In this document: in pieces, positions 1-64,000 of the stretch
Numbering within the stretch: the first letter of the stretch is position 1
How the letters are laid out: every line of letters starts with the position of its first letter
From: Caldimonas mangrovi
GTDB taxonomy: Bacteria; Pseudomonadota; Gammaproteobacteria; Burkholderiales; Burkholderiaceae_C
Length of the DNA: 64,000 bases
Assembly (NCBI RefSeq): GCF_023721835.1
Contig: NZ_JAMKFE010000002.1
Span: forward strand, 186,001 to 250,000
Reading direction: 5' to 3'
Position numbers and translations under genes: made by a program
Notes under the pieces: model-generated
The model's database searches: none
Told to the model about the DNA's origin: nothing
What the model saw: the letters and a program-made list of their open reading frames with translations, nothing else

Positions 1-335
1 GCAACACCTCGATGGTGTCCCTCGACAAGGTGCTGCCCGCGAAGGAACAGGAAGCGGGTATCGACCCCGCGATCTGGCACAAGAGCCAGACCGACGAAGT
101 GCTGCTGAAGAAGCTGATCGAGGAGCACCACCGCTGGACCGGCTCGCTGCGCGCGCGCGAAATCCTCGATCGCTGGAATGAGGCACGCTCGAAGTTCGTG
201 AAGGTGTTCCCGCACGAGTACAAGCGCGCACTGGGCGAACTCAATGCGAAGAAGGAAGCTGACGCCACCATCGCGAAGGCGGCCGTCAAGGGGTCGGAGA
301 AGTCCGGCGGCAAGAGCACCAAGGCCAAGGCCTGA
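1..335 (+). CDS. gltB: Glutamate synthase large subunit, C-terminal end (partial)
   Basis: This is the tail of a gene that begins before the window; the reading frame is open from base 3. About 110 residues remain, ending in a Lys/Ala/Gly-rich stretch that looks like a flexible C-terminus. The piece carries no catalytic motif. The call rests on its sequence (a helical segment with [13 protein letters not shown], typical of the end of the NADPH-GOGAT alpha chain) and on its position 24 bases before gltD, the usual gltB-gltD order. GltB transfers the glutamine amide to 2-oxoglutarate in the cytoplasm. Confidence comes mainly from context. Confidence 0.85.
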
Positions 336-359
336 GCGGCCGGACTTTAGGAGTAAGAA

Positions 360-1838
360 ATGGGAAAAGTCACTGGCTTCATGGAATACGAGCGGGTCGA
401 AGAGGCGTATGAGCCCGCTCCCACCCGGCTGAAGCACTACAAAGAGTTCGTCATCGGCCTGAAGGAAGACGAGGCGCGCGTGCAGGGGGCGCGCTGCATG
501 GATTGCGGCATTCCGTTCTGCAACAGCGGCTGCCCGGTCAACAACGTCATTCCCGACTTCAACGACCTCGTGTATCGCAACGAATGGCAGCGCGCGATCG
601 ACGTGCTGCACTCGACCAACAACTTCCCCGAGTTCACCGGGCGCATCTGCCCCGCGCCGTGCGAAGCGGCTTGCACGCTGAATTTCAACGACGAGGCGGT
701 CGGTATCAAGTCGGTCGAGCGCGCGATCATCGATCGCGCCTGGGCCGAGGGCTGGGTGGCGCCGCAGCCGTCGAAGATCAAGACGGGCAGGAAGGTCGCC
801 GTGATCGGCTCGGGCCCCGCCGGGCTGGCTGCGGCGCAGCAGCTTGCGCGCGTCGGCCATGACGTGACGGTGTTCGAGAAGAACGACCGCATCGGTGGCC
901 TGCTGCGCTACGGTATCCCCGACTTCAAGATGGAGAAGTCGCTGATCGACCGCCGCGTCCAGCAGATGGAGGCCGAGGGCGTGAGCTTCCGCACCGGGGT
1001 GCTGGTCGGCAAGATGCCCGAGGGCTCGAAGGTGACCAACCTTGCCAAGCAGACGGTGTCGCCCGAGCAATTGGCGAAAGAGTTCGACGCTGTGCTGCTG
1101 GCCGGCGGCGCCGAGCAGCCGCGCGATCTGCCGGCGCCCGGTCGCGACCTGGCCGGCGTGCACTTCGCGATGGAGTTCCTGCCGCAGCAGAACCGCGTCA
1201 ATGCCGGCGACCAGGTCAAGGACCAGATCATGGCGACCGGCAAGCACGTGATCGTGATCGGCGGCGGCGACACCGGCTCGGATTGCGTCGGTACCTCCAA
1301 CCGTCATGGCGCGGCGAGCGTGACGCAGTTCGAACTGATGCCGATGCCGCCTGAGCACGAGAACAAGGCGCTGACCTGGCCGTACTGGCCGTACAAGCTG
1401 CGCACGTCGTCGAGCCATGAAGAAGGCTGCGAGCGCGAATTCGCGATCGCGACCAAGGAGTTCATGGGCGGGGAAGGAAAGGACAGCGGCAAGCTTGCCG
1501 CGATCAAGACCGTCCGCGTCGAGTGGAAGGACGGCAAGATGGTCGAGGTGCCGGGTTCGGAGCAGGTGCTCAAGGCCGACCTCGTATTGCTGGCCATGGG
1601 CTTCGTCAGCCCGGTGGCGAGCGTGCTCGAATCCTTCGGCGTCGAGAAGGACGCGCGCGGCAACGCAAGAGCGAGCACCGACTTCATGGGCGGCTACCAG
1701 ACCAGCGTCGACAAGGTTTTTGCGGCGGGTGACATTCGCCGCGGCCAATCGCTCGTGGTGTGGGCGATTCGCGAGGGTCGGCAGGCTGCGCGCGCGGTCG
1801 ACGAGTTCCTGATGGGCGCCAGCGAGCTGCCGCGCTGA
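360..1838 (+). CDS. gltD: Glutamate synthase small (beta) subunit
   Basis: 492 residues, the usual length for GltD. It feeds electrons from NADPH through FAD and Fe-S clusters to the large subunit, which makes glutamate from glutamine and 2-oxoglutarate. The N-terminus holds cysteine clusters for 4Fe-4S binding (CMDCGIPFC, then CP around residues 48-60, and CPAPCEAAC near residue 100). A dinucleotide fold follows ([16 protein letters not shown], near residue 148), then a second one ([11 protein letters not shown], near 300) and the C-terminal FAD motif [14 protein letters not shown]. The ATG lies 11 bases after a GGAG-like ribosome site (taggagtaagaa). It forms an operon with the upstream gltB end. 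Confidence 0.96.
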
Positions 1839-2114
1839 CGCCGGGCCAGGCGCCACAAAGGGCGGGCCGCAGTCGCTTTGCCGCAAGGCGCCGACAGCCC
1901 GGCCGCCGGCCTGCGGTGCAGGCCGGTTAACGCCGTCTTAAACCGCGCCGCGAAGAATGAGCGGCGCGAGCGGCCGTTGGATTGCCGCAACAATGCCTGC
2001 CGCGGGGCGGTCCTCCAGACGGGGGAGCTCCGCCATGGGCCCGAGTGTTTTCCCCTATCATCCGACGGCCGGTTGTTTCATGACACCGGCTTTTTGTTGA
2101 CTGGCCTTCTTCTG
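1839..2114. other. Intergenic region between gltD and mlaF, with two hairpins
   Basis: No gene is seen here. Two GC-rich inverted repeats stand out: CCGGCCTG/CAGGCCGG at 1906-1926 (5-base loop) and CGCGCCGC/GCGGCGCG at 1944-1968 (9-base loop). Neither is followed by a clear T-run, so termination of gltBD is plausible but not shown. The reading frame of mlaF is open back to 1878, but the ATG at 2115 gives the normal MlaF N-terminus. The mla promoter probably lies in the last 150 bases; I could not pick a convincing -35/-10 pair. Confidence 0.4.
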
Positions 2115-2942
2115 ATGTCTCCCCTCGTCTCAGCTCCCACCCCCACCACGCCGCTCGTCGAGTTGCGCGGCGTGAGCTTCGGCTACGGCGAGCGCTTGAT
2201 CCTCGAGGAAGTGAGCCTGCAGGTCCCCCGCGGCAAGGTGATCGCTCTGATGGGCGCTTCCGGCGGCGGCAAGACCACCGTGTTGCGGTTGATCGGGCGG
2301 CAGGTGACGGCTCAGGCCGGCCAGGTGCTGTTCGACGGCGCCGACGTGGGCACCATGGACCCGCGGCAGTTGTATGCGGCACGCCGGCGCATGGGCATGC
2401 TGTTCCAGTTCGGGGCGCTATTCACCGATCTGTCGGTGTTCGACAACGTCGCTTTTCCGCTGCGCGAGCACACACGCCTGCCCGAAAGCATGATCCGCGA
2501 CCTGGTACTGATGAAGCTCAACGCTGTCGGCCTGCGTGGTGCGCGGAACCTGATGCCCGCCGAAGTGTCGGGTGGCATGGCGCGGCGTGTCGCGCTGGCC
2601 CGTGCGATCGCGCTCGACCCGGATCTGATCATGTACGACGAGCCGTTCGCCGGGCTCGACCCGATTTCGATGGGTGTCGCGGCACGGCTGATCCGCCAGC
2701 TGAACGACACGCTCGGCGTGACCAGCATCGTGGTCTCGCATGACGTCGACGAGACCTTCCTGATCGCCGACCACGTCGTGTTCCTGGCCAACGGCCGCAT
2801 CGCGGCACAGGGCTCACCGGCCGAGATGCGTGCTTCGAGCGACCCGCTGGTCCGGCAGTTCGTCGACGCGCAACCCGACGGCCCGGTGCGCTTCCACTAC
2901 CCGGCTTCATCGGTGGCGGAAGATTTCCGCATGAGGGCCTGA
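2115..2942 (+). CDS. mlaF: MlaF, ATPase of the phospholipid transport ABC complex
   Basis: 275 residues with a full ABC ATPase set: Walker A GASGGGKT (about residue 46), a Q-loop (MLFQFGALF), signature VSGGMARR, Walker [14 protein letters not shown] and the switch His in VVSHDVDE. With MlaE, MlaD and MlaB it forms the inner-membrane machine that moves phospholipids between the membranes to keep outer-membrane lipid asymmetry. The frame is open upstream, but ATG 2115 starts the family-typical N-terminus; earlier codons read as unrelated Arg/Ala-rich sequence. First gene of mlaFEDACB; only two bases separate its stop from mlaE. Confidence 0.93.
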
Positions 2943-2944
2943 CC

Positions 2945-3730
2945 ATGCTGGGCTTCCTGCATCCCTCGCGCGTAGGTTTCGCGGTCAGAAGCAAGCTGAA
3001 CGACATCGGCTGGTCCGCGCGGCTGCTTCTCAGGCTGGTGCTGCTTGGCGGCCGGGCGTTCGCGCGCGGCCGACTCGTGGTCGACCAGCTGCATTTCCTC
3101 GGCAACTATTCGCTGGCGATCATCACCGTCTCGGGCTTGTTCGTCGGCTTCGTACTCGGGTTGCAGGGGTACTACACCCTGCAGCGCTACGGATCTTCCG
3201 AAGCGCTCGGGCTGCTCGTCGCGCTGTCGCTGGTGCGTGAACTGGGACCTGTGGTCAGCGCCTTGTTGTTCGCAGGGCGGGCCGGCACTTCGCTGACGGC
3301 CGAGATCGGCCTGATGAAAGCAGGCGAGCAACTGACCGCGATGGAGATGATGGCAGTCGACCCGGTGCAACGCGTGCTGGCGCCGCGTTTCTGGGCCGGA
3401 GTGATCGCGATGCCCCTGCTGGCGGCCGTGTTCAGCGCGGTCGGCATCATCGGCGGCTGGGTGGTCGGCGTGCTGCTGATCGGTGTCGACGAAGGCGGCT
3501 TCTGGTCACAGATGCAAAGCGGCGTCGATGTCTGGGCCGACGTCGGCAACGGCATCATCAAGAGTTTCGTGTTCGGTGTGACGGTCACTTTCGTGGCGCT
3601 GCTGCAAGGCTACGCCTGCAAGCCGACCCCCGAAGGCGTGTCTCGCGCCACCACGCGCACCGTGGTCATGGCTTCGCTGGCGGTGCTGGGGCTGGACTTC
3701 GTGCTCACGGCCTTGATGTTCTCGATATAA
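2945..3730 (+). CDS. mlaE: MlaE, permease of the phospholipid transport ABC complex
   Basis: 261 residues, the usual MlaE length, with an amphipathic N-terminal region and about five hydrophobic segments. The family core [19 protein letters not shown], followed by [17 protein letters not shown] and later [11 protein letters not shown], is clearly visible. It is the inner-membrane permease of the Mla system, coupled to MlaF. It follows mlaF directly. A 170-base gap separates it from mlaD, unusual in an otherwise tight operon and containing a piece of a dispersed GC-rich repeat. Confidence 0.94.
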
Positions 3731-3763
3731 GGGCGATGGAACACCTTCGGCGCCTTGGACGAC

Positions 3764-3785
3764 CCGGCGGAGCCGGATCCGCGGC
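3764..3785 (-). repeat. Partial copy of a dispersed GC-rich hairpin repeat core
   Basis: Read on the minus strand this segment contains GCGGATCCGGCTCCGCCGG, the core also present in the longer elements at 21882-21952 and 59198-59275. The other hairpins of those elements are absent here. It lies in the 170-base gap between mlaE and mlaD. The match is direct; whether it is a decayed copy or chance similarity in GC-rich DNA is uncertain. Confidence 0.45.
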
Positions 3786-3900
3786 GGCCCTGGATTTTGC
3801 CGGCGCATGCCCTCGTGGACGGCCGGAACCACCCGCTGTCGCCGGCGGACCACTGAAGAACCTTGGATGGCGGCGCTGATGCCGCCGAGGAGAGCAGACG

Positions 3901-4389
3901 ATGCAGAAGTCTCGTCATGACATATGGGTCGGATTGTTCGTGCTGATCGGCGCGGCGGCCGTGTTGTTTCTCGCGTTGAAGGCCGGCAACCTGGTCAGTC
4001 TGTCGTTCGAGCCCACCTATTACGTCGACGCCCGCTTCGACAACATCGGTGGATTGAAGCCGCGTGCGCCGGTCAAGAGTGCAGGGGTGGTCGTCGGGCG
4101 CGTCGAGTCGATCCGCTTCGACGACAAGATCTATCAGGCGAGGGTGCGGCTCGAACTGGAGCGGCGCTACGTGTTTCCGAAGGACAGTTCGGCCAAAATC
4201 CTCACCTCGGGATTGCTCGGCGAGCAGTACATCGGTCTGGAGCCGGGCGCCGAGGAAAGCAATCTGGCGGTCGGCGACGTGATCACGCAGACGCAGTCGG
4301 CGGTCGTGCTCGAGAACCTGATCAGCCAGTTCCTCTACAACCGGGCTGCCGAAGGTCCGAGCGCACCGGCCGGGGGGGGCAAGCCGTGA
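3901..4389 (+). CDS. mlaD: MlaD, MCE-domain lipid-binding subunit
   Basis: 162 residues. One transmembrane helix near the N-terminus (IWVGLFVLIGAAAVLFLALK) is followed by a single MCE domain (FDNIGGLKPRAPVKSAGVVVG, then SGLLGEQYIGLEPG). MlaD forms the hexameric periplasmic ring on MlaFEB that receives phospholipid from MlaC. The tail ends in a short Gly/Ala/Pro stretch. A GAGGAG ribosome site precedes the ATG. Its stop overlaps the GTG start of mlaA, so the two are translationally coupled. Confidence 0.93.
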   Translation: MQKSRHDIWVGLFVLIGAAAVLFLALKAGNLVSLSFEPTYYVDARFDNIGGLKPRAPVKSAGVVVGRVESIRFDDKIYQARVRLELERRYVFPKDSSAKILTSGLLGEQYIGLEPGAEESNLAVGDVITQTQSAVVLENLISQFLYNRAAEGPSAPAGGGKP

Positions 4390-5156
4390 AGTTCCGGTCC
4401 AGTCTTCTTCGTTTGCTGGGCGTGGTGTCGGCCGTCGCCGCGCTGGGCGGGTGCGCAAGCAACCCGCGCGACCCGCTGGAGCCGATGAACCGCAAGGTGT
4501 ATGCCTTCAACGATGCGGTGGACCGGGCGGTGCTCAAGCCGGTGGCGACCGCTTACCGCGACACGGTGCCGAGCCCGGTGCGCACCGGCGTCACGCACTT
4601 CTTCTCCAACCTCAGCGACGCGTGGTCGGCCATCAACGCCTTCCTGCAGTTCAAGGCGGAAGCGGGCTTGCGCAACACGATGCGCTTCAGCATGAACACC
4701 TTCCTCGGGCTGGGCGGGTTGCTGGATATCGCCACCGAGGCGGGCATCGAGCCGCAGTACGAGGATTTCGGCCAGACGCTGGCCCGCTGGGGCATGGGTT
4801 CCGGGCCCTACGTGGTGCTGCCGCTGCTTGGGCCCTCGACGTTGCGCGACACGGCAGCGCTGCCGCTCGACATGAAGGCGGCAGGCTATGCTTTCCGGCA
4901 CGACCCCCAAACGCAGTTCGGCCTGAACGGTCTGCGCCTCGTGAACGCAAGAGCGAGGGCCTTGTCGGTCACCAGCATGATCGGCGACGCTGCGCTCGAT
5001 CCTTACCTGTTCGTTCGCGACGCCTATCTTCAGCGGCGTCTCAACCTGGTCCACGACGGCGATCCGCCTGACAACGGCGACAGCTACGAGGACGGCGAAG
5101 AACTGGACGACCCGAGCGTTGAACCATCGGGCGCCGCGCCGGTCTCAACCGACTGA
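4386..5156 (+). CDS. mlaA: MlaA (VacJ-type), outer-membrane lipoprotein
   Basis: 256 residues from a GTG start that overlaps the mlaD stop. The frame is open further upstream, but this start gives a proper lipoprotein signal: KFRSSLLRLLGVVSAVAALGGC, lipobox LGGC at about residue 22. The mature part carries the VacJ signature DPLEPMNRKVYAFNDAVDRAV and PGPYVVLPLLGPSTLRDT (here SGPYVVLPLLGPSTLRD). MlaA removes mislocalised phospholipid from the outer leaflet and passes it to MlaC. In E. coli mlaA is unlinked; in this operon it sits between mlaD and mlaC. The C-terminus is acidic and may be disordered. Confidence 0.93.
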   Translation: MKFRSSLLRLLGVVSAVAALGGCASNPRDPLEPMNRKVYAFNDAVDRAVLKPVATAYRDTVPSPVRTGVTHFFSNLSDAWSAINAFLQFKAEAGLRNTMRFSMNTFLGLGGLLDIATEAGIEPQYEDFGQTLARWGMGSGPYVVLPLLGPSTLRDTAALPLDMKAAGYAFRHDPQTQFGLNGLRLVNARARALSVTSMIGDAALDPYLFVRDAYLQRRLNLVHDGDPPDNGDSYEDGEELDDPSVEPSGAAPVSTD

Positions 5157-5194
5157 GCTTGCAGGGGAAGTCCCCCATTGGAAAAGGAAAAGTG

Positions 5195-5809
5195 ATGAAT
5201 CGTCGAGGTTTTGCTGCAGCGTGTATCAGTGCGGTGTTGTTCGTGTCCGGCGGTGCCTGGGCCCAGCAGGCACCCGATGCGCTGATCCGCGAGGTGTCGC
5301 AGGACGTGATCGACACAGCCCGCAATGACAAGGCGATCCAGGCGGGCGACCTGCAGCGCATCGTCGCACTGGTCGACGCCAAGATCCTGCCGCATGTGAA
5401 CTTCCAGCGCATGACGGCTTCGGCTGTCGGCCGCTACTGGCGCCAGGCCACCCCGGAGCAGCGCCAGCGCCTGCAGGAAGAATTCAAGCAGTTGCTGATG
5501 CGCACCTATGCCGGCGCGTTGTCACAGGTGAAGGACCAGCAGGTCCACATGAAACCGATGCGTGCGGCGCCGGAGGACACCGAGGTGATCGTGCGCACGG
5601 AGGTGCGCGGCAAGGGTGAGCCGGTGCAGGTCGACTACCGGCTCCAGAAGACGCCCGCCGGCTGGAAGATCTACGACGTCAATGTGCTGGGTGTGTGGCT
5701 GGTCGAGAACTACCGCAACACGTTTGCACAGGAGATCGGCCAGGGCGGCATCGACGGCTTGATCAACAAGCTCGCCGAGCGTAACAAGGCTGCCGCCGGC
5801 CAGAGCTGA
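5195..5809 (+). CDS. mlaC: MlaC, periplasmic phospholipid shuttle protein
   Basis: 204 residues. The start at 5195 follows a purine-rich ribosome site (ggaaaaggaaaag) and gives a Sec signal MNRRGFAAACISAVLFVSG with cleavage after AWA; a longer in-frame start at 5159 would spoil the signal peptide. The mature protein has the Ttg2D/MlaC fold motifs ILPHVNFQRMTASAVGRYWR and YDVNVLGVWLVENYR. It carries phospholipids across the periplasm between MlaA and MlaD. The gene lies 38 bases after mlaA. Confidence 0.93.
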   Translation: MNRRGFAAACISAVLFVSGGAWAQQAPDALIREVSQDVIDTARNDKAIQAGDLQRIVALVDAKILPHVNFQRMTASAVGRYWRQATPEQRQRLQEEFKQLLMRTYAGALSQVKDQQVHMKPMRAAPEDTEVIVRTEVRGKGEPVQVDYRLQKTPAGWKIYDVNVLGVWLVENYRNTFAQEIGQGGIDGLINKLAERNKAAAGQS

Positions 5810-5821
5810 AGGTCAGGACCG

Positions 5822-6094
5822 ATGCTGCTGCTGCCCGACCGTCTGACCGTAGACGAAGCCAACGACACGCTGCGCATGCTGCAGCAGGGCCTCAAGCGCG
5901 AGCCGGGCGACCGGCTCGTCGTGGATGCGGGCGCGCTGCGGCATTTCGACTCTTCGGCACTCGCGGTGCTGCTCGAATGCGAGAGGCTCGCTGTCGCCGG
6001 CGGCAAGCGCTTCGAGGTGCAGCAACTGCCATCCAAGCTGCGCGAATTGGCGGGCTTGTACGGGATCGGGGAACTGCTGCCGACGGCCGGCTGA
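5822..6094 (+). CDS. mlaB: MlaB, STAS-domain subunit of the Mla complex
   Basis: 90 residues forming one STAS domain, with the LVVDAGALRHFDSSALAVLL strand-helix segment where the conserved DSS motif sits. MlaB binds MlaF in the cytoplasm and is needed for stability and activity of the complex. It is the last gene of the operon, 12 bases after mlaC. A strong hairpin at 6116-6137 follows. Confidence 0.88.
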   Translation: MLLLPDRLTVDEANDTLRMLQQGLKREPGDRLVVDAGALRHFDSSALAVLLECERLAVAGGKRFEVQQLPSKLRELAGLYGIGELLPTAG

Positions 6095-6115
6095 TGGCCG
6101 CTTCGCCGGCGACGA

Positions 6116-6137
6116 AACGGGGGCCGTGGCCCCCGTT
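6116..6137. terminator. Hairpin between convergent mlaB and hexR
   Basis: AACGGGGGCC pairs perfectly with GGCCCCCGTT around a 2-base loop. It sits between the mlaB stop and the end of the convergent regulator gene, so it could end transcription from both sides. The U-tract is weak on both strands (gctcatt after it), so it is a hairpin seen directly and a terminator by inference. Confidence 0.6.
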
Positions 6138-6139
6138 GC

Positions 6140-6994
6140 TCATTCCGGTTGGGCGTAGCGTTTCGCGCGCAGGTTGCGCTTGATCTCCTGCAGCATCGGG
6201 CGCAGGTGCTCACCCAGGCGCAGTGCGACGCCGGTGGTCAGGATGTCGATGATCATCAGGTGCAACAGGCGCGAGACCATCGGGCTGTAGCGGTCGTAGT
6301 CTTCCGGGTGGTCGGCGGCCAGCAGGATCTGCGCCTGTTGCGCCAGCGGCGAACCGCTGGCGGTAACGACGATCGTGGTGGCGCCCTTCTTGCGGGCGAT
6401 CTCGGCGGCGTCGAGCAGGTCGCGGCTGCGACCCGAGTTCGAGATCACCACGACGCAGTCCCCGGGCTTCAGCATCGTCGCGCTCATCACCTGCACGTGG
6501 CCGTCGCTGCAGGCCACCGCATTGACGCCGAGCCGGAAGAACTTGTGCTGCGCGTCCTGCGCGACGATGCCCGAATTGCCGACGCCGTAGAACTCGATGC
6601 GCCTCCCCTGGCGGCCCGCTTCGGCGAGCGCCTCCATCGCGCGTTCGAACGCGTGACTGGCCGCGTCGTTGCGGAACTTCAGCAGTGCCGACACCGTGTT
6701 GTCGATCACCTTGACGATGATGTCGGACGGCTTGTCGTCCTCGTCGACCGAGCGGTGCACGAAGGGCACGCCCTCATTGACGCTGCCGGCGAGCTTGAGC
6801 TTGAAGTCGGCCAGCCCGTCGTAGCCGACGCTGCGGCAGAAGCGCACCACCGTCGGTTTGCTCACGTGCGAGCGCTCAGCCAGCTCAGCCACCGGCAGGC
6901 TCGCGAAACTGCGCGGATCGGCCAGCACCAGCTTCGCGACGCGCTGCTCGGCCGGCGGCAAGGCCGGGATCGACGCCCTGATGCGGTCCAGCAT
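6140..6994 (-). CDS. hexR: RpiR/HexR-family transcriptional regulator of sugar metabolism
   Basis: 284 residues: an N-terminal helix-turn-helix (VAELAERSHVSKPTVVRFCR, about residues 34-53) and a C-terminal SIS sugar-phosphate-binding domain (FYGVGNSGIVAQDAQHKF, then VVISNSGRSRDLL). Proteins of this type bind KDPG or other sugar phosphates and repress glucose-6-phosphate and Entner-Doudoroff genes. It lies 38 bases downstream of zwf on the same strand, after a GGAG ribosome site, so zwf and hexR are probably co-transcribed. The HexR name rests on the zwf linkage; RpiR family membership is more certain. Confidence 0.85.
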   Translation of the reverse strand: MLDRIRASIPALPPAEQRVAKLVLADPRSFASLPVAELAERSHVSKPTVVRFCRSVGYDGLADFKLKLAGSVNEGVPFVHRSVDEDDKPSDIIVKVIDNTVSALLKFRNDAASHAFERAMEALAEAGRQGRRIEFYGVGNSGIVAQDAQHKFFRLGVNAVACSDGHVQVMSATMLKPGDCVVVISNSGRSRDLLDAAEIARKKGATTIVVTASGSPLAQQAQILLAADHPEDYDRYSPMVSRLLHLMIIDILTTGVALRLGEHLRPMLQEIKRNLRAKRYAQPE

Positions 6995-7032
6995 GTCTTA
7001 CTCCTCAGCGCGACACGGGAGCGGTCGCTTCG

Positions 7033-8481
7033 TCACTGTTCCTCGGACCACGTGAAACCGTCGCGCGCCACCAGTGCACTGGCAGCCGGTGGACCCCAGC
7101 TGCCGGCGTTGTAGCCGCGCAGGCCGTTGCCGTCGCGGCCCCATGCCTCGAGAATGGGCTCGACCCAGCGCCACGCCTGCTCCTGCTCGTCGGAACGCAC
7201 GAACAGGTTCAGGCGACCGGCGATCGCATCGAGCAGCAGGCGTTCGTAGGCACCGACGCGCTCCGTCGGAAAGGCCTTGTCGAAGTCGAGGTCGAGGAAC
7301 ACCGGCGACAGCGTCTCGTGCTGGCCGCCGGTGCCCTTGGCCGCAAGCAGGTGCAGCTCCAGGCCGTCTTCCGGCTGCAGCTTGATGACAAGCTTGTTCG
7401 GCTGGTTCTCGCCGGGAAAGATGCTGTGCGGCGCCGGGCGGAAGTTGACGACGATCTCTGCGTCGCGTGCGGCCAGGCGCTTGCCGGTGCGCAGGTAGAA
7501 GGGCACGCCGGCCCAGCGCCAGTTCTGCACCTCGGTGCGCAGCGCGACGAAGGTTTCGCAGCGGCTCCCGGGCGGCACTTTCACTTCGTCCGGATAGCCC
7601 GGCACGGCCTTGCCGTCGACGTTGCCGGCACGGTACTGGCCGCGCACCACGTCGCGCACCACGGTTTCGGGAGTGAACGGCTTCAGCGAGCGCAGCACCT
7701 TGAGCTTTTCATCGCGGATGGCGTCCGCGTCGCTGGTGGACGGCGGCTCCATCGCGATCATCGTGAGCAGCTGCAGCGCGTGGTTCTGGATCATGTCGCG
7801 CAAGGCACCGGTGCGGTCGTAGAAGTCGCCGCGCGTGCCGACGCCGATGCTCTCTGCCAGCGTGATCTGGATGTTGGCGATGCTTTCGCGGCGCCACAGC
7901 GGCTCGAACAGCGCGTTGCCGAAGCGCAGCGCCATCAGGTTTTGCACCGAAGGCTTGCCGAGATAGTGGTCGATGCGGAACGCCTGGTTCTCGTCGAACA
8001 CCGAGCGCACCACGCGGTTGATCTCCTGCGCGCTCTTCAAATCGTGGCCGAGCGGTTTTTCGAGCACGACGCGAATGTGAGGCTCGTTGAGGCCGGCGGC
8101 ACCGAGTTGCTCGCAGATGACCGGGAACAGGTGCGGGCTGGTCGCGAGGTAGAGCACCACGGTGTCGGCGTTGCGCTCGCCCAGCCAGGACTTCAGTCGC
8201 TGGTAGTGCTCCGGCTGCGACAGGTCGACCCGGCGGTAGAAGATCAGCTCGGCGAAACGGGCGAATTCCTCGTCGCTTGGACGCTTTGGCGTGTCGACTT
8301 CCTGGAAACGCTCTTTGAGCCAGACACGGTACTGCTCATCGGATTGGTCGTCGCGCGCGACCGCGAGGATGCGGCCGCCTGGCGGCAGCTTGCCGTGCCG
8401 AAACGCCTGGAACAGGGCCGGCATCAGCTTGCGCCACGTGAGATCGCCCGTACCGCCGAAGAAAACCAGATCGAAGGACAT
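7033..8481 (-). CDS. zwf: Glucose-6-phosphate 1-dehydrogenase
   Basis: 482 residues, normal for bacterial G6PDH. It oxidises glucose-6-phosphate to 6-phosphogluconolactone with NADP(H) formation in the cytoplasm. The N-terminal dinucleotide motif FGGTGDLTWRKLMPA and the active-site signature RIDHYLGKPSVQNLMALRF (near residue 168) are intact, as is EKPLGHD. First gene of a zwf-hexR unit, divergent from tal-pgi, so both arms share the 8482-8787 regulatory region. Confidence 0.96.
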   Translation of the reverse strand: MSFDLVFFGGTGDLTWRKLMPALFQAFRHGKLPPGGRILAVARDDQSDEQYRVWLKERFQEVDTPKRPSDEEFARFAELIFYRRVDLSQPEHYQRLKSWLGERNADTVVLYLATSPHLFPVICEQLGAAGLNEPHIRVVLEKPLGHDLKSAQEINRVVRSVFDENQAFRIDHYLGKPSVQNLMALRFGNALFEPLWRRESIANIQITLAESIGVGTRGDFYDRTGALRDMIQNHALQLLTMIAMEPPSTSDADAIRDEKLKVLRSLKPFTPETVVRDVVRGQYRAGNVDGKAVPGYPDEVKVPPGSRCETFVALRTEVQNWRWAGVPFYLRTGKRLAARDAEIVVNFRPAPHSIFPGENQPNKLVIKLQPEDGLELHLLAAKGTGGQHETLSPVFLDLDFDKAFPTERVGAYERLLLDAIAGRLNLFVRSDEQEQAWRWVEPILEAWGRDGNGLRGYNAGSWGPPAASALVARDGFTWSEEQ

Positions 8482-8787
8482 GATCGTGAAACGGTAACCG
8501 TTGGAAAAGCGGGCACGCCGGCCCGAACTTCCGGCAGCAGTGCTATCAGCCCGCGGGTGTAATAAAGTTTCACAACGATGATGCCGCCAATTTCGGCTTC
8601 CGTCAATTCACCAAGGCCTGCAGCTTGGCTGCCGGAAGGGTGGAAAGGCGCCGATTACAGGCGGGTTACGGGGTAACCTTGTTACCATGCGTGCCTTGCC
8701 GAAGCACGCTGCCTGTCGTGGCCGTCGGCAAAAGCCGCCACGACCAGCGCCGACAATTCGGTTTTGCACCGTTTCTCTGGACCGACC
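8482..8787. promoter_or_regulatory. Divergent zwf / tal control region with palindromes
   Basis: This 306-base region holds no gene. Visible symmetric elements are AACGGTAACCGTT at 8490-8502 (perfect, just upstream of the zwf start), TGTAATAAAGTTTCACA at 8558-8574 (left half like the TGTAAT half-site reported for HexR, right half imperfect), and GGTTACGGGGTAACC at 8664-8678 followed by another GTTACC at 8681-8686. The GTTACC half-site thus recurs in both leaders. These are candidate operators for HexR or a LacI-type gluconate regulator; the assignment is inference. Confidence 0.5.
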
Positions 8788-9735
8788 ATGACCTCACTGG
8801 AAGCGCTCAAGCAATACACCACCGTCGTCGCCGACACCGGCAACTTCAAGCAGCTCGCGCAGTTCGCCCCGAAGGACGCCACCACCAACCCTTCGCTAAT
8901 CCTGAAGGCGGTGCAGCAGCCCGACTATCAGCCGCTACTGGCCGAAGCGGTCGCGGCGCATCGCGGCGAGCCGATCGATCAGATCATCGACCAGGTGCTG
9001 GTGCGCTTCGGCCTCGAGATCCTCAAGGTCGTGCCCGGCCGGGTCTCGACCGAGGTGGATGCTCGGCTCAGCTTCGACACTGCCGCGACCATCGCCCGAG
9101 CGCAACGCATCATGGCGCTGTACGAAGAGGCCGGCATTGGCCGCGAGCGCGTGCTCATCAAGGTCGCGTCGACCTGGGAGGGCATCCAGGCGGCCCGAGC
9201 GCTGCAGCACGAGGGCATCCGTTGCAATCTGACGCTGCTGTTCTCTTTCTGCCAGGCGGTGGCATGCGGCGAGGCCGGCGTGCAGCTGATTTCGCCCTTC
9301 GTCGGTCGCATCTACGATTGGTACAAGAAGACCGCCGGCAGCAGCTGGGACGAAGCGGCGAATGCCGGCGTCAACGACCCCGGCGTGCGTTCCGTCACCC
9401 AGATCTACAACTACTACAAGCACTTCGGTATCGAGACCGAAGTCATGGGCGCCAGCTTCCGCAACGCCGGGCAGATCCTCGCACTGGCCGGCTGCGATCT
9501 GCTGACGATCAGCCCCGAACTGCTGGCGCAACTGCACGCGAGCGACGCGCCGGTCACGCGCTACCTCGACCCTCATGCTGCGCGTGGCGCAAGCATCAAG
9601 GCGGTGGCGTACAACGAGGCGAGCTTCCGCTACGCGCTGAACGAGGACGCCATGGCGACCGAGAAGCTCGCTGAGGGCATTCGCCAGTTCGCGGTCGATG
9701 CCGTCAAACTCGAAGGACTGATCCAGGCGCTTTGA
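8788..9735 (+). CDS. tal: Transaldolase
   Basis: 315 residues, close to E. coli TalB in length. It transfers a dihydroxyacetone unit between sedoheptulose-7-phosphate and glyceraldehyde-3-phosphate in the pentose phosphate pathway. The N-terminal [12 protein letters not shown] motif and the Schiff-base lysine segment [13 protein letters not shown] (near residue 130) are present, with [14 protein letters not shown] following. ATG 8788 starts the standard [11 protein letters not shown] sequence; the frame is open upstream to 8764 but adds nothing family-like. Followed 22 bases later by pgi. Confidence 0.95.
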
Positions 9736-9757
9736 TTTTTTCTCGGGAAGGACAACG

Positions 9758-11356
9758 ATGACGACCGCACCGCGCTGCGACCGCACGACGGCTTGGGCTG
9801 CGTTGAAGGGGCACTACGAAGCCCACGGACGCGATTTCGATCTGCGCGAGGCCTTCGCGCGCGACCCCGGGCGCTTTGCTGCCTTCGGCGTCGAAGCGCC
9901 CGAAGTGTTCGCAGACCTGTCGAAGAACCACCTCGATCTCGCGACGCTCAAGCTGTTGCTCGAGCTGGCGCAGGAATGCCGCCTCGCCGAGCGCCGCGAC
10001 GCGATGTTCGCGGGCGCGCCGATCAACCACACCGAGGGCCGCGCCGTGCTGCATACCGCGTTGCGCGCGCCGCAGGGCCGGGGGCCGCACAGCGCCGAAG
10101 TGCACGAGGTGCTGGACCGGATGCTGACCTACGTCGAGGAAGTGCGCGACACAGCGCGCAGCGGTATCCGGCACGTCGTCAACATCGGCATCGGCGGCTC
10201 CGACCTGGGGCCGCAGATGGTGGTGCCGGCGCTCGACGCGTTCGTCCATCCGGGCCTGAACTTCCATTTCGTCTCCAACGTCGACGGCCACGACATCACG
10301 CCGGTGCTGCGCAAGCTGAAGCCGGAGGAGACGCTGTTCATCATCGCGTCGAAGACCTTCACGACGCAAGAGACCATGGCCAACGCGCATGTCGCCAAGG
10401 CGTGGTTCCTGCAGCACGGCGGCGCAGACACCGCGAAGCATTTCGTCGCGACGACCACCAACGTGGAGGCCGCGGCCGAATTCGGCATTGCCACCACGTT
10501 CGGTTTCTGGGACTGGGTCGGTGGCCGCTATTCGCTGTGGTCGGCGATCGGCCTGCCGATCGCACTGGCCATCGGCGCCGACAACTTCCGCGCGCTGCTG
10601 GCGGGCGCGCACGCGATGGACCGGCACTTCGCCGAGGCACCGCTGGAGCGCAATCTGCCGGCGCTGCTGGGGCTGCTCGACGTCTGGTACCGCAACTTCC
10701 ACCACTACACCAGCCGCAGCATCGCGCCCTATCACCAGGGTCTGCGGCGTCTGCCGGCTTACCTGCAGCAACTCGAGATGGAGAGCAACGGCAAGTGCGT
10801 CGACCTCGATGGCGAGCGCCTGCCGTTCGGCACCTCGCCCGTGGTGTGGGGCGAGCCGGGCACCAACGGGCAGCACGCCTACTTCCAGATGCTGCACCAG
10901 GGCACCGACGTGATCCCGGTTGAGTTCGTCCTTGTCAAGCGGCCGACGCATCCGCATGCCGACCTGCACGCCAAGCTGCTGGCCAACGGGCTTGCGCAGG
11001 CGCAGGCGCTGATGCTGGGCAAGACCACCGAACAGGCACGGGGCGAGAAGGCGCCGACCGCCTCGAGCGAACTGGATGCGCAGACGGTCGCGCGCCATCG
11101 CACCTTCCCAGGCAACCGACCCAGCACGACGCTGCTGCTGGAGCAACTGACGCCGCGCAGCCTGGGTGCGCTGATTTCGCTGTACGAGCACCGGGTGTTC
11201 ACCAGCGGTGCGCTGTGGCGCATCAACAGCTTCGATCAATGGGGCGTCGAGCTGGGCAAGGCCTTGTGCAACGACCTGCTGCCACGCCTCGGCTCGGGTG
11301 AGCTCGGCGGGCTCGACGGCTCCACCGCGGGCCTGCTGCGGCGGCTGACAGCCTGA
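9758..11356 (+). CDS. pgi: Glucose-6-phosphate isomerase
   Basis: 532 residues, typical for proteobacterial Pgi. It interconverts glucose-6-phosphate and fructose-6-phosphate. Motifs seen are IGIGGSDLGPQMV, SKTFTTQETMAN, the first signature around PFGTSPVVWGEPGTNGQHA, and the C-terminal region VELGKALCNDLLPRL. It follows tal after a GGAAGGA ribosome site and precedes a HAD hydrolase gene, making a tal-pgi-HAD run. Together with zwf this gives entry to the oxidative pentose phosphate route. Confidence 0.96.
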   Translation: MTTAPRCDRTTAWAALKGHYEAHGRDFDLREAFARDPGRFAAFGVEAPEVFADLSKNHLDLATLKLLLELAQECRLAERRDAMFAGAPINHTEGRAVLHTALRAPQGRGPHSAEVHEVLDRMLTYVEEVRDTARSGIRHVVNIGIGGSDLGPQMVVPALDAFVHPGLNFHFVSNVDGHDITPVLRKLKPEETLFIIASKTFTTQETMANAHVAKAWFLQHGGADTAKHFVATTTNVEAAAEFGIATTFGFWDWVGGRYSLWSAIGLPIALAIGADNFRALLAGAHAMDRHFAEAPLERNLPALLGLLDVWYRNFHHYTSRSIAPYHQGLRRLPAYLQQLEMESNGKCVDLDGERLPFGTSPVVWGEPGTNGQHAYFQMLHQGTDVIPVEFVLVKRPTHPHADLHAKLLANGLAQAQALMLGKTTEQARGEKAPTASSELDAQTVARHRTFPGNRPSTTLLLEQLTPRSLGALISLYEHRVFTSGALWRINSFDQWGVELGKALCNDLLPRLGSGELGGLDGSTAGLLRRLTA

Positions 11357-11369
11357 GGTGCGCGCCTGC

Positions 11370-11984
11370 ATGAACGTCATCTTCGATTTCGGCGGCGTCG
11401 TGTTCCGTTGGCGGCCGGCAGTGCTGCTCGCACAATGCCTGCCGGCCCATACTGCCACGCCCGAGGCGCTCGCCCGCCTGGTGGACGGCTTTTTCCAGAA
11501 CTACGGCGGCGATTGGGGCGAGTTCGACCGCGGCACCATCGAGGCGCCGGCTCTGGCGCAGCGCATTGCGCACCGGCTGAAGCTGCAGGTGCACGAGGTC
11601 GCCGCGGTGATCGATGCGATCCCGGCCGAGTTGCAGGCCATCGAGACCAGCGTCGAGTTGATGCGCCGCGTGAAGGCGGCGGGCCACCGGCTGTTCTACC
11701 TGTCGAACATGCCGGTGCCGTATGCGGCGCATCTCGAAACCCACCACGCCTTCTTCGAGTGGTTCGACGGCGGGGTGTTCTCGTCGCGCGTCCAGCTGAT
11801 CAAGCCGGACCCGGCGATCTTCCATCACGCATTGCGGGTGTTTGGCAGCACACCCGACGAGGCGGTTTTTCTGGACGACCACCGGGTGAATGTGGAAACG
11901 GCACGCGGCCTCGGCATACGCACCGTGCACTTCGCCGACGCCGCGCAAGCGCAAGGCGAATTGGAAGCGCTGGGCGTGCTGTGA
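11370..11984 (+). CDS. HAD-superfamily hydrolase
   Basis: 204 residues from ATG 11370, preceded by GAGGTG at 9 bases; a GTG at 11358 would add four residues. The fold markers are an N-terminal FDFGGVV loop (here the second Asp of the usual DxD pair is replaced by Gly, as in YihX/epoxide-hydrolase-N-like members), FYLSNMP as motif II, the lysine of LIKPDPAIF and VFLDDHRVNVE. YihX-like enzymes dephosphorylate glucose-1-phosphate or other sugar phosphates. Location right after pgi favours a sugar-phosphate substrate, but the substrate is not shown by the sequence. Confidence 0.8.
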   Translation: MNVIFDFGGVVFRWRPAVLLAQCLPAHTATPEALARLVDGFFQNYGGDWGEFDRGTIEAPALAQRIAHRLKLQVHEVAAVIDAIPAELQAIETSVELMRRVKAAGHRLFYLSNMPVPYAAHLETHHAFFEWFDGGVFSSRVQLIKPDPAIFHHALRVFGSTPDEAVFLDDHRVNVETARGLGIRTVHFADAAQAQGELEALGVL

Positions 11985-11991
11985 TCGCGGC

Positions 11992-13008
11992 TCAAGCCGC
12001 GCGGGCTTCGCGCGGCGTGCCTTGCGCGTGGGTCTTCCAGGCGCGGCGTAGGGCCAGATCCGAGCCGAAGCCGGCCGCTTCGGCCGCCTGCCCGACGCTC
12101 GCGCCCTGGGTCAACGCCTGCCGCGCGCGTTCGACGCGGATGCGTTGCAGGTAGGCCAGCGGGGCGATGCCTGCATGCAGGCAGAACAGGCGATGCAGGT
12201 GGCGCGGCGTGACATGCGCGGCCTGCGCCATGGTCTCGACGTTCCAATGGGCGGCCGGGTCGGCGCAGACGGCGTCCTGCACCCGGTGCACGGCGGGATG
12301 CAGGTGGTGACGGTGGGTGAGCAAGGGCGACAGCTCCGGGTCCTGCGGGCCGCGGCGCAGGTACACCACCATCGTCTGCGCCACGGCGGCAGCGGCGGCA
12401 TCGCCGGCTTCCGCGGCGATCAGGTGCAAAGCGAGGTCGATGCCCGAAGTGATGCCGGCACTCGAGGCCACGGGGCCGTCCTCGACGAACACCCGGTTGC
12501 CCACCACCTCGGCCTCGGGCGCCAACGCCTGCAAGGCGGCGAGCACTTCGTGATGGGTCGTGCACCGCCGGCGCGCCAGCAGGCCGGCATCGGCGGCCAG
12601 CAGGGTGCCCGCACACACGGTCACGAGCTTGCAACCCGTGTTCGCATCGGCGAGCACAGGTGCCAGCCAGCGGCTGAGCCAGTCGCGCGCCTGGAGCCAG
12701 TGACACGATTGCCGCGCCGCCAGCGTCCCCTGCAGGCCGACCAGCACGCACCACGTGCGACCTTCGACAGTTTGCGGCAGCGGTTCCAGCCCGCCGAGTG
12801 TCAGGCCGACGGAACTGCAGGCCTCGGGCGCCGGGCCGGCAAAACGCAGACGAAAGCGAGCCGGCCGGCCGTGGGACTGCAGATGCTGGTTCGCCACGCG
12901 GAAGGCTTCGGCCGGCCCGGCGATGTCCAGCAACAGCGAGCCCGGCAGCACGACGAACAGCACGTCGATGCCGGCAGGCTCGGATAAGCGGTTAGTGCGC
13001 CCGTTCAA
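11992..13008 (-). CDS. GlxA-type AraC-family transcriptional regulator
   Basis: 338 residues. The N-terminal 180 residues form a DJ-1/PfpI-like amidotransferase domain (DVLFVVLPGSLLLDIAGPAEAF, and VTVCAGTLLAADAGLL with the nucleophile-elbow cysteine). The C-terminal part is an AraC double helix-turn-helix (MAQAAHVTPRHLHRLF, then SVGQAAEAAGFGSDLALRRAW). Such proteins activate catabolic genes. Its start overlaps the 3' end of the isochorismatase-like gene by 17 bases on the same strand, so the two are one unit. No ligand can be assigned. Confidence 0.88.
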   Translation of the reverse strand: MNGRTNRLSEPAGIDVLFVVLPGSLLLDIAGPAEAFRVANQHLQSHGRPARFRLRFAGPAPEACSSVGLTLGGLEPLPQTVEGRTWCVLVGLQGTLAARQSCHWLQARDWLSRWLAPVLADANTGCKLVTVCAGTLLAADAGLLARRRCTTHHEVLAALQALAPEAEVVGNRVFVEDGPVASSAGITSGIDLALHLIAAEAGDAAAAAVAQTMVVYLRRGPQDPELSPLLTHRHHLHPAVHRVQDAVCADPAAHWNVETMAQAAHVTPRHLHRLFCLHAGIAPLAYLQRIRVERARQALTQGASVGQAAEAAGFGSDLALRRAWKTHAQGTPREARAA

Positions 13009-13549
13009 GTGCCTCCCCCACCGTGGCGATCGTCGCGAAGCGGTCCTTCAACACGGTCTCCGTACGCAGCATCAGGTCACGCGGCGACAACAGGCTGCCG
13101 TCGGGTTGTGTCATGGCGAAGGTCAGCGTGGCCTCGGTCACGTAGTCGACCTCGAAGCCTTCGTCGCTGGCGTGTCGCGCGGTGGTTTCGCAGCATTGCT
13201 CGGTTCGGATGCCGGCGATGATCAGCCGGTCGATGCCGTGCTGCCGCAGCCAGATTGGGAGGCCGGTGCCGACCAGCGCGCTGTGGCGGTGCTTGAGGAA
13301 TTCGGCTGCAGCGTCGCAAGCCTGCAGGCCTTCGAGCGGACGCACCAGCCCGGATACCCGGGAAAAGGGGTTGTTTGGCGCCTCCGGTCCGTCGGTATGC
13401 AGGATGCGCACGACCGGAATGCCGCGCGCCTGGCAGCCGTCGAGCAGCGCGTGCGTGCGCTCGAGCAAGCGCGGCACCTCGGCCTCGCTCCAGTAAGGGC
13501 GGTGGCGAAAGGACTCTTGAACGTCGATCAGAATCAGCGCGGTATGCAT
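12992..13549 (-). CDS. Isochorismatase-family cysteine hydrolase
   Basis: 185 residues from ATG 13549 (the frame is open further upstream but the family core starts here with MHTALILIDVQESF). The catalytic Asp is in LIDVQ, and the catalytic Cys in IAGIRTEQCCETTARHA near residue 116. Members hydrolyse amides, isochorismate or related small molecules (nicotinamidase-like fold). It is the first gene of a two-gene unit with the GlxA-type regulator. Substrate unknown. Confidence 0.88.
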   Translation of the reverse strand: MHTALILIDVQESFRHRPYWSEAEVPRLLERTHALLDGCQARGIPVVRILHTDGPEAPNNPFSRVSGLVRPLEGLQACDAAAEFLKHRHSALVGTGLPIWLRQHGIDRLIIAGIRTEQCCETTARHASDEGFEVDYVTEATLTFAMTQPDGSLLSPRDLMLRTETVLKDRFATIATVGEALERAH

Positions 13550-13726
13550 GACAGGTTCCGTGTGAATGATGACACGGATGCTAGAGGTGCGCAGCCTCCC
13601 GGGCGTGACATAAACGGGTCGGTATCGATCACTTTCGGACGAACCTGCATGTCGCCCGTCCCCGGCTTCCAGAGCCATTGCGGCCAGCGGGTATGCTTGC
13701 CTTTTTGACGCCACGGATGCCTGCTC

Positions 13727-14470
13727 ATGGATTGCATCGGTTGCGGTGCCCAGAACCCGCCCCACGCCAAGTTCTGCCACGCGTGCGGGGCCGCGATGTC
13801 GATCGGACCCGTGCCGTGCCGGGCCTGTGATCAGCCCAACGACCCCGGCGCCCGCTACTGCGTGCATTGCGGCGCGCCCGAGCCGGCCAAGCCGGCTGCG
13901 GCGGTGCCGCCGGGGCGGGGGGCCTCACGCCAGGCGGTGGGGATCGGTGCCGGACTGGCGGTGCTGGTGATTGCCGGTGCGGCGACCGCCTGGTGGCTGG
14001 CCGGTCGCCAGGCCCTGGAGGACGGCGGCAGCCGCCCCGCGGTGGTTCAGGCGCCTCGCCCGGCCGAGCCGGCGGCGAGCGCTGCCACAGAAGTGCTGCG
14101 GCCTGAGTCCGCTGAATCGAAGCGTGCCCCGGTGCAGGAAGAGCCGGTCGAGGCGGCGGCAGCGCCCACGCTGCCTGCACCCGAGCCGGCTCCTACCCCC
14201 GCGCCGCCCCGGCTCCGGTCCGAGAAGCCGCCGGCCACCGCACAGCGGCACACGCCGCCGCCCGAGCCGGCTCCGGCGGCGCGCAAGCCGGCGGTCGGCG
14301 GCGGCTGGTATGCCGAGTACCTGGCCGCACGAGACGAGTGCCGGCGCAACAGCGGCAACTTCTTCAGCCGTACGACGTGCCTCGAAAAGACCAAATGGAA
14401 GTACTGCAACGACGGCCACTGGGGCGAGGTGCCCGAATGCCCGACCGGCAGCACGGACAACCGGCCCTGA
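13727..14470 (+). CDS. Double zinc-ribbon, single-pass membrane protein
   Basis: 247 residues. Two CxxC...CxxC zinc ribbons occupy residues 3-46 (CIGCGAQ, CHACG, CRACDQ, CVHCG). A hydrophobic helix (AVGIGAGLAVLVIAGAATAWWL) spans about residues 68-92. Then comes a long Pro/Ala/Glu-rich linker and a C-terminal domain of about 45 residues with four cysteines (DECRRN, TTCLEK, KYCND, PECP). The predicted topology is ribbons in the cytoplasm and linker plus Cys domain in the periplasm. Function unknown. It is convergent with the peptidase gene that follows. Confidence 0.75.
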   Translation: MDCIGCGAQNPPHAKFCHACGAAMSIGPVPCRACDQPNDPGARYCVHCGAPEPAKPAAAVPPGRGASRQAVGIGAGLAVLVIAGAATAWWLAGRQALEDGGSRPAVVQAPRPAEPAASAATEVLRPESAESKRAPVQEEPVEAAAAPTLPAPEPAPTPAPPRLRSEKPPATAQRHTPPPEPAPAARKPAVGGGWYAEYLAARDECRRNSGNFFSRTTCLEKTKWKYCNDGHWGEVPECPTGSTDNRP

Positions 14471-14484
14471 GCGGCGGCAAGCGG

Positions 14485-15573
14485 TCAGCCGGCGCTCAGC
14501 CCGGCCAGCGCCTGCAGCGCCGCCTCGCGGGCCTGCGCGACGAGCTGCAGCTTCCAGTCGTCGGCGTCGATGTAGAACGCGTCTCGCAGTTGTTGCTTGA
14601 TCGCGCCGGACTGCGGCGGGCCCACCTCGGGGTGATGGTCGAGCCAATGCTCTGCACGCAGCGCATTGAGCACGTCGAGCAGCGGGAGCGTGCCGTACTC
14701 CAGCGCGATGCCGGTGTAGCGTGCCTGGGGACATTCGTCGAAGACCGACAACCACATCATGCCGGTCAGGAGTGCCGAGCTCGACGAGCCTTCGTAGATC
14801 GATGTCACCTCCGGGCCCCACCAGCGACGCGCGCGCGCCAGGTCCTGAGCATCGTTGCGCGACGCGAAGATGCGCTCGCCATGGCCGCGCGGACCCAGGC
14901 CGGTGTGCAGGTCGATCCAGGCGAGGTCGCGCGTGTGCAGGTTGTGATCGCGCAGCACGTGGCGCAGCGTCAGGTTGCTCCACGTCGGGTTGCGACCGCT
15001 GAAGTACAGGCCTGCCTCGTGCGTGTGCTGGCCCTGCGAGACGGCGGCCTGAAAGGCCGCGACGCCGTGCTGCGCGATGTAGGCCTGCAATGCCTGCTCG
15101 TCCTCCGTGGAGGGCGGCCAGGCGGCCGGCAGCAGCAGCGGGTGGACGTCGGCATAGGCGTCGTTGGCCGGCAGCGGCTTCGAGAAGTCGTGGAAGTTGC
15201 GGTTCAGGTCGACGTTCTCGTGGGTGACGCGCCGCAGCCACGAGAAGCCGTAGGGATTGAGCGCGTGCAGATAGAGCACCGCAACGCCGCTGTCGTGCAC
15301 TGCGTGGTGCCACGCAGTGTCGCGCAGCAGCGCGATCTGGATGCCGGAGCCTGCGTAGCCTTCAACGCCGTGGCAGGCGCTGCTGAGGATCAGCACCCGT
15401 TCGGCGTCGCGCGGTCCTTCCCGGCAGACATCGAGCGCGAGTGTTTCGCCGTCGCGTCCGAGCATCGGGTGCACGTGGTGCTCGACGTCCAGGCCCGCGT
15501 CTTCGCAGGACCCCAGGAACTTCTGCCGCGCCTCGGCATAGCTGCCGGCGAAACCGTCAACGTCCGTCTTCAT
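14485..15573 (-). CDS. DUF2817 / M14-like zinc carboxypeptidase family protein
   Basis: 362 residues from ATG 15573, which is preceded by GAGGTGG inside the end of the upstream gene. The family metal-binding and active-site segments are visible: SACHGVEGYAGSG, RVTHENVDLNRNFHDF, WIDLHTGLGPRGHGE and GIALEYGTLP. These resemble M14 carboxypeptidases and the DUF2817 group. It starts 7 bases after the stop of the M20 amidohydrolase gene, so they form one operon, presumably for hydrolysing peptides or N-acyl amino acids. Substrate not known. Confidence 0.85.
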   Translation of the reverse strand: MKTDVDGFAGSYAEARQKFLGSCEDAGLDVEHHVHPMLGRDGETLALDVCREGPRDAERVLILSSACHGVEGYAGSGIQIALLRDTAWHHAVHDSGVAVLYLHALNPYGFSWLRRVTHENVDLNRNFHDFSKPLPANDAYADVHPLLLPAAWPPSTEDEQALQAYIAQHGVAAFQAAVSQGQHTHEAGLYFSGRNPTWSNLTLRHVLRDHNLHTRDLAWIDLHTGLGPRGHGERIFASRNDAQDLARARRWWGPEVTSIYEGSSSSALLTGMMWLSVFDECPQARYTGIALEYGTLPLLDVLNALRAEHWLDHHPEVGPPQSGAIKQQLRDAFYIDADDWKLQLVAQAREAALQALAGLSAG

Positions 15574-15580
15574 GACCACC

Positions 15581-16774
15581 TCAACGCACCGTGTTGAGCC
15601 AGCGTTCGGCCATGCGCACCCACAAGGTGGCACCCAGTGGGATCAGGTCGTCGTTGAAGTCGTAGCTGGGGTTGTGCAGCATGCAGGGCCCCAGCCCGTG
15701 GCCGCCTTCGCGGTGCGAGCCATCGCCGTTGCCGATCAGGAAGTAGGCGCCCGGTTTCTCGAGCAGGAAGTAGCTGAAGTCCTCGGCGCCCATCGTCGGT
15801 TCGAACTCGAGCACGTTCTCGGCGCCGACCACGTCGGCCATCACGCTGCGGGCGAACTCGGTCTCTGCCGGGTGGTTGATCGTCGGCGGGTAGTTGCGAC
15901 TGAACTCGAACACGCACTCGCAATCGAAGGCGGCTGCCGTGTGTTCTGCGATTGCCTTCATGCGCTGCTCGATCAGGTCCAGCACGTCGAGCGTGAAGGT
16001 ACGCACGGTGCCCTGGATTTCGCAGCTGTCCGGCACGACGTTGGTCGCTTCGCCGGTGTGGATCATCGTCACCGAGATCACCCCGGCGTCGATCGGGCGC
16101 TTGTTGCGCGTGATGATGGTCTGGAAGGCCTGCACCATCTGGCAGGCCACCGGCACCGGGTCGGTGCCGAGGTGCGGCATCGCCGCATGCGCGCCCTTGC
16201 CGCGGATCCTGATGTGGAACTCGTTGCTCGATGCGAAGCACGGCCCGTTCTTGATCGCGAACTGGCCCACCTGCATGCCCGGCCAGTTGTGCATGCCGAA
16301 CATCGCCTCCATCGGGAAGCGCTCGAACAGGCCGTCGCGAATCATTTCGCGCGCGCCGCCGCCGCCTTCTTCTGCCGGCTGGAACACCAGGTACACCGTG
16401 CCGTCGAAGTTGCGGTGCCGGGCCAGGTGCTTCGCCGCCGCGAGCAGCATCGCTGTGTGGCCGTCGTGGCCGCAAGCGTGCATCTTCCCGGGGTGCTGGC
16501 TGGCATGCGGGAACTGGTTGTGCTCGGTGATCGGCAGCGCATCGATGTCGGCGCGCAGGCCGATGGCGCGGTTCGATGTGCCGTTCTTGACGATGCCGAC
16601 GACGCCGGTCTTGCCCAGGCCGCGATGGATCGGGATGCCCCACTCGGTAAGAGCCTGCGCAATCAGGTCGGAGGTACGGACTTCCTCGAAGCACAGTTCG
16701 GGATGAGCGTGGATGCTGCGCCGCATCTGTGCGACGGTGGCGGCATCGGCCAGGATCGATTCGATCAACTGCAT
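15581..16774 (-). CDS. M20-family amidohydrolase (hippurate hydrolase type)
   Basis: 397 residues, normal for this family. Metal ligands are in MHACGHDGHTAMLLAAAKHL, the catalytic Glu in FQPAEEGGGGA, and a further His near the C-terminus (HNPSYDFNDDLIPLGA). The dimerisation domain begins around GKGAHAAMPHLGTDPV. These enzymes cleave N-acyl amino acids such as hippurate or N-acetyl derivatives. The start at 16774 gives the usual length; the frame is open to 16882. It leads an operon with the DUF2817 peptidase. The exact substrate is open. Confidence 0.9.
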   Translation of the reverse strand: MQLIESILADAATVAQMRRSIHAHPELCFEEVRTSDLIAQALTEWGIPIHRGLGKTGVVGIVKNGTSNRAIGLRADIDALPITEHNQFPHASQHPGKMHACGHDGHTAMLLAAAKHLARHRNFDGTVYLVFQPAEEGGGGAREMIRDGLFERFPMEAMFGMHNWPGMQVGQFAIKNGPCFASSNEFHIRIRGKGAHAAMPHLGTDPVPVACQMVQAFQTIITRNKRPIDAGVISVTMIHTGEATNVVPDSCEIQGTVRTFTLDVLDLIEQRMKAIAEHTAAAFDCECVFEFSRNYPPTINHPAETEFARSVMADVVGAENVLEFEPTMGAEDFSYFLLEKPGAYFLIGNGDGSHREGGHGLGPCMLHNPSYDFNDDLIPLGATLWVRMAERWLNTVR

Positions 16775-16907
16775 GGCGGAACTCCGACGGGCGCCAGCGG
16801 AGCCTGCGACCGCCAGCGCACAACAAGAAGAGGGACGGCGCCGCCGGGCGTGGCCGGGGGCCATTTCAGTGTAGCCCGGCAACCCGGACCCTGTGCGGCC
16901 GTGGGCA

Positions 16908-18041
16908 TCAACGCCGCACCCCGCCGTCTGCGGTCAGCATCGACAGTTCGACGAAGCTGGAAGCCGTGTGCTTGCGGGGACCAAAGACGACATTGAAGCC
17001 GCCGAACGAGGTGTTGATCGACTCAAGGCCGGCGATGAGGCCGTCCGGCGTCGGCTTGGACGCTCGTTTCAGGCCTTCGACCAGCACTTTGGCAGCGATG
17101 TAGCCCTCGATGCTGGAGTAGTTCGGCTGCGCGTTGCCGCCAGCCGCCTTGAGGGCGTCGAGGTATTCGCGGCAGATCGCTATCGCCGGGCTGTAGGGGT
17201 AGGGCATGACTTGGCTGATCATCACACCCTGGCCTTCACGGCCCAGTTCATCGGCCAGTGCCTGGGTGCCGACAAAAGACACGTTGAAGAAGGTGCCGCC
17301 GAAGCCGGCCTTGCGGGCTTCGCGGATGAACGCGGCGCAACTCTTGTAGGCGCTGATCTGCACGACCGCCTGCGGTCGCGCCGCCACGATGGACTTCACC
17401 GCGGCCGCGACGTCCACCGAATTGCGCTGCACCGTGCCGAGCGCGGCGGGCTTCAGGCCGCGCGATTCCAGCGCGCGCTGCACGCCGGTCAGGCCGGCCA
17501 TGCCGTAGCTGTCGTCCTGGTAGAAGACAGCGATGCGGTTCAAGCCGAGCGAGGTGAGGTTCTTGACCACCAGTGCCGTTTCGTCGAAGTAGGACGCACG
17601 CACGTGGAACACGTAGCGGCTGAACGGGTCGCGCAGTGCTTCGGCGCCGGTGAACGGTCCGATGAAAGGCGTGCGCGCCTCGTTGACCAGCGGCAACGCC
17701 GCCATGCAGGTGGGCGTGCCGACGTAGCCGAACAAGGCAAACACGCCGTCGCGCAGGAATCTCTCGGTGTTCGCCTTGCAGCGCTCGGGCTCGTAGCCGT
17801 CGTCGAGCGTGCGCAGCTCGATCTGGCGCCCGCCGATGCCGCCCGACGCGTTGACCTGGTCGAGCAGCACGCGTGCCCCCCGGTTCATCTGTATGCCCAG
17901 CTGCGCGGCAGGGCCGGTGAAGGCAGCGGACTGCCCGAGCACGATGCGCTCGGCCTGCGCCTGTGCAGGCAGCGCGAGCGAGGCGGCAGCGGAGCCGAAA
18001 AGCCGAAGTGTCCGGCGGCGGGACAGGGAGGTCGAAGGCAT
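16908..18041 (-). CDS. Liv-type ABC transporter substrate-binding protein (orphan)
   Basis: 377 residues, a periplasmic binding protein of the branched-chain amino acid type (Peripla_BP_6). The N-terminus has a twin-arginine-like signal (SRRRTLRLFGSAAASLALPAQAQA). The mature protein begins with IVLGQSAAFTGPAAQLG and has VNASGGIGGRQIEL, typical of LivK-like proteins. No permease or ATPase gene is adjacent, so it must use a transporter encoded elsewhere. Its neighbours are the M20/DUF2817 peptidases on the same strand, 133 bases downstream, which suggests uptake of a substrate or product of those enzymes. Confidence 0.87.
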   Translation of the reverse strand: MPSTSLSRRRTLRLFGSAAASLALPAQAQAERIVLGQSAAFTGPAAQLGIQMNRGARVLLDQVNASGGIGGRQIELRTLDDGYEPERCKANTERFLRDGVFALFGYVGTPTCMAALPLVNEARTPFIGPFTGAEALRDPFSRYVFHVRASYFDETALVVKNLTSLGLNRIAVFYQDDSYGMAGLTGVQRALESRGLKPAALGTVQRNSVDVAAAVKSIVAARPQAVVQISAYKSCAAFIREARKAGFGGTFFNVSFVGTQALADELGREGQGVMISQVMPYPYSPAIAICREYLDALKAAGGNAQPNYSSIEGYIAAKVLVEGLKRASKPTPDGLIAGLESINTSFGGFNVVFGPRKHTASSFVELSMLTADGGVRR

Positions 18042-18123
18042 GGCAAAGTCCGGTCATCGGGGCAAATCGCGCCCGCAGATCGCACACGACGTGTGCCGGT
18101 CGAAACACTTCACAGGTTAAGCA

Positions 18124-20202
18124 ATGCCGATGCCACCGGAAACCCCGCTGAAGGGGGAATGCGCGATACCGCACGAATCTTCGAAGTTCGTGCGTGCGGC
18201 CTGCCCGCACGACTGCCCCGACACCTGTGCGATGCGCGTCACGGTCGAAGGCGGCCGCGCCGTGAAGGTGCAAGGCGACCCGGAGCACCCGCCGACGCAT
18301 GGAGCGCTGTGCCGGAAGGTCTCGTGTTATCCCGAGCGCACCTACCACCCGGAACGCGTGCTGCACCCCTTGAAGCGGATCGGCCCGAAGGGCAGCGGCC
18401 ACTTCGTGCAGGTCGGCTGGGACGAAGCCTTGCGGGATATCGCCGATCGCCTGCAGGCGATCGCGGCGCGCGACCCCGAAGCCATCGTTCCTTACAGCTA
18501 TGCCGGCACGATGGGCCTGGTGCAAGGTGAAAGCATCGCGGCACGCTTTTTCCATGCGCTCGGCGCCTCGCGGCTGGACCGCACGATCTGTGCCAGTGCC
18601 GGCAGCGAGGCGCTCGCGGCCACTTATGGCGGCAAGGTCGGCATGCACCTGGAGCATTTCGCCGAAAGCCGGCTGATCGTGATCTGGGGCAGCAACTCGA
18701 TCGCGTCGAACCTGCATTTCTGGAGCTTTGCGCAACAGGCCAAGCGCAACGGCGCCCGGCTCGTCTGCATCGACCCGCGCCGCACCGAGACGGCCGACAA
18801 GTGCCACCAGCACCTGCAGGTGTTACCCGGCACCGACGGAGCGTTGGCGTTGGGCCTGATGCACGAGCTGATCGCCCAGGACCGGCTCGACCACGACTAC
18901 ATCGAGCGGTACACCGATGGCTGGCCGGCGCTGCGCGAGAAGGCCCTGGCGTGGACGCCGGAGCGCACCGCGCAGGTGTGCGGCATCACGGCCGACGAGG
19001 TGCGGCAGCTGGCGCACGACTATGCGACGCTGGCGCCGGCGGCGATCCGGCTCAACTACGGCATGCAGCGCGTGAAGGGGGGCGGCAATGCCGTGCGTCT
19101 GATCGCCGTGCTGCCGTGCCTGGTCGGCGCCTGGCGGCACCGTGCCGGTGGGCTGCTGCTGTCCAGTTCGGGCTGGTTCCCGGTCGACAAGGCAGCGCTG
19201 CAGCGGCCCGACCTGCTGGGCGCGCGCAATCCACGAACGGTCAACATGAGCACGATCGGCGCCGACCTGCTGCGCGAGGCGGCGCCCGAGTTCGGCCCGA
19301 AGATCGAAGCGCTGGTGGTCTACAACAGCAACCCGGTGGCGGTGGCGCCGCAATCGCCGCAGGTGGTGCAGGGATTCCGGCGCGAAGACCTGTTCACCGT
19401 GGTGCTGGAACATTTCATGACCGACACCGCAGACGTGGCGGACTACGTGCTGCCGGCGACCACGCAGCTCGAACACCTGGACGTGCATGCGAGCTATGGG
19501 CACACCTATGCACTGATCAACGAGCCGGCCGTCGCGCCGCTGGGCGAAGCGAAGCCGAACACGCAGGTGTTCCGTGAACTGGCCGCCCGCATGCGGCTGG
19601 AGGACCCATGTCTGCAAGAAAGCGACGAGACCGTCGCCGCGCAGGCCTTCGGCTCGCACATCGCGCTGGACGAATTGCGCGCGCGCGGCTGGATGAAGCT
19701 GGCGCTGCCCGACGCGCCGTTCGCCGATGGCGGCTTCCCGACGCCCTCGGGCCGCTGCATCATTGCCTCGGCCGCGGTCGAAGCGCCCGACTTCGTGCCC
19801 AACCACGAAAGCCGGGCGACGTCACCGGCGCTGGCTGCGCGCTACCCACTGGCGATGATTTCGCCGCCGGCGCGCAACTTTCTCAACTCGAGCTTCGTCA
19901 ACGTGCGCAGCCTGCGCGACATCGAAGGCGAGCCGCTGCTCGAGATCCACCCGCAGGATGCCGTGCCGCGCGGCATCGAAGACGGGGGCACCGTGCGTGT
20001 CTTCAACGACCGCGGCGAATACTGGTGCATCGCTCGCGTCAGCGAACGCGCCCGCCCCGGGGTCGTCAACGGGCTCGGTATCTGGTGGCGCAAGCTCGGG
20101 CAGCGGGGCACCAACGTCAACGAACTGACGCATCAGCGGCTCACCGACATCGGACGCGGGCCGTGCTTCTACGACGTGCTGGTCGAGGTGCAGGCGGGCT
20201 GA
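18124..20202 (+). CDS. Molybdopterin-dependent oxidoreductase
   Basis: 692 residues, a member of the DMSO reductase superfamily. The N-terminal 4Fe-4S site has CPHDCPDTCAMRV and a fourth cysteine in GALCRKVSC. Core segments include LDRTICASAGSEALAATYGG, IVIWGSNSIASNLHF and a C-terminal molydopterin-binding lobe with NFLNSSFVNVRSL. There is no Tat signal, so it is probably cytoplasmic. No electron-transfer or membrane-anchor subunit is adjacent. It resembles single-subunit formate dehydrogenase/BisC-like oxidoreductases common in Burkholderiales; the substrate cannot be told. It is divergent from the binding-protein gene. Confidence 0.88.
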   Translation: MPMPPETPLKGECAIPHESSKFVRAACPHDCPDTCAMRVTVEGGRAVKVQGDPEHPPTHGALCRKVSCYPERTYHPERVLHPLKRIGPKGSGHFVQVGWDEALRDIADRLQAIAARDPEAIVPYSYAGTMGLVQGESIAARFFHALGASRLDRTICASAGSEALAATYGGKVGMHLEHFAESRLIVIWGSNSIASNLHFWSFAQQAKRNGARLVCIDPRRTETADKCHQHLQVLPGTDGALALGLMHELIAQDRLDHDYIERYTDGWPALREKALAWTPERTAQVCGITADEVRQLAHDYATLAPAAIRLNYGMQRVKGGGNAVRLIAVLPCLVGAWRHRAGGLLLSSSGWFPVDKAALQRPDLLGARNPRTVNMSTIGADLLREAAPEFGPKIEALVVYNSNPVAVAPQSPQVVQGFRREDLFTVVLEHFMTDTADVADYVLPATTQLEHLDVHASYGHTYALINEPAVAPLGEAKPNTQVFRELAARMRLEDPCLQESDETVAAQAFGSHIALDELRARGWMKLALPDAPFADGGFPTPSGRCIIASAAVEAPDFVPNHESRATSPALAARYPLAMISPPARNFLNSSFVNVRSLRDIEGEPLLEIHPQDAVPRGIEDGGTVRVFNDRGEYWCIARVSERARPGVVNGLGIWWRKLGQRGTNVNELTHQRLTDIGRGPCFYDVLVEVQAG

Positions 20203-20265
20203 GGTTTTTTGCGTGCTGCACCGCGCGTCTCTCTTAGACTGCCGGCACGAAAGGTGATCAGCAAC

Positions 20266-21405
20266 ATGCAAGCACGTCGACGGCTGGCTTTCGCTGCGGT
20301 GCTCGCGGCGTCGGCCCTGGCAGGGTTCGGGCTCGCGGGCTGCGGCTCGGTCGGGTACCTGGCGCAGTCGGTGCGGGGGCATTTCTCGCTGCTCAACGAC
20401 GCGCGGCCGGTGCCGCAGTGGATCGACGCCGCCGAGACGCCCGACAAGTTGCGCGAGCGGCTCGTGCTGAGCCAGCGCATTCGCGACTACGCGGTGAGCG
20501 AACTGAAGCTGCCAGACAACGGCAGCTACCGCCGCTATGCCGATCTGCACCGCCCGGCGGCGGTCTGGAACATCGTGGCCGCGCCGGAGCTGTCGCTGGA
20601 ACTGAAGACCTGGTGTTTCCCGGTGGTCGGCTGTGTCGGCTACCGCGGCTATTTCGACAAGGCGAAGGCCGACGAACTGGCCGAGGCGTTGCGCGCCGAA
20701 GGCTACGAAGTCGCGGTCTACGGCGTGCCCGCCTATTCAACGCTCGGCTGGTTCGACGACCCGCTGCTCAACACCTTCATCCACTACCCCGAGGGCGAGC
20801 TGGCGCGGCTGATCTTTCACGAGCTGGCGCACCAGGTGGCGTATGCCAAGGGCGACACGACGTTCAACGAATCCTTCGCGACCGCGGTGGAGCGTCTTGG
20901 CGGGTGGCGTTGGCTCGGCACACACGCCAGCGCGCAGGCGCGCGAGGAGTACGTCCGCTTCGACGCGCGGCGCCAGGAGTTTCGCGCGCTGACGCTGGGC
21001 TACCGTGCCCGGTTGCAGACGCTGTACCGCAGCCGCGTCGCGCCCGACGAGATGCGCCGGCGCAAGGCCGAGCTGTTCGGGCAGCTGCGCGCCGACTACG
21101 AGACGATGAAACGCGAGCGCTGGAACGGCTATGCCGGCTACGACGGGTGGTTCACGCGGGCGAACAATGCCTCGCTCGGCGTGCTGGCGGCCTACAACGA
21201 ACTGGTGCCCGGCTTCGAGCGCCTGTTCGCAGCCGAAGGCCGCGACTTCGCTCGGTTCTATGATGCCGTGAAGCGCCTGGCGGAGCTGCCCAAGGAAGAA
21301 CGACGCCGCGCGCTGCAGCCGCCTCAGTCAGCAGCAGGAGCCAAGATGGAACACACAGGGTCGGTGGCGGAGACGTCGCAGCAGTCGTCGGAGGCGAAGC
21401 CATGA
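20266..21405 (+). CDS. Lipoprotein zinc aminopeptidase (COG4324-type)
   Basis: 379 residues from ATG 20266. The N-terminus is a lipoprotein signal (ARRRLAFAAVLAASALAGFG, lipobox LAGC near residue 25). A gluzincin motif HELAHQ (H185, E186, H189) is followed by FNESFATAVE, which supplies the third zinc ligand. Together with the WCFPVVGCVGYRGYF segment, this matches the putative aminopeptidase family of proteobacteria. The mature protein should be tethered in the periplasm or outer membrane. Its stop overlaps the ATG of the next gene (ATGA), so the two are coupled. Confidence 0.85.
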   Translation: MQARRRLAFAAVLAASALAGFGLAGCGSVGYLAQSVRGHFSLLNDARPVPQWIDAAETPDKLRERLVLSQRIRDYAVSELKLPDNGSYRRYADLHRPAAVWNIVAAPELSLELKTWCFPVVGCVGYRGYFDKAKADELAEALRAEGYEVAVYGVPAYSTLGWFDDPLLNTFIHYPEGELARLIFHELAHQVAYAKGDTTFNESFATAVERLGGWRWLGTHASAQAREEYVRFDARRQEFRALTLGYRARLQTLYRSRVAPDEMRRRKAELFGQLRADYETMKRERWNGYAGYDGWFTRANNASLGVLAAYNELVPGFERLFAAEGRDFARFYDAVKRLAELPKEERRRALQPPQSAAGAKMEHTGSVAETSQQSSEAKP

Positions 21406-21785
21406 GCGACATCCTGATCCGCCGCAAACACCAGCTGGGCCTGGCACGCGCCCGCGAGATCGCGTGGAAGTGGGCCGAGGACGCCGAAGAGCAGTTCGAG
21501 ATGGAGTGCACCGTCGAGGAGGGTGACGACTGCGACGTCGTGCACTTCGAACGCTCCGGCGTCAAGGGCACGTTGCAGGTCGAGGCCGATCACTTCGAAC
21601 TGACCGCGCGGCTGGGCCTGTTGCTCGGCGCCTTCAAGCAGAAGATCCAGGCCGAGATCGAAAACAACCTCGACACCCTGCTGGCCGAGGAAGCCACTCG
21701 CGCCGCCAAGGGCGCCGCCCCCGCGAAGAAAGCCGCCACCAAGAAGGCCACAGCAAAGAAGGCGCCGGGCAAGACCCCCAAATAA
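21402..21785 (+). CDS. Polyhydroxyalkanoic acid system family protein
   Basis: 127 residues. The N-terminal 95 residues (IRRKHQLGLARAREIAWKWA, then DVVHFERSGVKGTLQVEADH, LTARLGLLLGAFKQKIQAEI) match the small PHA-granule-region family. The C-terminus is a Lys/Ala tail of the KKAATKKATAKKA kind, as in DNA-binding tails of PhaF-like phasins. The family is tied to PHA granules by name, with little functional proof. The gene overlaps the aminopeptidase stop by four bases and is convergent with the acyl-CoA-binding protein gene. Confidence 0.8.
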   Translation: MSDILIRRKHQLGLARAREIAWKWAEDAEEQFEMECTVEEGDDCDVVHFERSGVKGTLQVEADHFELTARLGLLLGAFKQKIQAEIENNLDTLLAEEATRAAKGAAPAKKAATKKATAKKAPGKTPK

Positions 21786-21881
21786 CGCATCTGCCAGTCA
21801 GAAGGGCTTCAAAAGAGCCTCGCCATGAAACAACCGCCCGCGCGCGCAGGGCCCGGCACCAGTCGGCCCCAGCCGACTGAC

Positions 21882-21952
21882 GCTGCGGATCCGGCTCCGC
21901 CGGTCCGCCAGCGTCGCCCCCTTGGGGGGCGGCCGCAGGCCGTAGGGGGGCC
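21882..21952. repeat. Three-hairpin GC-rich repeat, copy 1
   Basis: Between two convergent genes. Hairpin 1 pairs GACGCTG (just before GGATCCGGC) with CAGCGTC; hairpin 2 is CGCCCCC/GGGGGGCG around TT; hairpin 3 is GGCC-GCA-GGCC, followed by taggggggcc. A second copy with the same order lies at 59198-59275, also between convergent genes. Stems differ in sequence but keep pairing. Probably a terminator-like or REP-type element. Confidence 0.75.
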
Positions 21953-22206
21953 TATTTCAGCGACTCGATGAGGTCGACGTATTCCTGCATCGCCTCGTCG
22001 GAGGACTGGCCCTTCAGCGCGTTCCAGGCGTCCCACTTGGCGCGGCCGACCATGTCGGTGAAGCCCGGGCGCGAGCCCTCGACATCGCCGCTGGAGGCCT
22101 GCTTGTACAACGCGTAGATCTTCAGCAGGGTCATGTTGTCCGGCTTCTCCGGCAGGGTCTTCGATTCGGCAACGGCTTGCTCGAAGCGGGCTTTCAAGTC
22201 GCTCAT
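21952..22206 (-). CDS. Acyl-CoA-binding protein
   Basis: 84 residues, the standard ACBP length. The four-helix family core is intact: DNMTLLKIYALYKQAS (binding residues Tyr and Lys) and GRAKWDAWNALKGQSSDEA. It binds long-chain acyl-CoA in the cytoplasm and buffers the pool. It is divergent from the wax-ester synthase gene 80 bases away, which uses acyl-CoA as substrate, so the two probably share a control region and a pathway. ACBPs are less common in bacteria than in eukaryotes. Confidence 0.93.
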   Translation of the reverse strand: MSDLKARFEQAVAESKTLPEKPDNMTLLKIYALYKQASSGDVEGSRPGFTDMVGRAKWDAWNALKGQSSDEAMQEYVDLIESLK

Positions 22207-22286
22207 GGGATCCTCGTTGGTGGAAACGTCGATTGACGGTGCGCATCCTAGACCGCATCTTGCAACAAGAATAGAGGAGGGGCTCC

Positions 22287-23699
22287 ATGCCCAAAGCCGT
22301 GGAGCGCATGTCGCGGGTGGATACCGCCTGGCTGCGCATGGACAGCGAGTCCAACCTGATGATGATCGTCGGCGTGTGGATGCTCACGCCGCAGGTGCCC
22401 TACGAGGCCCTGTGCCGGCGTGTCGAGGAGCGGCTGCTCAAGTACGCACGCTTTCGCCAGAAGGTGGTCGAGGACCCGGTGGGCGCGGCGTGGGTGCGCG
22501 ACGACGACTTCGACCTGCACCGTCACGTGGTGCGCGAGACCGTCGAGCGCCGCCGCGGCCAGAGCGCGCAGCAGGCCTTGCAGGAGCGCATCGCCGAGCT
22601 GACGGTGCAGCCGTTCGATCGGGCGCACCCGCTGTGGCAGCTGCACCTGGTCGAGGACCTGGACGGCGGCAGCGCGCTGATTGCGCGCATCCATCACTGC
22701 ATCGCTGACGGCATCGCGCTGATCTCGGTGATGCTGTCGATCACCGACGGCGGCGTGTCGCCGCCGGTCAAGGCGCGCCGGCTCGATGACGAACGCGACT
22801 GGCTGTCCGACGCGGTGCTCAAGCCCCTGACCGGGATGACCGTGAAGGCCATCGGCATGTATGGCGACGGCGTCGTGAAGTCGATGGAACTGCTGTCCAG
22901 CCCGGGACAGCCGCTGCTCGGCTCGCTCGACCTGGCGCGTACCGGCTACCAGGTGGTCACCGACGCGGCAGCGCTCGCGCTGATGCCCGACGACTCGCCG
23001 ACGCGGCTGAAGGGCAAGCCGGGCCGGGGCAAGCGCGTCGCGTGGTGCGAGCCGGTGCCGCTCGACGAGGTCAAAGCGGTCGGCAAGGCCTTGGATTGTT
23101 CGATCAACGACGTGCTGTTGGCCTGCGTCGCCGGGGCCATCGGCAGCTACCTGAAGGCGCACGGCGACGACCCCGCAGGCAAGGAGATCCGCGCGATGGT
23201 ACCGGTGAACCTGCGGCCGATCGAGAAGGCCCACCAGCTCGGCAACCGCTTCGGCCTGGTGCCGCTGGTGCTGCCGATCGGCATCGAGAACCCGGTCGAG
23301 CGTGTCCACGCGGTGCGGCGGCGCATGGCAGAGCTGAAGGGCAGCTACCAGCCGCTGCTGGCGTTCGCGCTGCTCTCGGTGGCCGGTCTGCTGATCAAGC
23401 CGGTGCAGGCCGCGCTGCTGAACCTGTTCGCCAAGAAGGCCACCGCGGTGATGACCAACGTGCCCGGTCCGCGCCAGCCGCTGAGCTTCTGCGGCTCGAC
23501 GCTGAAGCAGGTGATGTTCTGGGTGCCGCAGTCGGGCGACATCGGCATGGGCGTCAGCATCCTGTCGTACGGCGGCGGTGTGCAGTTCGGCCTGATCACC
23601 GACCGCAAGCTGTGCCCGCAGCCGCAGCAGATCATCGACCGTTTCGGCGAAGAGTTCGAAAAGCTGTTGCTGCTGACCCTGATGCTGCCCTGGGACTGA
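22287..23699 (+). CDS. Wax ester synthase / acyl-CoA:diacylglycerol acyltransferase (WS/DGAT)
   Basis: 470 residues, typical of bacterial WS/DGAT. The catalytic HHxxxDG motif is seen as HHCIADG (H136, H137, D141). The family start MSRVDTAWLRMDSESNLMMI, the PLW motif (HPLWQLHLVED), and NDVLLACVAGAIGSYL plus the C-terminal VMTNVPGPRQPLSFCG are all present. The enzyme joins acyl-CoA to long-chain alcohols or diacylglycerol, forming wax esters or triacylglycerol as storage lipid. It is divergent from the acyl-CoA-binding protein gene. A GAGGAGG ribosome site precedes the ATG. Confidence 0.93.
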   Translation: MPKAVERMSRVDTAWLRMDSESNLMMIVGVWMLTPQVPYEALCRRVEERLLKYARFRQKVVEDPVGAAWVRDDDFDLHRHVVRETVERRRGQSAQQALQERIAELTVQPFDRAHPLWQLHLVEDLDGGSALIARIHHCIADGIALISVMLSITDGGVSPPVKARRLDDERDWLSDAVLKPLTGMTVKAIGMYGDGVVKSMELLSSPGQPLLGSLDLARTGYQVVTDAAALALMPDDSPTRLKGKPGRGKRVAWCEPVPLDEVKAVGKALDCSINDVLLACVAGAIGSYLKAHGDDPAGKEIRAMVPVNLRPIEKAHQLGNRFGLVPLVLPIGIENPVERVHAVRRRMAELKGSYQPLLAFALLSVAGLLIKPVQAALLNLFAKKATAVMTNVPGPRQPLSFCGSTLKQVMFWVPQSGDIGMGVSILSYGGGVQFGLITDRKLCPQPQQIIDRFGEEFEKLLLLTLMLPWD

Positions 23700-23712
23700 C
23701 GCGCAGCGCCGG

Positions 23713-24741
23713 TCAGAACAACTCGACCTCGCCGACTGCGCTTTCCTGCTCGCAGGCGTGTCCCTGCGTCACCAGGTCGGCATGGCTGCAGACGCGGTTG
23801 CGGCCGGTCTGCTTGGCGTGGTAGACGGCCTTGTCGGCCCGGCCGAAAGCCGTGCTGGGGGTGTCGCCCGGCAGCACCTGCGCGAAGCCGATGCTGACCG
23901 TCACCCTGCCGACCTGCGGGAACGGATGATGGGCCATGCGCTCGCGCACGCGCTCGAGCGCGCGGCTGGCGTCGGCCTCGCTGTCGCAGCGCAGCAGCAC
24001 GACGAACTCTTCGCCGCCGAAGCGGTAGAGCCGGTCGTGGTGACGGAACATTTCACGCAGCATGCGCGCGACGAGCAGCAGCACCTCGTCGCCGATCAGG
24101 TGGCCGAAGCGGTCGTTGACCGATTTGAAGTGGTCGATGTCGAACACCGCGATCCAGCACCCGGTGGCGCCCGGCGCCGCCGATGCCGTGCCCGGCAGGG
24201 CATGCGCCGTCTTGAAGAAGGCATCGTCGAAGGTCTTGCGGTTCAACAGGCCGGTCAGCGTGTCGCGCTCGCTTTCGTCGAGCACGTTCCAGAAGTTCTG
24301 GAACACGCGCAGGATGCTGGCGACCGTCTGCATCTCGTGCGGCTCCAGGGGGCGGTGCGACTGAATCTCAAGCACGGCGACCGGCCCGCCGGTCGAACCC
24401 AGGGGGAACAGCGTCATGTCCAGTCCGACGCCGCTCGATGCGGCGTCAAAGCTCCGCACGGTTGCGGTTTCCAGGCATGTCTGATGTGCGGGCAGCGCGT
24501 GCAGCGGCGACAACTCGTCGTCAAGGGTGGCTCGTTCGGCCGGCCGGCCGAACGTTACCAACCGGCCCAGCCGCGCGCTGACCGACCATCGGCTCGACGT
24601 TTGGTGCAGGCCGACGACGCGGTGAATCGCGATCGCCGTCGGTTGCAGCAGCTCCGCCAGTGAGTGGACGAGCGCGCTATCCAGCGCGTCCAGGTCTCGG
24701 TGGATCGTCAATGCGGCAAGCGATTCGACAGGATCGGACAT
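23713..24741 (-). CDS. Diguanylate cyclase (GAF-like sensor plus GGEEF)
   Basis: 342 residues, no signal or membrane segment. The N-terminal half looks like a degenerate GAF sensor (LFPLGSTGGPVAVLEIQSH). The C-terminal GGDEF domain begins at DTLTGLLNRKTFDDAF and has an intact GGEEF site (residues 242-246). Five residues before it lies RHHD, an allosteric inhibition site (RxxD), so the enzyme should make c-di-GMP and be product-inhibited. It is convergent with the WS/DGAT gene and divergent from the signalling operon at 25088-35855, to which it may contribute. Confidence 0.92.
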   Translation of the reverse strand: MSDPVESLAALTIHRDLDALDSALVHSLAELLQPTAIAIHRVVGLHQTSSRWSVSARLGRLVTFGRPAERATLDDELSPLHALPAHQTCLETATVRSFDAASSGVGLDMTLFPLGSTGGPVAVLEIQSHRPLEPHEMQTVASILRVFQNFWNVLDESERDTLTGLLNRKTFDDAFFKTAHALPGTASAAPGATGCWIAVFDIDHFKSVNDRFGHLIGDEVLLLVARMLREMFRHHDRLYRFGGEEFVVLLRCDSEADASRALERVRERMAHHPFPQVGRVTVSIGFAQVLPGDTPSTAFGRADKAVYHAKQTGRNRVCSHADLVTQGHACEQESAVGEVELF

Positions 24742-25087
24742 ACCGTGTGGAGTCGGCGGACGCCAAGGGAGCGTCCGAGCAGGGCCACTGCCAGGATTGA
24801 CAGATGCGCAGGATATCGGCGTGCACGATGCCTGCTTTAGATCCGCGGCGTGCGAACGTCACATGTTCCCCCTGAAATGAGGGGCGAGCAGTTGGAGCGA
24901 GAAATACTGCACAGCGGGCTGGCGGCGTGAGAGTGCCTTGCGGTCAAGGATCTCTCCCGACTGCCGAAGATGTTCACGAGTCTCTTGAAAGCTGGCTGGC
25001 GACGCTGTGGCCCCCGGGCAAGGTTTGCGCGTGGGCGGAAGAGTGTATGAGGCAGCGGGTGCCAGCCAAGAACCAGAACGGCCGAGT
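24742..25087. other. Control region between the diguanylate cyclase gene and the signalling operon
   Basis: 346 bases without a convincing gene. The one clear structure is a small hairpin, CCCCT-N6-AGGGG, at 24869-24884. The frame of the following gene stays open back to a GTG at 25007, but that extension has no family resemblance. Promoters for both directions should lie here; none could be identified with confidence. Confidence 0.4.
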
Positions 25088-26428
25088 ATGGACACCACTA
25101 CAGATGCCGGGCCGCCACCGCCGCGCGCTCAGGCCTTGCTCATCGTCGACGACGAGCCCCACGTGTTGAGCGCGCTGCGGCGCGCCTTGCGCGGCACCGG
25201 CTGCACCATACATACCGCGCCGGGCGGACAGCAGGCGTTGCAGATCCTCGCTGAGCATCCGATCGACCTGATCATCTCGGACATGCGCATGCCCGGCATG
25301 TCCGGCGCTGAACTGCTGCGCGGCGCACGGGAGCGTGCGCCCGAGACCATCCGCATCCTCCTGACCGGCTACGCCGACCTGCGCTCGACGATGGAGGCGG
25401 TCAACGACGGCGAGATCTTCCGCTTCCTGACCAAGCCCTGGGAGGACCCGATCCTGCTGGAGGCGGTGCAGGAAGGGCTGCAACGCCGCGTCCTGGAACA
25501 GGAACGCGACGAGCTTCGTGCGCTGACCCAACAGCAGAACGCGGAACTGAAGCGCCTGAACGGCGGGCTGGAGCAGCTGGTCGCCGAACGCACAGGCGAG
25601 CTGCAAAGAACGCTGGGCGATCTGGAAGCGGCCACCGATCGGCTGAAATCCGACTTCACCAGCACCGTGAAGCTGCTGTCCAGTCTGGTGGCGTCGCGCT
25701 CCGGCATCGCGGCCGGCTGCCCGCGCGCGGTGGCGCGCTACGTGCGCGAAGTGGCGCCGGAGCTAGGCATCGCCGGCGAGCAGATCGCCGACCTGACCTT
25801 TGCCGCGCTGCTGCAGGATGTGGGCAAGCTGGGCCTGCCGGACGAATTGCTGCGGGTACCGTTCGCCGCGCTCAACCGCGACCAGCGTGCACGCCTGCGC
25901 CGCCACCCGGTGGCCGGCGAAGCATGCCTGATGGCGCTGCCGTCGCTGGCGCCGGCCGGTGCAATCCTGCGTCACCTGTACGAGAACTTCGACGGTAGCG
26001 GCAAACCCGACAGCCTGGCCGGCGATGCGATTCCGCTCGCGTCGCGTCTGTTGCGGGTGCTCACTGACTATGAGCACTACCGCAGCGGCGCGATCGAACT
26101 GGCGCAACTGCCCGAGGAACACGCCTTCCAGCGCCTGCGCCAAGGCCGCGCCGGCGTTTACGACCCGCGCTGCGTGGATGCCTTTCTGAAGAGCCGGCGT
26201 CAGGCGGTGGCCGTGCCGCGCCAGAGCAAGCTGCTGTCGAGCGACCGGCTGGAGCCGGGCATGGAAGTCGGGCAGGACCTGATGTCGAAAGCCGGGACGC
26301 TGCTGTTGTCGCAAGGGCACGTGCTCGATGCCGCACTGATCCGGCAGATCCAGCGTTACGAACACTTCTCCGGCGAATTTCTATGGATCAAGGTGCTGAC
26401 CGACGCGGTGGCACCGGCCGCATCCTGA
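25088..26428 (+). CDS. Response regulator with degenerate HD-GYP domain
   Basis: 446 residues. A REC domain (residues about 16-135; phosphoacceptor D65 in IISDMRMPGMSG; ends in IFRFLTKPWED as in RpfG-type regulators) is followed by a coiled coil (about 140-195) and an HD-GYP-like domain. The catalytic motifs are altered: the HD pair reads QD (Q243-D244, in LLQDVGKLG), and the GYP motif reads GKP (305-307, in NFDGSGKPDSLAG). The fold is recognisable but c-di-GMP hydrolysis is doubtful. First gene of a six-gene run, 9 bases before a kinase gene. ATG 25088 is chosen because the REC domain starts soon after it; a GTG at 25007 is possible. Confidence 0.85.
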   Translation: MDTTTDAGPPPPRAQALLIVDDEPHVLSALRRALRGTGCTIHTAPGGQQALQILAEHPIDLIISDMRMPGMSGAELLRGARERAPETIRILLTGYADLRSTMEAVNDGEIFRFLTKPWEDPILLEAVQEGLQRRVLEQERDELRALTQQQNAELKRLNGGLEQLVAERTGELQRTLGDLEAATDRLKSDFTSTVKLLSSLVASRSGIAAGCPRAVARYVREVAPELGIAGEQIADLTFAALLQDVGKLGLPDELLRVPFAALNRDQRARLRRHPVAGEACLMALPSLAPAGAILRHLYENFDGSGKPDSLAGDAIPLASRLLRVLTDYEHYRSGAIELAQLPEEHAFQRLRQGRAGVYDPRCVDAFLKSRRQAVAVPRQSKLLSSDRLEPGMEVGQDLMSKAGTLLLSQGHVLDAALIRQIQRYEHFSGEFLWIKVLTDAVAPAAS

Positions 26429-26437
26429 CACTCACCC

Positions 26438-27331
26438 ATGAACTACACCTCGAACATCGACCCCATCGCGCTGCAGGGCGAAGACCGCGAAGAGCTGCTG
26501 GGACGGCTGCAGCAGGCGCAGCGCCAACTTCTGCAGTCCGAGAAGATGGCGGCGATCGGCCAGCTTGCCGCCGGCGTCGCCCACGAGATCAACAACCCGA
26601 TGGGCTACGTGTTCTCCAACATCAACTCGCTGGCGACCTACGTCAACGATCTGCTGCGGCTGATCCGTGCCTACGAAGCCAGTGGGCACGAGTCGAGCGA
26701 AGTGACTGCGCTCAAGCGCGAGATCGATGTCGAGTTTCTAGCCGAGGACATCGTCTCGCTGATCGCCGAGTCGCAGGACGGCATAGACCGTGTCAAGCAG
26801 ATCATTCGTTCGCTGAAGGATCTGTCGCGCATCGAGGAGGCCGACGACTTCCAGCCCGCCGACCTGCACCAGTGCATCGAGAGCACGCTCAACGTGGTCA
26901 ACAACGAGATCAAGTACAAGGCCACTGTTGAGCGCCGCTTCGCCGAGATTCCGCTGGTCGAATGCCTGCCCACACAGATCGGCCAGGTGCTGATGAACCT
27001 GTTCGTCAATGCGGCGCACGCCATCTCAGAGCAGGGTGTCATCGAGATCTGCACCGCAGCAGTGAACGATGGTGTGCTGATCGAGGTGAAGGACAACGGC
27101 GCAGGCATCTCGCCGGACTTCAAGGACCGCATCTTCGAGCCCTTCTTCACGACCAAGCCGGTCGGCAAGGGGACCGGGCTGGGCCTGTCGATTTCGTACA
27201 ACATCGTCAAGAACCACGGCGGGTGGATCAAGGCCGACAGCGAACTGGGCCGGGGCACCTGCTTCAGCGTCTGGCTGCCTGCACGCCGCAGCGGCACGGT
27301 CGATCGCGGGGCGGCGCAGGCCGCGACCTGA
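26438..27331 (+). CDS. Soluble sensor histidine kinase without a sensor domain
   Basis: 297 residues. A short coiled coil (residues 10-40) leads straight into a HisKA domain with the phosphoacceptor H49 in GVAHEINNP. The ATPase part has the N box (LMNLFVNAAHAI), G1 (DNGAGI), F box (IFEPFFTTKP) and G2 (GTGLGLS). It lacks a transmembrane region and any PAS or GAF input, so its signal likely comes from a partner protein, perhaps the adjacent REC/HD-GYP protein. The segment QSEKMAAIGQLAAGVAHEIN is almost the same in the GAF kinase at 34518, suggesting paralogues. Confidence 0.92.
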   Translation: MNYTSNIDPIALQGEDREELLGRLQQAQRQLLQSEKMAAIGQLAAGVAHEINNPMGYVFSNINSLATYVNDLLRLIRAYEASGHESSEVTALKREIDVEFLAEDIVSLIAESQDGIDRVKQIIRSLKDLSRIEEADDFQPADLHQCIESTLNVVNNEIKYKATVERRFAEIPLVECLPTQIGQVLMNLFVNAAHAISEQGVIEICTAAVNDGVLIEVKDNGAGISPDFKDRIFEPFFTTKPVGKGTGLGLSISYNIVKNHGGWIKADSELGRGTCFSVWLPARRSGTVDRGAAQAAT

Positions 27332-27356
27332 ACGGCATGCCGGGGGACCGAGCGCG

Positions 27357-30300
27357 ATGAAACCGCCCGGCGTAATGCGCAGCCTACGCTTGTCCGCGCC
27401 CGCGCTCCACCACGTGGTGAAGCTGTGGGTGCTGTGTTGCCTTGCGCTGGCCGGCATGCTGCTCGGACACGCCTTGCTGGGCAGCCTCCCCGCCGACTTT
27501 GCCGGCGGTCTCGTGCTGGGCACGGTCTGTTCGCAAGTCGGCGTGGTGCTCGCCTGTATGGGCCTGCTGGGCCGAAGCGCAGGGCGCCAAGGCGTGTCCC
27601 GGGCGGCGGGTGTGCTGCTCGCGCTCTTCTGCGTGGTGTGGGCTGTGAGCGCGAACGACGGTGTTCCATCCTGGTATGCCAGCCCGATGCCGGCGTTGGC
27701 GCTGCTCGCGGCTGCACTGGTTTCGCCTGCGGCGAAAGGCCGCTTCCGGCTCGCGTCGGGCTGGGCATGGGCTGCGCTGCTTCTGGCGTCGATCGCGAGC
27801 GCCGATGCGCTGGTCACCCGGCCGGACAACTGGTCGCTGCTCGACAGCCGACTCGTCGTTGCGACGCTGGCGCTATGTGCCGTTTGGACGTACGGCGGCC
27901 CTGCGGGGCGTGCTGATCACCCGCTCGACCCTGCAGCAGCAGCGCTGGCGATCGTCGGCAGCGCGCTGGTGCTGTTGAACGGCGGCCTGCTGATTTCGTT
28001 CGCGGCGGCGCTCGCGCTGCAATTGTCACAGGACGCTAGACGCCGAGAGCGCGAGCTGGTCGCCAAGGAACGGCGCAGCGAGGAGGCGCGGCAGCATCTT
28101 GAAGAAGTGCAGCGCCAGATGCTGGCGGCCGTCGAATCGATGAGCGAAGGCTTTCTGCTGCTCGGTGCACGTGGGCGCATCCTGTTCGTCAATGCGCAGG
28201 CAGCCGAGCTGACGGGGCGGGAAGCGCAGGCGTTGATCGGGCGGGCCGCGTCGCGATGCTTCACGCGGCCATCTTGCCCCGAGGTGCATGCGCTGTGCGT
28301 GCAGGCGCTGCGAACCGGACAAGCCTCGGAATGCGAATTCGTTATCCCGGGCACCGGGCGGTGGCTGCATCTGCGCCTGCACCCGCGCGGCGACACGGTG
28401 GCCGTGTGCGTCAGCGACATCACAGACCGGCGGGTGGCCGAACAGGGCCTGCGCTCTGCGCTGGAAGAGAACCGCCTGATGCTCGACAACTCGCTGGATG
28501 CCATCTGCATCCTCGACAGTGCGGGGCGCTTCGTGCGCGCCAACCCCGCAGTGCGCACGATGTGGGGCCATGCCGCCGATGAGCTCGTGGGCGTCTCCTA
28601 TCTCGATCTCGTCGCGCCCGAAGACGTGCTGAAGACGATGATGGCGATGAGCGAGGTGATGGCAGGTCACCCGACGCGCGACTTCGAGAACCGCATTCTT
28701 GCGAAGGACGGCCGCGTGGTCAGCACCATGTGGTCGGCGTACTGGTCGGCGACATTGAACAAGGTGTTCTGCGTCGCGCGCGACCTCAGCTCGCGCCGCA
28801 TGAAGGATCAGCTGGCTGCCGACCAGCACCGGATCCTGTCGCGTGTCGCCGCCGGCATGTCGCTGCACAACGTGCTCGACGAGGTGGTTCAGATGCTCGA
28901 GGCGCAGGTGCCCGGCATGCGGGGCGCGATCGGCGTGCGGGACCGGCGCGATGGCGGCTTCGCGATGTTGGCTGCGCCACGGCTGGCTCCCGAGTTCGCC
29001 CGCTCGGTCATGACGGCGGCGGCCGATGGCCACGGCGCCATCTGGGCGCAGGCGATGGACGCCAAGGCGCCTGTCTTTACCGAGGACATGCGGCAGGACC
29101 CGCTGTGGAGTTCCCGGCAGGGCTTGGTCGACACGACCGATCTGCGTGCGTGCTGGTGTGCCCCGGTCATGGGGCAGGACGACGAGGCGCTGGGCGCGCT
29201 GATGCTGTGGCATCCGCAGCCGCGCTGCCCGGACGTGCAGCAGACCGATCTGGTGGCGATCGGAGCGCAGCTTGCCGGCGTGGCGATTCAGCATTGGGCG
29301 CACAAGCAAGCGCTCAGCGAGAGCGAGCAGCGCTTTCGCTCGCTGTTCGAGCACAACCCCGCAGCGGTGTTCGCTCTCGACATTGCCGGCGGTATCGTCG
29401 AGATGAACGGAAGCAGTTCCGCGCTGCTCGGCTACAGCCGCGATAAATTGATCGGTGCCCCGTTCGGCATGGTGGTGCCTGGCTGGACGCGCGATGCCAA
29501 GGCAGAAAGCACGCCGATCGATGCGCGACCGGCCTCCAGCGCGCGCGAGGTGCTGGCCTGTCACAGCAGCGGGGCGGTGCGCGAGCTGTCGGTTACGGTG
29601 GTACCGACCTTCGTGGGAGAGCGTGTGGTGGGCTACTACGCGGTTGCCTACGACGTGACCGGCGCGAAGCAGAACCTGCGGCGGCTGCGGTTGCATGCGC
29701 AGGTGATCGCCGGAACGCACGACGCGATCGCCCTGCTCGATCTCAACGGCCGGGTTGTCGACTGGAACAAGGGTGCCAGCCGCCTGTTTGGCGTGGCGCC
29801 CGAGCGCGCGGTCGGCCGCTCGCTGTGCGCGGGGGTCAGCCGTGACGACCGTCGCCTGCTGGCGGCGACGATCCACGACGTCGCGCGAGACCACGCGCAG
29901 GGCCGCGAAATCGAGCTGACGACGGTGGCACCCGATCGCGCGCTGCGCCATGTGGTGCTGACGCTGTCCTATCTCGGTGAGCTCGACGACGTCGATCCTC
30001 TGATCGTGGTGTACGGTCTGGACATCACGCAGCGCAAGGCAGCCGAGAACGCGATCCGCGAAAGCGATGCGTTCTTCCGCCTGTCGAGTGAGATGTTCTG
30101 CACCGCCGATCGCGATGGCCGCTTGCGCCAGGTCAACCAGGCGTTCATCGCGACGCTCGGACACGACGAACGGACGCTGCTGTCGTCCCCGTTCCATGAT
30201 TTCGTCCATCCGGACGACTTCGACGCCACGGCGAGTGCGTTCGACGGCCTGCGCCGGGAAGGCACGTTGCGCGCCTTCGCGAATCGGCTGCGCCACCGAG

Positions 30301-31205
30301 ACGGAGGCTACCGCTGGATCGAGTGGGCCGGCAGCACCGATGCGAGCGGCACCGTGTACGCCGTGGCGCGCGACGTGACCGAGCGGCGCGCCGCCGAAGC
30401 CGCATTCCAGCGCCTGCTGCTGGACCTGAAGAGCACCAACCGCGAGCTGGAGGACTTCGCCTTTGTCGCATCGCACGACTTGCAGGAGCCTCTGCGCAAG
30501 GTGCTGGCCTTCTCCGACCGCCTTCGTGTGCGACACCGTGAGGCGTTGACCGGTGACGGCCTCGACTATCTCGATCGACTCGACAATGCCGCGCGCAGGA
30601 TGCAGCGCCTGATCACCGACCTGCTTGCCTACTCGCGCGTGTCGACGCGGCAGCGCAGCTTCGAACGCATCGACCTCGCCCGCGTGGTGCAGGCGGTGCT
30701 GTCGGACCTCGAAAGCGGCATCGAGCGCAGCGGCGCCCGCATTGACGTCGGTGCGCTGGGCGAGCTCGACGGCGATGCCGGCCAGCTGGAACATCTGTTG
30801 CTGAACCTGCTCAGCAATGCGATCAAGTTCACCCGCACTGGTGAGCCGCCGATCATCCGCGTGTACTGCCGGCGTCTGCTCACTGCGCCACCAGGCGGCG
30901 TGCAGGCGGTGCCGCATCTCGCGCTGCACGTCGAGGACGAGGGCATCGGCTTCGAGCAGCAGTATGCCGAGCGCATTTTCATGCCGTTCCAGCGGCTGCA
31001 CGGCCGCGACCGCTACGAGGGCACCGGCATCGGCCTCGCGATCGTGCGCAAGATTGCGGAACGCCACCGGGCGCAGCTCGAAGTGACGTCGGCGCCAGGG
31101 CAGGGCACGCGCTTCGTGTTGACCTTCCCGGTGGCGCAGCCGGCCGACACCGCGCTGCCGGCTCCTGCGACAGAGCGTGGCGTGCTCGCGCTGCCGACGC
31201 CATGA
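27357..31205 (+). CDS. Membrane multi-PAS/GAF histidine kinase
   Basis: 1282 residues. The N-terminal 225 residues are hydrophobic with roughly six to seven membrane segments, then a coiled coil and, in order, PAS (about 255-360), PAS (370-490), GAF (500-650), PAS (665-780), PAS (785-905) and PAS/PAC (910-1025). The kinase core is of the Cph1-like class: H1040 in ASHDLQEPLRK, N box LLNLLSNAIKF, EDEGIGF and GTGIGLAIV. No chromophore or LOV motif is visible. Its stop overlaps the next ATG by four bases; that gene encodes an Rcp1-like regulator, the usual partner of SHDLQEPLR kinases. Ligands unknown. Confidence 0.92.
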   Translation: MKPPGVMRSLRLSAPALHHVVKLWVLCCLALAGMLLGHALLGSLPADFAGGLVLGTVCSQVGVVLACMGLLGRSAGRQGVSRAAGVLLALFCVVWAVSANDGVPSWYASPMPALALLAAALVSPAAKGRFRLASGWAWAALLLASIASADALVTRPDNWSLLDSRLVVATLALCAVWTYGGPAGRADHPLDPAAAALAIVGSALVLLNGGLLISFAAALALQLSQDARRRERELVAKERRSEEARQHLEEVQRQMLAAVESMSEGFLLLGARGRILFVNAQAAELTGREAQALIGRAASRCFTRPSCPEVHALCVQALRTGQASECEFVIPGTGRWLHLRLHPRGDTVAVCVSDITDRRVAEQGLRSALEENRLMLDNSLDAICILDSAGRFVRANPAVRTMWGHAADELVGVSYLDLVAPEDVLKTMMAMSEVMAGHPTRDFENRILAKDGRVVSTMWSAYWSATLNKVFCVARDLSSRRMKDQLAADQHRILSRVAAGMSLHNVLDEVVQMLEAQVPGMRGAIGVRDRRDGGFAMLAAPRLAPEFARSVMTAAADGHGAIWAQAMDAKAPVFTEDMRQDPLWSSRQGLVDTTDLRACWCAPVMGQDDEALGALMLWHPQPRCPDVQQTDLVAIGAQLAGVAIQHWAHKQALSESEQRFRSLFEHNPAAVFALDIAGGIVEMNGSSSALLGYSRDKLIGAPFGMVVPGWTRDAKAESTPIDARPASSAREVLACHSSGAVRELSVTVVPTFVGERVVGYYAVAYDVTGAKQNLRRLRLHAQVIAGTHDAIALLDLNGRVVDWNKGASRLFGVAPERAVGRSLCAGVSRDDRRLLAATIHDVARDHAQGREIELTTVAPDRALRHVVLTLSYLGELDDVDPLIVVYGLDITQRKAAENAIRESDAFFRLSSEMFCTADRDGRLRQVNQAFIATLGHDERTLLSSPFHDFVHPDDFDATASAFDGLRREGTLRAFANRLRHRDGGYRWIEWAGSTDASGTVYAVARDVTERRAAEAAFQRLLLDLKSTNRELEDFAFVASHDLQEPLRKVLAFSDRLRVRHREALTGDGLDYLDRLDNAARRMQRLITDLLAYSRVSTRQRSFERIDLARVVQAVLSDLESGIERSGARIDVGALGELDGDAGQLEHLLLNLLSNAIKFTRTGEPPIIRVYCRRLLTAPPGGVQAVPHLALHVEDEGIGFEQQYAERIFMPFQRLHGRDRYEGTGIGLAIVRKIAERHRAQLEVTSAPGQGTRFVLTFPVAQPADTALPAPATERGVLALPTP

Positions 31206-31648
31206 TCATCGCCCGACGCCGCCCGCTGGTGCTGATCGCCGACGACGACGCGGACGACCGCGACATGATGCGCGAGGCCTTCACCGATGCGTTCGTCCCC
31301 TGCGCACTCGACTTCGTCGAGGACGGTGAGGTGCTGATGGCCTACCTGGACGGCTGCCGCCGCACCGAACGATCGCCCATGCCGGACCTGCTGGTGCTCG
31401 ACCTCAACATGCCGTTGCTCGATGGCCGTGCCGCGTTGCAGCGCATCCGGACCGATCTGCTGCTGCGCAACCTGCCCGTGGTGGTCTGCTCGACCTCTTC
31501 GTCGGAGGCCGACCGGGTCGGTGCGTACCGGGACGGCGCCAACGCGTTCTTCACCAAGCCCGTCACGCTGCTGGAGTTCGATCGACTCGTGCGCCATTTG
31601 GCCGAGCGCTGGCTCGGCTTGTACATGCCTGAAAGTTCCATGCCATGA
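31202..31648 (+). CDS. Rcp1-like single-domain response regulator
   Basis: 148 residues forming one REC domain: acidic pocket IADDDADDRDMMREAF, phosphoacceptor D67 in LLVLDLNMPLLDG, and conserved Lys in FFTKPVTLLEF. The long loop between the first helix and strand (LDGCRRTERSPMPD) is typical of Rcp1-type regulators that pair with Cph1-like kinases. It overlaps both neighbours by four bases (upstream kinase, downstream LOV protein), so it is coupled to both and the 1282-residue kinase is its likely donor. Confidence 0.93.
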   Translation: MIIARRRPLVLIADDDADDRDMMREAFTDAFVPCALDFVEDGEVLMAYLDGCRRTERSPMPDLLVLDLNMPLLDGRAALQRIRTDLLLRNLPVVVCSTSSSEADRVGAYRDGANAFFTKPVTLLEFDRLVRHLAERWLGLYMPESSMP

Positions 31649-34482
31649 CCCTGCCCATCGACGTGCTCGTCATCGAAGACGACAGCGAGGACTACCTGCT
31701 GTTCAAGGATATGGTCGACGAACTGCGGCCCCGAAGCTACCGCCTCAGCCGCGCCGAGAGCTTCGAGGAGGGCCTCGAGCGCATGCGCATGGGAGGCTTC
31801 GGTCTCTACGTGGTTGACTACTACCTCGGTGCGGGGACCGCGCAGGACTTCCTGGCAGCCGCCACCGCGAGCGGCGTGCGCCAGCCGATCGTCGTGCTGA
31901 CCGGCCGCAGCGACGATGCGATCGACGCACAGATGGTCGCTGCCGGTGCGGCCGACTACCTCGTCAAGGGCGAGCTGAGCGCCGACACCATCGCGCGCAG
32001 CTTCCGGCACGCGCTCGCGCGCCATCAGATGCTTGACGCACTGTTGACGGCACAGCGCCAGGTGGCGCGGCGGGAGCGCACCCTGTGGACGGTGCTCGAG
32101 GACACGATCGATGCGCTGATCGTGCTCGATGCTGGCGCGCGCCCGGTGTATGAGAACGGCCAAGCCAAGCGGCTGCGACAGTTGGCGCCGCTGGATTGGC
32201 CGGTACTCGTCGCCGAACTGCTGACGGGCCATTCGCAACCCGCTGAACGCGAACTGCGCACGCTGCACGGCGGAGCGCGCGCACTCGAGCTGCGCTCATC
32301 GCCGACCGAGTGGGATGGCATGCCGGCGACCATGGTGATGATTCGCGACGTCACCGCACGAAAGGCGGCCGAGCGGGGGCTGCATATCAGCCATCGCGTG
32401 ATCGAGTCGAGCGTCAACGGCATCGTGATCACCGATGCCTCCAGCGAGGACATGCCGATCACCTACGCGAACGCTGCGTTCGAGCGGATGACCGGCTACT
32501 CGCGCGACGAGGTGATCGGTCGCAACTGCCGGTTCCTGCAGGGCGAAGAGCACGACCAGGCCGGCATCGGCCAATTGCGGGATGCGCTGCGCGCACGGCG
32601 CGAGACCGTCGTGGTGTTGCGCAACTACCGCAAGGACGGCACGCCCTTCTACAACGAGATTCACATCGGGCTGGTGCGCGACCCCGACGGCGAAGTCACT
32701 CATTTCGTCGGCGTTCAGCTCGACGTGACCGAGCGCATGCGCTACCAGGCCGAGGCGGCGTTCCGGGCGACGCACGACCCGCTGACCGGTTTGCCCAACC
32801 GCGTGCTGCTGCAGGACCGGCTGAAGCAGGCACTGGCGCTCTCGCGGCGGCATGCGGCGGTGATCGCCGTGCTGTTCATCGACCTCGACCACTTCAAGAC
32901 CGTCAACGATTCGCTCGGACACGAGGCGGGTGACCGCGTGCTGCAGGAAACCGCCCGCCGCGTCTCCGCCAGCCTGCGCGAAGGCGATACCGTCTGCCGC
33001 AGCGGCGGCGACGAATTCATCGTGATGCTGCCTGACCTGACGCAGGAGTCCGACGCTGTCAGTGTCGCCAGCCGCATCCTCAATGCGGTCGACGAGCCAT
33101 TCGAGCACGAGGGCCGGCCGCTGTTCCTCGGCTGCAGCATCGGCGTGACGATCGCGCCGCGGGAAGTCGTCGAGCCATCGCTGCTGCTGCAGCAGGCCGA
33201 CATCGCGATGCATTCCGCCAAGAAGGCCGGCCGCAACGGGTACTGTCTCTATAGCGACGATCTCGATCGCTCCGCAAGCGAGCGGCTGGACTTGCGCAAT
33301 CGCCTGCGTCAGGCAATTGCCGGCAACGAGTTCGAGTTGCATTTCCAGCCGCAGTTCGAGATCGGCAGCGGGCGCATGTGCGGCGTCGAGGCGCTGCTGC
33401 GTTGGAACGATCCGCAACTGGGGCAGATCGGGCCTTCGCATTTTGTGCCGTTGGCCGAGGACACCGGCCAGATCGTACAGATCGGCACCTGGGTGATACA
33501 CGAGGCGTGCCGGCACGCAGCAGGCTGGGTCGCGCGAGGCCTGATCGACTGTCCGATTGCCGTGAACATCTCCGGTGTGCAGTTCCAGCGGCAGAACTTC
33601 GCGGAGCTGGTCGCGGCTGCATTGGATCAGTCCGGCCTGAAGCCGCAGTTGCTGGAGCTGGAGTTGACCGAATCGGTGATGATGGCGCCCAGCGGGCGCG
33701 CCGGCGAGACCATCCGGAGGTTGCGTCAACTCGGCGTGCGGCTGTCGATCGACGATTTCGGCACCGGGTTTTCCAGCCTCAGCTACTTGAAGAGGCTGCC
33801 GGTCGACAAGGTCAAGATTGATCGTTCGTTCATCAGCGACATCACGCACGACAGCGGCGATTCGTCCATCGTGCTGAGCATCATCGCGATTGCGCATCAC
33901 CTGAAGCTGCGGGTGATCGCCGAGGGAGTCGAGAGCGAAGCGCAGCTGAGCTACCTGCGCCGGCAGTTGTGTGACGAGGCCCAGGGCTACCACTTGAGCC
34001 GTCCGCTGCCCGCCGACGAGTTCGAGCGTTTCCTCAGCACACCGCGCAGTCCCGCGGTGCAATCGCTGTGCACGCCGGCCGAAGGCGAGTGCCGCACGTT
34101 GCTGCTGGTCGACGACGAGGCCAACGTCCTGCGAGCCCTGAGTCGCGCATTGCGGCGCGACGGCTACCGGCTTCTGACGGCATCGGGCGCCGAAGAGGCC
34201 TTCGACGTGCTGGCGCGCAACGACGTGCAGGTGATCGTCTCCGACCAGCGCATGCCGGGCATGACGGGGACTCAGTTCCTGGGGCAGGTGAAGGATCTGT
34301 ACCCGCACACGGTGCGCATGATCCTCAGCGGCTACACCGACCTGCAGACCGTGACGGATGCGATCAACCGCGGCGCGATCTACCGCTTCCTGACCAAGCC
34401 GTGGGAGGACGAGGCACTGCGTGCCCATGTGCGCGAGGCTTTCCTGCATGGCGAGCGCCACCGTCAGGGAGCCTCGGTCTGA
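31645..34482 (+). CDS. REC-PAS-LOV-GGDEF-EAL-REC light/c-di-GMP protein
   Basis: 945 residues, no membrane segment. The order is: REC (D58 in VVDYYLG), PAS (about 135-250), a LOV-type PAS (about 255-370), GGDEF (SGGDEF, 453-458), EAL (E582-A583-L584) and a second REC (D867 in VSDQRMPGMTG). The LOV call rests on GRNCRFLQGEEHD with the adduct cysteine at 295, NYRKDGTPFYN, and GVQLDVT, which hold the flavin contacts known from phototropin-type LOV domains. The GGDEF has a REGD inhibition site; the EAL keeps ELTES, DDFGTGFSSLSYLK and AEGVE. So blue-light control of both making and breaking c-di-GMP is predicted. The C-terminal REC resembles that of the operon's first gene. Confidence 0.9.
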   Translation: MTLPIDVLVIEDDSEDYLLFKDMVDELRPRSYRLSRAESFEEGLERMRMGGFGLYVVDYYLGAGTAQDFLAAATASGVRQPIVVLTGRSDDAIDAQMVAAGAADYLVKGELSADTIARSFRHALARHQMLDALLTAQRQVARRERTLWTVLEDTIDALIVLDAGARPVYENGQAKRLRQLAPLDWPVLVAELLTGHSQPAERELRTLHGGARALELRSSPTEWDGMPATMVMIRDVTARKAAERGLHISHRVIESSVNGIVITDASSEDMPITYANAAFERMTGYSRDEVIGRNCRFLQGEEHDQAGIGQLRDALRARRETVVVLRNYRKDGTPFYNEIHIGLVRDPDGEVTHFVGVQLDVTERMRYQAEAAFRATHDPLTGLPNRVLLQDRLKQALALSRRHAAVIAVLFIDLDHFKTVNDSLGHEAGDRVLQETARRVSASLREGDTVCRSGGDEFIVMLPDLTQESDAVSVASRILNAVDEPFEHEGRPLFLGCSIGVTIAPREVVEPSLLLQQADIAMHSAKKAGRNGYCLYSDDLDRSASERLDLRNRLRQAIAGNEFELHFQPQFEIGSGRMCGVEALLRWNDPQLGQIGPSHFVPLAEDTGQIVQIGTWVIHEACRHAAGWVARGLIDCPIAVNISGVQFQRQNFAELVAAALDQSGLKPQLLELELTESVMMAPSGRAGETIRRLRQLGVRLSIDDFGTGFSSLSYLKRLPVDKVKIDRSFISDITHDSGDSSIVLSIIAIAHHLKLRVIAEGVESEAQLSYLRRQLCDEAQGYHLSRPLPADEFERFLSTPRSPAVQSLCTPAEGECRTLLLVDDEANVLRALSRALRRDGYRLLTASGAEEAFDVLARNDVQVIVSDQRMPGMTGTQFLGQVKDLYPHTVRMILSGYTDLQTVTDAINRGAIYRFLTKPWEDEALRAHVREAFLHGERHRQGASV

Positions 34483-34517
34483 CCGTGCGTCACCTGAGCG
34501 AATAAAAGGGGAAAACG

Positions 34518-35855
34518 ATGAGCGACAAACTGTCCAAGCTCTCGTGGCTGGAAGAGTTGTACGCGCTGAGCCGGACGGCGGCGGCCGCCACCGACCTCGA
34601 TGAAGCGCTGGTAGCGATGCTCAAGCACATTGCAGAGGGGTTTGCGGCAGGCAGCGGCACGCTGGCGCTGATGGTCGATGCAGAGCAAGTGCTGGAGATC
34701 GTGGCCGGCACCGATCTGCCGGCCGACGCGATCGGGCAGAAGGTGCAGATCGGGCGCGGCGTGCTCGGCGGAGTGGCGCTGGAGGGCAAGCCGGTGCTGA
34801 TCAATGGCCAGCTGGACATCTCGAAGACCTCTCGCCCGGCGGCGGTCAGCAAGCGCAAGATCCCGACCTCGTCGATGTGTTGGCCGTTGCATGTCAAAGG
34901 CAAACTGATCGGCGTGATGTCGATGAACCGCTTCGAGGTGCACGCGCCGTTCGAGGAGCGGGACCTGCAGCGCGGCTCCATCATGGTCAACATGCTGGCG
35001 CTGGTGATCGAGAACCTGCGCATGCACATCGACCAGCAGCACCGCATCGAGCGCCTCTCGCAGCTCAATCGGGAGCTCGAGGAAACCAACCGCCGGCTCG
35101 CACAAACCCAGGCGCAACTGGTTCAGTCCGAAAAGATGGCGTCGATCGGCCAGCTTGCAGCCGGCGTCGCGCACGAGATCAACAACCCAATCGGCTACGT
35201 CGCGGCCAACGTCCGCGCACTCGAGAGCTACGCGAAGGAGCTGCTGCAGAGACTGCGCGACGCGGGGCCGCTCGATGGGAGCCTACGCGATATCGAGGAG
35301 GATCTGCCGGGCCTGGCCGGGGAAACGCGCGAAGGCCTGGAGCGCGTGCGCTCGATCGTGCAGAACCTGCGCGACTTCTCCAGCGTCGATGTGCAGGAAC
35401 AGTGGGAGCAGGTCGACCTCAATGCGTGGGTGCGTAGCGCGATCGAGCTGGCGCAACCGGAGCTGTCGGCCAGGGCAGAGCTGCAGTGCACGCTGACGCC
35501 GCTGCCTCCGGTGAGCGGTCTGCCGGCGCAGTTGCAGCAGGTGTTTCGCCACCTGCTGGTCAATGCGGCGCAGGCGCTGCGGGAACGAGGCCACGTGGCG
35601 GTGACGACCGGGCGCGAAGACCAGCGCGTATGGGTCGAAGTCCGTGACGACGGCGAAGGCATGCCGCCCGAAGTGCTGCGCCGCATCTTCGAGCCATTCT
35701 TCACGACACGCCCGGTCGGCAGCGGCACCGGCCTCGGTCTGTCGCTCGCCTATTCGATCGTGCAGAAGCACCAGGGCACGATCGATGTGCACAGCGAGGC
35801 AGGCAAGGGCAGCCGGTTCCGGGTATGGTTGCCCATGCACCGGTGCGCGGCCTGA
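34518..35855 (+). CDS. GAF-domain sensor histidine kinase
   Basis: 445 residues, cytosolic. A GAF domain covers about residues 25-175 (VQIGRGVLGGVALEGKPVLI, SSMCWPLHVKGKLIGVMSM), then a coiled coil, a HisKA domain (H219 in GVAHEINNP), and an ATPase domain (N box RHLLVNAAQAL, DDGEGM, IFEPFFTTRP, GTGLGLS). It should be the input kinase for one of the operon's REC domains. The kinase core is close to that at 26438. Last gene of the run; the next gene is convergent. Confidence 0.92.
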   Translation: MSDKLSKLSWLEELYALSRTAAAATDLDEALVAMLKHIAEGFAAGSGTLALMVDAEQVLEIVAGTDLPADAIGQKVQIGRGVLGGVALEGKPVLINGQLDISKTSRPAAVSKRKIPTSSMCWPLHVKGKLIGVMSMNRFEVHAPFEERDLQRGSIMVNMLALVIENLRMHIDQQHRIERLSQLNRELEETNRRLAQTQAQLVQSEKMASIGQLAAGVAHEINNPIGYVAANVRALESYAKELLQRLRDAGPLDGSLRDIEEDLPGLAGETREGLERVRSIVQNLRDFSSVDVQEQWEQVDLNAWVRSAIELAQPELSARAELQCTLTPLPPVSGLPAQLQQVFRHLLVNAAQALRERGHVAVTTGREDQRVWVEVRDDGEGMPPEVLRRIFEPFFTTRPVGSGTGLGLSLAYSIVQKHQGTIDVHSEAGKGSRFRVWLPMHRCAA

Positions 35856-35864
35856 GCCTTCTTG

Positions 35865-36356
35865 TCAGCGCTGCGGCTTGCGGGGCACCGGGGCGGCGGC
35901 TTCGCCGGGAGCGTCGAGATCCGTCCAGTCGGTGACGGGTGCGCTCGGCGGCATTTTGGCGCCCGCTGCCGCGGCCTGGGCCACCAGCGGTTCCACGCGG
36001 TCGCGCCTCGCGACGGCCGGGAAGCGTTCCAGGTGATCGAACGGCGTCGACACCTCGCTGCCGATGCGCCAGAAGACATAACCGATGCGCACCTGCAGCT
36101 GCCGCCACAGGGCATCACGGACCCGCTTCTCGATCACCTTGCTGGCGAGCAAGGCCTGCGGCGACCACTGATTGAGCCGCACCAGCACCAGCAGCGCGGG
36201 CACCTTGCCGTCGGTGCCACCGTACGAGCGCAGGCTGATCTCCGCCGCACCGGGCGGCAGGCCTTGCGCCAGCAACACCTGCCGGATGGCCTCGGTGATC
36301 TTCTCCCGGTCCAGGTCCGGCGCCGGCCTGGGGGAGCTCGTATCCTGAGCGGACAT
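35865..36356 (-). CDS. Conserved small protein of unknown function
   Basis: 163 residues from ATG 36356 (another ATG lies at 36365). No family is recognised with confidence. It has a proline-rich N-terminus, a central alpha/beta region (EKITEAIRQVLLAQGLPPGA, ALLVLVRLNQWSPQALLASK, IEKRVRDALWRQLQVRIGYV) and a Pro/Ala-rich C-terminus. No signal peptide or membrane helix is visible. It faces the end of the signalling operon and is divergent from the HypT-like regulator gene. Confidence 0.6.
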   Translation of the reverse strand: MSAQDTSSPRPAPDLDREKITEAIRQVLLAQGLPPGAAEISLRSYGGTDGKVPALLVLVRLNQWSPQALLASKVIEKRVRDALWRQLQVRIGYVFWRIGSEVSTPFDHLERFPAVARRDRVEPLVAQAAAAGAKMPPSAPVTDWTDLDAPGEAAAPVPRKPQR

Positions 36357-36520
36357 GGGACCCATGCTAACGCCCCTGCAGCGCATCCGGCGCACGCCGA
36401 CGTGCGCAACGGGGGATTGTTCTCGCGTGGCGGTCCTGCGACAAGGGCTGTGGCGCTCGTGCGCCACCCCGGCTAAACGCCAGAGCCGCCGGCGTTTCGT
36501 CGTGGTTACACTCCGCCCTC

Positions 36521-37444
36521 GTGGAAACCAAGTGGCTCGAAGATTTCGTCAGCCTGGCCGAGACCCGCAGCTTTTCGCGGTCGGCCCAGCTGCGGCACGT
36601 GACGCAACCGGCTTTCTCGCGCCGCATCCAGGCGCTCGAAGCCTGGGTCGGCATCGATCTGGTCGACCGGTCGTCCTACCCGACGCGGCTGACGCCGGCC
36701 GGAGAGACTTTTCTGGCGCAGGCGCTGGAAATCCTCGGCAACCTGCAGGCCACGCGCAACATGATGCGCGGGCACCGCTCGGCGGCGCAGGACATGATCG
36801 AGTTCGCCGTGCCGCACACGCTGGCCTTCACGTTCTTTCCGCACTGGGTGATGGGGCTGCGCAAGAGTTTCGGCGCCGTCAAGAGCCGGCTCATCGCACT
36901 GAACGTGCACGACGCCGTGATGCGGCTGACCGAAGGCAGCTGCGATCTGCTGATCGCCTACCACCATGCGTCGCAGCCGCTGCAGCTCAACCCGGATCGC
37001 TACGAGATGCTGAGCCTGGGCCAGGAGACGCTGGCGCCGTACGCCAAGGCCGGGCCGGACGGCGAGCCGCTGTTCCGCATTCCAGGCCGCCCGAACGAGC
37101 GCGTTCCTTTCCTGAGCTACGCCTCGGGCGCCTACCTGGGCCGGCTGGTCGACCTGATCATCAAGCGCTCGCCGGCGCCGCTGAACCTCGAGGCGATCTA
37201 CGAGACCGACATGGCCGAGGGCCTGAAGGCGATGGCGCTCGAGGGGCACGGCGTGGCCTTCCTGCCGGCCAGTTCCGTCAAGAAAGAGCTGCGCGCGAAA
37301 CGCCTGGTGCTGGCGGCGCCCTCCGGGCCGTACGAAGTGACGATGGACGTGCGCATCTACCGCGAGCGGCCCGAAGTGGCCAAGCACGTGCGCCACGGCG
37401 TGCAGGCGCTGTGGGACTACCTGCGCGAGACGCGGGGCGCCTGA
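36521..37444 (+). CDS. LysR-family regulator, HypT/YjiE-like
   Basis: 307 residues from a GTG start. N-terminal winged helix-turn-helix: ETKWLEDFVSLAETRSFSRS and TQPAFSRRIQALEAWVGI; then a LysR effector domain. Segments ETKWL.DF, QPAFSRRI.ALE and SYASGAYLGRLVDLIIKR parallel E. coli HypT, the methionine-oxidation-activated regulator of hypochlorite stress. That role is inferred from similarity only. There is almost no leader, and no clear ribosome site before the GTG; TACACT at 36507-36512 could be a -10, which would make the message nearly leaderless. Confidence 0.85.
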   Translation: METKWLEDFVSLAETRSFSRSAQLRHVTQPAFSRRIQALEAWVGIDLVDRSSYPTRLTPAGETFLAQALEILGNLQATRNMMRGHRSAAQDMIEFAVPHTLAFTFFPHWVMGLRKSFGAVKSRLIALNVHDAVMRLTEGSCDLLIAYHHASQPLQLNPDRYEMLSLGQETLAPYAKAGPDGEPLFRIPGRPNERVPFLSYASGAYLGRLVDLIIKRSPAPLNLEAIYETDMAEGLKAMALEGHGVAFLPASSVKKELRAKRLVLAAPSGPYEVTMDVRIYRERPEVAKHVRHGVQALWDYLRETRGA

Positions 37445-37492
37445 GCGCATGCGGTCGGCAAGCCGCCCGGCACGGGCCGTGAGGACAGATCG

Positions 37493-39715
37493 ATGAGCTG
37501 GGAACTGCTGGGCGTCGCGGTGGTGCTGGTGTTCGCGCTGGCGCCGCTCGTCACGCGCGTGCGAGAGCTGGCGTCGCTGCGCTTTCCGTCCCGCATCGAA
37601 CGCCGGCCGACGGCGCCTCGGCTGCAGGCTGCGGTCGACGACATGCTGCGGCCGGTCGAGGCCGAGCTGGCCGAACTCGGTTTCCGGTTCTCGCATGCGG
37701 CGGAGCTGCGCGGCACGCCGCGCTCGTTGAGCCCCTGGCAACCGGTGCGCGTCTACACGCACCACCACTATCCGTTGATCGCGCAGTTGATGGCTCCCGG
37801 CCCGGTGGAGCTGCCCAACCTGCACCTGCTGGTGATGCTGGCGCAGGTGCGCGAAGGCTTGATGGTCGCCAGCGCCAACCTGCCCTGGTCGGTCGTGCCG
37901 CCCGACCCGCTCGTGCTGCATGCGGCGGGCGAGGGGTTTGCGAACGCCAAGCAGCAGTTCGATGTGCAGCTGGCGGCCATGCATGCAGAGGGGCTGCCCG
38001 ATTTCCTTCCGTGGGGCGGGCGCGAAGACATCGAGGCGCGGCTGACGCAGTACGAGAACCGCACCGCCGAAGCCAGCGTCGCGCAAGGCTGGTGCCGCGC
38101 CGACGGCGAGGCGCTGGCGGTGGCGCCGCGCCGACTGCCGGCGCTGGCCTGGCGCACCTTGCAGCGGTCGCGGCACTTGCGTGCGGTGCTTCGCCAGCTC
38201 CCGGCCGACGCCCCGGCGCTGAAGACCCAGGCGCCGCTGGAGCGCGGGCTGCTGATCTTCGTGGCCGGCAAGGCCGTCACGCGCAGCAGCCCGCCGCCGC
38301 AGGTGCAATGGGCGCTCTACGCCGGCAGTTGCGCGCTGTTCCTGCTGCTGGCGGCGCTGGTGTTCGGCTTCTCGTTCGCCTCGGCGCTGCTGGTCGTGGT
38401 GGCCTTGCACGAGGCCGGACACTACCTCGCGATGCGCGCCTTCGGCTACCGCCGTACGCAGATGCTGATGCTGCCGCTGATCGGGGGGGTGGCGTTCGGC
38501 GAGGAAAGCCGGCCGAACGCGTGGCACCGTGCCCTGGTGGGCTTGGCGGGGCCGGTGCCGGGTCTGCTGATCGGCCTGGCGTTGCTGTGGGCCGAGGTAT
38601 CGCAGCCGGAGCTTTCGCTGCTGGCCTGGCTGATGGTGTTGATCAATGCGCTCAACCTGCTGCCCTTCCATCCCCTCGATGGCGGCCATGTGTTGGAAGC
38701 GTTGTTGCCGGCGCGTCAGGCGGTGGTGCGGTGTGCGCTGGAAGCGGTGGCCCTTGCCGGCCTGGTGGGGCTGTGGTGGCTGCTCGACGCCCCAGTGGCC
38801 CTGCTGCTGGCCATGCTGCGCGTGTTGACGTGGCGGTCGATGTGGCGGCAACTGCAATTCGAGCGCTGGTACCGGCGCGCCGCGGCGCGCACCAAGCCGG
38901 GCGATGCCAAGGCCGTCGCTCGGCAGTCGTTTCAGCTGCTGGACAAGCTGCTGCCCCGGCGCGCATCGCTCGCGCAACGCATCCGCATGGTCGACCAGTT
39001 GATTGCCCACCTGCGCTACAGGCCGATGGGCGCCGCCCGAGGGGCGGGCGTCGCGCTCGCCTATGTGGCCTTGCTCTGCCTGCCGCTGGCGGCCGTGCCG
39101 GATCTCGCACGGTCGATGCACGCCAGCTTCCTCAGCGAGGCCGAGAAACAGACGCAGATGCTGGCCGATGTGCAGACGCGGGTACGCACCATGGCGGTCG
39201 GCGATCTGGTGCGCGCGCTCGAAAGCCGCACCGCTGCGCCGCCGCCCGCATCAGAGCTGGCGTTGACCTCACTCGCCCACCGCACCGGCGACGCCTTGCC
39301 GGACGACGTGCGTCGGCTGTATTCGGCACAAGACGGGTTGCAGAGCGACACCGGGCTCGAGCTGTACCCGGTGGCGGACGTGAGGGTGCTGCGCGAGAAC
39401 CGCCCGCGGCTCGCCAGCCAGCTCGGCAGGCAGCTGCAGGAGCTGCACCCGCAGCGACCGACACACGTGCCGATGGCCTGCACGAGCAGCACCGGGCGCA
39501 ACTGCGGCCACGGTCTCGACGAGGTGCTGAGCTGGCCGCAGCTCGGCACGCTGCAGGACCAACCGGTGCTGCTGCACCCCGACCACGCGGCGGGGCGCTG
39601 GCGGCTCGTGATGCTGCAAACGCAGCCGATGGAACTGGTCGAGCTGCCGACCTTGCGCGAACTGCTGCAGGCGCAGTTCATGGTCCGCGCAGCGGCCGCG
39701 CTGCCTCCGCGGTGA
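37493..39715 (+). CDS. Large membrane protein with M50-type metalloprotease core
   Basis: 740 residues. One N-terminal membrane anchor, then about 240 soluble residues (WQPVRVYTHHHYPLIAQL and following), a cluster of membrane helices from about residue 263, and a C-terminal soluble half of about 250 residues. Two M50 motifs are in the membrane part: HEAGH (H306, E307, H310) and FHPLDGGHV (D396), which supply the zinc ligands of site-2-type proteases. The flanking soluble regions match nothing I recognise. It follows the HypT-like regulator on the same strand, 48 bases apart. Confidence 0.8.
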   Translation: MSWELLGVAVVLVFALAPLVTRVRELASLRFPSRIERRPTAPRLQAAVDDMLRPVEAELAELGFRFSHAAELRGTPRSLSPWQPVRVYTHHHYPLIAQLMAPGPVELPNLHLLVMLAQVREGLMVASANLPWSVVPPDPLVLHAAGEGFANAKQQFDVQLAAMHAEGLPDFLPWGGREDIEARLTQYENRTAEASVAQGWCRADGEALAVAPRRLPALAWRTLQRSRHLRAVLRQLPADAPALKTQAPLERGLLIFVAGKAVTRSSPPPQVQWALYAGSCALFLLLAALVFGFSFASALLVVVALHEAGHYLAMRAFGYRRTQMLMLPLIGGVAFGEESRPNAWHRALVGLAGPVPGLLIGLALLWAEVSQPELSLLAWLMVLINALNLLPFHPLDGGHVLEALLPARQAVVRCALEAVALAGLVGLWWLLDAPVALLLAMLRVLTWRSMWRQLQFERWYRRAAARTKPGDAKAVARQSFQLLDKLLPRRASLAQRIRMVDQLIAHLRYRPMGAARGAGVALAYVALLCLPLAAVPDLARSMHASFLSEAEKQTQMLADVQTRVRTMAVGDLVRALESRTAAPPPASELALTSLAHRTGDALPDDVRRLYSAQDGLQSDTGLELYPVADVRVLRENRPRLASQLGRQLQELHPQRPTHVPMACTSSTGRNCGHGLDEVLSWPQLGTLQDQPVLLHPDHAAGRWRLVMLQTQPMELVELPTLRELLQAQFMVRAAAALPPR

Positions 39716-39797
39716 GCGCTGAAATCGCCTCCACCGATCTATGGTGTTTACCCTAGGTCGCCATGCGTCGATCGCATAACGTCCCGTAGAAACAGCA

Positions 39798-39827
39798 TTG
39801 GCATCGGAATTGCCTCCGCCCTACAGT
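39798..39827 (+). promoter_or_regulatory. Candidate sigma-70 promoter for aspA
   Basis: TTGGCA (39798-39803) and TACAGT (39822-39827) are separated by 18 bases and lie about 30 bases before the aspA start. The arrangement is that of a sigma-70 promoter. No mapping data. Confidence 0.45.
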
Positions 39828-39857
39828 CGCGCCCAGACCGACTGACCGAGCCCCTTC

Positions 39858-41270
39858 ATGACCACCCCCGCTGTACGGCACGAACACGATTTCCTGGGTA
39901 GCAAGGACATCCCCGCGGGTGCGTATTGGGGCGTGCACACGGCACGGGCGGTCGAGAACTTCCCCATCTCGGGGCACCCGATCGGCGCAGTGCCCGAACT
40001 GGTGCGCGCGCTGGCGCTCGTCAAGAAGGCCGCCGCGCGCACCAACACCCGCCTGGGCGTGCTCGAGCCGAAGCTGGCCCACGCGATCGAGGCTGCCTGC
40101 GACGATCTGGCCGCCGGGCAACTGCACGACCAGTTCGTCGTCGACGTGATCCAGGGCGGCGCCGGCACCTCGACCAACATGAACGCGAACGAGGTGATCG
40201 CCAATCGCGCGCTCGAGCACCTCGGCTTCGACAAGGGCCGCTACGACGTCCTGCACCCGAACGATCACGTCAACGCCTCGCAGAGCACCAACGACGTCTA
40301 CCCGACTGCGCTGCGGCTGGCGTCCTGGTTCGGCATCGAGCAGTTGCTCGTGGCGATGGCCGCATTGCGCAGTGCCTTCGAGGGCCGCTCGCTCGAATTC
40401 AAGAACGTGCTGAAGATCGGCCGCACCCAGTTGCAGGACGCCGTGCCGATGACGCTGGGGCAGGAGTTCTCGGCTTTCGCCGTGATGCTCGGCGAGGACG
40501 AGGCGCGGCTGCGAGAGGCGCGCGCGCTGATCGAGGAAGTGAACCTCGGCGCCACCGCGATCGGCACCGGCATCAATGCACCGCACGGCTATGCCGCCGC
40601 GGTGGTGCGCGAACTCGCCGGCTGCAGCGGCGTGCCGGTGCAGCCTGCGGCCAACCTCATCGAGGCGACGCAGGACACCGGCGCGTTCGTGCAGTTGTCG
40701 GGCGTGCTCAAGCGCGTGGCGGTGAAGCTGTCCAAGACCTGCAACGACCTGCGCCTGCTGTCGTCCGGGCCGCAGGCGGGGCTGGGCGACATCCGGCTCC
40801 CGGCGCGCCAGGCGGGTTCGTCCATCATGCCGGGCAAGGTGAACCCGGTGATTCCCGAGGTGGTCAACCAGGTGGCGTTCGAGGTGATCGGCAACGACGT
40901 GACGATCACGCTGGCCTCCGAGGGCGGGCAGCTGCAGCTCAACGCCTTCGAGCCCATCATGGGCTGGTCGCTGTTCAAGAGCATCCGCCACCTGACGCAC
41001 GCCTGCGACACCTTGCGCATGAACTGCGTCGAAGGCATCCAGCCCAATCTGCCGCTGTTGCAGAAACGCGTGGCCGAGTCGGTCACGCTGGTTACCGCGT
41101 TGAACCCGATCATCGGCTACGAAAAAGCGGCGCTGATTGCCAAGACCGCACTTGCGACCGGTGCGTCGATTGCCGACACTGCCGACGCGCTGGGAATCAT
41201 GACGCGCGAAGAAATGCAGGCGCTGCTGGTGCCCGAGAACCTTACTCAGCCGGTGCGCCTGGAGCTGTGA
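39858..41270 (+). CDS. aspA: Aspartate ammonia-lyase
   Basis: 470 residues, normal for AspA. It splits L-aspartate to fumarate and ammonia. N-terminal DFLGSKDIPAGAYWGVHTAR and AVENFPISGH match AspA rather than fumarase C; QGGAGTSTNMNANEV, NDHVNASQSTNDVYPTA and the signature GSSIMPGKVNP (from G320) complete the active site. Located beside two binding-protein genes and the GltJKL transporter, it fits a pathway that imports aspartate/glutamate and feeds aspartate carbon into the TCA cycle. Confidence 0.93.
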   Translation: MTTPAVRHEHDFLGSKDIPAGAYWGVHTARAVENFPISGHPIGAVPELVRALALVKKAAARTNTRLGVLEPKLAHAIEAACDDLAAGQLHDQFVVDVIQGGAGTSTNMNANEVIANRALEHLGFDKGRYDVLHPNDHVNASQSTNDVYPTALRLASWFGIEQLLVAMAALRSAFEGRSLEFKNVLKIGRTQLQDAVPMTLGQEFSAFAVMLGEDEARLREARALIEEVNLGATAIGTGINAPHGYAAAVVRELAGCSGVPVQPAANLIEATQDTGAFVQLSGVLKRVAVKLSKTCNDLRLLSSGPQAGLGDIRLPARQAGSSIMPGKVNPVIPEVVNQVAFEVIGNDVTITLASEGGQLQLNAFEPIMGWSLFKSIRHLTHACDTLRMNCVEGIQPNLPLLQKRVAESVTLVTALNPIIGYEKAALIAKTALATGASIADTADALGIMTREEMQALLVPENLTQPVRLEL

Positions 41271-41300
41271 ACCACCCATAGAAGTAAGAGGGTCGAAACC

Positions 41301-42218
41301 ATGTTGTACCGCCGTTGGACGGCGTCTCGCGTGTCGCGCGGGCTCGCCAGAACGTTTCTTGCCGTGGGCATGCTGGCCCCTGTGCTGGCCGACGCGGGGC
41401 CCGTGCTCGACCGCCTGCGCGAGACCGGCAAGATCCGTCTGGCGCACCGCGAGTCTTCGGTGCCGTTCTCGTATCTCGACGCGAACAAGCAGCCGATCGG
41501 CTACGCAATGGACCTGTGCCTGAAGCTCGCCGAAGCCGTGCGCAAGAAGCTCGAGCTGAAGACGCTCGCGCCCGAGTTCGTGATGGTCACGCCGGCCAAC
41601 CGCATCCAGGCCATTGCCGAAGGCCGCGCCGAGATGGAGTGCGGTTCCACGACGAACAACGCCGAGCGGCGCAAGACCGTGGCGTTCACGGTGCCGCACT
41701 ACATCACCGGGGCACGCTACGCGGTGCGCGCCGACAGCGGCATCGACGACCTGCCGCAGTTCGAAGGGAAGAAACTGGTGTCGACCAAAGGCACGACGCC
41801 GTTGAAAGCGATCGACCAGGCAAACCGGGAGCGACTTCTGCGTATTGCCATCCTCGACGCGCCAGACCATGCCCGGGCGCTGGAGATGGTGGAACAAGGT
41901 CAGGCCGACGGCTTTGCGATGGACGACGTGCTGCTCTACGGGCTGATCGCCGGCCGTCCCGACCCGGCCAGGCTCAAGGTGGTGGGCAAGTTCCTGACCA
42001 TCGAGCCGCTGGCCATCATGCTTCCCAAGGGCGACCCCGAGTTCAAGAAGATCGTCGACGAAGAGATGAGGCGCCTGATCCTGAGCCGCGAGATCTACCC
42101 CGTCTACGAGCGCTGGTTCCAGCGCCCGATTCCGCCGAACAACGCCGCGCTGAACCTCCCCATGAGCTACCTGCTGAAGGACTTCTGGAAATACCCGACA
42201 GACCAAGTCCCGTTCTGA
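41301..42218 (+). CDS. Amino-acid ABC transporter substrate-binding protein (first of two)
   Basis: 305 residues with a Sec signal (LARTFLAVGMLAPVLADA). A bacterial type-3 binding fold: LRETGKIRLAHRESSVPFSY, VMVTPANRIQAIAEGRAEME, CGSTTNNAERRKTVAFTVPH. It is a distant paralogue of the GltI protein 125 bases downstream. Both probably serve the single GltJKL transporter, with different ligands or affinities. It is 30 bases after aspA on the same strand. Confidence 0.88.
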   Translation: MLYRRWTASRVSRGLARTFLAVGMLAPVLADAGPVLDRLRETGKIRLAHRESSVPFSYLDANKQPIGYAMDLCLKLAEAVRKKLELKTLAPEFVMVTPANRIQAIAEGRAEMECGSTTNNAERRKTVAFTVPHYITGARYAVRADSGIDDLPQFEGKKLVSTKGTTPLKAIDQANRERLLRIAILDAPDHARALEMVEQGQADGFAMDDVLLYGLIAGRPDPARLKVVGKFLTIEPLAIMLPKGDPEFKKIVDEEMRRLILSREIYPVYERWFQRPIPPNNAALNLPMSYLLKDFWKYPTDQVPF

Positions 42219-42343
42219 TGGGAAGCTTCGGCCCGCTAGGTTCAACCGCTGCGGCAACTACGTAGTTTCACGTAGACCGTCCTCCCTAGAATCCCGTTCC
42301 TCTATTGACCCGACCTGGGTTTGCTCAACCATTAGGAGCCTCT

Positions 42344-43234
42344 ATGAAGAAGCCTCTGCTCGTCCTGGCCGCCGCCCTGCTTGCTGCCGGTGCGGCTCAA
42401 GCCGACACCCTGAAGAAGATCAAGGAGACCGGCAAGGTCGTGATGGGCGTGCGCGAATCGTCGTCGCCGCTGTCGTTCACGCTGGGTGGCGGCAAGTACG
42501 CCGGCTACCACGTCGAACTGTGCGAGCGCATCATCGGCGACATCGGCAAGCAGCTCGGCACCAAGCCGGCCATCGAATACACGCCGGTGACCTCCCAGAA
42601 CCGCATCCCGCTGGTGCAGAACGGCACCGTCGACATCGAGTGCGGCTCCACCACCAACAACGAAACCCGCCAGCAGCAGGTGGCGTTCGGCCTGACGACC
42701 TACGTCACCGAGGTGCGCATGGCGGTCAACAAGAAATCGGGCATCAAGTCGATCGCCGACCTGAAGAACAAGACCGTCGTCACGACGACCGGCACCACGT
42801 CCGTGCAGCACCTGCGCAAGCACAAGCGCGGCGAGGGCGTCGAGTTCCGCGAGATCTACGGCAAGGACCACGCCGACTCCTTCCTGATCCTCGAGTCGGG
42901 CCGTGCCGATGCCTTCGTGATGGACGACAACCTGCTGGCCGGCAACATCGCCAACGCCAAGAACCCGGGTGACTTCGCCATCGTCGGTGAAGTGCTGTCG
43001 GTCGAGCCGATCGCGATCATGATCCGCAAGGACGACCCGGCCTTCAAGAAGGCGGTCGACGACTCGATCCGTGCGGCGATGAAGAGCGGTGAGCTGAACA
43101 AGCTCTACGCCAAGTGGTTCACCCAGCCGATCCCGCCGAAGAACGTCAGCGTCAACCTGCCGATGGGCGACACGCTGAAGGCGTTGGTCGCGGAACCGAA
43201 CGACAAGCCGATGGAAGCCTACGCGGCGAAGTAA
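42344..43234 (+). CDS. gltI: Glutamate/aspartate-binding protein
   Basis: 296 residues from ATG 42344, with an AGGAG ribosome site 8 bases upstream; an in-frame codon at 42305 is less likely. Signal peptide KKPLLVLAAALLAAGAAQA. The GltI motifs are RESSSPLSF, YTPVTSQNRIPLVQNGTVDI and CGSTTNNETRQQQVAFG. It delivers glutamate or aspartate to GltJKL. A strong intrinsic terminator follows its stop, which should make its message more abundant than that of the permease genes. A TAGAAT at 42287-42292 may be the -10 of its own promoter. Confidence 0.93.
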   Translation: MKKPLLVLAAALLAAGAAQADTLKKIKETGKVVMGVRESSSPLSFTLGGGKYAGYHVELCERIIGDIGKQLGTKPAIEYTPVTSQNRIPLVQNGTVDIECGSTTNNETRQQQVAFGLTTYVTEVRMAVNKKSGIKSIADLKNKTVVTTTGTTSVQHLRKHKRGEGVEFREIYGKDHADSFLILESGRADAFVMDDNLLAGNIANAKNPGDFAIVGEVLSVEPIAIMIRKDDPAFKKAVDDSIRAAMKSGELNKLYAKWFTQPIPPKNVSVNLPMGDTLKALVAEPNDKPMEAYAAK

Positions 43235-43248
43235 GCCGATGGCATGGC

Positions 43249-43282
43249 GACCCACCTGCTGATCGCGGGTGGGTCTTTTTTT
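43249..43282 (+). terminator. Intrinsic terminator/attenuator between gltI and gltJ
   Basis: GACCCACC (43249-43256) pairs with GGTGGGTC (43268-43275), followed by seven T. This is a textbook Rho-independent terminator just after gltI. Because gltJKL follow on the same strand, it likely acts as a partial terminator. Confidence 0.88.
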
Positions 43283-43355
43283 ACGCCATGCCGCCGTAAT
43301 CGAGAACGTTCCGGGGCGTGTGCAGGACATGCTGCGCACCCTGGAGGAGAACAAC

Positions 43356-44066
43356 ATGTCTTACCAATGGGACTGGCAAGTCTTCCTGCGGGACACGGGC
43401 GCCGGTGAAACCTATCTCGACTGGATGCTCTCGGCCTGGGGCTGGACGCTGTCGGTGGCAGGTTGCGCCTGGGTGGTCGCGCTGATCGTCGGTGCCTTGA
43501 TCGGCACCATCCGCACGGTGCCTCACAAGGGGCTGCAGTTTTTCGGCAATGCGTGGGTGGAGCTGTTCCGCAACATCCCGCTGCTGGTGCAGATCTTCCT
43601 GTGGTATCACGTGATCCCCGCGCTGGTGCCGGCTTTCCGTGACGTGTCGACCTTCGTGCTGGTCATCTTCGCGCTGGGCTTCTTCACTTCCGCGCGCGTG
43701 GCCGAGCAGGTGAGGGCGGGCATCCAGGCCTTGCCGCGCGGGCAGATGATGGCCGGTTCGGCGATGGGTCTGACACTGCCGCAGACCTACCGCTACGTGA
43801 TCCTGCCGATGGCGTTTCGCATCGTCATCCCGCCGCTGACCAGCGAGGCGATGAACATCATCAAGAACTCCTCGGTCGCGTTCGCGGTGTCGATCGCCGA
43901 GCTGACGCTGTTCGCGATGCAGGTGCAGGAGGAAACCTCCCGCGGTATCGAGGTCTACCTCGCAGTCACCACGCTGTACATGATCTCCGCCTTCGCGGTG
44001 AACCGCGTGATGGCCTTCATCGAGACGCGCGTGCGCGTTCCCGGCTACGTGGGGGGCGGCAAGTGA
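43356..44066 (+). CDS. gltJ: Glutamate/aspartate ABC transporter permease
   Basis: 236 residues from ATG 43356, preceded by GGAGGAG. The frame is open upstream to 43269 but the family start is MSYQWDWQVFL. Several membrane helices and the EAA-type loop (GIQALPRGQMMAGSAMGLTL) are visible, with WVELFRNIPLLVQIFLWYHV typical of the HisM/GltJ group. With GltK it forms the channel. Its stop overlaps the gltK start by four bases. Confidence 0.94.
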   Translation: MSYQWDWQVFLRDTGAGETYLDWMLSAWGWTLSVAGCAWVVALIVGALIGTIRTVPHKGLQFFGNAWVELFRNIPLLVQIFLWYHVIPALVPAFRDVSTFVLVIFALGFFTSARVAEQVRAGIQALPRGQMMAGSAMGLTLPQTYRYVILPMAFRIVIPPLTSEAMNIIKNSSVAFAVSIAELTLFAMQVQEETSRGIEVYLAVTTLYMISAFAVNRVMAFIETRVRVPGYVGGGK

Positions 44067-44728
44067 ACATCGACTGGTCTTTCTACAACTGGGACCTCAT
44101 CAGCAACTACGTGCTGAAGGGCTTCCTGTTCAGCATCCAGCTCACACTGGTGGCGATGATCGGTGGCATCCTGCTGGGCACGGTGCTGGCGCTGATGCGG
44201 CTGTCCGGCGTCAAGGCTCTCGTCATCCCGGCGACGATCTACGTCAACGGCATGCGCTCGATCCCGCTGGTGATGGTGATCCTGTGGTTCTTCCTGCTGG
44301 TGCCCTTCGTGCTCGGCCAGCCGATCGGCGCCGAGCTGTCGGCCATCATCACGTTCACGCTGTTCGAGGCCGCGTACTACTCGGAGATCATGCGTGCGGG
44401 CATCCAGTCGATCCCGCGCGGCCAGGTGTTCGCCGGCCAGGCCGTGGGCCTGACGTACGGGCAGAACATGCGTTTCGTGATCCTGCCGCAGGCGTTCCGC
44501 AACATGCTGCCGGTGCTGCTGACGCAGACCATCATCCTGTTCCAGGACACCTCGCTCGTCTACGCGATCGGCGCCTACGACACGCTCAAGGGCTTCGAGA
44601 TCGCCGGCAAGAACATGGGCCGCCCGATCGAGGCCTACCTGGCTGCGGCCGTGGTCTACTTCGTCATCTGCTTCGCGCTGTCCCAGCTGGTCAAGCGCCT
44701 GCAGAAGAAAATTGCGATCGTTCGCTGA
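44063..44728 (+). CDS. gltK: Glutamate/aspartate ABC transporter permease
   Basis: 221 residues, about five membrane helices. The EAA loop reads GIQSIPRGQVFAGQAVGLTY and the N-terminal part has YVNGMRSIPLVMVILWFF. It is the second permease subunit, coupled by a GTGA overlap to gltJ (GTG start). The C-terminus ends in KRLQKKIAIVR, as in GltK. The ATPase gene follows after 42 bases. Confidence 0.94.
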   Translation: MNIDWSFYNWDLISNYVLKGFLFSIQLTLVAMIGGILLGTVLALMRLSGVKALVIPATIYVNGMRSIPLVMVILWFFLLVPFVLGQPIGAELSAIITFTLFEAAYYSEIMRAGIQSIPRGQVFAGQAVGLTYGQNMRFVILPQAFRNMLPVLLTQTIILFQDTSLVYAIGAYDTLKGFEIAGKNMGRPIEAYLAAAVVYFVICFALSQLVKRLQKKIAIVR

Positions 44729-44770
44729 TGCGCCATCGGGCTCAGCGACTTTGAATCAGGAGACGACAAC

Positions 44771-45514
44771 ATGTCGGCAATGATCGAAATCAAGAACGTC
44801 AGCAAGTGGTACGGCACGTTCCAGGTGCTGACGGACTGCACCACCAGCGTGCAGAAGGGCGAAGTGGTCGTGGTGTGCGGCCCGTCGGGCTCGGGCAAGT
44901 CCACGCTGATCAAGACGGTCAACGCGCTGGAGCCTTTCCAGCAGGGCGACATCCTGGTCGACGGCGTGTCGATCGGCGATCCCAAGACCAACCTGCCCAA
45001 GCTGCGCTCGCGCGTGGGCATGGTGTTCCAGCACTTCGAGCTGTTCCCTCACCTGAGCGTGACCGAGAACCTCACGCTCGCGCAGATCAAGGTGCTGGGC
45101 CGCAGCAAGGACGAGGCACGCGTGCGCGGCCTGAAGATGCTCGAGCGCGTGGGGCTGACGGCACACAAGGACAAGTTCCCCGGGCAGCTGTCGGGCGGCC
45201 AGCAGCAGCGCGTGGCGATTGCACGTGCGCTCAGCATGGACCCGATCGTGATGCTGTTCGACGAGCCGACGTCGGCGCTCGACCCCGAGATGGTCGGCGA
45301 GGTGCTCGACGTGATGGTGCAGCTGGCGCACGAAGGCATGACGATGATGTGCGTGACCCACGAGATGGGGTTTGCACGCAAGGTCAGCCATCGGGTGGTC
45401 TTCATGGACCAGGGGAAGATCATCGAGGACTGCAAGAAGGAGGAGTTCTTCGGCAATCCCGAGGCGCGGTCGACGCGGGCGAAGGACTTCTTGTCGAAGA
45501 TTCTTCAACATTGA
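44771..45514 (+). CDS. gltL: Glutamate/aspartate ABC transporter ATPase
   Basis: 247 residues, a polar-amino-acid ATPase. Walker [22 protein letters not shown] loop [13 protein letters not shown], signature [15 protein letters not shown], Walker [16 protein letters not shown] and switch His in CVTHEMGF. It powers GltJK. The gene ends the cluster; a GC hairpin with T-rich tail (45520-45548) follows. Confidence 0.95.
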
Positions 45515-45519
45515 TGGGG

Positions 45520-45548
45520 GGCGGCGGTAGCTGCCGCCTGGGCCTTTT
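45520..45548 (+). terminator. Hairpin terminator after gltL
   Basis: GGCGGC (45520-45525) pairs with GCCGCC (45533-45538), then tgggccttttg. The short T-run after the stem, right after the gltL stop, supports intrinsic termination. Confidence 0.6.
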
Positions 45549-45600
45549 GCGGGGCGGGTGGGTTGCCTGTCTTGCTTCTTGTCGCGGTGTCGCACATTCC

Positions 45601-46134
45601 GCTGCCGCGCCGGGAGTCCGCCCCGGCGGGCGGGTAACTTTCATTTGCTGGCCCAAATGAAAGTCACCAAAGCAAAGGGCCTTAAGTCAAACACCATGCA
45701 CTCTGACCGTTGAGCTTCTTGCACTCGGTCCGGCGGGCGGCCTATTAATGCCGTGCTGGCTAGAGAAGCCGCACACCTGTTGTTTCGGTCCGAAGCGGAC
45801 CGAATACCGGGACCGAAGACAAGACAGAAGCAAGACGACAGTGGTCTGAGTGCTCAGGTGAACTGAGCGTCCGCTTTCAGCATTTCGGGCTCGCTACGCA
45901 TCGCCCTGGTTGTTCCTGACTTCCTCCAGGGTCTCGCGCAGCGGACCCGTAGCGTTGGACGAGCAGGTGGTTCTAGCCCATTCGACAGGGATCGACCGCC
46001 CGCTGGGCCGGCGGGAAGAAGCACAACGGTCAGAGTGCATGGTGTTGCATTCAGGCCCTTTGCTTTGGTGACTTTCATTTGGGCCAGCAAATGAAAGTTA
46101 CCCGCCCGCCGGGGCGGACTCCCGGCTCGGCAGC
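45601..46134. mobile_element. Fold-back element with 82-bp inverted arms
   Basis: The left arm (45601-45682) and the right arm (46053-46134) are inverted copies that differ at one of 82 bases. The similarity continues inward (45691-45720 against 46016-46046, with few differences). Each arm holds the hairpin ACTTTCATTTG/CAAATGAAAGT (45637-45664 and 46071-46098), and the centre has a perfect hairpin TTCGGTCCG-AAG-CGGACCGAA (45784-45804). No convincing coding region or transposase lies inside. It could be a MITE-like non-autonomous element or two REP-type repeats in inverted order. No target duplication was seen. Confidence 0.65.
45683..46052. other. Central part of the fold-back element, no gene seen
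   Basis: Apart from the inner extension of the arms and the hairpin at 45784-45804, nothing recognisable is present. A minus-strand frame of 78 codons (45854-46090) runs into the right arm; it has no family match, poor codon character and is probably not a gene. Confidence 0.5.
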
Positions 46135-46157
46135 ACGATGGAATTCATCGGTCTAAG

Positions 46158-46182
46158 CAGCAGGCAGCAGGCAGCAGGCAGC
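46158..46182. repeat. Short tandem repeat, CAGCAGG x about 3.6
   Basis: Three full copies of the 7-base unit CAGCAGG plus a partial one. It sits between the fold-back element and the end of the aldehyde dehydrogenase gene. It is non-coding, so a phase-variation role is unlikely. Confidence 0.7.
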
Positions 46183-46209
46183 ACAAACGCACCCCGCACA
46201 GCGGCACCC

Positions 46210-47661
46210 TCAAAACGGATAGTGCCGATGCCCCGATTGAACCGTGATCCACCGCAACTCGGTGAACTCCGCAATCGCGGCCTTCCCCCCGAAGCGCCCA
46301 TACCCTGACGCCTTGACGCCCCCAAAAGGCATTTGCGCCTCGTCGTGCACCGTCGGCCCGTTCACGTGGCAGATCCCCGACTCGATCCGCCGGGCGACAT
46401 CCAACGCACGTGTGACATCTCGCCCGAACACCGCCGACGACAAGCCGTATTCGGTGTCGTTGGCCACGCGAACCGCTTCGTCGACGCCGCGCACGCGCAC
46501 CACCGTGACGATGGGCCCGAACGACTCCTCGCCATAGATGCGCATCCCCGGCTTCACGTGGTCGAGCACGTGTGCGCTCATCAGGGTGCCGTCGCTGGTG
46601 CCGCCGGCCACCAGCCTGGCGCCCTGGGCGATGGCGTCTTCCAGCATGGCCTGCACCCGTTCCACCGTGCTCAGATCGACCACCGAGCCGAGGACCGCCT
46701 TGCCCTCTCGCGGATCGCCCACGGTCAGCGAGTTCGCCTTCGCGGCAAAACGCCGCACGAACTCGTCGGCGACGGCCTCGTCGACGACGATGCGCTCGGT
46801 CGACATGCAGATCTGCCCCTGGTTCATGAAGGCCCCGAAGGCCGCCGCGTTGACCGCCTCGTCGAGGTCGGCGTCGTCCAGCACCACCAGCGGCGCCTTG
46901 CCGCCGAGTTCCAGCAGCACCGGCTTCAAATGCTCGGCGGCTTTCATCGCAATGATCCGGCCGACCCTGGAGCTGCCGGTGAAGTTGATGCGGCGCACTG
47001 CGGGGTGGGCGATCAGCGCCTCGACAACCGCCGCAGCGTCCTGCGGCGCATTGCTGATCACGTTGACGGCGCCGGCGGGCAGGCCGGCGTCGCGCAGCAC
47101 CGTGCCGATCAGCCGGTGCGTGCCGGGGCACAGCTCGGAGGCCTTCATCACCACGGTGTTGCCGCAGGCCAGCGGCATCGCGAGCGCGCGCGTACCGAGG
47201 ATGACCGGTGCATTCCAGGGAGCCATGCCGACCACCACGCCGACCGGCTGGCGGTGGCCCATGGCGAGGCTGCCGGGCACGTCGGACGGGATGACCTCGC
47301 CAGCGATCTGGGTCGTCATCGAAGCGGCCTCGCGCAGCATGTTGGCGGCCAGCATGCAGTTGAAGCCGGCCCAGCCTGCCGTGGCGCCGGTTTCGGCGGC
47401 CATCAGTGCGATGAACTCGGCCGTGCGCGCTTCCAGGGCGTCGGCCGCGGCGTTCAGCAGCTTGCGGCGTGCGCCGGGGCCCAGTGCCGACCAGGCGGGG
47501 AAGGCCGTTGCCGCGGCGTCGCAGGCGGCCCGGGCGTCCGCGACGCTGGCCGCGGCGGCCCGGGTGGCCACCTCGCCGGTCATCGGGTTGTTGCGGTCAA
47601 AGGTGGCGCCGCCAGCGGCGGGCCGGTCGGCGTTGGCGACGAGGAGATCGGTCGTAAACAT
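46210..47661 (-). CDS. Aldehyde dehydrogenase (vanillin/salicylaldehyde dehydrogenase-like)
   Basis: 483 residues from ATG 47661 (AGGAGG ribosome site). NAD(P)-dependent oxidation of an aldehyde to the acid. Motifs: APWNAPVILGTRALAMPLAC, the catalytic Glu in LLELGGKAPLV, the catalytic Cys C285 in NQGQICMSTERIVV, and YGEESFGPIV. The N-terminal and active-site sequences resemble the salicylaldehyde/vanillin dehydrogenase group, so an aromatic aldehyde is likely. It follows the livFGMHK genes on the same strand; the transporter may bring in the precursor. Confidence 0.88.
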   Translation of the reverse strand: MFTTDLLVANADRPAAGGATFDRNNPMTGEVATRAAAASVADARAACDAAATAFPAWSALGPGARRKLLNAAADALEARTAEFIALMAAETGATAGWAGFNCMLAANMLREAASMTTQIAGEVIPSDVPGSLAMGHRQPVGVVVGMAPWNAPVILGTRALAMPLACGNTVVMKASELCPGTHRLIGTVLRDAGLPAGAVNVISNAPQDAAAVVEALIAHPAVRRINFTGSSRVGRIIAMKAAEHLKPVLLELGGKAPLVVLDDADLDEAVNAAAFGAFMNQGQICMSTERIVVDEAVADEFVRRFAAKANSLTVGDPREGKAVLGSVVDLSTVERVQAMLEDAIAQGARLVAGGTSDGTLMSAHVLDHVKPGMRIYGEESFGPIVTVVRVRGVDEAVRVANDTEYGLSSAVFGRDVTRALDVARRIESGICHVNGPTVHDEAQMPFGGVKASGYGRFGGKAAIAEFTELRWITVQSGHRHYPF

Positions 47662-47697
47662 GAGGCATCCTCCTGAGGGTTGCAAAGGTTGGGGGCA

Positions 47698-48420
47698 TCA
47701 GGCCGCGGCAGGCGCGGCGCCGAGATACGCACGCCGCACGGCCGGGTCGTCGCGCAGCGCGGCCGCGCTGCCTTCCCCGGCGAGGCGGCCGTTTTCGAGC
47801 AGGCAGCCGCGGTCGGCAATCGCCAAGCTGCGCGCTGCGTTCTGCTCGACCATCAACACACCGACGCCGAGAGTGCGAATGCGCGCCAGTGCGGCGAACA
47901 GCTCCTTGCACATCAGCGGCGACAGGCCGAGCGACGGCTCGTCGAGCAGCAGCACCTGGGGCGCCGACATCAGCGCGCGGCCCACGGCCACCATCTGCTG
48001 CTCGCCGCCGCTCATCGTGCGCACGGCTTGCGGCAGCCGCTCGGCCAGCCGCGGGAACAACGCGAGCACCTGCTCCAGCGTGTCGGCCTCGCGTTCTCGT
48101 GCATGACGCGGCCAGGCCCCCAGGCGCAGGTTCTCCCGTACCGTGAGGTCGCCGAACACACCGCGTCCTTCCGGCACCAGCGCGAGGCCGGCGTCGACGA
48201 TGCGGTGGGCGGGGCGGGCCACCAGCTCCTTGCCGGCCAGCCGCACGCTGGCGCCGGGCAACATCGGCACCATGCCGCCGAGCGCCTTCAGGAATGACGA
48301 CTTGCCCGCCCCGTTGGCCCCCAGCATCACGACGATCTCGCCGGCGGCTACCGACAGTGAGACGCCGTCGAGCGCGCGGTGCTTGCCATAGCTCACCGAG
48401 ACGTTGCGCACCTCAAGCAT
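47698..48420 (-). CDS. livF: LivF-type ABC transporter ATPase
   Basis: 240 residues. LivF signature order: YGKHRALDGVSLSV, Walker A GANGAGKSSFLKAL, signature MSGGEQQMVAVGRALM, Walker B LLLDEPSLGLSPLM and LMVEQNAARSL. Second ATPase of a branched-chain-amino-acid-type transporter. It overlaps livG by eight bases and ends 36 bases before the aldehyde dehydrogenase gene. Confidence 0.92.
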   Translation of the reverse strand: MLEVRNVSVSYGKHRALDGVSLSVAAGEIVVMLGANGAGKSSFLKALGGMVPMLPGASVRLAGKELVARPAHRIVDAGLALVPEGRGVFGDLTVRENLRLGAWPRHAREREADTLEQVLALFPRLAERLPQAVRTMSGGEQQMVAVGRALMSAPQVLLLDEPSLGLSPLMCKELFAALARIRTLGVGVLMVEQNAARSLAIADRGCLLENGRLAGEGSAAALRDDPAVRRAYLGAAPAAA

Positions 48421-49165
48421 GCTGGACTCCGTGCGCTGCGTCGTCTTCTTCTCCCAGGTAGGCCTTCACGACGTGCGGGTCGGCCAGCACCTCGCGCGTC
48501 GGCCCTGCGGCGATGCGCACGCCGGCGCTCATCACCACGCAGCGGTCGCACAACGAGTGCACCGCATCCATCACGTGTTCCACCAGCACGACGGTCAGCC
48601 CCTCGTCGCGCAGCGACCGCACCAGGGCGATGCCCGTGCGCAACTCGGTCGGGTTCAGCCCTGCGAGCCATTCGTCGAGCAGCAGCAGGCGCGGCTGCAA
48701 TGCCAGCGCGCGCGCCAACTCGAGCCGCTTCTGGTCGATGTACGTCAGTTCGGCCGCCGCCAGCGTTTCACGGCCGGCCAGCCCGACCCGCGCGAGCAGC
48801 CTTTCGGCTTCCGAGTGGGCAGCACGGCCGTGCAAGCCGTGCGGGCGGAACGCGAGCCCGGCCTCGACGTTCTCGCGGCAGTTCATCGAAGCGAGCACGC
48901 GCACCAGTTGGAAGGTGCGTGCCACACCCAGGCGGGCAATGCGGTGCGGCCGTTCGCGGGCCAGGTCGACGCCGTCGAACAGCACCTGCCCGGCATCGGC
49001 CCGCAGCGCGCCCGAGATCAGGTTCATCGCGGTCGTCTTGCCCGAGCCGTTGGGCCCGAGCAGCCCGACCACCTCGCCGGGCATCACGTCGAAGTGCAGG
49101 TCGTTGACTGCGACCAGGCCGCCGAAGCGCTTGGACAGGCCGGACACGCGTAGCAGCGGGCTCAT
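48413..49165 (-). CDS. livG: LivG-type ABC transporter ATPase
   Basis: 250 residues from ATG 49165. LivG order: FGGLVAVNDLHFDVMPGEVV, Walker A GPNGSGKTTAMNLI, GVARTFQLVRVLASM, a signature that departs from LSGG (AAAELTYIDQKRLELARAL), Walker B LLLLDEWLAGLNPTE, where an uncommon Trp replaces the usual Pro after the catalytic Glu. The non-standard signature (ELTYIDQKR instead of LSYGQQR) is notable. It overlaps livM by four bases. Confidence 0.9.
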   Translation of the reverse strand: MSPLLRVSGLSKRFGGLVAVNDLHFDVMPGEVVGLLGPNGSGKTTAMNLISGALRADAGQVLFDGVDLARERPHRIARLGVARTFQLVRVLASMNCRENVEAGLAFRPHGLHGRAAHSEAERLLARVGLAGRETLAAAELTYIDQKRLELARALALQPRLLLLDEWLAGLNPTELRTGIALVRSLRDEGLTVVLVEHVMDAVHSLCDRCVVMSAGVRIAAGPTREVLADPHVVKAYLGEEDDAAHGVQHA

Positions 49166-50100
49166 CGCACGATCTCCACGGCAGACGCTTCCGTGGGACG
49201 CGGCTTGCGTCGCAGCCAGCCGGCGGCGAGTTCGATCACGCCGTGCGGCACGAAGTAGACGATCAGCATGAAGACCAGCCCGAGCAGGATCGAGAAGTGG
49301 TTCGGAAAGCTGGCCGACAGCCATTCGAACAGCAGCACCAGCGGGACGGCACCCGCCAGCGGGCCGAACAGGCGCCCGGCACCGCCGAGCAGCGCCATGA
49401 TCAGCACCTGGAAACTGACGGTCGGATTGAAGGCAATGGCCGGGTCGATGTAGGTCCAGCGCGGCGCCATCACCGCGCCGGTCAGTGCGATGAAACCGGA
49501 ACTCAGCGCGAACAGCAGCACTTTCATGACGGTGGTGTCGATACCGACGTGCGTGGCCACGGTCTCGTCGTCGCCGATGACGCGCAGCGCCAGGCCGAGC
49601 CGCGAGCGGCGGATCCACCAGCCGGTGCCGAGCACCAGCACCAGCAGCGCCAGCAGCTGCCCGTAGATCTGCGTCTGCGTCACATCGACGAACACATAGC
49701 GCCCGATCGACCGGGTGACGTTGACTTCGTACCACGTGACCCCCTGGCGGATCAGCTCGGCCAGCCCGAAGGTGAAGATCACGAAGTACACGCCCGACAG
49801 CCGCAGCGTCGCGAGCCCGACGACCAGCGCGATGGCCACGCCGATGACGAGCGCGATGGCCAGCACCACCGGCAGCGGCAGCGCCTCGCCGAACACGGCG
49901 AAGGTGTAGGCGCCAATGCCGAAGAACGCGACGGTGGCCAGCGAGATGTAGCGCGTCGGCCCGGAGAACAGCGCCCAGGCGGTCGCCATCACGCCGTACT
50001 GCAGCAGGTTGATCGCGAGCGACAGCCAGTAGTCGTTCGCCAGCAGCCACGGCAGTGCCGACAGCGCCGCAACGATAGCGAGCAGCAGCAAGGCCTTCAT
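49162..50100 (-). CDS. livM: LivM-type ABC transporter permease
   Basis: 312 residues from ATG 50100, with about eight to ten membrane helices and the Liv permease segments ALFSGPTRYISLATVAFFGI, RLSGVYFVIFTFGLAELIRQ and GGAGRLFGPLAGAV. It pairs with LivH. The start overlaps the livH stop by four bases. Confidence 0.92.
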   Translation of the reverse strand: MKALLLLAIVAALSALPWLLANDYWLSLAINLLQYGVMATAWALFSGPTRYISLATVAFFGIGAYTFAVFGEALPLPVVLAIALVIGVAIALVVGLATLRLSGVYFVIFTFGLAELIRQGVTWYEVNVTRSIGRYVFVDVTQTQIYGQLLALLVLVLGTGWWIRRSRLGLALRVIGDDETVATHVGIDTTVMKVLLFALSSGFIALTGAVMAPRWTYIDPAIAFNPTVSFQVLIMALLGGAGRLFGPLAGAVPLVLLFEWLSASFPNHFSILLGLVFMLIVYFVPHGVIELAAGWLRRKPRPTEASAVEIVR

Positions 50101-50972
50101 CGTGCCGCCTTTCCGAACAGGCCGGTGGGCCGCACCAGCAGCACCCCCAGGAACAGTGCGAAGTTGACTGCCAGCGTCAACCCCGGGTCGACGAAGCGGG
50201 CCACCAGCGTCTCGGCGAAGCCGAGCAGCATGCCGGCCACCAGGCAGCCCAGCAGGTTGCCCACGCCGCCCATGATCACGACCACCAGCGCCTTCATCGC
50301 GAACACCACCCCCATCGACGCCGAGAACGGCAGGAACATGCTGACCAGCACGCCCGACGCCGCCACCAGCGCACCGCCCAGCCCGAAGGCCAGCGCCGAG
50401 GTGGCGCGCACGTCGATGCCGACCAGCGGCGCGAAGCGCGGCGCCACGGCGACCGCCCGCACGGCGGTGCCGGCACGGGTGCGCGTCAGCAGCAGGTAGA
50501 GCCCGCCGCCGATCAGCACCGCGAAGCCCAGCGCCAGCAGCCGGTTGGCCGCGACCTGGCTGCCCAGCACGTCGACCGGCACCGACAGGTAGGAGTAGCT
50601 GTAGTAGTTGCCGCCGAACAGCACCAGCGCGGCGCCCTGCATCACGAACAGCAGACCGAAGGTGGCGAGGATGCTGTCGATCTCGAGCGCCGGGCCGGCG
50701 CCGGTGCGCCGGACCAGCGGCACCAGCAGCACCTGGTAGACCACCCACTGCACCGCGAAGCCGAGCGGCAGCGCCAGGGCCAACGCGACCAGCGGGTGCC
50801 ACTGCAGCTGCGTGACGAGCACGAAGGCGCCGAAGGCCGAGGCGATCAGGAACTCGCCGTACGAGAGGTTCATGATGCGCGCGACGCCGTACTGCAGCGT
50901 CAGCCCCATCGCGATGAGGGCGTACATGCCGCCCAGCGTCAGCCCGCCGAGGGCCACGTCGATCAGGATCAT
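50097..50972 (-). CDS. livH: LivH-type ABC transporter permease
   Basis: 291 residues, about seven to eight membrane helices. LivH segments: LTLGGMYALIAMGLTLQYGV, ARIMNLSYGEFLIASAFGAF and MGGVGNLLGCLVAGMLLGF. First permease of the livHMGF run; the binding-protein gene precedes it after a 55-base gap. Confidence 0.93.
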   Translation of the reverse strand: MILIDVALGGLTLGGMYALIAMGLTLQYGVARIMNLSYGEFLIASAFGAFVLVTQLQWHPLVALALALPLGFAVQWVVYQVLLVPLVRRTGAGPALEIDSILATFGLLFVMQGAALVLFGGNYYSYSYLSVPVDVLGSQVAANRLLALGFAVLIGGGLYLLLTRTRAGTAVRAVAVAPRFAPLVGIDVRATSALAFGLGGALVAASGVLVSMFLPFSASMGVVFAMKALVVVIMGGVGNLLGCLVAGMLLGFAETLVARFVDPGLTLAVNFALFLGVLLVRPTGLFGKAAR

Positions 50973-51027
50973 GGGTAGAGACCGTGGCGAGGGCGCACTG
51001 CGTGGCGCGCTCCCGATGTGTATGAGC

Positions 51028-52239
51028 TCAGTTCTTCCAGGCCGGCTTGGGCACGACCGCCTTGCGCGCGCCGGCGCGATCGCCCGGCGCGATGGCGTGG
51101 AACTCGCCGTCCTGCCACTGGCCCACCAGCCACAGGTTGCTGTAGAGCTGTGTGTCCAGCTTCATCGGGCCGACGATGGTGTCGAAGCTGCCCTTCTTCA
51201 GCTCGGCGATGACGGCCGCACGATCGACCTTGCCGACGCGTTCGATCGCCTGCTGGAAGGCCTGCAGGCCGGCATAGGTGATCGCGCTGGCCCAGCGGTC
51301 GGGCTCACGGCCCTCGCTGGCCTGGTGGCGCTTGAAGTAGTCCTGGATCGCCGGGCTGTCGAAGTGCACGCCGCCGATGCCCATCACGCCGTCGGCATTC
51401 GCGCCGAAGCGCTGCTTGTAGACCGGGAAGGCCGTGCCGACCCCGGTGTAGAACACCTTGGGGTTCAGCCCCGCGATGCGTGCCTGGTCGGTCAGCGTCA
51501 GCGTGTCGGGCGGGTACGAGAAGGCCACGAAGACGTCGGGGGCCAATGCCTTCACCTCGCTGAGGATGGGCGCCATGTCTTGCGTGCCCAGCGGGTAGGT
51601 CTTGTCGTAGACGAGCTTGAAGCCGTGCTTCTCGACCGCCTTGCGTGCGGCATTCGACAGGTCGATGCCGAAACCGTCGGCCACGCTGACGATCGCGATG
51701 GTGTTGCCGATCCTGCCCTGCTTGCGCAGGGTTTCGAGCTGCGCCATCAGGCCTTCGGCGTACTGCGAGCCCATGCCCAGGAAAAAGAAGGCGTTGGGCC
51801 AGCGCTTGGCGAGGTCCGCGGCGCGGTCGGTCACTGCGGTCAGCGCCAGCTGCGGATAGCCGTGCTTGTGGAAGGTGGGCCCCACCGCGAGGTTGAGCGC
51901 GGTGCCCCAGGGCGGCAGCACGAAGTCGACCTTGTCCTGCGTGATCAACCGTTCGATCGCACGCACCGCTTCTTCGGAGCTGGAGCGGTCGTCGTACTCG
52001 ACCACCTCGATCGGTACGCGGCGGCTGCCGAGCTTCAGGCCGCCGGCGGCATTCACTTCCTTCACCCACAGCTGGTAGTTGGGCGTCTGCGTGGTGGCGG
52101 TGCCGCCGGCGTTCGGCCCCGTTTTCGACAGCGCCCAGCCGATGCGAACCTTGTCCTGCGCGGCGGCGGGGCCGGCGGCCAGTGCCAGCGCGGCGAAGGC
52201 GGCGGCCGTGCAGGCCGAAAGGAAGCGTCGTCTGGTCAC
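51028..52239 (-). CDS. Liv-type substrate-binding protein
   Basis: 403 residues. N-terminal signal with a twin-arginine-like start (TRRRFLSACTAAAFAALALA, cleavage after AQA). Mature part: VRIGWALSKTGPNAGGTATT, NAAGGLKLGSRRVPIEVVEY. It belongs to the branch of Liv-type proteins that often bind aromatic or branched compounds rather than leucine. It leads the operon with livHMGF and the aldehyde dehydrogenase gene, divergent from an AraC regulator. Confidence 0.9.
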   Translation of the reverse strand: MTRRRFLSACTAAAFAALALAAGPAAAQDKVRIGWALSKTGPNAGGTATTQTPNYQLWVKEVNAAGGLKLGSRRVPIEVVEYDDRSSSEEAVRAIERLITQDKVDFVLPPWGTALNLAVGPTFHKHGYPQLALTAVTDRAADLAKRWPNAFFFLGMGSQYAEGLMAQLETLRKQGRIGNTIAIVSVADGFGIDLSNAARKAVEKHGFKLVYDKTYPLGTQDMAPILSEVKALAPDVFVAFSYPPDTLTLTDQARIAGLNPKVFYTGVGTAFPVYKQRFGANADGVMGIGGVHFDSPAIQDYFKRHQASEGREPDRWASAITYAGLQAFQQAIERVGKVDRAAVIAELKKGSFDTIVGPMKLDTQLYSNLWLVGQWQDGEFHAIAPGDRAGARKAVVPKPAWKN

Positions 52240-52313
52240 GGGGTGTCTCCTCGGTAGGCGTGCCGCACCTCTTGCAGCGTGGCCACGAATGCTAGGAATC
52301 CGCGGGTCGCTGT

Positions 52314-52395
52314 GCTTGCCTGCCAGTGCGCGTAGCGCTTGCCTGCCAGCGCACGACGGCGGGGGAAAACCCTAGACGAACAGCGCACGACGGCG
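52314..52395 (+). promoter_or_regulatory. Direct repeats in the binding-protein / AraC control region
   Basis: GCTTGCCTGCCAG followed by T/C and GC occurs at 52314-52330 and again at 52337-52352 (23 bases apart, about two helix turns). AGCGCACGACGGCG occurs at 52348-52361 and 52382-52395 (34 bases apart). Direct repeats spaced by helix turns fit AraC-type operators, and the divergent regulator is AraC-type. Function is inferred. Confidence 0.5.
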
Positions 52396-52455
52396 CGAGC
52401 ATGCGGCGGGATACTTGACGCCTCGCTTCGACCGCCAGGGGTTTGCCCCGCCGCC

Positions 52456-53406
52456 ATGGCTGCCACCCACTCCATTTCCACCGACGACGTGCCGGCCGGC
52501 GAGCGGCTGCACTGGTGGGGCGAGCGCATCTGGGGCTTGATCGGGCGGCTGCATTCCGACGCGTATGGCGACACGCACTTCTCGGGCAGCATCGATCACG
52601 GCGACATTGGCTATCTCACCGTGTGCCGACTGCAGGTCAGCCGCCACCGCGTGGTGCGCACGCCCAGCCTGATTCGCAGCAGCGACCGCGCCTTCCTGAA
52701 GGTCGTGGCGCAGTTGCGCGGCCACGCCTGCTTCGAGCAGCATGGCCGCAAGGCGTGGCTGGCGCCCGGCGACTGGAGCGTCTACGACACCACCGAGGCC
52801 TACACCGTGTCCAACCCCGAGGCGGTGGAGCAACTGGTGCTGCTGCTGCCCAAAGACCAGTTGATGGACCGCAGAGTGCTGGGTCCCGGCGCGATGGTGC
52901 GGCGCTTCAGCGGGTCGATGGGGGTGTCGCGGCTGGCCTACGAGATGATGAACTCGGCCTTCCGCGAAATGGAGCAACTGCCCGAGCGCAGCGGCGACGG
53001 CGTGGCCGACAGCGTGAGCCGGCTGCTGCAGCTGGCGATGCTGGAGCACATCGGCCACCCGACCGAGGTGACTCAGCGCGAGGCGCTGCGCGACCGCATC
53101 AAGCACTATGTGCAGGCCCACCTGCGCGACCCGGACTTGTCGATCGACCGCATCGCCCGCGCGCTGAACTGCAGCAAGCGCCACCTGCACGCCGTGTTCG
53201 AGCAGGAAGAAAACACGCTGGCCGACTACATCCAGATGCTGCGCCTGCAGGCCTGCCGGCGCGACCTGCTGGCGCAGGACCGTGCCCGCCAGTCGATCAC
53301 CGACATCGCGATGTCCTGGGGCTACAACAGCCCGGCGCACTTCAGTCGAGTGTTTCGCAAGGCGTATGGGGTGACACCGAGCGAGCTGCGGGCAGGGCTG
53401 GGTTGA
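52456..53406 (+). CDS. AraC-family regulator with AraC_binding_2 domain
   Basis: 316 residues from ATG 52456. The N-terminal half resembles the AraC-like ligand-binding domain found in FeaR/NahR-neighbour activators (FSGSIDHGDIGYLTVCRLQV, LAPGDWSVYDTTEAY). The C-terminal half has the AraC HTH pair (IDRIARALNCSKRHLHAVFE, ITDIAMSWGYNSPAHFSRVF). FeaR regulates aromatic amine/aldehyde oxidation in E. coli; here the regulator faces a transporter plus aldehyde dehydrogenase operon, a similar setting. Ligand unknown. Confidence 0.88.
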   Translation: MAATHSISTDDVPAGERLHWWGERIWGLIGRLHSDAYGDTHFSGSIDHGDIGYLTVCRLQVSRHRVVRTPSLIRSSDRAFLKVVAQLRGHACFEQHGRKAWLAPGDWSVYDTTEAYTVSNPEAVEQLVLLLPKDQLMDRRVLGPGAMVRRFSGSMGVSRLAYEMMNSAFREMEQLPERSGDGVADSVSRLLQLAMLEHIGHPTEVTQREALRDRIKHYVQAHLRDPDLSIDRIARALNCSKRHLHAVFEQEENTLADYIQMLRLQACRRDLLAQDRARQSITDIAMSWGYNSPAHFSRVFRKAYGVTPSELRAGLG

Positions 53407-53573
53407 GGCCATCGTTCCGGCGGTTGCGTGGCGTCGTTCCGCGCTCGTGCGTATCTGGGTCTGCTCGGTCGGAGTGTTCGGCGGGGAGCCGCTCGAGTGG
53501 GGTCGGCCGACAGCCACCGGTCAATGCAGCAGCTTCTATCGTTTCCTGCATGGTGCCCGTCGTGGCCCTGCGA

Positions 53574-54488
53574 CTATCTTTGCATTGATCCAGAGCCTTT
53601 GAGCCGCGTCCGCCGCGTTGGCCTGTCCTTGCGCGCCCACTCGGCCTGCTCGATCAAGCGGCCGAGCTCGGCCGCCGCCGGGCTGCGCTCGCCTTGCAGG
53701 CCTTCGCCATAGGCGAGCGTGAAATCCAGCATGGGCAGTGCGGGCAGGCCGTCGCGTTCGTCGAGCACCACCATGCCGGGCCGCAGGTTGTCGCGGGTGA
53801 AGGTGGCGACCGCCAGGCCGCTCAGCGCTGCCTGGCGCAGGTCCTGGAGGCTGTGCGAGCTGAAGGCTCCGTGCCAGGGAATGCCGGCGCCTTCTAGCGC
53901 GTCGACGCTGATCTGGCGGCACACGCAAGGTGGCGGCGAGTAAGCCAGCGGCAGCGAGGCTTCGCGCGCCCACCGGAAGCCCTGCGCCGCGGCCCACACC
54001 ATCGGCAGCCGGCGCAGCAGCGTGCCCTCGGTCGTGCCCGCAACCGACACCACCACCGCGAGATCGAGCTGGCGCTCGCGCACCATCGTGGCCAGGTCGA
54101 GCGTAAGACCCACGCTCACCTCCAGGCGCACGTGGGGGCAGTTGCGCGAGAACTGCTGCAGCAGCTGCGGCAGGCCTTCGCTCATGAAGCTCTCGGGTAC
54201 GCCGAAGCGCACCGTGCCCTCGATCGGCGAGCAGCGGAAGTGGCGCTGCAGCGCGTCGTGCGCCTGCAAGATGCGCTCGGCATGGCGCAGGAGCTCTTCG
54301 CCGTCGGCGGTGAGGCTCAGGCGCCGCGTGGTGCGGTGGAACAGCGGTCGGCCGACCAACTCCTCCAGCCGCCGGATCTGGTGGCTCACAGCCGATTGCG
54401 TCAGGTGCAGCTGCTCGGCCGCACGGGTGAAGCCGCTGGCCCGGTGCACCGCCATGAAGGCCTGCAGCAGGCCACCGTCGATGTTCAT
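53574..54488 (-). CDS. LysR-family transcriptional regulator
   Basis: 304 residues from ATG 54488. N-terminal winged HTH: MNIDGGLLQAFMAVHRASGF, then HLTQSAVSHQIRRLEELVGR. The effector-binding domain follows (FRCSPIEGTVRFGVPESF). It is divergent from the MFS transporter gene at 54611, with an AT-rich control region between them, so it probably regulates that efflux gene. The effector is not known. Confidence 0.9.
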   Translation of the reverse strand: MNIDGGLLQAFMAVHRASGFTRAAEQLHLTQSAVSHQIRRLEELVGRPLFHRTTRRLSLTADGEELLRHAERILQAHDALQRHFRCSPIEGTVRFGVPESFMSEGLPQLLQQFSRNCPHVRLEVSVGLTLDLATMVRERQLDLAVVVSVAGTTEGTLLRRLPMVWAAAQGFRWAREASLPLAYSPPPCVCRQISVDALEGAGIPWHGAFSSHSLQDLRQAALSGLAVATFTRDNLRPGMVVLDERDGLPALPMLDFTLAYGEGLQGERSPAAAELGRLIEQAEWARKDRPTRRTRLKGSGSMQR

Positions 54489-54524
54489 GACCCACAGATT
54501 AATGAAACTACGAACTGAATCAAA

Positions 54525-54542
54525 GCAAATTTCATCATTTGC
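54525..54542. promoter_or_regulatory. Palindrome in the LysR / MFS control region
   Basis: GCAAAT-TTCATC-ATTTGC is an inverted repeat (6+6+6) in an AT-rich patch between the LysR start and the MFS gene. It is a good candidate LysR operator; no proof. Confidence 0.5.
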
Positions 54543-54610
54543 GTAATGAAGCCGGGGTCTTGAGAATGCAGCGAACCCGTTATCTACCGCGCTTCGCCGC
54601 GAGCTTTTCG

Positions 54611-56182
54611 ATGTCCCCTGCCGTATCCCGCCGTCCCGTTCTTGCGCTGGCAGCGATTTGCCTCGCAGCCTTGATGTTCGGCCTGGAAATCTCAAGCGTG
54701 CCCGTCGTGCTGCCGGTGCTCAAGGCGCGGCTGGGCGCCGGCTTCCAGGACCTTCAATGGATCATGAACGCCTACACCATCGCCTGCACGACGGTGCTGA
54801 TGGTCACAGGCACACTGGCCGACCGCTACGGCCGGCGGCGCGTCTTCATGCTGTCGGTGCTTGCCTTCGGCGTGGCCTCGTTGCTGTGCGGCCTGGCGCC
54901 GTGCACCCCGGTGCTGATCGGCGCCCGCTTTCTGCAGGGCATGGCCGGCGGCGCGATGTTCATCTGCTCCATCGCAACCCTGTCGCACGAGTTCCCGGAG
55001 GGCCGGGTGCGCGGCCGCGCCTTCGCGGTCTGGGGCGTGGTGGCCGGCATCGGCCTCGGCTTCGGCCCGGTCGTCGGCAGCACGATCGCCGCGCTGCTCA
55101 GTTGGCACTGGGTGTTCCTGGTGCATGCACCGCTGGCGCTGCTGGGCCTGGCGTGGATCCGCGCCGGTATCGCGGAATCGCGCGACCCCCAGGCCGGGCA
55201 GCAGAGGCTGGACCTCGCGGGCCTGGTCACGCTGACACTTGCGGTGCTCGGCTTCACCTCGCTGATCACACAAGGCGACAGCCTGGGCTGGAGCGGGCCG
55301 ATCGCGCTCGGGCTGGGGGCGCTGAGTGCGGTAAGCCTGGTGGCCTTCGTCGTGGTGGAACGCCGCCATCCGCACCCGATGTTCGACTTCTCGGTGTTCC
55401 GGATCCGCGATTTCTCCGGCGCGATCCTCGGCTGCGTCGGCATGAATTGCAGCTACTGGCCGTTCATGATCTACCTGCCGCTGTATTTCTCCGCCGGCCT
55501 GGACTACGACACCGCCACCGCGGGGCTGGCGCTGCTGGTCTACACGGTGCCTTTCCTCGTGATGCCACCGATCGCGCAATGGCTGCTGCTGCGATACCAG
55601 GCGCGCTTTGTGATCCCGGCCGGCCTGTTCCTGATCGGCCTCGGGTTCGTGCTGATGAAGCTGGGCAGCGGCATCGTGCACACGGTGGGGGGCTGGGCGG
55701 TGCTGCCCGGCGCGCTGACGGCCGGCGTGGGCCTGGGCCTGACGACCACGCCGGCGACCAACATGACCACCGGCTCCGTGCCAGCCCGCCGCGCGGGCAT
55801 GGCTTCAGGCATGGACGTGAGCGCGCGCCTGATCACGCTGGCCCTGAACATCGCGGTGATGGGCGCAGTGCTGGTCACGGGTACCGCGGCAGCGCTGCGG
55901 GCCAAGCTGGGTCCTGCGCCGGAGCAGGGGCTGCTGCGCGCGGTGGCCGAGCAACTGGCCGGCGGCGATGTGCCCGGCGCGCAGCAGGCACTGGCAGCGC
56001 TCGGGCAGCGCGAGGGCGCGGCGTTGCTGCTACAGGAGGCGGTGGCCCAGGGCTTCGGCTGGGTCATGCTGTACGCGGCGCTCGGCGCTTGGCTGAGCGC
56101 CGCGCTCAGCCTGATGGTCTTCGGTGGGCCGCGCGTCAAGGCAGCACGGAGCGTGTCGAGCGGGGTGGCCGGGCGGCGCTGA
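54611..56182 (+). CDS. MFS drug/efflux transporter (DHA2 type, 14-helix)
   Basis: 523 residues, about 14 membrane helices. Family segments: LEISSVPVVLPVLKARL, DLQWIMNAYTIACTTVLMVT, the motif GTLADRYGRRRVF (GxLaDrxGrkxxx), and ARFLQGMAGGAMFICSIATL. An earlier ATG at 54566 is in frame; 54611 is chosen because the hydrophobic core begins soon after, but the choice is uncertain. Divergent from its presumed LysR regulator. Confidence 0.87.
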   Translation: MSPAVSRRPVLALAAICLAALMFGLEISSVPVVLPVLKARLGAGFQDLQWIMNAYTIACTTVLMVTGTLADRYGRRRVFMLSVLAFGVASLLCGLAPCTPVLIGARFLQGMAGGAMFICSIATLSHEFPEGRVRGRAFAVWGVVAGIGLGFGPVVGSTIAALLSWHWVFLVHAPLALLGLAWIRAGIAESRDPQAGQQRLDLAGLVTLTLAVLGFTSLITQGDSLGWSGPIALGLGALSAVSLVAFVVVERRHPHPMFDFSVFRIRDFSGAILGCVGMNCSYWPFMIYLPLYFSAGLDYDTATAGLALLVYTVPFLVMPPIAQWLLLRYQARFVIPAGLFLIGLGFVLMKLGSGIVHTVGGWAVLPGALTAGVGLGLTTTPATNMTTGSVPARRAGMASGMDVSARLITLALNIAVMGAVLVTGTAAALRAKLGPAPEQGLLRAVAEQLAGGDVPGAQQALAALGQREGAALLLQEAVAQGFGWVMLYAALGAWLSAALSLMVFGGPRVKAARSVSSGVAGRR

Positions 56183-56250
56183 GCGGATTGCTCACTCCTT
56201 GAAGCACACCCGACAAAGCCACAGGCATCAGGCGTTGACGTCTGCTGACG

Positions 56251-56268
56251 GGCGTCGATTTCGACGCC
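56251..56268. terminator. Hairpin between convergent MFS and unknown gene
   Basis: GGCGTCGA pairs perfectly with TCGACGCC around TT. It lies between the stops of two convergent genes; no T-run follows. Confidence 0.45.
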
Positions 56269-56311
56269 AACCCCCTTGGTGCCGGGGCCCCGCCGCACTC
56301 GCCAGCGGCCG

Positions 56312-56818
56312 CTACTTCAGGAACGTCGGCGTCACCCACTTGCCGATCTCGGCGATCACCCGGGTCGGCCCGTTGAACTTCATGGCGTCCCACGCAATGG
56401 TCGGCACGCGCTGGTGCGGGTTGTCGGCCAGGCGGTCGGCTTCGCCGTCGTCGCAGCCTTTCAGCCCCCATTGCAGCGATTCCGGCGTCGCGCGTGCGGG
56501 CGGGTTGGCGGGGTTGTGCCGGATGAGGGCCTTCTCCAGCGTGGCGTTGTCCTGAATGAGCATCTTGCTGCCGTCGTACGCGCGGGTCATGGCCTTCATT
56601 TGCGTGACGCTGCAATGCGCGTTGCTGACCATGTAGCGCGCGAACAGGTAGTGCTCGGCCGCGGCCAGGTCCTCGTCGGTGGAGTTGCCCGGCACGTTGC
56701 GCCAGTCCTTGATGAGCCGGAAGGCGCATTCGTTGCGCTCGGGGACCGTGGGTGCGGTCTTGCACAGGTCGAAGTACATGTCGATCCAGGCTTGCACCTT
56801 CTTGTCGTTGACGGCCAC
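56312..56818 (-). CDS. Conserved protein of unknown function
   Basis: 168 residues from a GTG start with an AAGGAG ribosome site 9 bases upstream. Mostly helical, no signal peptide, four scattered cysteines (LCKTAP, ECAFRL, AHCSVT, GCDDG). No family was recognised. The nearest landmarks are WIDMYFDLCKTAPTVPERNE and EHYLFARYMVSNAHCSV. It is upstream of and on the same strand as the asparaginase gene's end, but 148 bases apart, so a shared unit is not certain. Confidence 0.7.
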   Translation of the reverse strand: MAVNDKKVQAWIDMYFDLCKTAPTVPERNECAFRLIKDWRNVPGNSTDEDLAAAEHYLFARYMVSNAHCSVTQMKAMTRAYDGSKMLIQDNATLEKALIRHNPANPPARATPESLQWGLKGCDDGEADRLADNPHQRVPTIAWDAMKFNGPTRVIAEIGKWVTPTFLK

Positions 56819-56966
56819 GTCCGCTCTCCTTGTTGCTTGGAAGCGGCCATTCTGTGAACCGGAGGCCGGCGCTCACAATCCCCTAGCTTTTGCACCCGTG
56901 TCCCTTGTTGAAGGGACAACCCCCCCATGTGTCGCAGGGGGCGTCGCTGCCCGGCTGCAGGAGCGT

Positions 56967-58239
<1,273 letters not shown>

Positions 58240-58256
58240 CAAAGTGAGGGGAAGCG

Positions 58257-59138
58257 ATGCGCTTGCGGCATATCGAGGTGTTCCAGGCGGTCATGGAGAC
58301 CGGCAGCATGAGCGGCGCCGGCCGTCTGTTGCACCTGACGCAGTCGGCCGTGAGCCGAGTGATCGCGCATGCCGAAGGGCAGCTCGGCTACCCGCTGTTC
58401 AAGCGCGTGGCCGGCAAGCTGGTGCCCACGACCGAAGGGCTGGTGCTGTTCGAAGCCAGTGCGGGCCTGTTCGAACGCCTGGAGAGCCTGCGGCAGACCG
58501 CGCACAACCTGAAAAGCGGCTTGTCCGGCCAGTTGCGCGTGGCGGCCATTCCGGCGATCTGCCACCAGTTCCTGCCCGACGTGGTGGCCGCGTACCACAA
58601 GGCCTACCCCGAGGTGAGCTGCGAGATCCGCACGCTGCACAAACGTCAGATCGCGCAGGCGCTGCTGAGCCGCGAGGCCGACATCGGTTTCGATTTTTTC
58701 GGCACGCACCATCCGGGGGTCGAACCGGTACCGCTAATGCGCGGCCGGCTGTTCGTGATGGCGCCGTCGTCGTTCGGCGCACGGCGCAAGCCCACGATGG
58801 CGCCACTGGCCGAGATCCCCCTGATCGGCCTGGTCGGCGACGACCCCATCGCCACCAGCCTGGCGCAACTGGGCACGCAACTCGGCTTCCAGCCGCAGGT
58901 GCGCATCCGGGTCCAGACCTCGCAGATGGCCGAAGAACTGGTGGCGCGCAAGCTGGGCTGGTCGGTGGTGGACTTTCTCACCGCGCGCAAGCTGCAGCCC
59001 GCACGCGTGAAGGTGATCGACCTGCACCCCGAAATCGAATGCCCGCTGAATGCCTTCTTCGCAAAGAACAACGCGCCTGCAGTCCAGGCGCGCAGCTTTC
59101 TGGAGATCGTGCAGGCTCAGCTCAAGAAGCTGAAGTGA
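58257..59138 (+). CDS. LysR-family transcriptional regulator
   Basis: 293 residues. Winged HTH: RLRHIEVFQAVMETGSMSGA, then LTQSAVSRVIAHAEGQLGYP; effector domain from about residue 95. A GAGGGGAAG ribosome site precedes the ATG. It is divergent from the asparaginase gene (198 bases between the starts), so control of that gene is likely. The effector is unknown. It resembles regulators of catabolic and transport genes such as GbpR-type proteins. Confidence 0.9.
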   Translation: MRLRHIEVFQAVMETGSMSGAGRLLHLTQSAVSRVIAHAEGQLGYPLFKRVAGKLVPTTEGLVLFEASAGLFERLESLRQTAHNLKSGLSGQLRVAAIPAICHQFLPDVVAAYHKAYPEVSCEIRTLHKRQIAQALLSREADIGFDFFGTHHPGVEPVPLMRGRLFVMAPSSFGARRKPTMAPLAEIPLIGLVGDDPIATSLAQLGTQLGFQPQVRIRVQTSQMAEELVARKLGWSVVDFLTARKLQPARVKVIDLHPEIECPLNAFFAKNNAPAVQARSFLEIVQAQLKKLK

Positions 59139-59197
59139 CCACCGTTCGGTGATTCGAACAACGTTCTAGCGTTCGCGGAGCGCAGAACGACTCGAGT

Positions 59198-59275
59198 GAT
59201 GCCGCGGATCCGGCTCTGCCGGTCCGCTGGCATCGCCCCCTCGGGGGGCGCGCGCAGCGCGTAGGGGGGGGGGCC
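59198..59275. repeat. Three-hairpin GC-rich repeat, copy 2
   Basis: Same order as the element at 21882-21952. Hairpin 1 uses GATGCC/GGCATC, hairpin 2 CGCCCCCTCGGGGGGCG, hairpin 3 CGCG-CAG-CGCG, then a G-run and GCC. It ends against the stop of the convergent IclR gene. The stem bases differ from copy 1 but pairing is preserved. Confidence 0.75.
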
Positions 59276-60046
59276 TTACAACAAGTTCCTGATCTGCGAC
59301 TGCGCCTGCATCAGCGCGGGCAGGCAGCGCTCCTGCAGGTCGGCCATCGTCATGCGCGCCGCGTGCACACTGACGTTGATCGCTGCCAGCGTGTCGCCGC
59401 GCAGGTTCTTCAGCGGCACGGAGATCGTGCGCAGCCCCAGCTCGAGTTCCTGGTCGACCGAGGCATACCCCTGTGCACGGGCCCGGGCGATCTCGATGCG
59501 CAGGCGGTCCTTGTTGGTGACGGTGTGCGGCGTCAACGCGTCGAGCGACTGCTGGTCAAGCCACGCGTCGACGCGTTCCTGCGGCAGCGAAGCGAGCAGC
59601 ACGCGGCCGTTGGCGGTGCAGTACGCCGGCACGCGCGAGCCGGGCTGCAGCGTGGCCGAGACCACGCGGCCGGCGGTGGTGGCCGCAATGCAGATCACGT
59701 CGGCCGCGTCGAGCACGCCGGCCGACGAGGCCTCCTGCAGGGTGTGCGCCAGCTTGTGCAGTTGCGGGTGCACGATGCGCGGCAGGCGCGCCGAATGGAA
59801 GTACGACTGTCCCAGGCGCAGCACCTTGGCCGACAGCGAGAACATGCGCCCGTCGTAGGTCACGTAGCCGAGCTGTGTCAGCGTCAGCAGGTAGCGGCGT
59901 GCGGCCGCGCGGGTCAGGCCGGTGCGTTGCGCCACTTCGGTCATCGACAGGCGCGACTGCTCCTGGTCGAAGGCTTCGATCACCGAGAGGCCCTTGTCCA
60001 GGCCGGCAATGAAATCTCGTTTCTGGATGGTGAAGGGGGTGTCCAT
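59276..60046 (-). CDS. pcaR: IclR-family regulator (PcaR/PcaU type)
   Basis: 256 residues from ATG 60046. Winged HTH: IQKRDFIAGLDKGLSVIEAF, then MTEVAQRTGLTRAAARRYLL; effector domain follows (LRLGQSYFHSARLPRIVHPQ, GLRTISVPLKNLRGDTLAAI). The start sequence and place opposite pcaB match the PcaR/PcaU/PobR branch of IclR regulators, which respond to beta-ketoadipate or protocatechuate. The precise name is inferred. Confidence 0.85.
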   Translation of the reverse strand: MDTPFTIQKRDFIAGLDKGLSVIEAFDQEQSRLSMTEVAQRTGLTRAAARRYLLTLTQLGYVTYDGRMFSLSAKVLRLGQSYFHSARLPRIVHPQLHKLAHTLQEASSAGVLDAADVICIAATTAGRVVSATLQPGSRVPAYCTANGRVLLASLPQERVDAWLDQQSLDALTPHTVTNKDRLRIEIARARAQGYASVDQELELGLRTISVPLKNLRGDTLAAINVSVHAARMTMADLQERCLPALMQAQSQIRNLL

Positions 60047-60305
60047 GGGGCGGGATAAAAAGGGGAGCGAGACACTTCGTTCCCATGCCGAACCCGGTGT
60101 GCGCGCGGTTTGCGCGGCCGGCGCACGGCAAAGGACGAAACTGCTTGTTGGTCGGACCAATATAGCCTAGATTCGCACGAAAGTTCGGAATCCATACATT
60201 TGTGCGTTTATCGCGCTACCCGGCCGTGTGGCCCGTGACGATTTGCACAGTTCAGGCCGCGGCAGTCCGCGATATTCCCGTTTCTCGCTTCCTGTGCTCG
60301 ACCTC
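60047..60305. promoter_or_regulatory. pcaR / pcaB divergent control region
   Basis: No gene. TTGGTCGGACCAA (60148-60160) is a perfect 13-base palindrome. It falls between TTGTTG (60145-60150) and TAGATT (60168-60173), a plausible -35/-10 pair with 17-base spacing toward pcaB. A repressor or activator could act there; the divergent IclR protein is the obvious candidate. Confidence 0.55.
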
Positions 60306-61700
60306 ATGTCCTCACTCGCTTTTGAAGGTTTTCTGTCGACGCCCGAGATGCTCGACGTGTTCAACGAGACCTCGGTGACCCAGGCGATGATGGATTTCGA
60401 GGCCGCGTTGGCGCGCGCGCAAGCGGCGCAGGGGCTGATGCCGGCTGCCGCAGCGCAGGCCATCACGGGGGTGTGCAAGGCCGAGCTGTACGACGTGCCG
60501 GCCATCGTCGGGCAGAGCGGCCGCGCCGGCAGTCTGGCGATCCCGCTGGTCAAGAAGCTCACCGAGACGGTGGCGCTGTTCGACAAGCAGGCGGCCGGCT
60601 ACGTGCACTGGGGCAGCACCAGCCAGGACGTCATCGACACCGCGATGGTGCTGCTGACGCGGCGGGCACTCGCACTGATCGAACGCGACCTGACGGCGCT
60701 GATCCGTGACCTGCTGGTGCTGATCGAGCTGCACGCCGACACGCCGGTGCTCGCACGCACGTTGATGCAGCCGGCGCAGGTGGTCACGGTGGGCTACAAG
60801 CTGCTTGGCTGGGTGGCGCCGTTGCTGCGGCGACAGGCCCGTTTGCGCGACGCGGCCGGCCGCGCGCTGCGGCTGCAGTTCGGCGGTGCAGTCGGCACGT
60901 TGTCGGTGCTGGGCGAGGCGGGCCTCGACATTGCACGGCACATGGCCGACGAACTGCAGCTGAGACTGCCGCCGACCGCCTGGCACACGCAGCGCGACGA
61001 CTGGGTGGCGTTGGGCGCGGAAGTCGGTGTGCTGTGCGGAGCACTCGGCAAGATCGCACGCGACCTGTCGCTGATGGCGCAAGGCGAGATCGGCGAACTG
61101 GCCGAGCCGTCAGGCAGCGGGCGCGGCGGTTCTTCGGCGATGCCGCACAAGCGCAACCCGGTGTCGTCAATGGTGGCGCTGGCCGCTGCGCTGCGGGCGC
61201 CGCAGCGGGTGGCCGCACTGCTGGCCGCGATGCCGCAGGAGCAGGAGCGAGGGCTGGGCAACTGGCAGGCGGAACTGGCCGAATGGGCCGGGCTGTTCAT
61301 CTCGGCGCACGGCGCGGTGAAGGCGTTGTCCGAGGCCGCGGGCGGCCTGCAGGTCGACGCGGCGCGCATGCGCGAGAACATCGATGGGTTGCAGGGGCTG
61401 GTGTTTGCCGAGGCCGTGTCCATGCGCCTGGCGGCCGTGCTGGGCAAGTCGCGAGCGCACGCCTTGCTCGAATCGCTGGCGCAACGGGCGGTGGCCGAGC
61501 GGCGCCAGCTGCGCGAGCTCACACTCGAGGCCCTGCAAGACGAAGCAATGCTGCGCGACGCGGTGACGGCCGAACAGATCGACGCACTGTTCGACCTGTC
61601 GCGCGCCGCGCTGCCGGCGGCGCGCATCGTGCACCAGCAGTTGCCCGAACTCAAAAGAGAAGCCGCGGCGCTGGCCGGCAAGGATGGACAAGATGAATGA
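60306..61700 (+). CDS. pcaB: 3-carboxy-cis,cis-muconate cycloisomerase
   Basis: 464 residues from ATG 60306. Fumarase/lyase superfamily: HWGSTSQDVIDTAMVLLTRR, the catalytic loop GSGRGGSSAMPHKRNPV (S in SSAMPHKRNP), and SVLGEAGLDIARHMADEL. It lactonises 3-carboxymuconate to 4-carboxymuconolactone in the protocatechuate branch of the beta-ketoadipate pathway. Its end overlaps the start of the pcaC-pcaD gene by eight bases. Ring-cleavage genes pcaGH are not in the window. Confidence 0.92.
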   Translation: MSSLAFEGFLSTPEMLDVFNETSVTQAMMDFEAALARAQAAQGLMPAAAAQAITGVCKAELYDVPAIVGQSGRAGSLAIPLVKKLTETVALFDKQAAGYVHWGSTSQDVIDTAMVLLTRRALALIERDLTALIRDLLVLIELHADTPVLARTLMQPAQVVTVGYKLLGWVAPLLRRQARLRDAAGRALRLQFGGAVGTLSVLGEAGLDIARHMADELQLRLPPTAWHTQRDDWVALGAEVGVLCGALGKIARDLSLMAQGEIGELAEPSGSGRGGSSAMPHKRNPVSSMVALAAALRAPQRVAALLAAMPQEQERGLGNWQAELAEWAGLFISAHGAVKALSEAAGGLQVDAARMRENIDGLQGLVFAEAVSMRLAAVLGKSRAHALLESLAQRAVAERRQLRELTLEALQDEAMLRDAVTAEQIDALFDLSRAALPAARIVHQQLPELKREAAALAGKDGQDE

Positions 61701-62898
61701 CCGACAAGACGATTTCGACCGCGGGGTGCGCAACCGGCGTGCGGTGCTGGGCGATGCATGGGTGGACCGCTCGCTGGACAACGCCAATGCCTTCAATGCC
61801 GACTTCCAGTCGCTGATCACGCGCTACGCCTGGCATGACATCTGGGGCCGCCCGGGGCTGGACCATCGCACCCGCAGGCTGCTGGTGCTCGGCATGACGA
61901 TCGCGCAAGGGCGCTGGGAAGAGTACGAGTTGCACTTGCGCGCCGCGGTCGAAGGCGGCGTGTCGCTGCAAGAGATCCAGGAGACGCTGATGCAGTCGGC
62001 CATCTATTGCGGCGTGCCGGCGGCCAACACCGCCTTCAAGCTCGCGATGAGCCTGCTGAAGGAGCTGGGCATGGAACTGCCCGCGCAGCCGCTGTCGGCG
62101 CAGCATCGCGCGTCGAGCCACCACACCTTCAGTGCGCCGCAACTGCACGTGCTGCGGCAGGGCCAGGGCCGGCCGGTGGTGCTGAGCCATGCACTGGGCA
62201 TGGACGTCCACATGTGGGACGCCGTGGCGCCCGCATTGGCCCCGGACTGCGAAGTACTGCGCTATGACCACCGCGGGCACGGGCAGTCGGCGGCGCCTGC
62301 CGGGCCGTACTCGATGGACGACCTCGTCGACGACGCCGCCAGGCTGGTCCGCGAGTGGGGCCGCGGGCCGGTCGTGTGGGTCGGGCTGTCGATGGGGGGC
62401 ATGGTGGGGCAGGGGCTGGCCGCGCGGCACCCCGAGCTGGTGCAGGCGCTGGTGGTCGCGAATTCGACTGCCCACTACCCGGATGCCGGCCGCCAGATGT
62501 GGGCCCAGCGCATCGCCACGGTCGAAAACCAGGGGCTGGGCGCGATCGCCGACGCGGTGATGGGCCGCTACTTTCATGAAGCCTTCCGGGCGGCACACCC
62601 CGAAGCCGAGGCCGCCGCGCGTGCCACGCTGCTGCGCACCGATGCGGCTGGCTACGTCGCGTGCTGTCATGCGGTGTCGCAGGTCGACTGGCGTGACGCC
62701 CTGCCGCGGCTCGGCTGCCCGACGCTGGTGATCGCCGGCGAGCAGGACCAAGGGGCGCCGGTGGCGATGTCCGAGGCGCTCGCCCAGGCGGTGCCCGGCG
62801 CTCGGCTCGAAGTGATCGCCCAAGCCTCGCACATCAGTGCGCTCGAGACGCCCGACGAGTTCGTGCGCCTGCTGCGCGGGTTCATCGACTCGCTGTGA
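61693..62898 (+). CDS. Fused 4-carboxymuconolactone decarboxylase / 3-oxoadipate enol-lactonase
   Basis: 401 residues from ATG 61693, which has AAGGA 8 bases upstream; ATG 61684 is also possible. The N-terminal ~135 residues are PcaC-like (RRAVLGDAWVDRS, RTRRLLVLGMTIAQGRWEEY, LQEIQETLMQSAIYCGVPAA). The rest is a PcaD alpha/beta hydrolase: VVLSHALGMDVHMWD, nucleophile S233 in VGLSMGGMVGQ, and ASHISALETPDEF with the catalytic His. So one protein carries two successive steps after PcaB. The order is C then D, opposite to the PcaL of actinomycetes. Confidence 0.92.
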   Translation: MNDRQDDFDRGVRNRRAVLGDAWVDRSLDNANAFNADFQSLITRYAWHDIWGRPGLDHRTRRLLVLGMTIAQGRWEEYELHLRAAVEGGVSLQEIQETLMQSAIYCGVPAANTAFKLAMSLLKELGMELPAQPLSAQHRASSHHTFSAPQLHVLRQGQGRPVVLSHALGMDVHMWDAVAPALAPDCEVLRYDHRGHGQSAAPAGPYSMDDLVDDAARLVREWGRGPVVWVGLSMGGMVGQGLAARHPELVQALVVANSTAHYPDAGRQMWAQRIATVENQGLGAIADAVMGRYFHEAFRAAHPEAEAAARATLLRTDAAGYVACCHAVSQVDWRDALPRLGCPTLVIAGEQDQGAPVAMSEALAQAVPGARLEVIAQASHISALETPDEFVRLLRGFIDSL

Positions 62899-62907
62899 CG
62901 TCGCAGG

Positions 62908-63384
62908 TCAACGGGAAATGATCGACCCGTCGCGCGCCTTGCGCTGCAGTTGCAGGATGCCGTAGAGCAGTGCCTCTGCGGTCGGGGGGCAGCCGGGCAC
63001 GTAGACGTCGACCGGGATGATGCGGTCGCAGCCGCGCACCACCGAATAGCTGTAGTGGTAGTAGCCGCCGCCGTTGGCGCACGAGCCCATCGAGATCACG
63101 TAGCGCGGCTCGGCCATTTGGTCGTAGACCCGGCGGATCGCGCGCGCCATCTTGTTGGTCAGGGTGCCCGCAACGATCATCAGGTCGGCATGGCGCGGGC
63201 TGGCGCGCGGGATCAGCCCGAAGCGATCCATGTCGTAGCGGGCACCGGCGGCATGCATCATCTCGACCGCGCAGCATGCCAGGCCGAAGGTCAGGTACCA
63301 CAGGCTGTTGGCACGCGCTGCGTTGGCCAGCTCGTCCAGCCGCGCCAGCGCATAGCTGTCGCGCTCGAGGGTGGGAAAGCTCAT
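62908..63384 (-). CDS. Orphan NADH-quinone oxidoreductase subunit B paralogue
   Basis: 158 residues, nearly the full length of NuoB. All four cysteines that hold cluster N2 are kept: [31 protein letters not shown] and [14 protein letters not shown]. The N-terminus differs from Complex I NuoB (no GFITTT segment; instead [20 protein letters not shown]). No other nuo gene is near. It may be an alternate NuoB or a stand-alone Fe-S protein. It is convergent with the pca genes. Confidence 0.9.
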
Positions 63385-63480
63385 GGCGGGGACTCGTCGA
63401 ACGAAGACCCGGATGCTGGGCCACGAGGGCCGCTCAGGTCTTGTAGAAATCCGCCATGCCTGCGCCGATGCCGTCGGCTG

Positions 63481-64000
63481 CTACGGTGTCGACGCGAACT
63501 GCCACCCGTGAACGATGGGCCAGTGCTCGGGGTCGTTCGCCTGCAGGCGCAGCAGCAGCTCGCGCGGCGCCTGTCCGCTCAAGCGGCGGAACTCGTGGCT
63601 CATGTGCGCCTGGTCGCTGTAGCCGCCGGCCGCCGCCAACTGCGCCAACGACGCCACCGGCTGTTGCAGCGCGCGCAGCAGCGTCTGCTCGAAGCGCTGC
63701 ACGCGTTGGAACTGCTTCGGCCCGAGGCCCAGCTCGGCCAGGAACAGCCGCTCGACCTGACGCGGGCTCCAACCCAGTCTGGAGGCCGCGGCGTGGATCG
63801 GCAGGGCGGCGTGGCGGTGCAACGCGAGTGCGCGTGTCCGGGTGTCGGCCCCGCCGGTCGATAGCTGGCGCCGCAGCGTCGCGAGCAGCAGCGCGACGCG
63901 TTCGAAGTCGCTGTGCGCGTCGGCGATCCGATGCAGGGCGCCAGGCCAGGCGGCGCCCCACAAGTCGGCGAGGTCGATCTCGATGTCCCGCAGGTGCTGC
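63481..64000 (-). CDS. AraC-family regulator, C-terminal part (partial)
   Basis: The frame stays open to the right edge of the window, so the start is missing; at least 170 residues are present. The AraC HTH pair is visible: ASRLGWSPRQVERLFLAELG and SLAQLAAAGGYSDQAHMSHE, followed by LSGQAPRELL. Sensor domain not seen. It is upstream on the same strand as the NuoB paralogue, 96 bases apart. Confidence 0.8.
   Translation of the reverse strand, partial: QHLRDIEIDLADLWGAAWPGALHRIADAHSDFERVALLLATLRRQLSTGGADTRTRALALHRHAALPIHAAASRLGWSPRQVERLFLAELGLGPKQFQRVQRFEQTLLRALQQPVASLAQLAAAGGYSDQAHMSHEFRRLSGQAPRELLLRLQANDPEHWPIVHGWQFASTP

Follow-up and report, generated by a model that had tools for sequence, protein, structure and literature searches.

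It is moderately probable, with wiring and origin included, that one gene of Caldimonas mangrovi encodes a blue-light-controlled c-di-GMP enzyme that would also take two phosphorelay inputs. The gene lies in the window, as we call the whole stretch of 64,000 nucleotides analysed, and its open reading frame was confirmed in position, strand, length and ATG start as an earlier note had given them. The domain order REC-PAS-LOV-GGDEF-EAL-REC claimed there is borne out by Pfam, PDB matches and an AlphaFold2 model (mean pLDDT 79.1, pTM 0.52), the first PAS being the least certain part (Table 1). All of the parts are known singly, there are published LOV-GGDEF-EAL proteins, and relatives repeatedly show the two-receiver layout with no LOV in it; the newness of the target lies in its context. 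A LOV domain inside the two-receiver layout was met only in the target among the relatives sampled, but the two-receiver GGDEF-EAL layout as such is not unusual. A structure search with the target returned DosP, MorA, PA0575 and further GGDEF-EAL entries, with a LOV-activated cyclase at rank 24, and contributed little. An ARAGORN call (tRNA-???) within the gene was discarded as a false hit.

Table 1. Features of the target gene and of the block around it (positions in the window)
Feature	Positions	Strand	Details	Evidence
Block with the six genes	24746..36493	.		Limits from alignment with congener G129
NosR-family receiver-HD-GYP gene	25007..26428	+		NF053512, 481.9 bits (cut-off 400)
Histidine kinase, 'HK2' type	26438..27331	+	H49; sensor domain none found	
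Multi-PAS, GAF histidine kinase, 'HK1' type	27357..31205	+	SHDLQEP H-box	
Single receiver gene	31202..31648	+	4-base overlap with preceding gene's stop and with target start	
Target gene	31645..34482	+	945 aa, ATG start, REC-PAS-LOV-GGDEF-EAL-REC	ORF, Pfam, AlphaFold2 model
N-terminal receiver	31645..32019	+	Residues 1-125, phosphoacceptor D58	Pfam Response_reg
First PAS-like domain	32113..32349	+	About residues 157-235	Sub-cut-off Pfam, model
LOV domain	32392..32742	+	Residues 250-366	PDB sequence matches, pocket positions, pLDDT mostly >90
LOV-GGDEF linker	32722..32784	+	21 residues, Asp of DVT (360) to Leu of DPLT (380)	Sequence
GGDEF domain	32767..33237	+	Residues 375-531	Pfam E 2.5e-49; conserved columns
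EAL domain	33295..34005	+	Residues 551-787	Pfam E 2.8e-73; invariant columns
C-terminal receiver	34093..34455	+	Residues 817-937, phosphoacceptor D867	Pfam (best Response_reg stretch 820-930)
GAF-histidine kinase, 'HK2' type	34518..35855	+	H219; 3' of target	

Judged from its sequence, the LOV domain is canonical. All three motifs quoted earlier are confirmed, namely GRNCRFLQG, in which codon 32527-32529 gives the adduct cysteine C295, NYRKDGTPFYN and GVQLDVT, and C295 together with N276, N294, R296, L298, Q299, N327, N337 and Q358 accounts for 9/9 of the checked positions, which we take to be the flavin-pocket positions of LOV domains. The domain search proposed earlier assigned the segment to Pfam PAS_9 (residues 258-363), and phototropins are among its 60 best hits to solved structures (E 2.9e-33 to 6.1e-28), as are 9vf7 ('histidine kinase') and 6gg9 ('Sensory box protein'). 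Among 90 rows read, which take in the target itself and some loci fetched twice, only four other proteins (L306, L308, L309 and L160, the same as L265) have all nine pocket positions identical to the target directly before GGDEF; in these counts LOV was called by the nine positions and not by LOV-model score, because most of the sequences behind that model are PAS domains. A search of 399 family genomes, including that of the target, with the pattern NCRFLQ, which overlooks motif variants, gave 73 places in 61 genomes. The 72 places outside the target correspond to 70 loci, where 63 ORFs carry the motif and 57 of them a LOV-model match; four of the 57 have GGDEF-EAL (L160, L206, L207, L208) and 45 end in kinase-receiver. 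The first PAS-like segment stayed under the Pfam cut-off (PAS_4, 18.5 bits vs 23.1, E 0.0025) and has a PAS-like order of strands and helices in the AlphaFold2 model at modest confidence (pLDDT ~50-75).

Both enzyme domains are apparently active by the residues they keep. The GGDEF domain, apparently a working diguanylate cyclase, has an intact SGGDEF and, as had been claimed, an RxxD site (R445-x-x-D448, five residues ahead of GGDEF); across 42 aligned rows from chosen relatives, D415, N421, D422, D430 and D456 are invariant and G454, G455, E457 and F458 nearly so. The EAL domain would likewise act as a phosphodiesterase, as E582, N641, E673, D703, D704, K724, E760 and Q780, which are invariant in the same alignment, presumably represent the complete catalytic set (E, N, E, DD, K, E, Q); the earlier note had likewise given the domain its catalytic residues. 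The nearest solved GGDEF-EAL structures are 4rnh, 4rnf and 5m3c.

Blue light would produce a Cys295-flavin adduct, and the change in the LOV domain may pass through the linker to the GGDEF domain and shift c-di-GMP turnover. It is likely that light tunes this turnover alongside two kinase inputs, and the most likely light output would be net hydrolysis of c-di-GMP by the EAL domain. According to the available part of PMC4844311, GGDEF, alone or with EAL, occurs in about 18% of 1390 bacterial LOV proteins. Like SL2 of Synechococcus elongatus, a LOV-GGDEF-EAL protein that hydrolyses c-di-GMP in its light state, the target has the adduct cysteine and the three domains in one chain, but it adds receivers, of which the part of PMC8846402 at hand makes no mention for such photoreceptors. 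The target has the LOV-GGDEF-EAL photoreceptor layout in its LOV domain directly before GGDEF and EAL, its 21-residue linker and its place in the tree. Counted by the definition in the available part of PMC10396304, this linker falls in the short-linker class described there and equals that of the LOV-GGDEF-EAL pieces cited, in which light-regulated synthesis was not seen. The target also resembles the short-linker LOV-activated cyclases AoLadC and DpLadC in its linker and its canonical LOV and GGDEF motifs, although these, as far as the same text goes, are LOV-GGDEF proteins without EAL or receivers (PMC10396304). Against a fixed direction of the light response, short-linker LOV-GGDEF cyclases rise ~15-fold in light (PMC10396304, available part), and light represses a Mesorhizobium LOV-GGDEF piece (PMC9098866).

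A REC domain had been claimed at either end of the chain, and two Pfam Response_reg stretches with phosphorylation-site residues were found there. The sites look intact (by eye D12, D13, D58, T86 and K108 in the N-terminal receiver; D823, D824, D867, S895 and K918 in the C-terminal one), and both receivers are predicted to be phosphorylatable. Searched alone, the N-terminal receiver clears the Pfam cut-off narrowly (33.1 bits vs 30.2), and its AlphaFold2 model together with that of the first PAS is of low confidence. It belongs to another receiver type, and the closest relatives found for it are receivers of REC-kinase proteins. The C-terminal receiver is 47% identical to the receiver of the HD-GYP gene 25007 and scores 172 bits against the receiver region of NCBIfam NosR (NF053512), under the whole-family cut-off of 400.

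The target is one of six tightly packed genes (gaps of 9, 25, -4, -4 and 35 bases). Kinases 34518 and 26438 are 43% identical across the kinase part, and kinase 27357 has an N-terminal hydrophobic segment that by eye is a membrane segment. The motifs of gene 25007 are degenerate (QD for HD, RHLYENF, and GKP for GYP) and fall outside the active HD-GYP phosphodiesterase criterion, whereas the HD histidine is kept in 30/32 aligned sequences, window included. The block is missing beside the orthologous LysR gene in all eight congeners (8/8), and its base composition does not set it apart, the G+C being 0.62-0.71 inside and 0.66-0.71 around it. Among the best 11-15 candidates per genome in 174 other family genomes, zero matches to residues 1-245 of kinase 27357 were found, and all 301 records of a plasmid search were below 60% identity.

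From this neighbourhood, the HK2-type kinases (34518 and/or 26438) would act on the C-terminal receiver and on gene 25007 as well, and the N-terminal receiver would belong with kinase 27357 and with the single receiver encoded by 31202. Since the product of gene 25007 looks catalytically dead, it may more likely modulate than hydrolyse, by analogy with HnoD acting on HnoB. HnoD is said to be a degenerate HD-GYP protein, and HnoB reportedly a REC-EAL protein without LOV or GGDEF, unlike the target. In their Shewanella network the kinase HnoK acts on the phosphodiesterase response regulator and HnoD inhibits, according to the available part of PMC8846402.

The pairing of receivers with kinase sets was counted for 68 GGDEF-EAL genes in 59 stretches, of which the window is one; the loci were picked by similarity to the target, and genes of the window served to build the kinase and HD-GYP models. 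With a C-terminal receiver, 29/38 had an HD-GYP gene within 8 kb (with or without a receiver of its own) and 28/38 an HK2 neighbour, vs 0/30 and 1/30 without it. An HK1 neighbour accompanied 10/15 genes with an N-terminal receiver vs 3/53 without, and 8/13 vs 1/25 among C-terminal-receiver genes only. Taking one gene per genus and architecture, the counts were 18/23 vs 0/19 for HD-GYP, 17/23 vs 1/19 for HK2 and 7/11 vs 3/31 for HK1. Eight loci stand outside this count and would lower the C-terminal receiver/HD-GYP figure to 30/46: L011 has the HD-GYP module, L009, L010 and L013 lack it, L012 is a cut contig, and near L357-L359, congener proteins with a C-terminal receiver, an HD-GYP gene was not found. 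The target adjoins both sets, HK2 with HD-GYP and HK1. The nearest kin of its N-terminal receiver and of gene 31202 adjoin each other in L266-L270; these loci were fetched because their N-terminal receivers matched, and therefore the resemblance between 31202 and their single receivers is the only part free of that selection. The earlier idea that light and two phosphorelays may meet in one chain is strengthened, because each receiver type tends to pair with its own kinase type.

The receivers could instead leave catalysis alone; the C-terminal one would then act as a phosphate sink or compete for the HK2 kinases, and c-di-GMP would answer to light only. We consider this unlikely. RavR of Xanthomonas campestris is a GGDEF-EAL protein whose receiver, placed C-terminal from the wording 'N-terminal GGDEF and EAL' and Asp496, takes phosphate from two kinases, RavA and RavS, and acts as a sink with phosphodiesterase activity unchanged (PMC6707612, available part), and the target has two HK2 kinases in its operon for one C-terminal receiver. 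The GGDEF of RavR is degenerate and LOV is not mentioned in that part of the source, whereas the target has LOV and an intact GGDEF (PMC6707612), and the repeated pairing of receiver and kinase set across lineages fits regulation at least as well.

The GGDEF-EAL core groups with L247, L306, L308 and L309 (support 99; 98/99 without the LOV columns), proteins without a C-terminal receiver; L306, L308 and L309 keep the cysteine and full pocket, with neither receiver found in the full ORF, and L247 has an ordinary PAS there. The chain probably began as a LOV-GGDEF-EAL core and later gained two receivers. We propose only tentatively that this light enzyme recruited two receivers, a separate kinase set going with each, reads blue light and two independent phosphorelays as one c-di-GMP output, and so converged on a layout reached separately by light-blind relatives. 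That the target descends vertically within a two-receiver GGDEF-EAL family, as an ordinary member whose PAS became LOV, is improbable in our view, although such LOV-less proteins make up 7/29 order loci (L274-L302), similar genes stand beside the two-receiver loci L336-L342, and a tree uniting it with five two-receiver proteins was not rejected by the AU test (p 0.066). Against vertical descent stand the placement of the core, the other type of its N-terminal receiver, and the 6 changes (at least 4 forced) that the two-receiver label needs on a hand-picked 46-row tree. Receivers at both ends are shared with REC-PAS(-PAS)-GGDEF-EAL-REC proteins from the same order (L336-L342) and from the same family (L107, L114; L099 and L106 are similar), and HK2 and HD-GYP neighbours with L336-L342, L221, L222 and L219; L220 (= L106) has HK1 only. 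In the rows read, which leave out L099 and L106, the PAS of these relatives has neither the LOV cysteine nor the pocket, unlike the target.

Relatives of similar layout with an ordinary PAS, or with a LOV-like domain in which Gly takes the place of Cys (L275, L276, L302: GKNGRFLQ), and the Cys-less LOV-like PAS of RmcA, tied to light and phenazine effects alike in the available part of PMC8846402, would suit the still less probable view that kinases set activity and the flavin acts as a cofactor, redox or constitutive, or the domain mainly dimerises, but the target retains the cysteine and nine pocket positions, as do its nearest core kin L306, L308 and L309.

A full-protein orthologue was not found among the best 11-15 candidates per genome in 249 family and 179 order genomes. 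Its N-terminal 245 residues were matched in 7/249 other family genomes at eight places (seven stopping by residue 142, one reaching residue 195) and in 6/179 other order genomes, none past residue 166. Absence here is not proof, since only the best candidates per genome were scored, in some other searches the best 2-3. A literature search did not find the GGDEF-EAL-REC layout by name, REC-LOV spellings gave unrelated titles only, and a paired-receiver wording together with GGDEF and EAL led to a hybrid kinase only; an earlier listing of the order is possible.

If the protein works as we infer, light and two-kinase gating of c-di-GMP would be measurable separately and together in one protein. 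The results also offer a testable wiring rule for GGDEF-EAL-receiver proteins, in which a C-terminal receiver goes with an HK2/HD-GYP set and an N-terminal receiver with another kinase type. A natural light enzyme with phospho-tuning, if the reading is true, may be of interest for optogenetics.

The domain order REC-PAS-LOV-GGDEF-EAL-REC stands for the 945-residue product of the target ORF on the Pfam matches, searches of isolated segments and the predicted structure, which bear out the anatomy described in the earlier note. The receiver at the N-terminal end (N-receiver) scored narrowly above the Pfam cut-off when searched as an isolated segment. The first PAS-like segment (PAS1) is the least certain part; searched in isolation it fell below the cut-off, and the model of residues 157-235 has a PAS-like order of strands and helices. 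From LOV through the C-terminal receiver (C-receiver), the model of the whole protein (42 alignment rows; mean pLDDT 79.1, pTM 0.52) is good except in the EAL-receiver linker; it is weak at residues 1-154. Inspection of the sequence by eye shows that both receivers retain the phosphoacceptor, the acidic pair, the Thr/Ser and the Lys. The GGDEF and EAL appear intact from their alignment columns: in the 42-row alignment the EAL catalytic residues are invariant and the GGDEF residues conserved, and the I-site R445-x-x-D448 is present. A tRNA called within the coding region (window 32055-32140), left without a type by ARAGORN, was taken as a false match.

Features of the signalling block and domains of the target protein (window positions unless residues are stated)
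Feature	Location	Description
Block	24746-36493	six signalling genes and minus-strand ORF 35865-36467
Gene 25007	25007-26428	receiver-HD-GYP protein, NosR family
Gene 26438	start 26438	kinase, HK2 type, no sensor domain found
Gene 27357	start 27357	multi-PAS kinase, HK1 type, hydrophobic N-terminus
Gene 31202	start 31202	single receiver
Target ORF	31645-34482 (+)	between 31202 and 34518
Gene 34518	start 34518	GAF kinase, HK2 type
Receivers of target	best at residues 820-930	two stretches, Pfam
PAS_9 match of target	residues 258-363	Pfam
GGDEF of target	residues 375-531	Pfam
EAL of target	residues 551-787	Pfam

The proposal that the second PAS-like segment is a LOV domain is supported both by matches to LOV structures and by the pocket residues. 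The best 60 solved structures matched by the isolated segment span E 2.9e-33 to 6.1e-28 and include domains of phototropins as well as sensory-box proteins of bacteria, such as 6gg9 (PpSB1-LOV). At nine flavin-pocket positions, chosen from LOV structures, the residues of the target are N, N, C, R, L, Q, N, N and Q. When 90 rows of GGDEF-EAL proteins (target included, some loci twice) were read just before GGDEF, all nine were found only in the target and in the relatives at loci L306, L308, L309 and L160 (= L265). Cysteine occupied the adduct position in 12 of the 90 rows, and proline was the commonest residue (34/90).

The combination seen in the target is new as a variant, and its parts are already known. 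The earlier note was cautious on novelty. Among the sampled relatives, none other than the target was found to join LOV to receivers at both ends. LOV-GGDEF-EAL-REC proteins in which no N-receiver was found include L274/L325 (cut by a contig end) and L328, both with HK2 and HD-GYP neighbours and with the cysteine kept in the motif GRNCGFLQ or GRSCSFLQ; L326 and L327, with Gly for Cys; and L160 1010-3526 (= L265), with canonical LOV residues and a degenerate GGDEF. REC-PAS-LOV-GGDEF-EAL without the C-receiver occurs in L206 2977-6210 (= L262 6977-10210), with HK1 upstream. REC-(PAS)-GGDEF-EAL-REC without LOV is accompanied by both neighbour sets (L221, L336-L339), by the HK2 and HD-GYP set alone (L219, L222, L340-L342) or by HK1 alone (L220, L335).

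Variation was also seen within the LOV domains of these relatives. A LOV-like domain before GGDEF-EAL in L275, L276 and L302 (= L326, L327, L343) has Gly for the adduct Cys and the other eight positions kept, and L275 and L276 also have a C-terminal receiver. The LOV of L206/L262 has Met at the conserved glutamine position, making it a natural glutamine-lacking LOV. A second LOV protein in the genome of the target, LOV-PAS-PAS-kinase-receiver, lies on contig 45 (L163 2343-5951).

The target is one of six same-direction genes separated by 9, 25, -4, -4 and 35 bases. Kinases 26438 and 34518 share one type (43% identical), and 27357 belongs to another. The C-receiver and the receiver of 25007 are 47% identical; between the two receivers of the target, BLAST gave no match. 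In 25007 the HD-GYP domain is degenerate (QD for HD, GKP for GYP); the HD histidine is kept in 30 of 32 aligned sequences, the window included, and 25007 is without that motif. The hydrophobic N-terminal segment of 27357 (window 27357-28091) had no Pfam match above the cut-off and no match among 174 other genomes of the family.

Gene neighbourhoods were compared around GGDEF-EAL genes that resemble the target, in genomes of the family and order. The count covers 68 GGDEF-EAL genes in 59 stretches, a non-random sample chosen by similarity to the target, with wide flanks fetched for only 20 places among the order matches. An HD-GYP gene lay within 8 kb of 29 of the 38 genes with a C-receiver versus 0 of 30 without, and an HK2 kinase was near 28/38 versus 1/30. 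HK1 followed the N-receiver (10 of 15 with, 3 of 53 without), also inside the C-receiver group (8/13 versus 1/25). With one row per genus and architecture, the figures were 18/23 versus 0/19 for HD-GYP by C-receiver and 7/11 versus 3/31 for HK1 by N-receiver. Eight loci stand outside this count. Of L009-L013, the module is present in L011 and missing from L009, L010 and L013; the contig of L012 is cut. L357-L359, congener REC-GGDEF-EAL-REC proteins without LOV, are flanked on both sides by HK1-type kinases, and an HD-GYP gene was not found there. Their inclusion brings C-receiver genes with HD-GYP to 30/46. L219 5762-15997 holds a pair of GGDEF-EAL-REC genes, one of them with an N-receiver, that flank a single kinase, receiver-HD-GYP and receiver set.

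The two receivers have different nearest kin. For the N-receiver, they are the N-terminal receivers (32-37% identity) of REC-kinase proteins that had been retrieved because of this match; the nearest kin of 31202 are the single receivers adjoining those proteins (L266-L270), a likeness that was not selected for. The C-receiver comes closest, at 63-71% identity, to the receivers in GGDEF-EAL-REC proteins and to receiver-only ORFs. In a 151-row LOV/PAS-GGDEF-EAL tree the target grouped with L247, L306, L308 and L309 (support 99), and the same group appeared in a GGDEF-EAL-only tree of 46 hand-picked rows (98/99). All four lack the C-receiver; L306, L308 and L309 show no receiver at either end over their whole ORFs, and in L247 an ordinary PAS takes the place of LOV. 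On the hand-picked tree the two-receiver label needed 6 changes, at least 4 of them forced. Two alternatives were not rejected by the AU test: a tree joining the target with five two-receiver proteins from a single family (p 0.066), and a broader LOV grouping (p 0.20). Separate assembly of the two-receiver layout is thus favoured rather than shown.

The LysR gene 36521 has an orthologue in 8 other searched genomes of the genus (80-93% identical), and the six genes are absent from the stretch fetched beside it in all eight; the block is therefore either a lineage-specific gain or the remainder of repeated loss elsewhere. In the congener genome G129, 188 bases separate gene 23712-24745 from the LysR region, versus 11.75 kb in the window. 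Three more genomes have 45-145 bases from left flank to LysR, the 23713 gene being missing there, and in the remaining four the left flank was unmatched in the same order. When the full-length protein was searched for in the genus, all relatives found were LOV-less, and they came from 3 of the 8 genomes; the base composition of the block gives no hint of gain or loss.

By sequence, the LOV domain has all the photochemical residues that were checked, and blue light would form the adduct and alter the coupled GGDEF-EAL via the short linker. The LOV-GGDEF linker has 21 residues, from Asp of DVT to Leu of DPLT, and belongs to the short-linker class as defined in PMC10396304. That paper reports approximately 15-fold activation by light in short-linker cyclases and synthesis without light control in truncated LOV-GGDEF-EAL pieces with a short linker, and it suggests that EAL may be the part under control in LOV-GGDEF-EAL proteins. 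By analogy with this discussion and with SL2 (PMC8846402), hydrolysis may be the main output; our confidence is about even, because LOV-GGDEF proteins elsewhere go in either direction. As the neighbourhood suggests, the HK2 kinases would act on the C-receiver and 25007, and HK1 and 31202 on the N-receiver. Phosphorylation may or may not alter catalysis in the target; the precedent is RavR, in which it left catalysis unchanged according to PMC6707612. The value of the target would lie in its three inputs, together with the wiring rule that the neighbourhood suggests.
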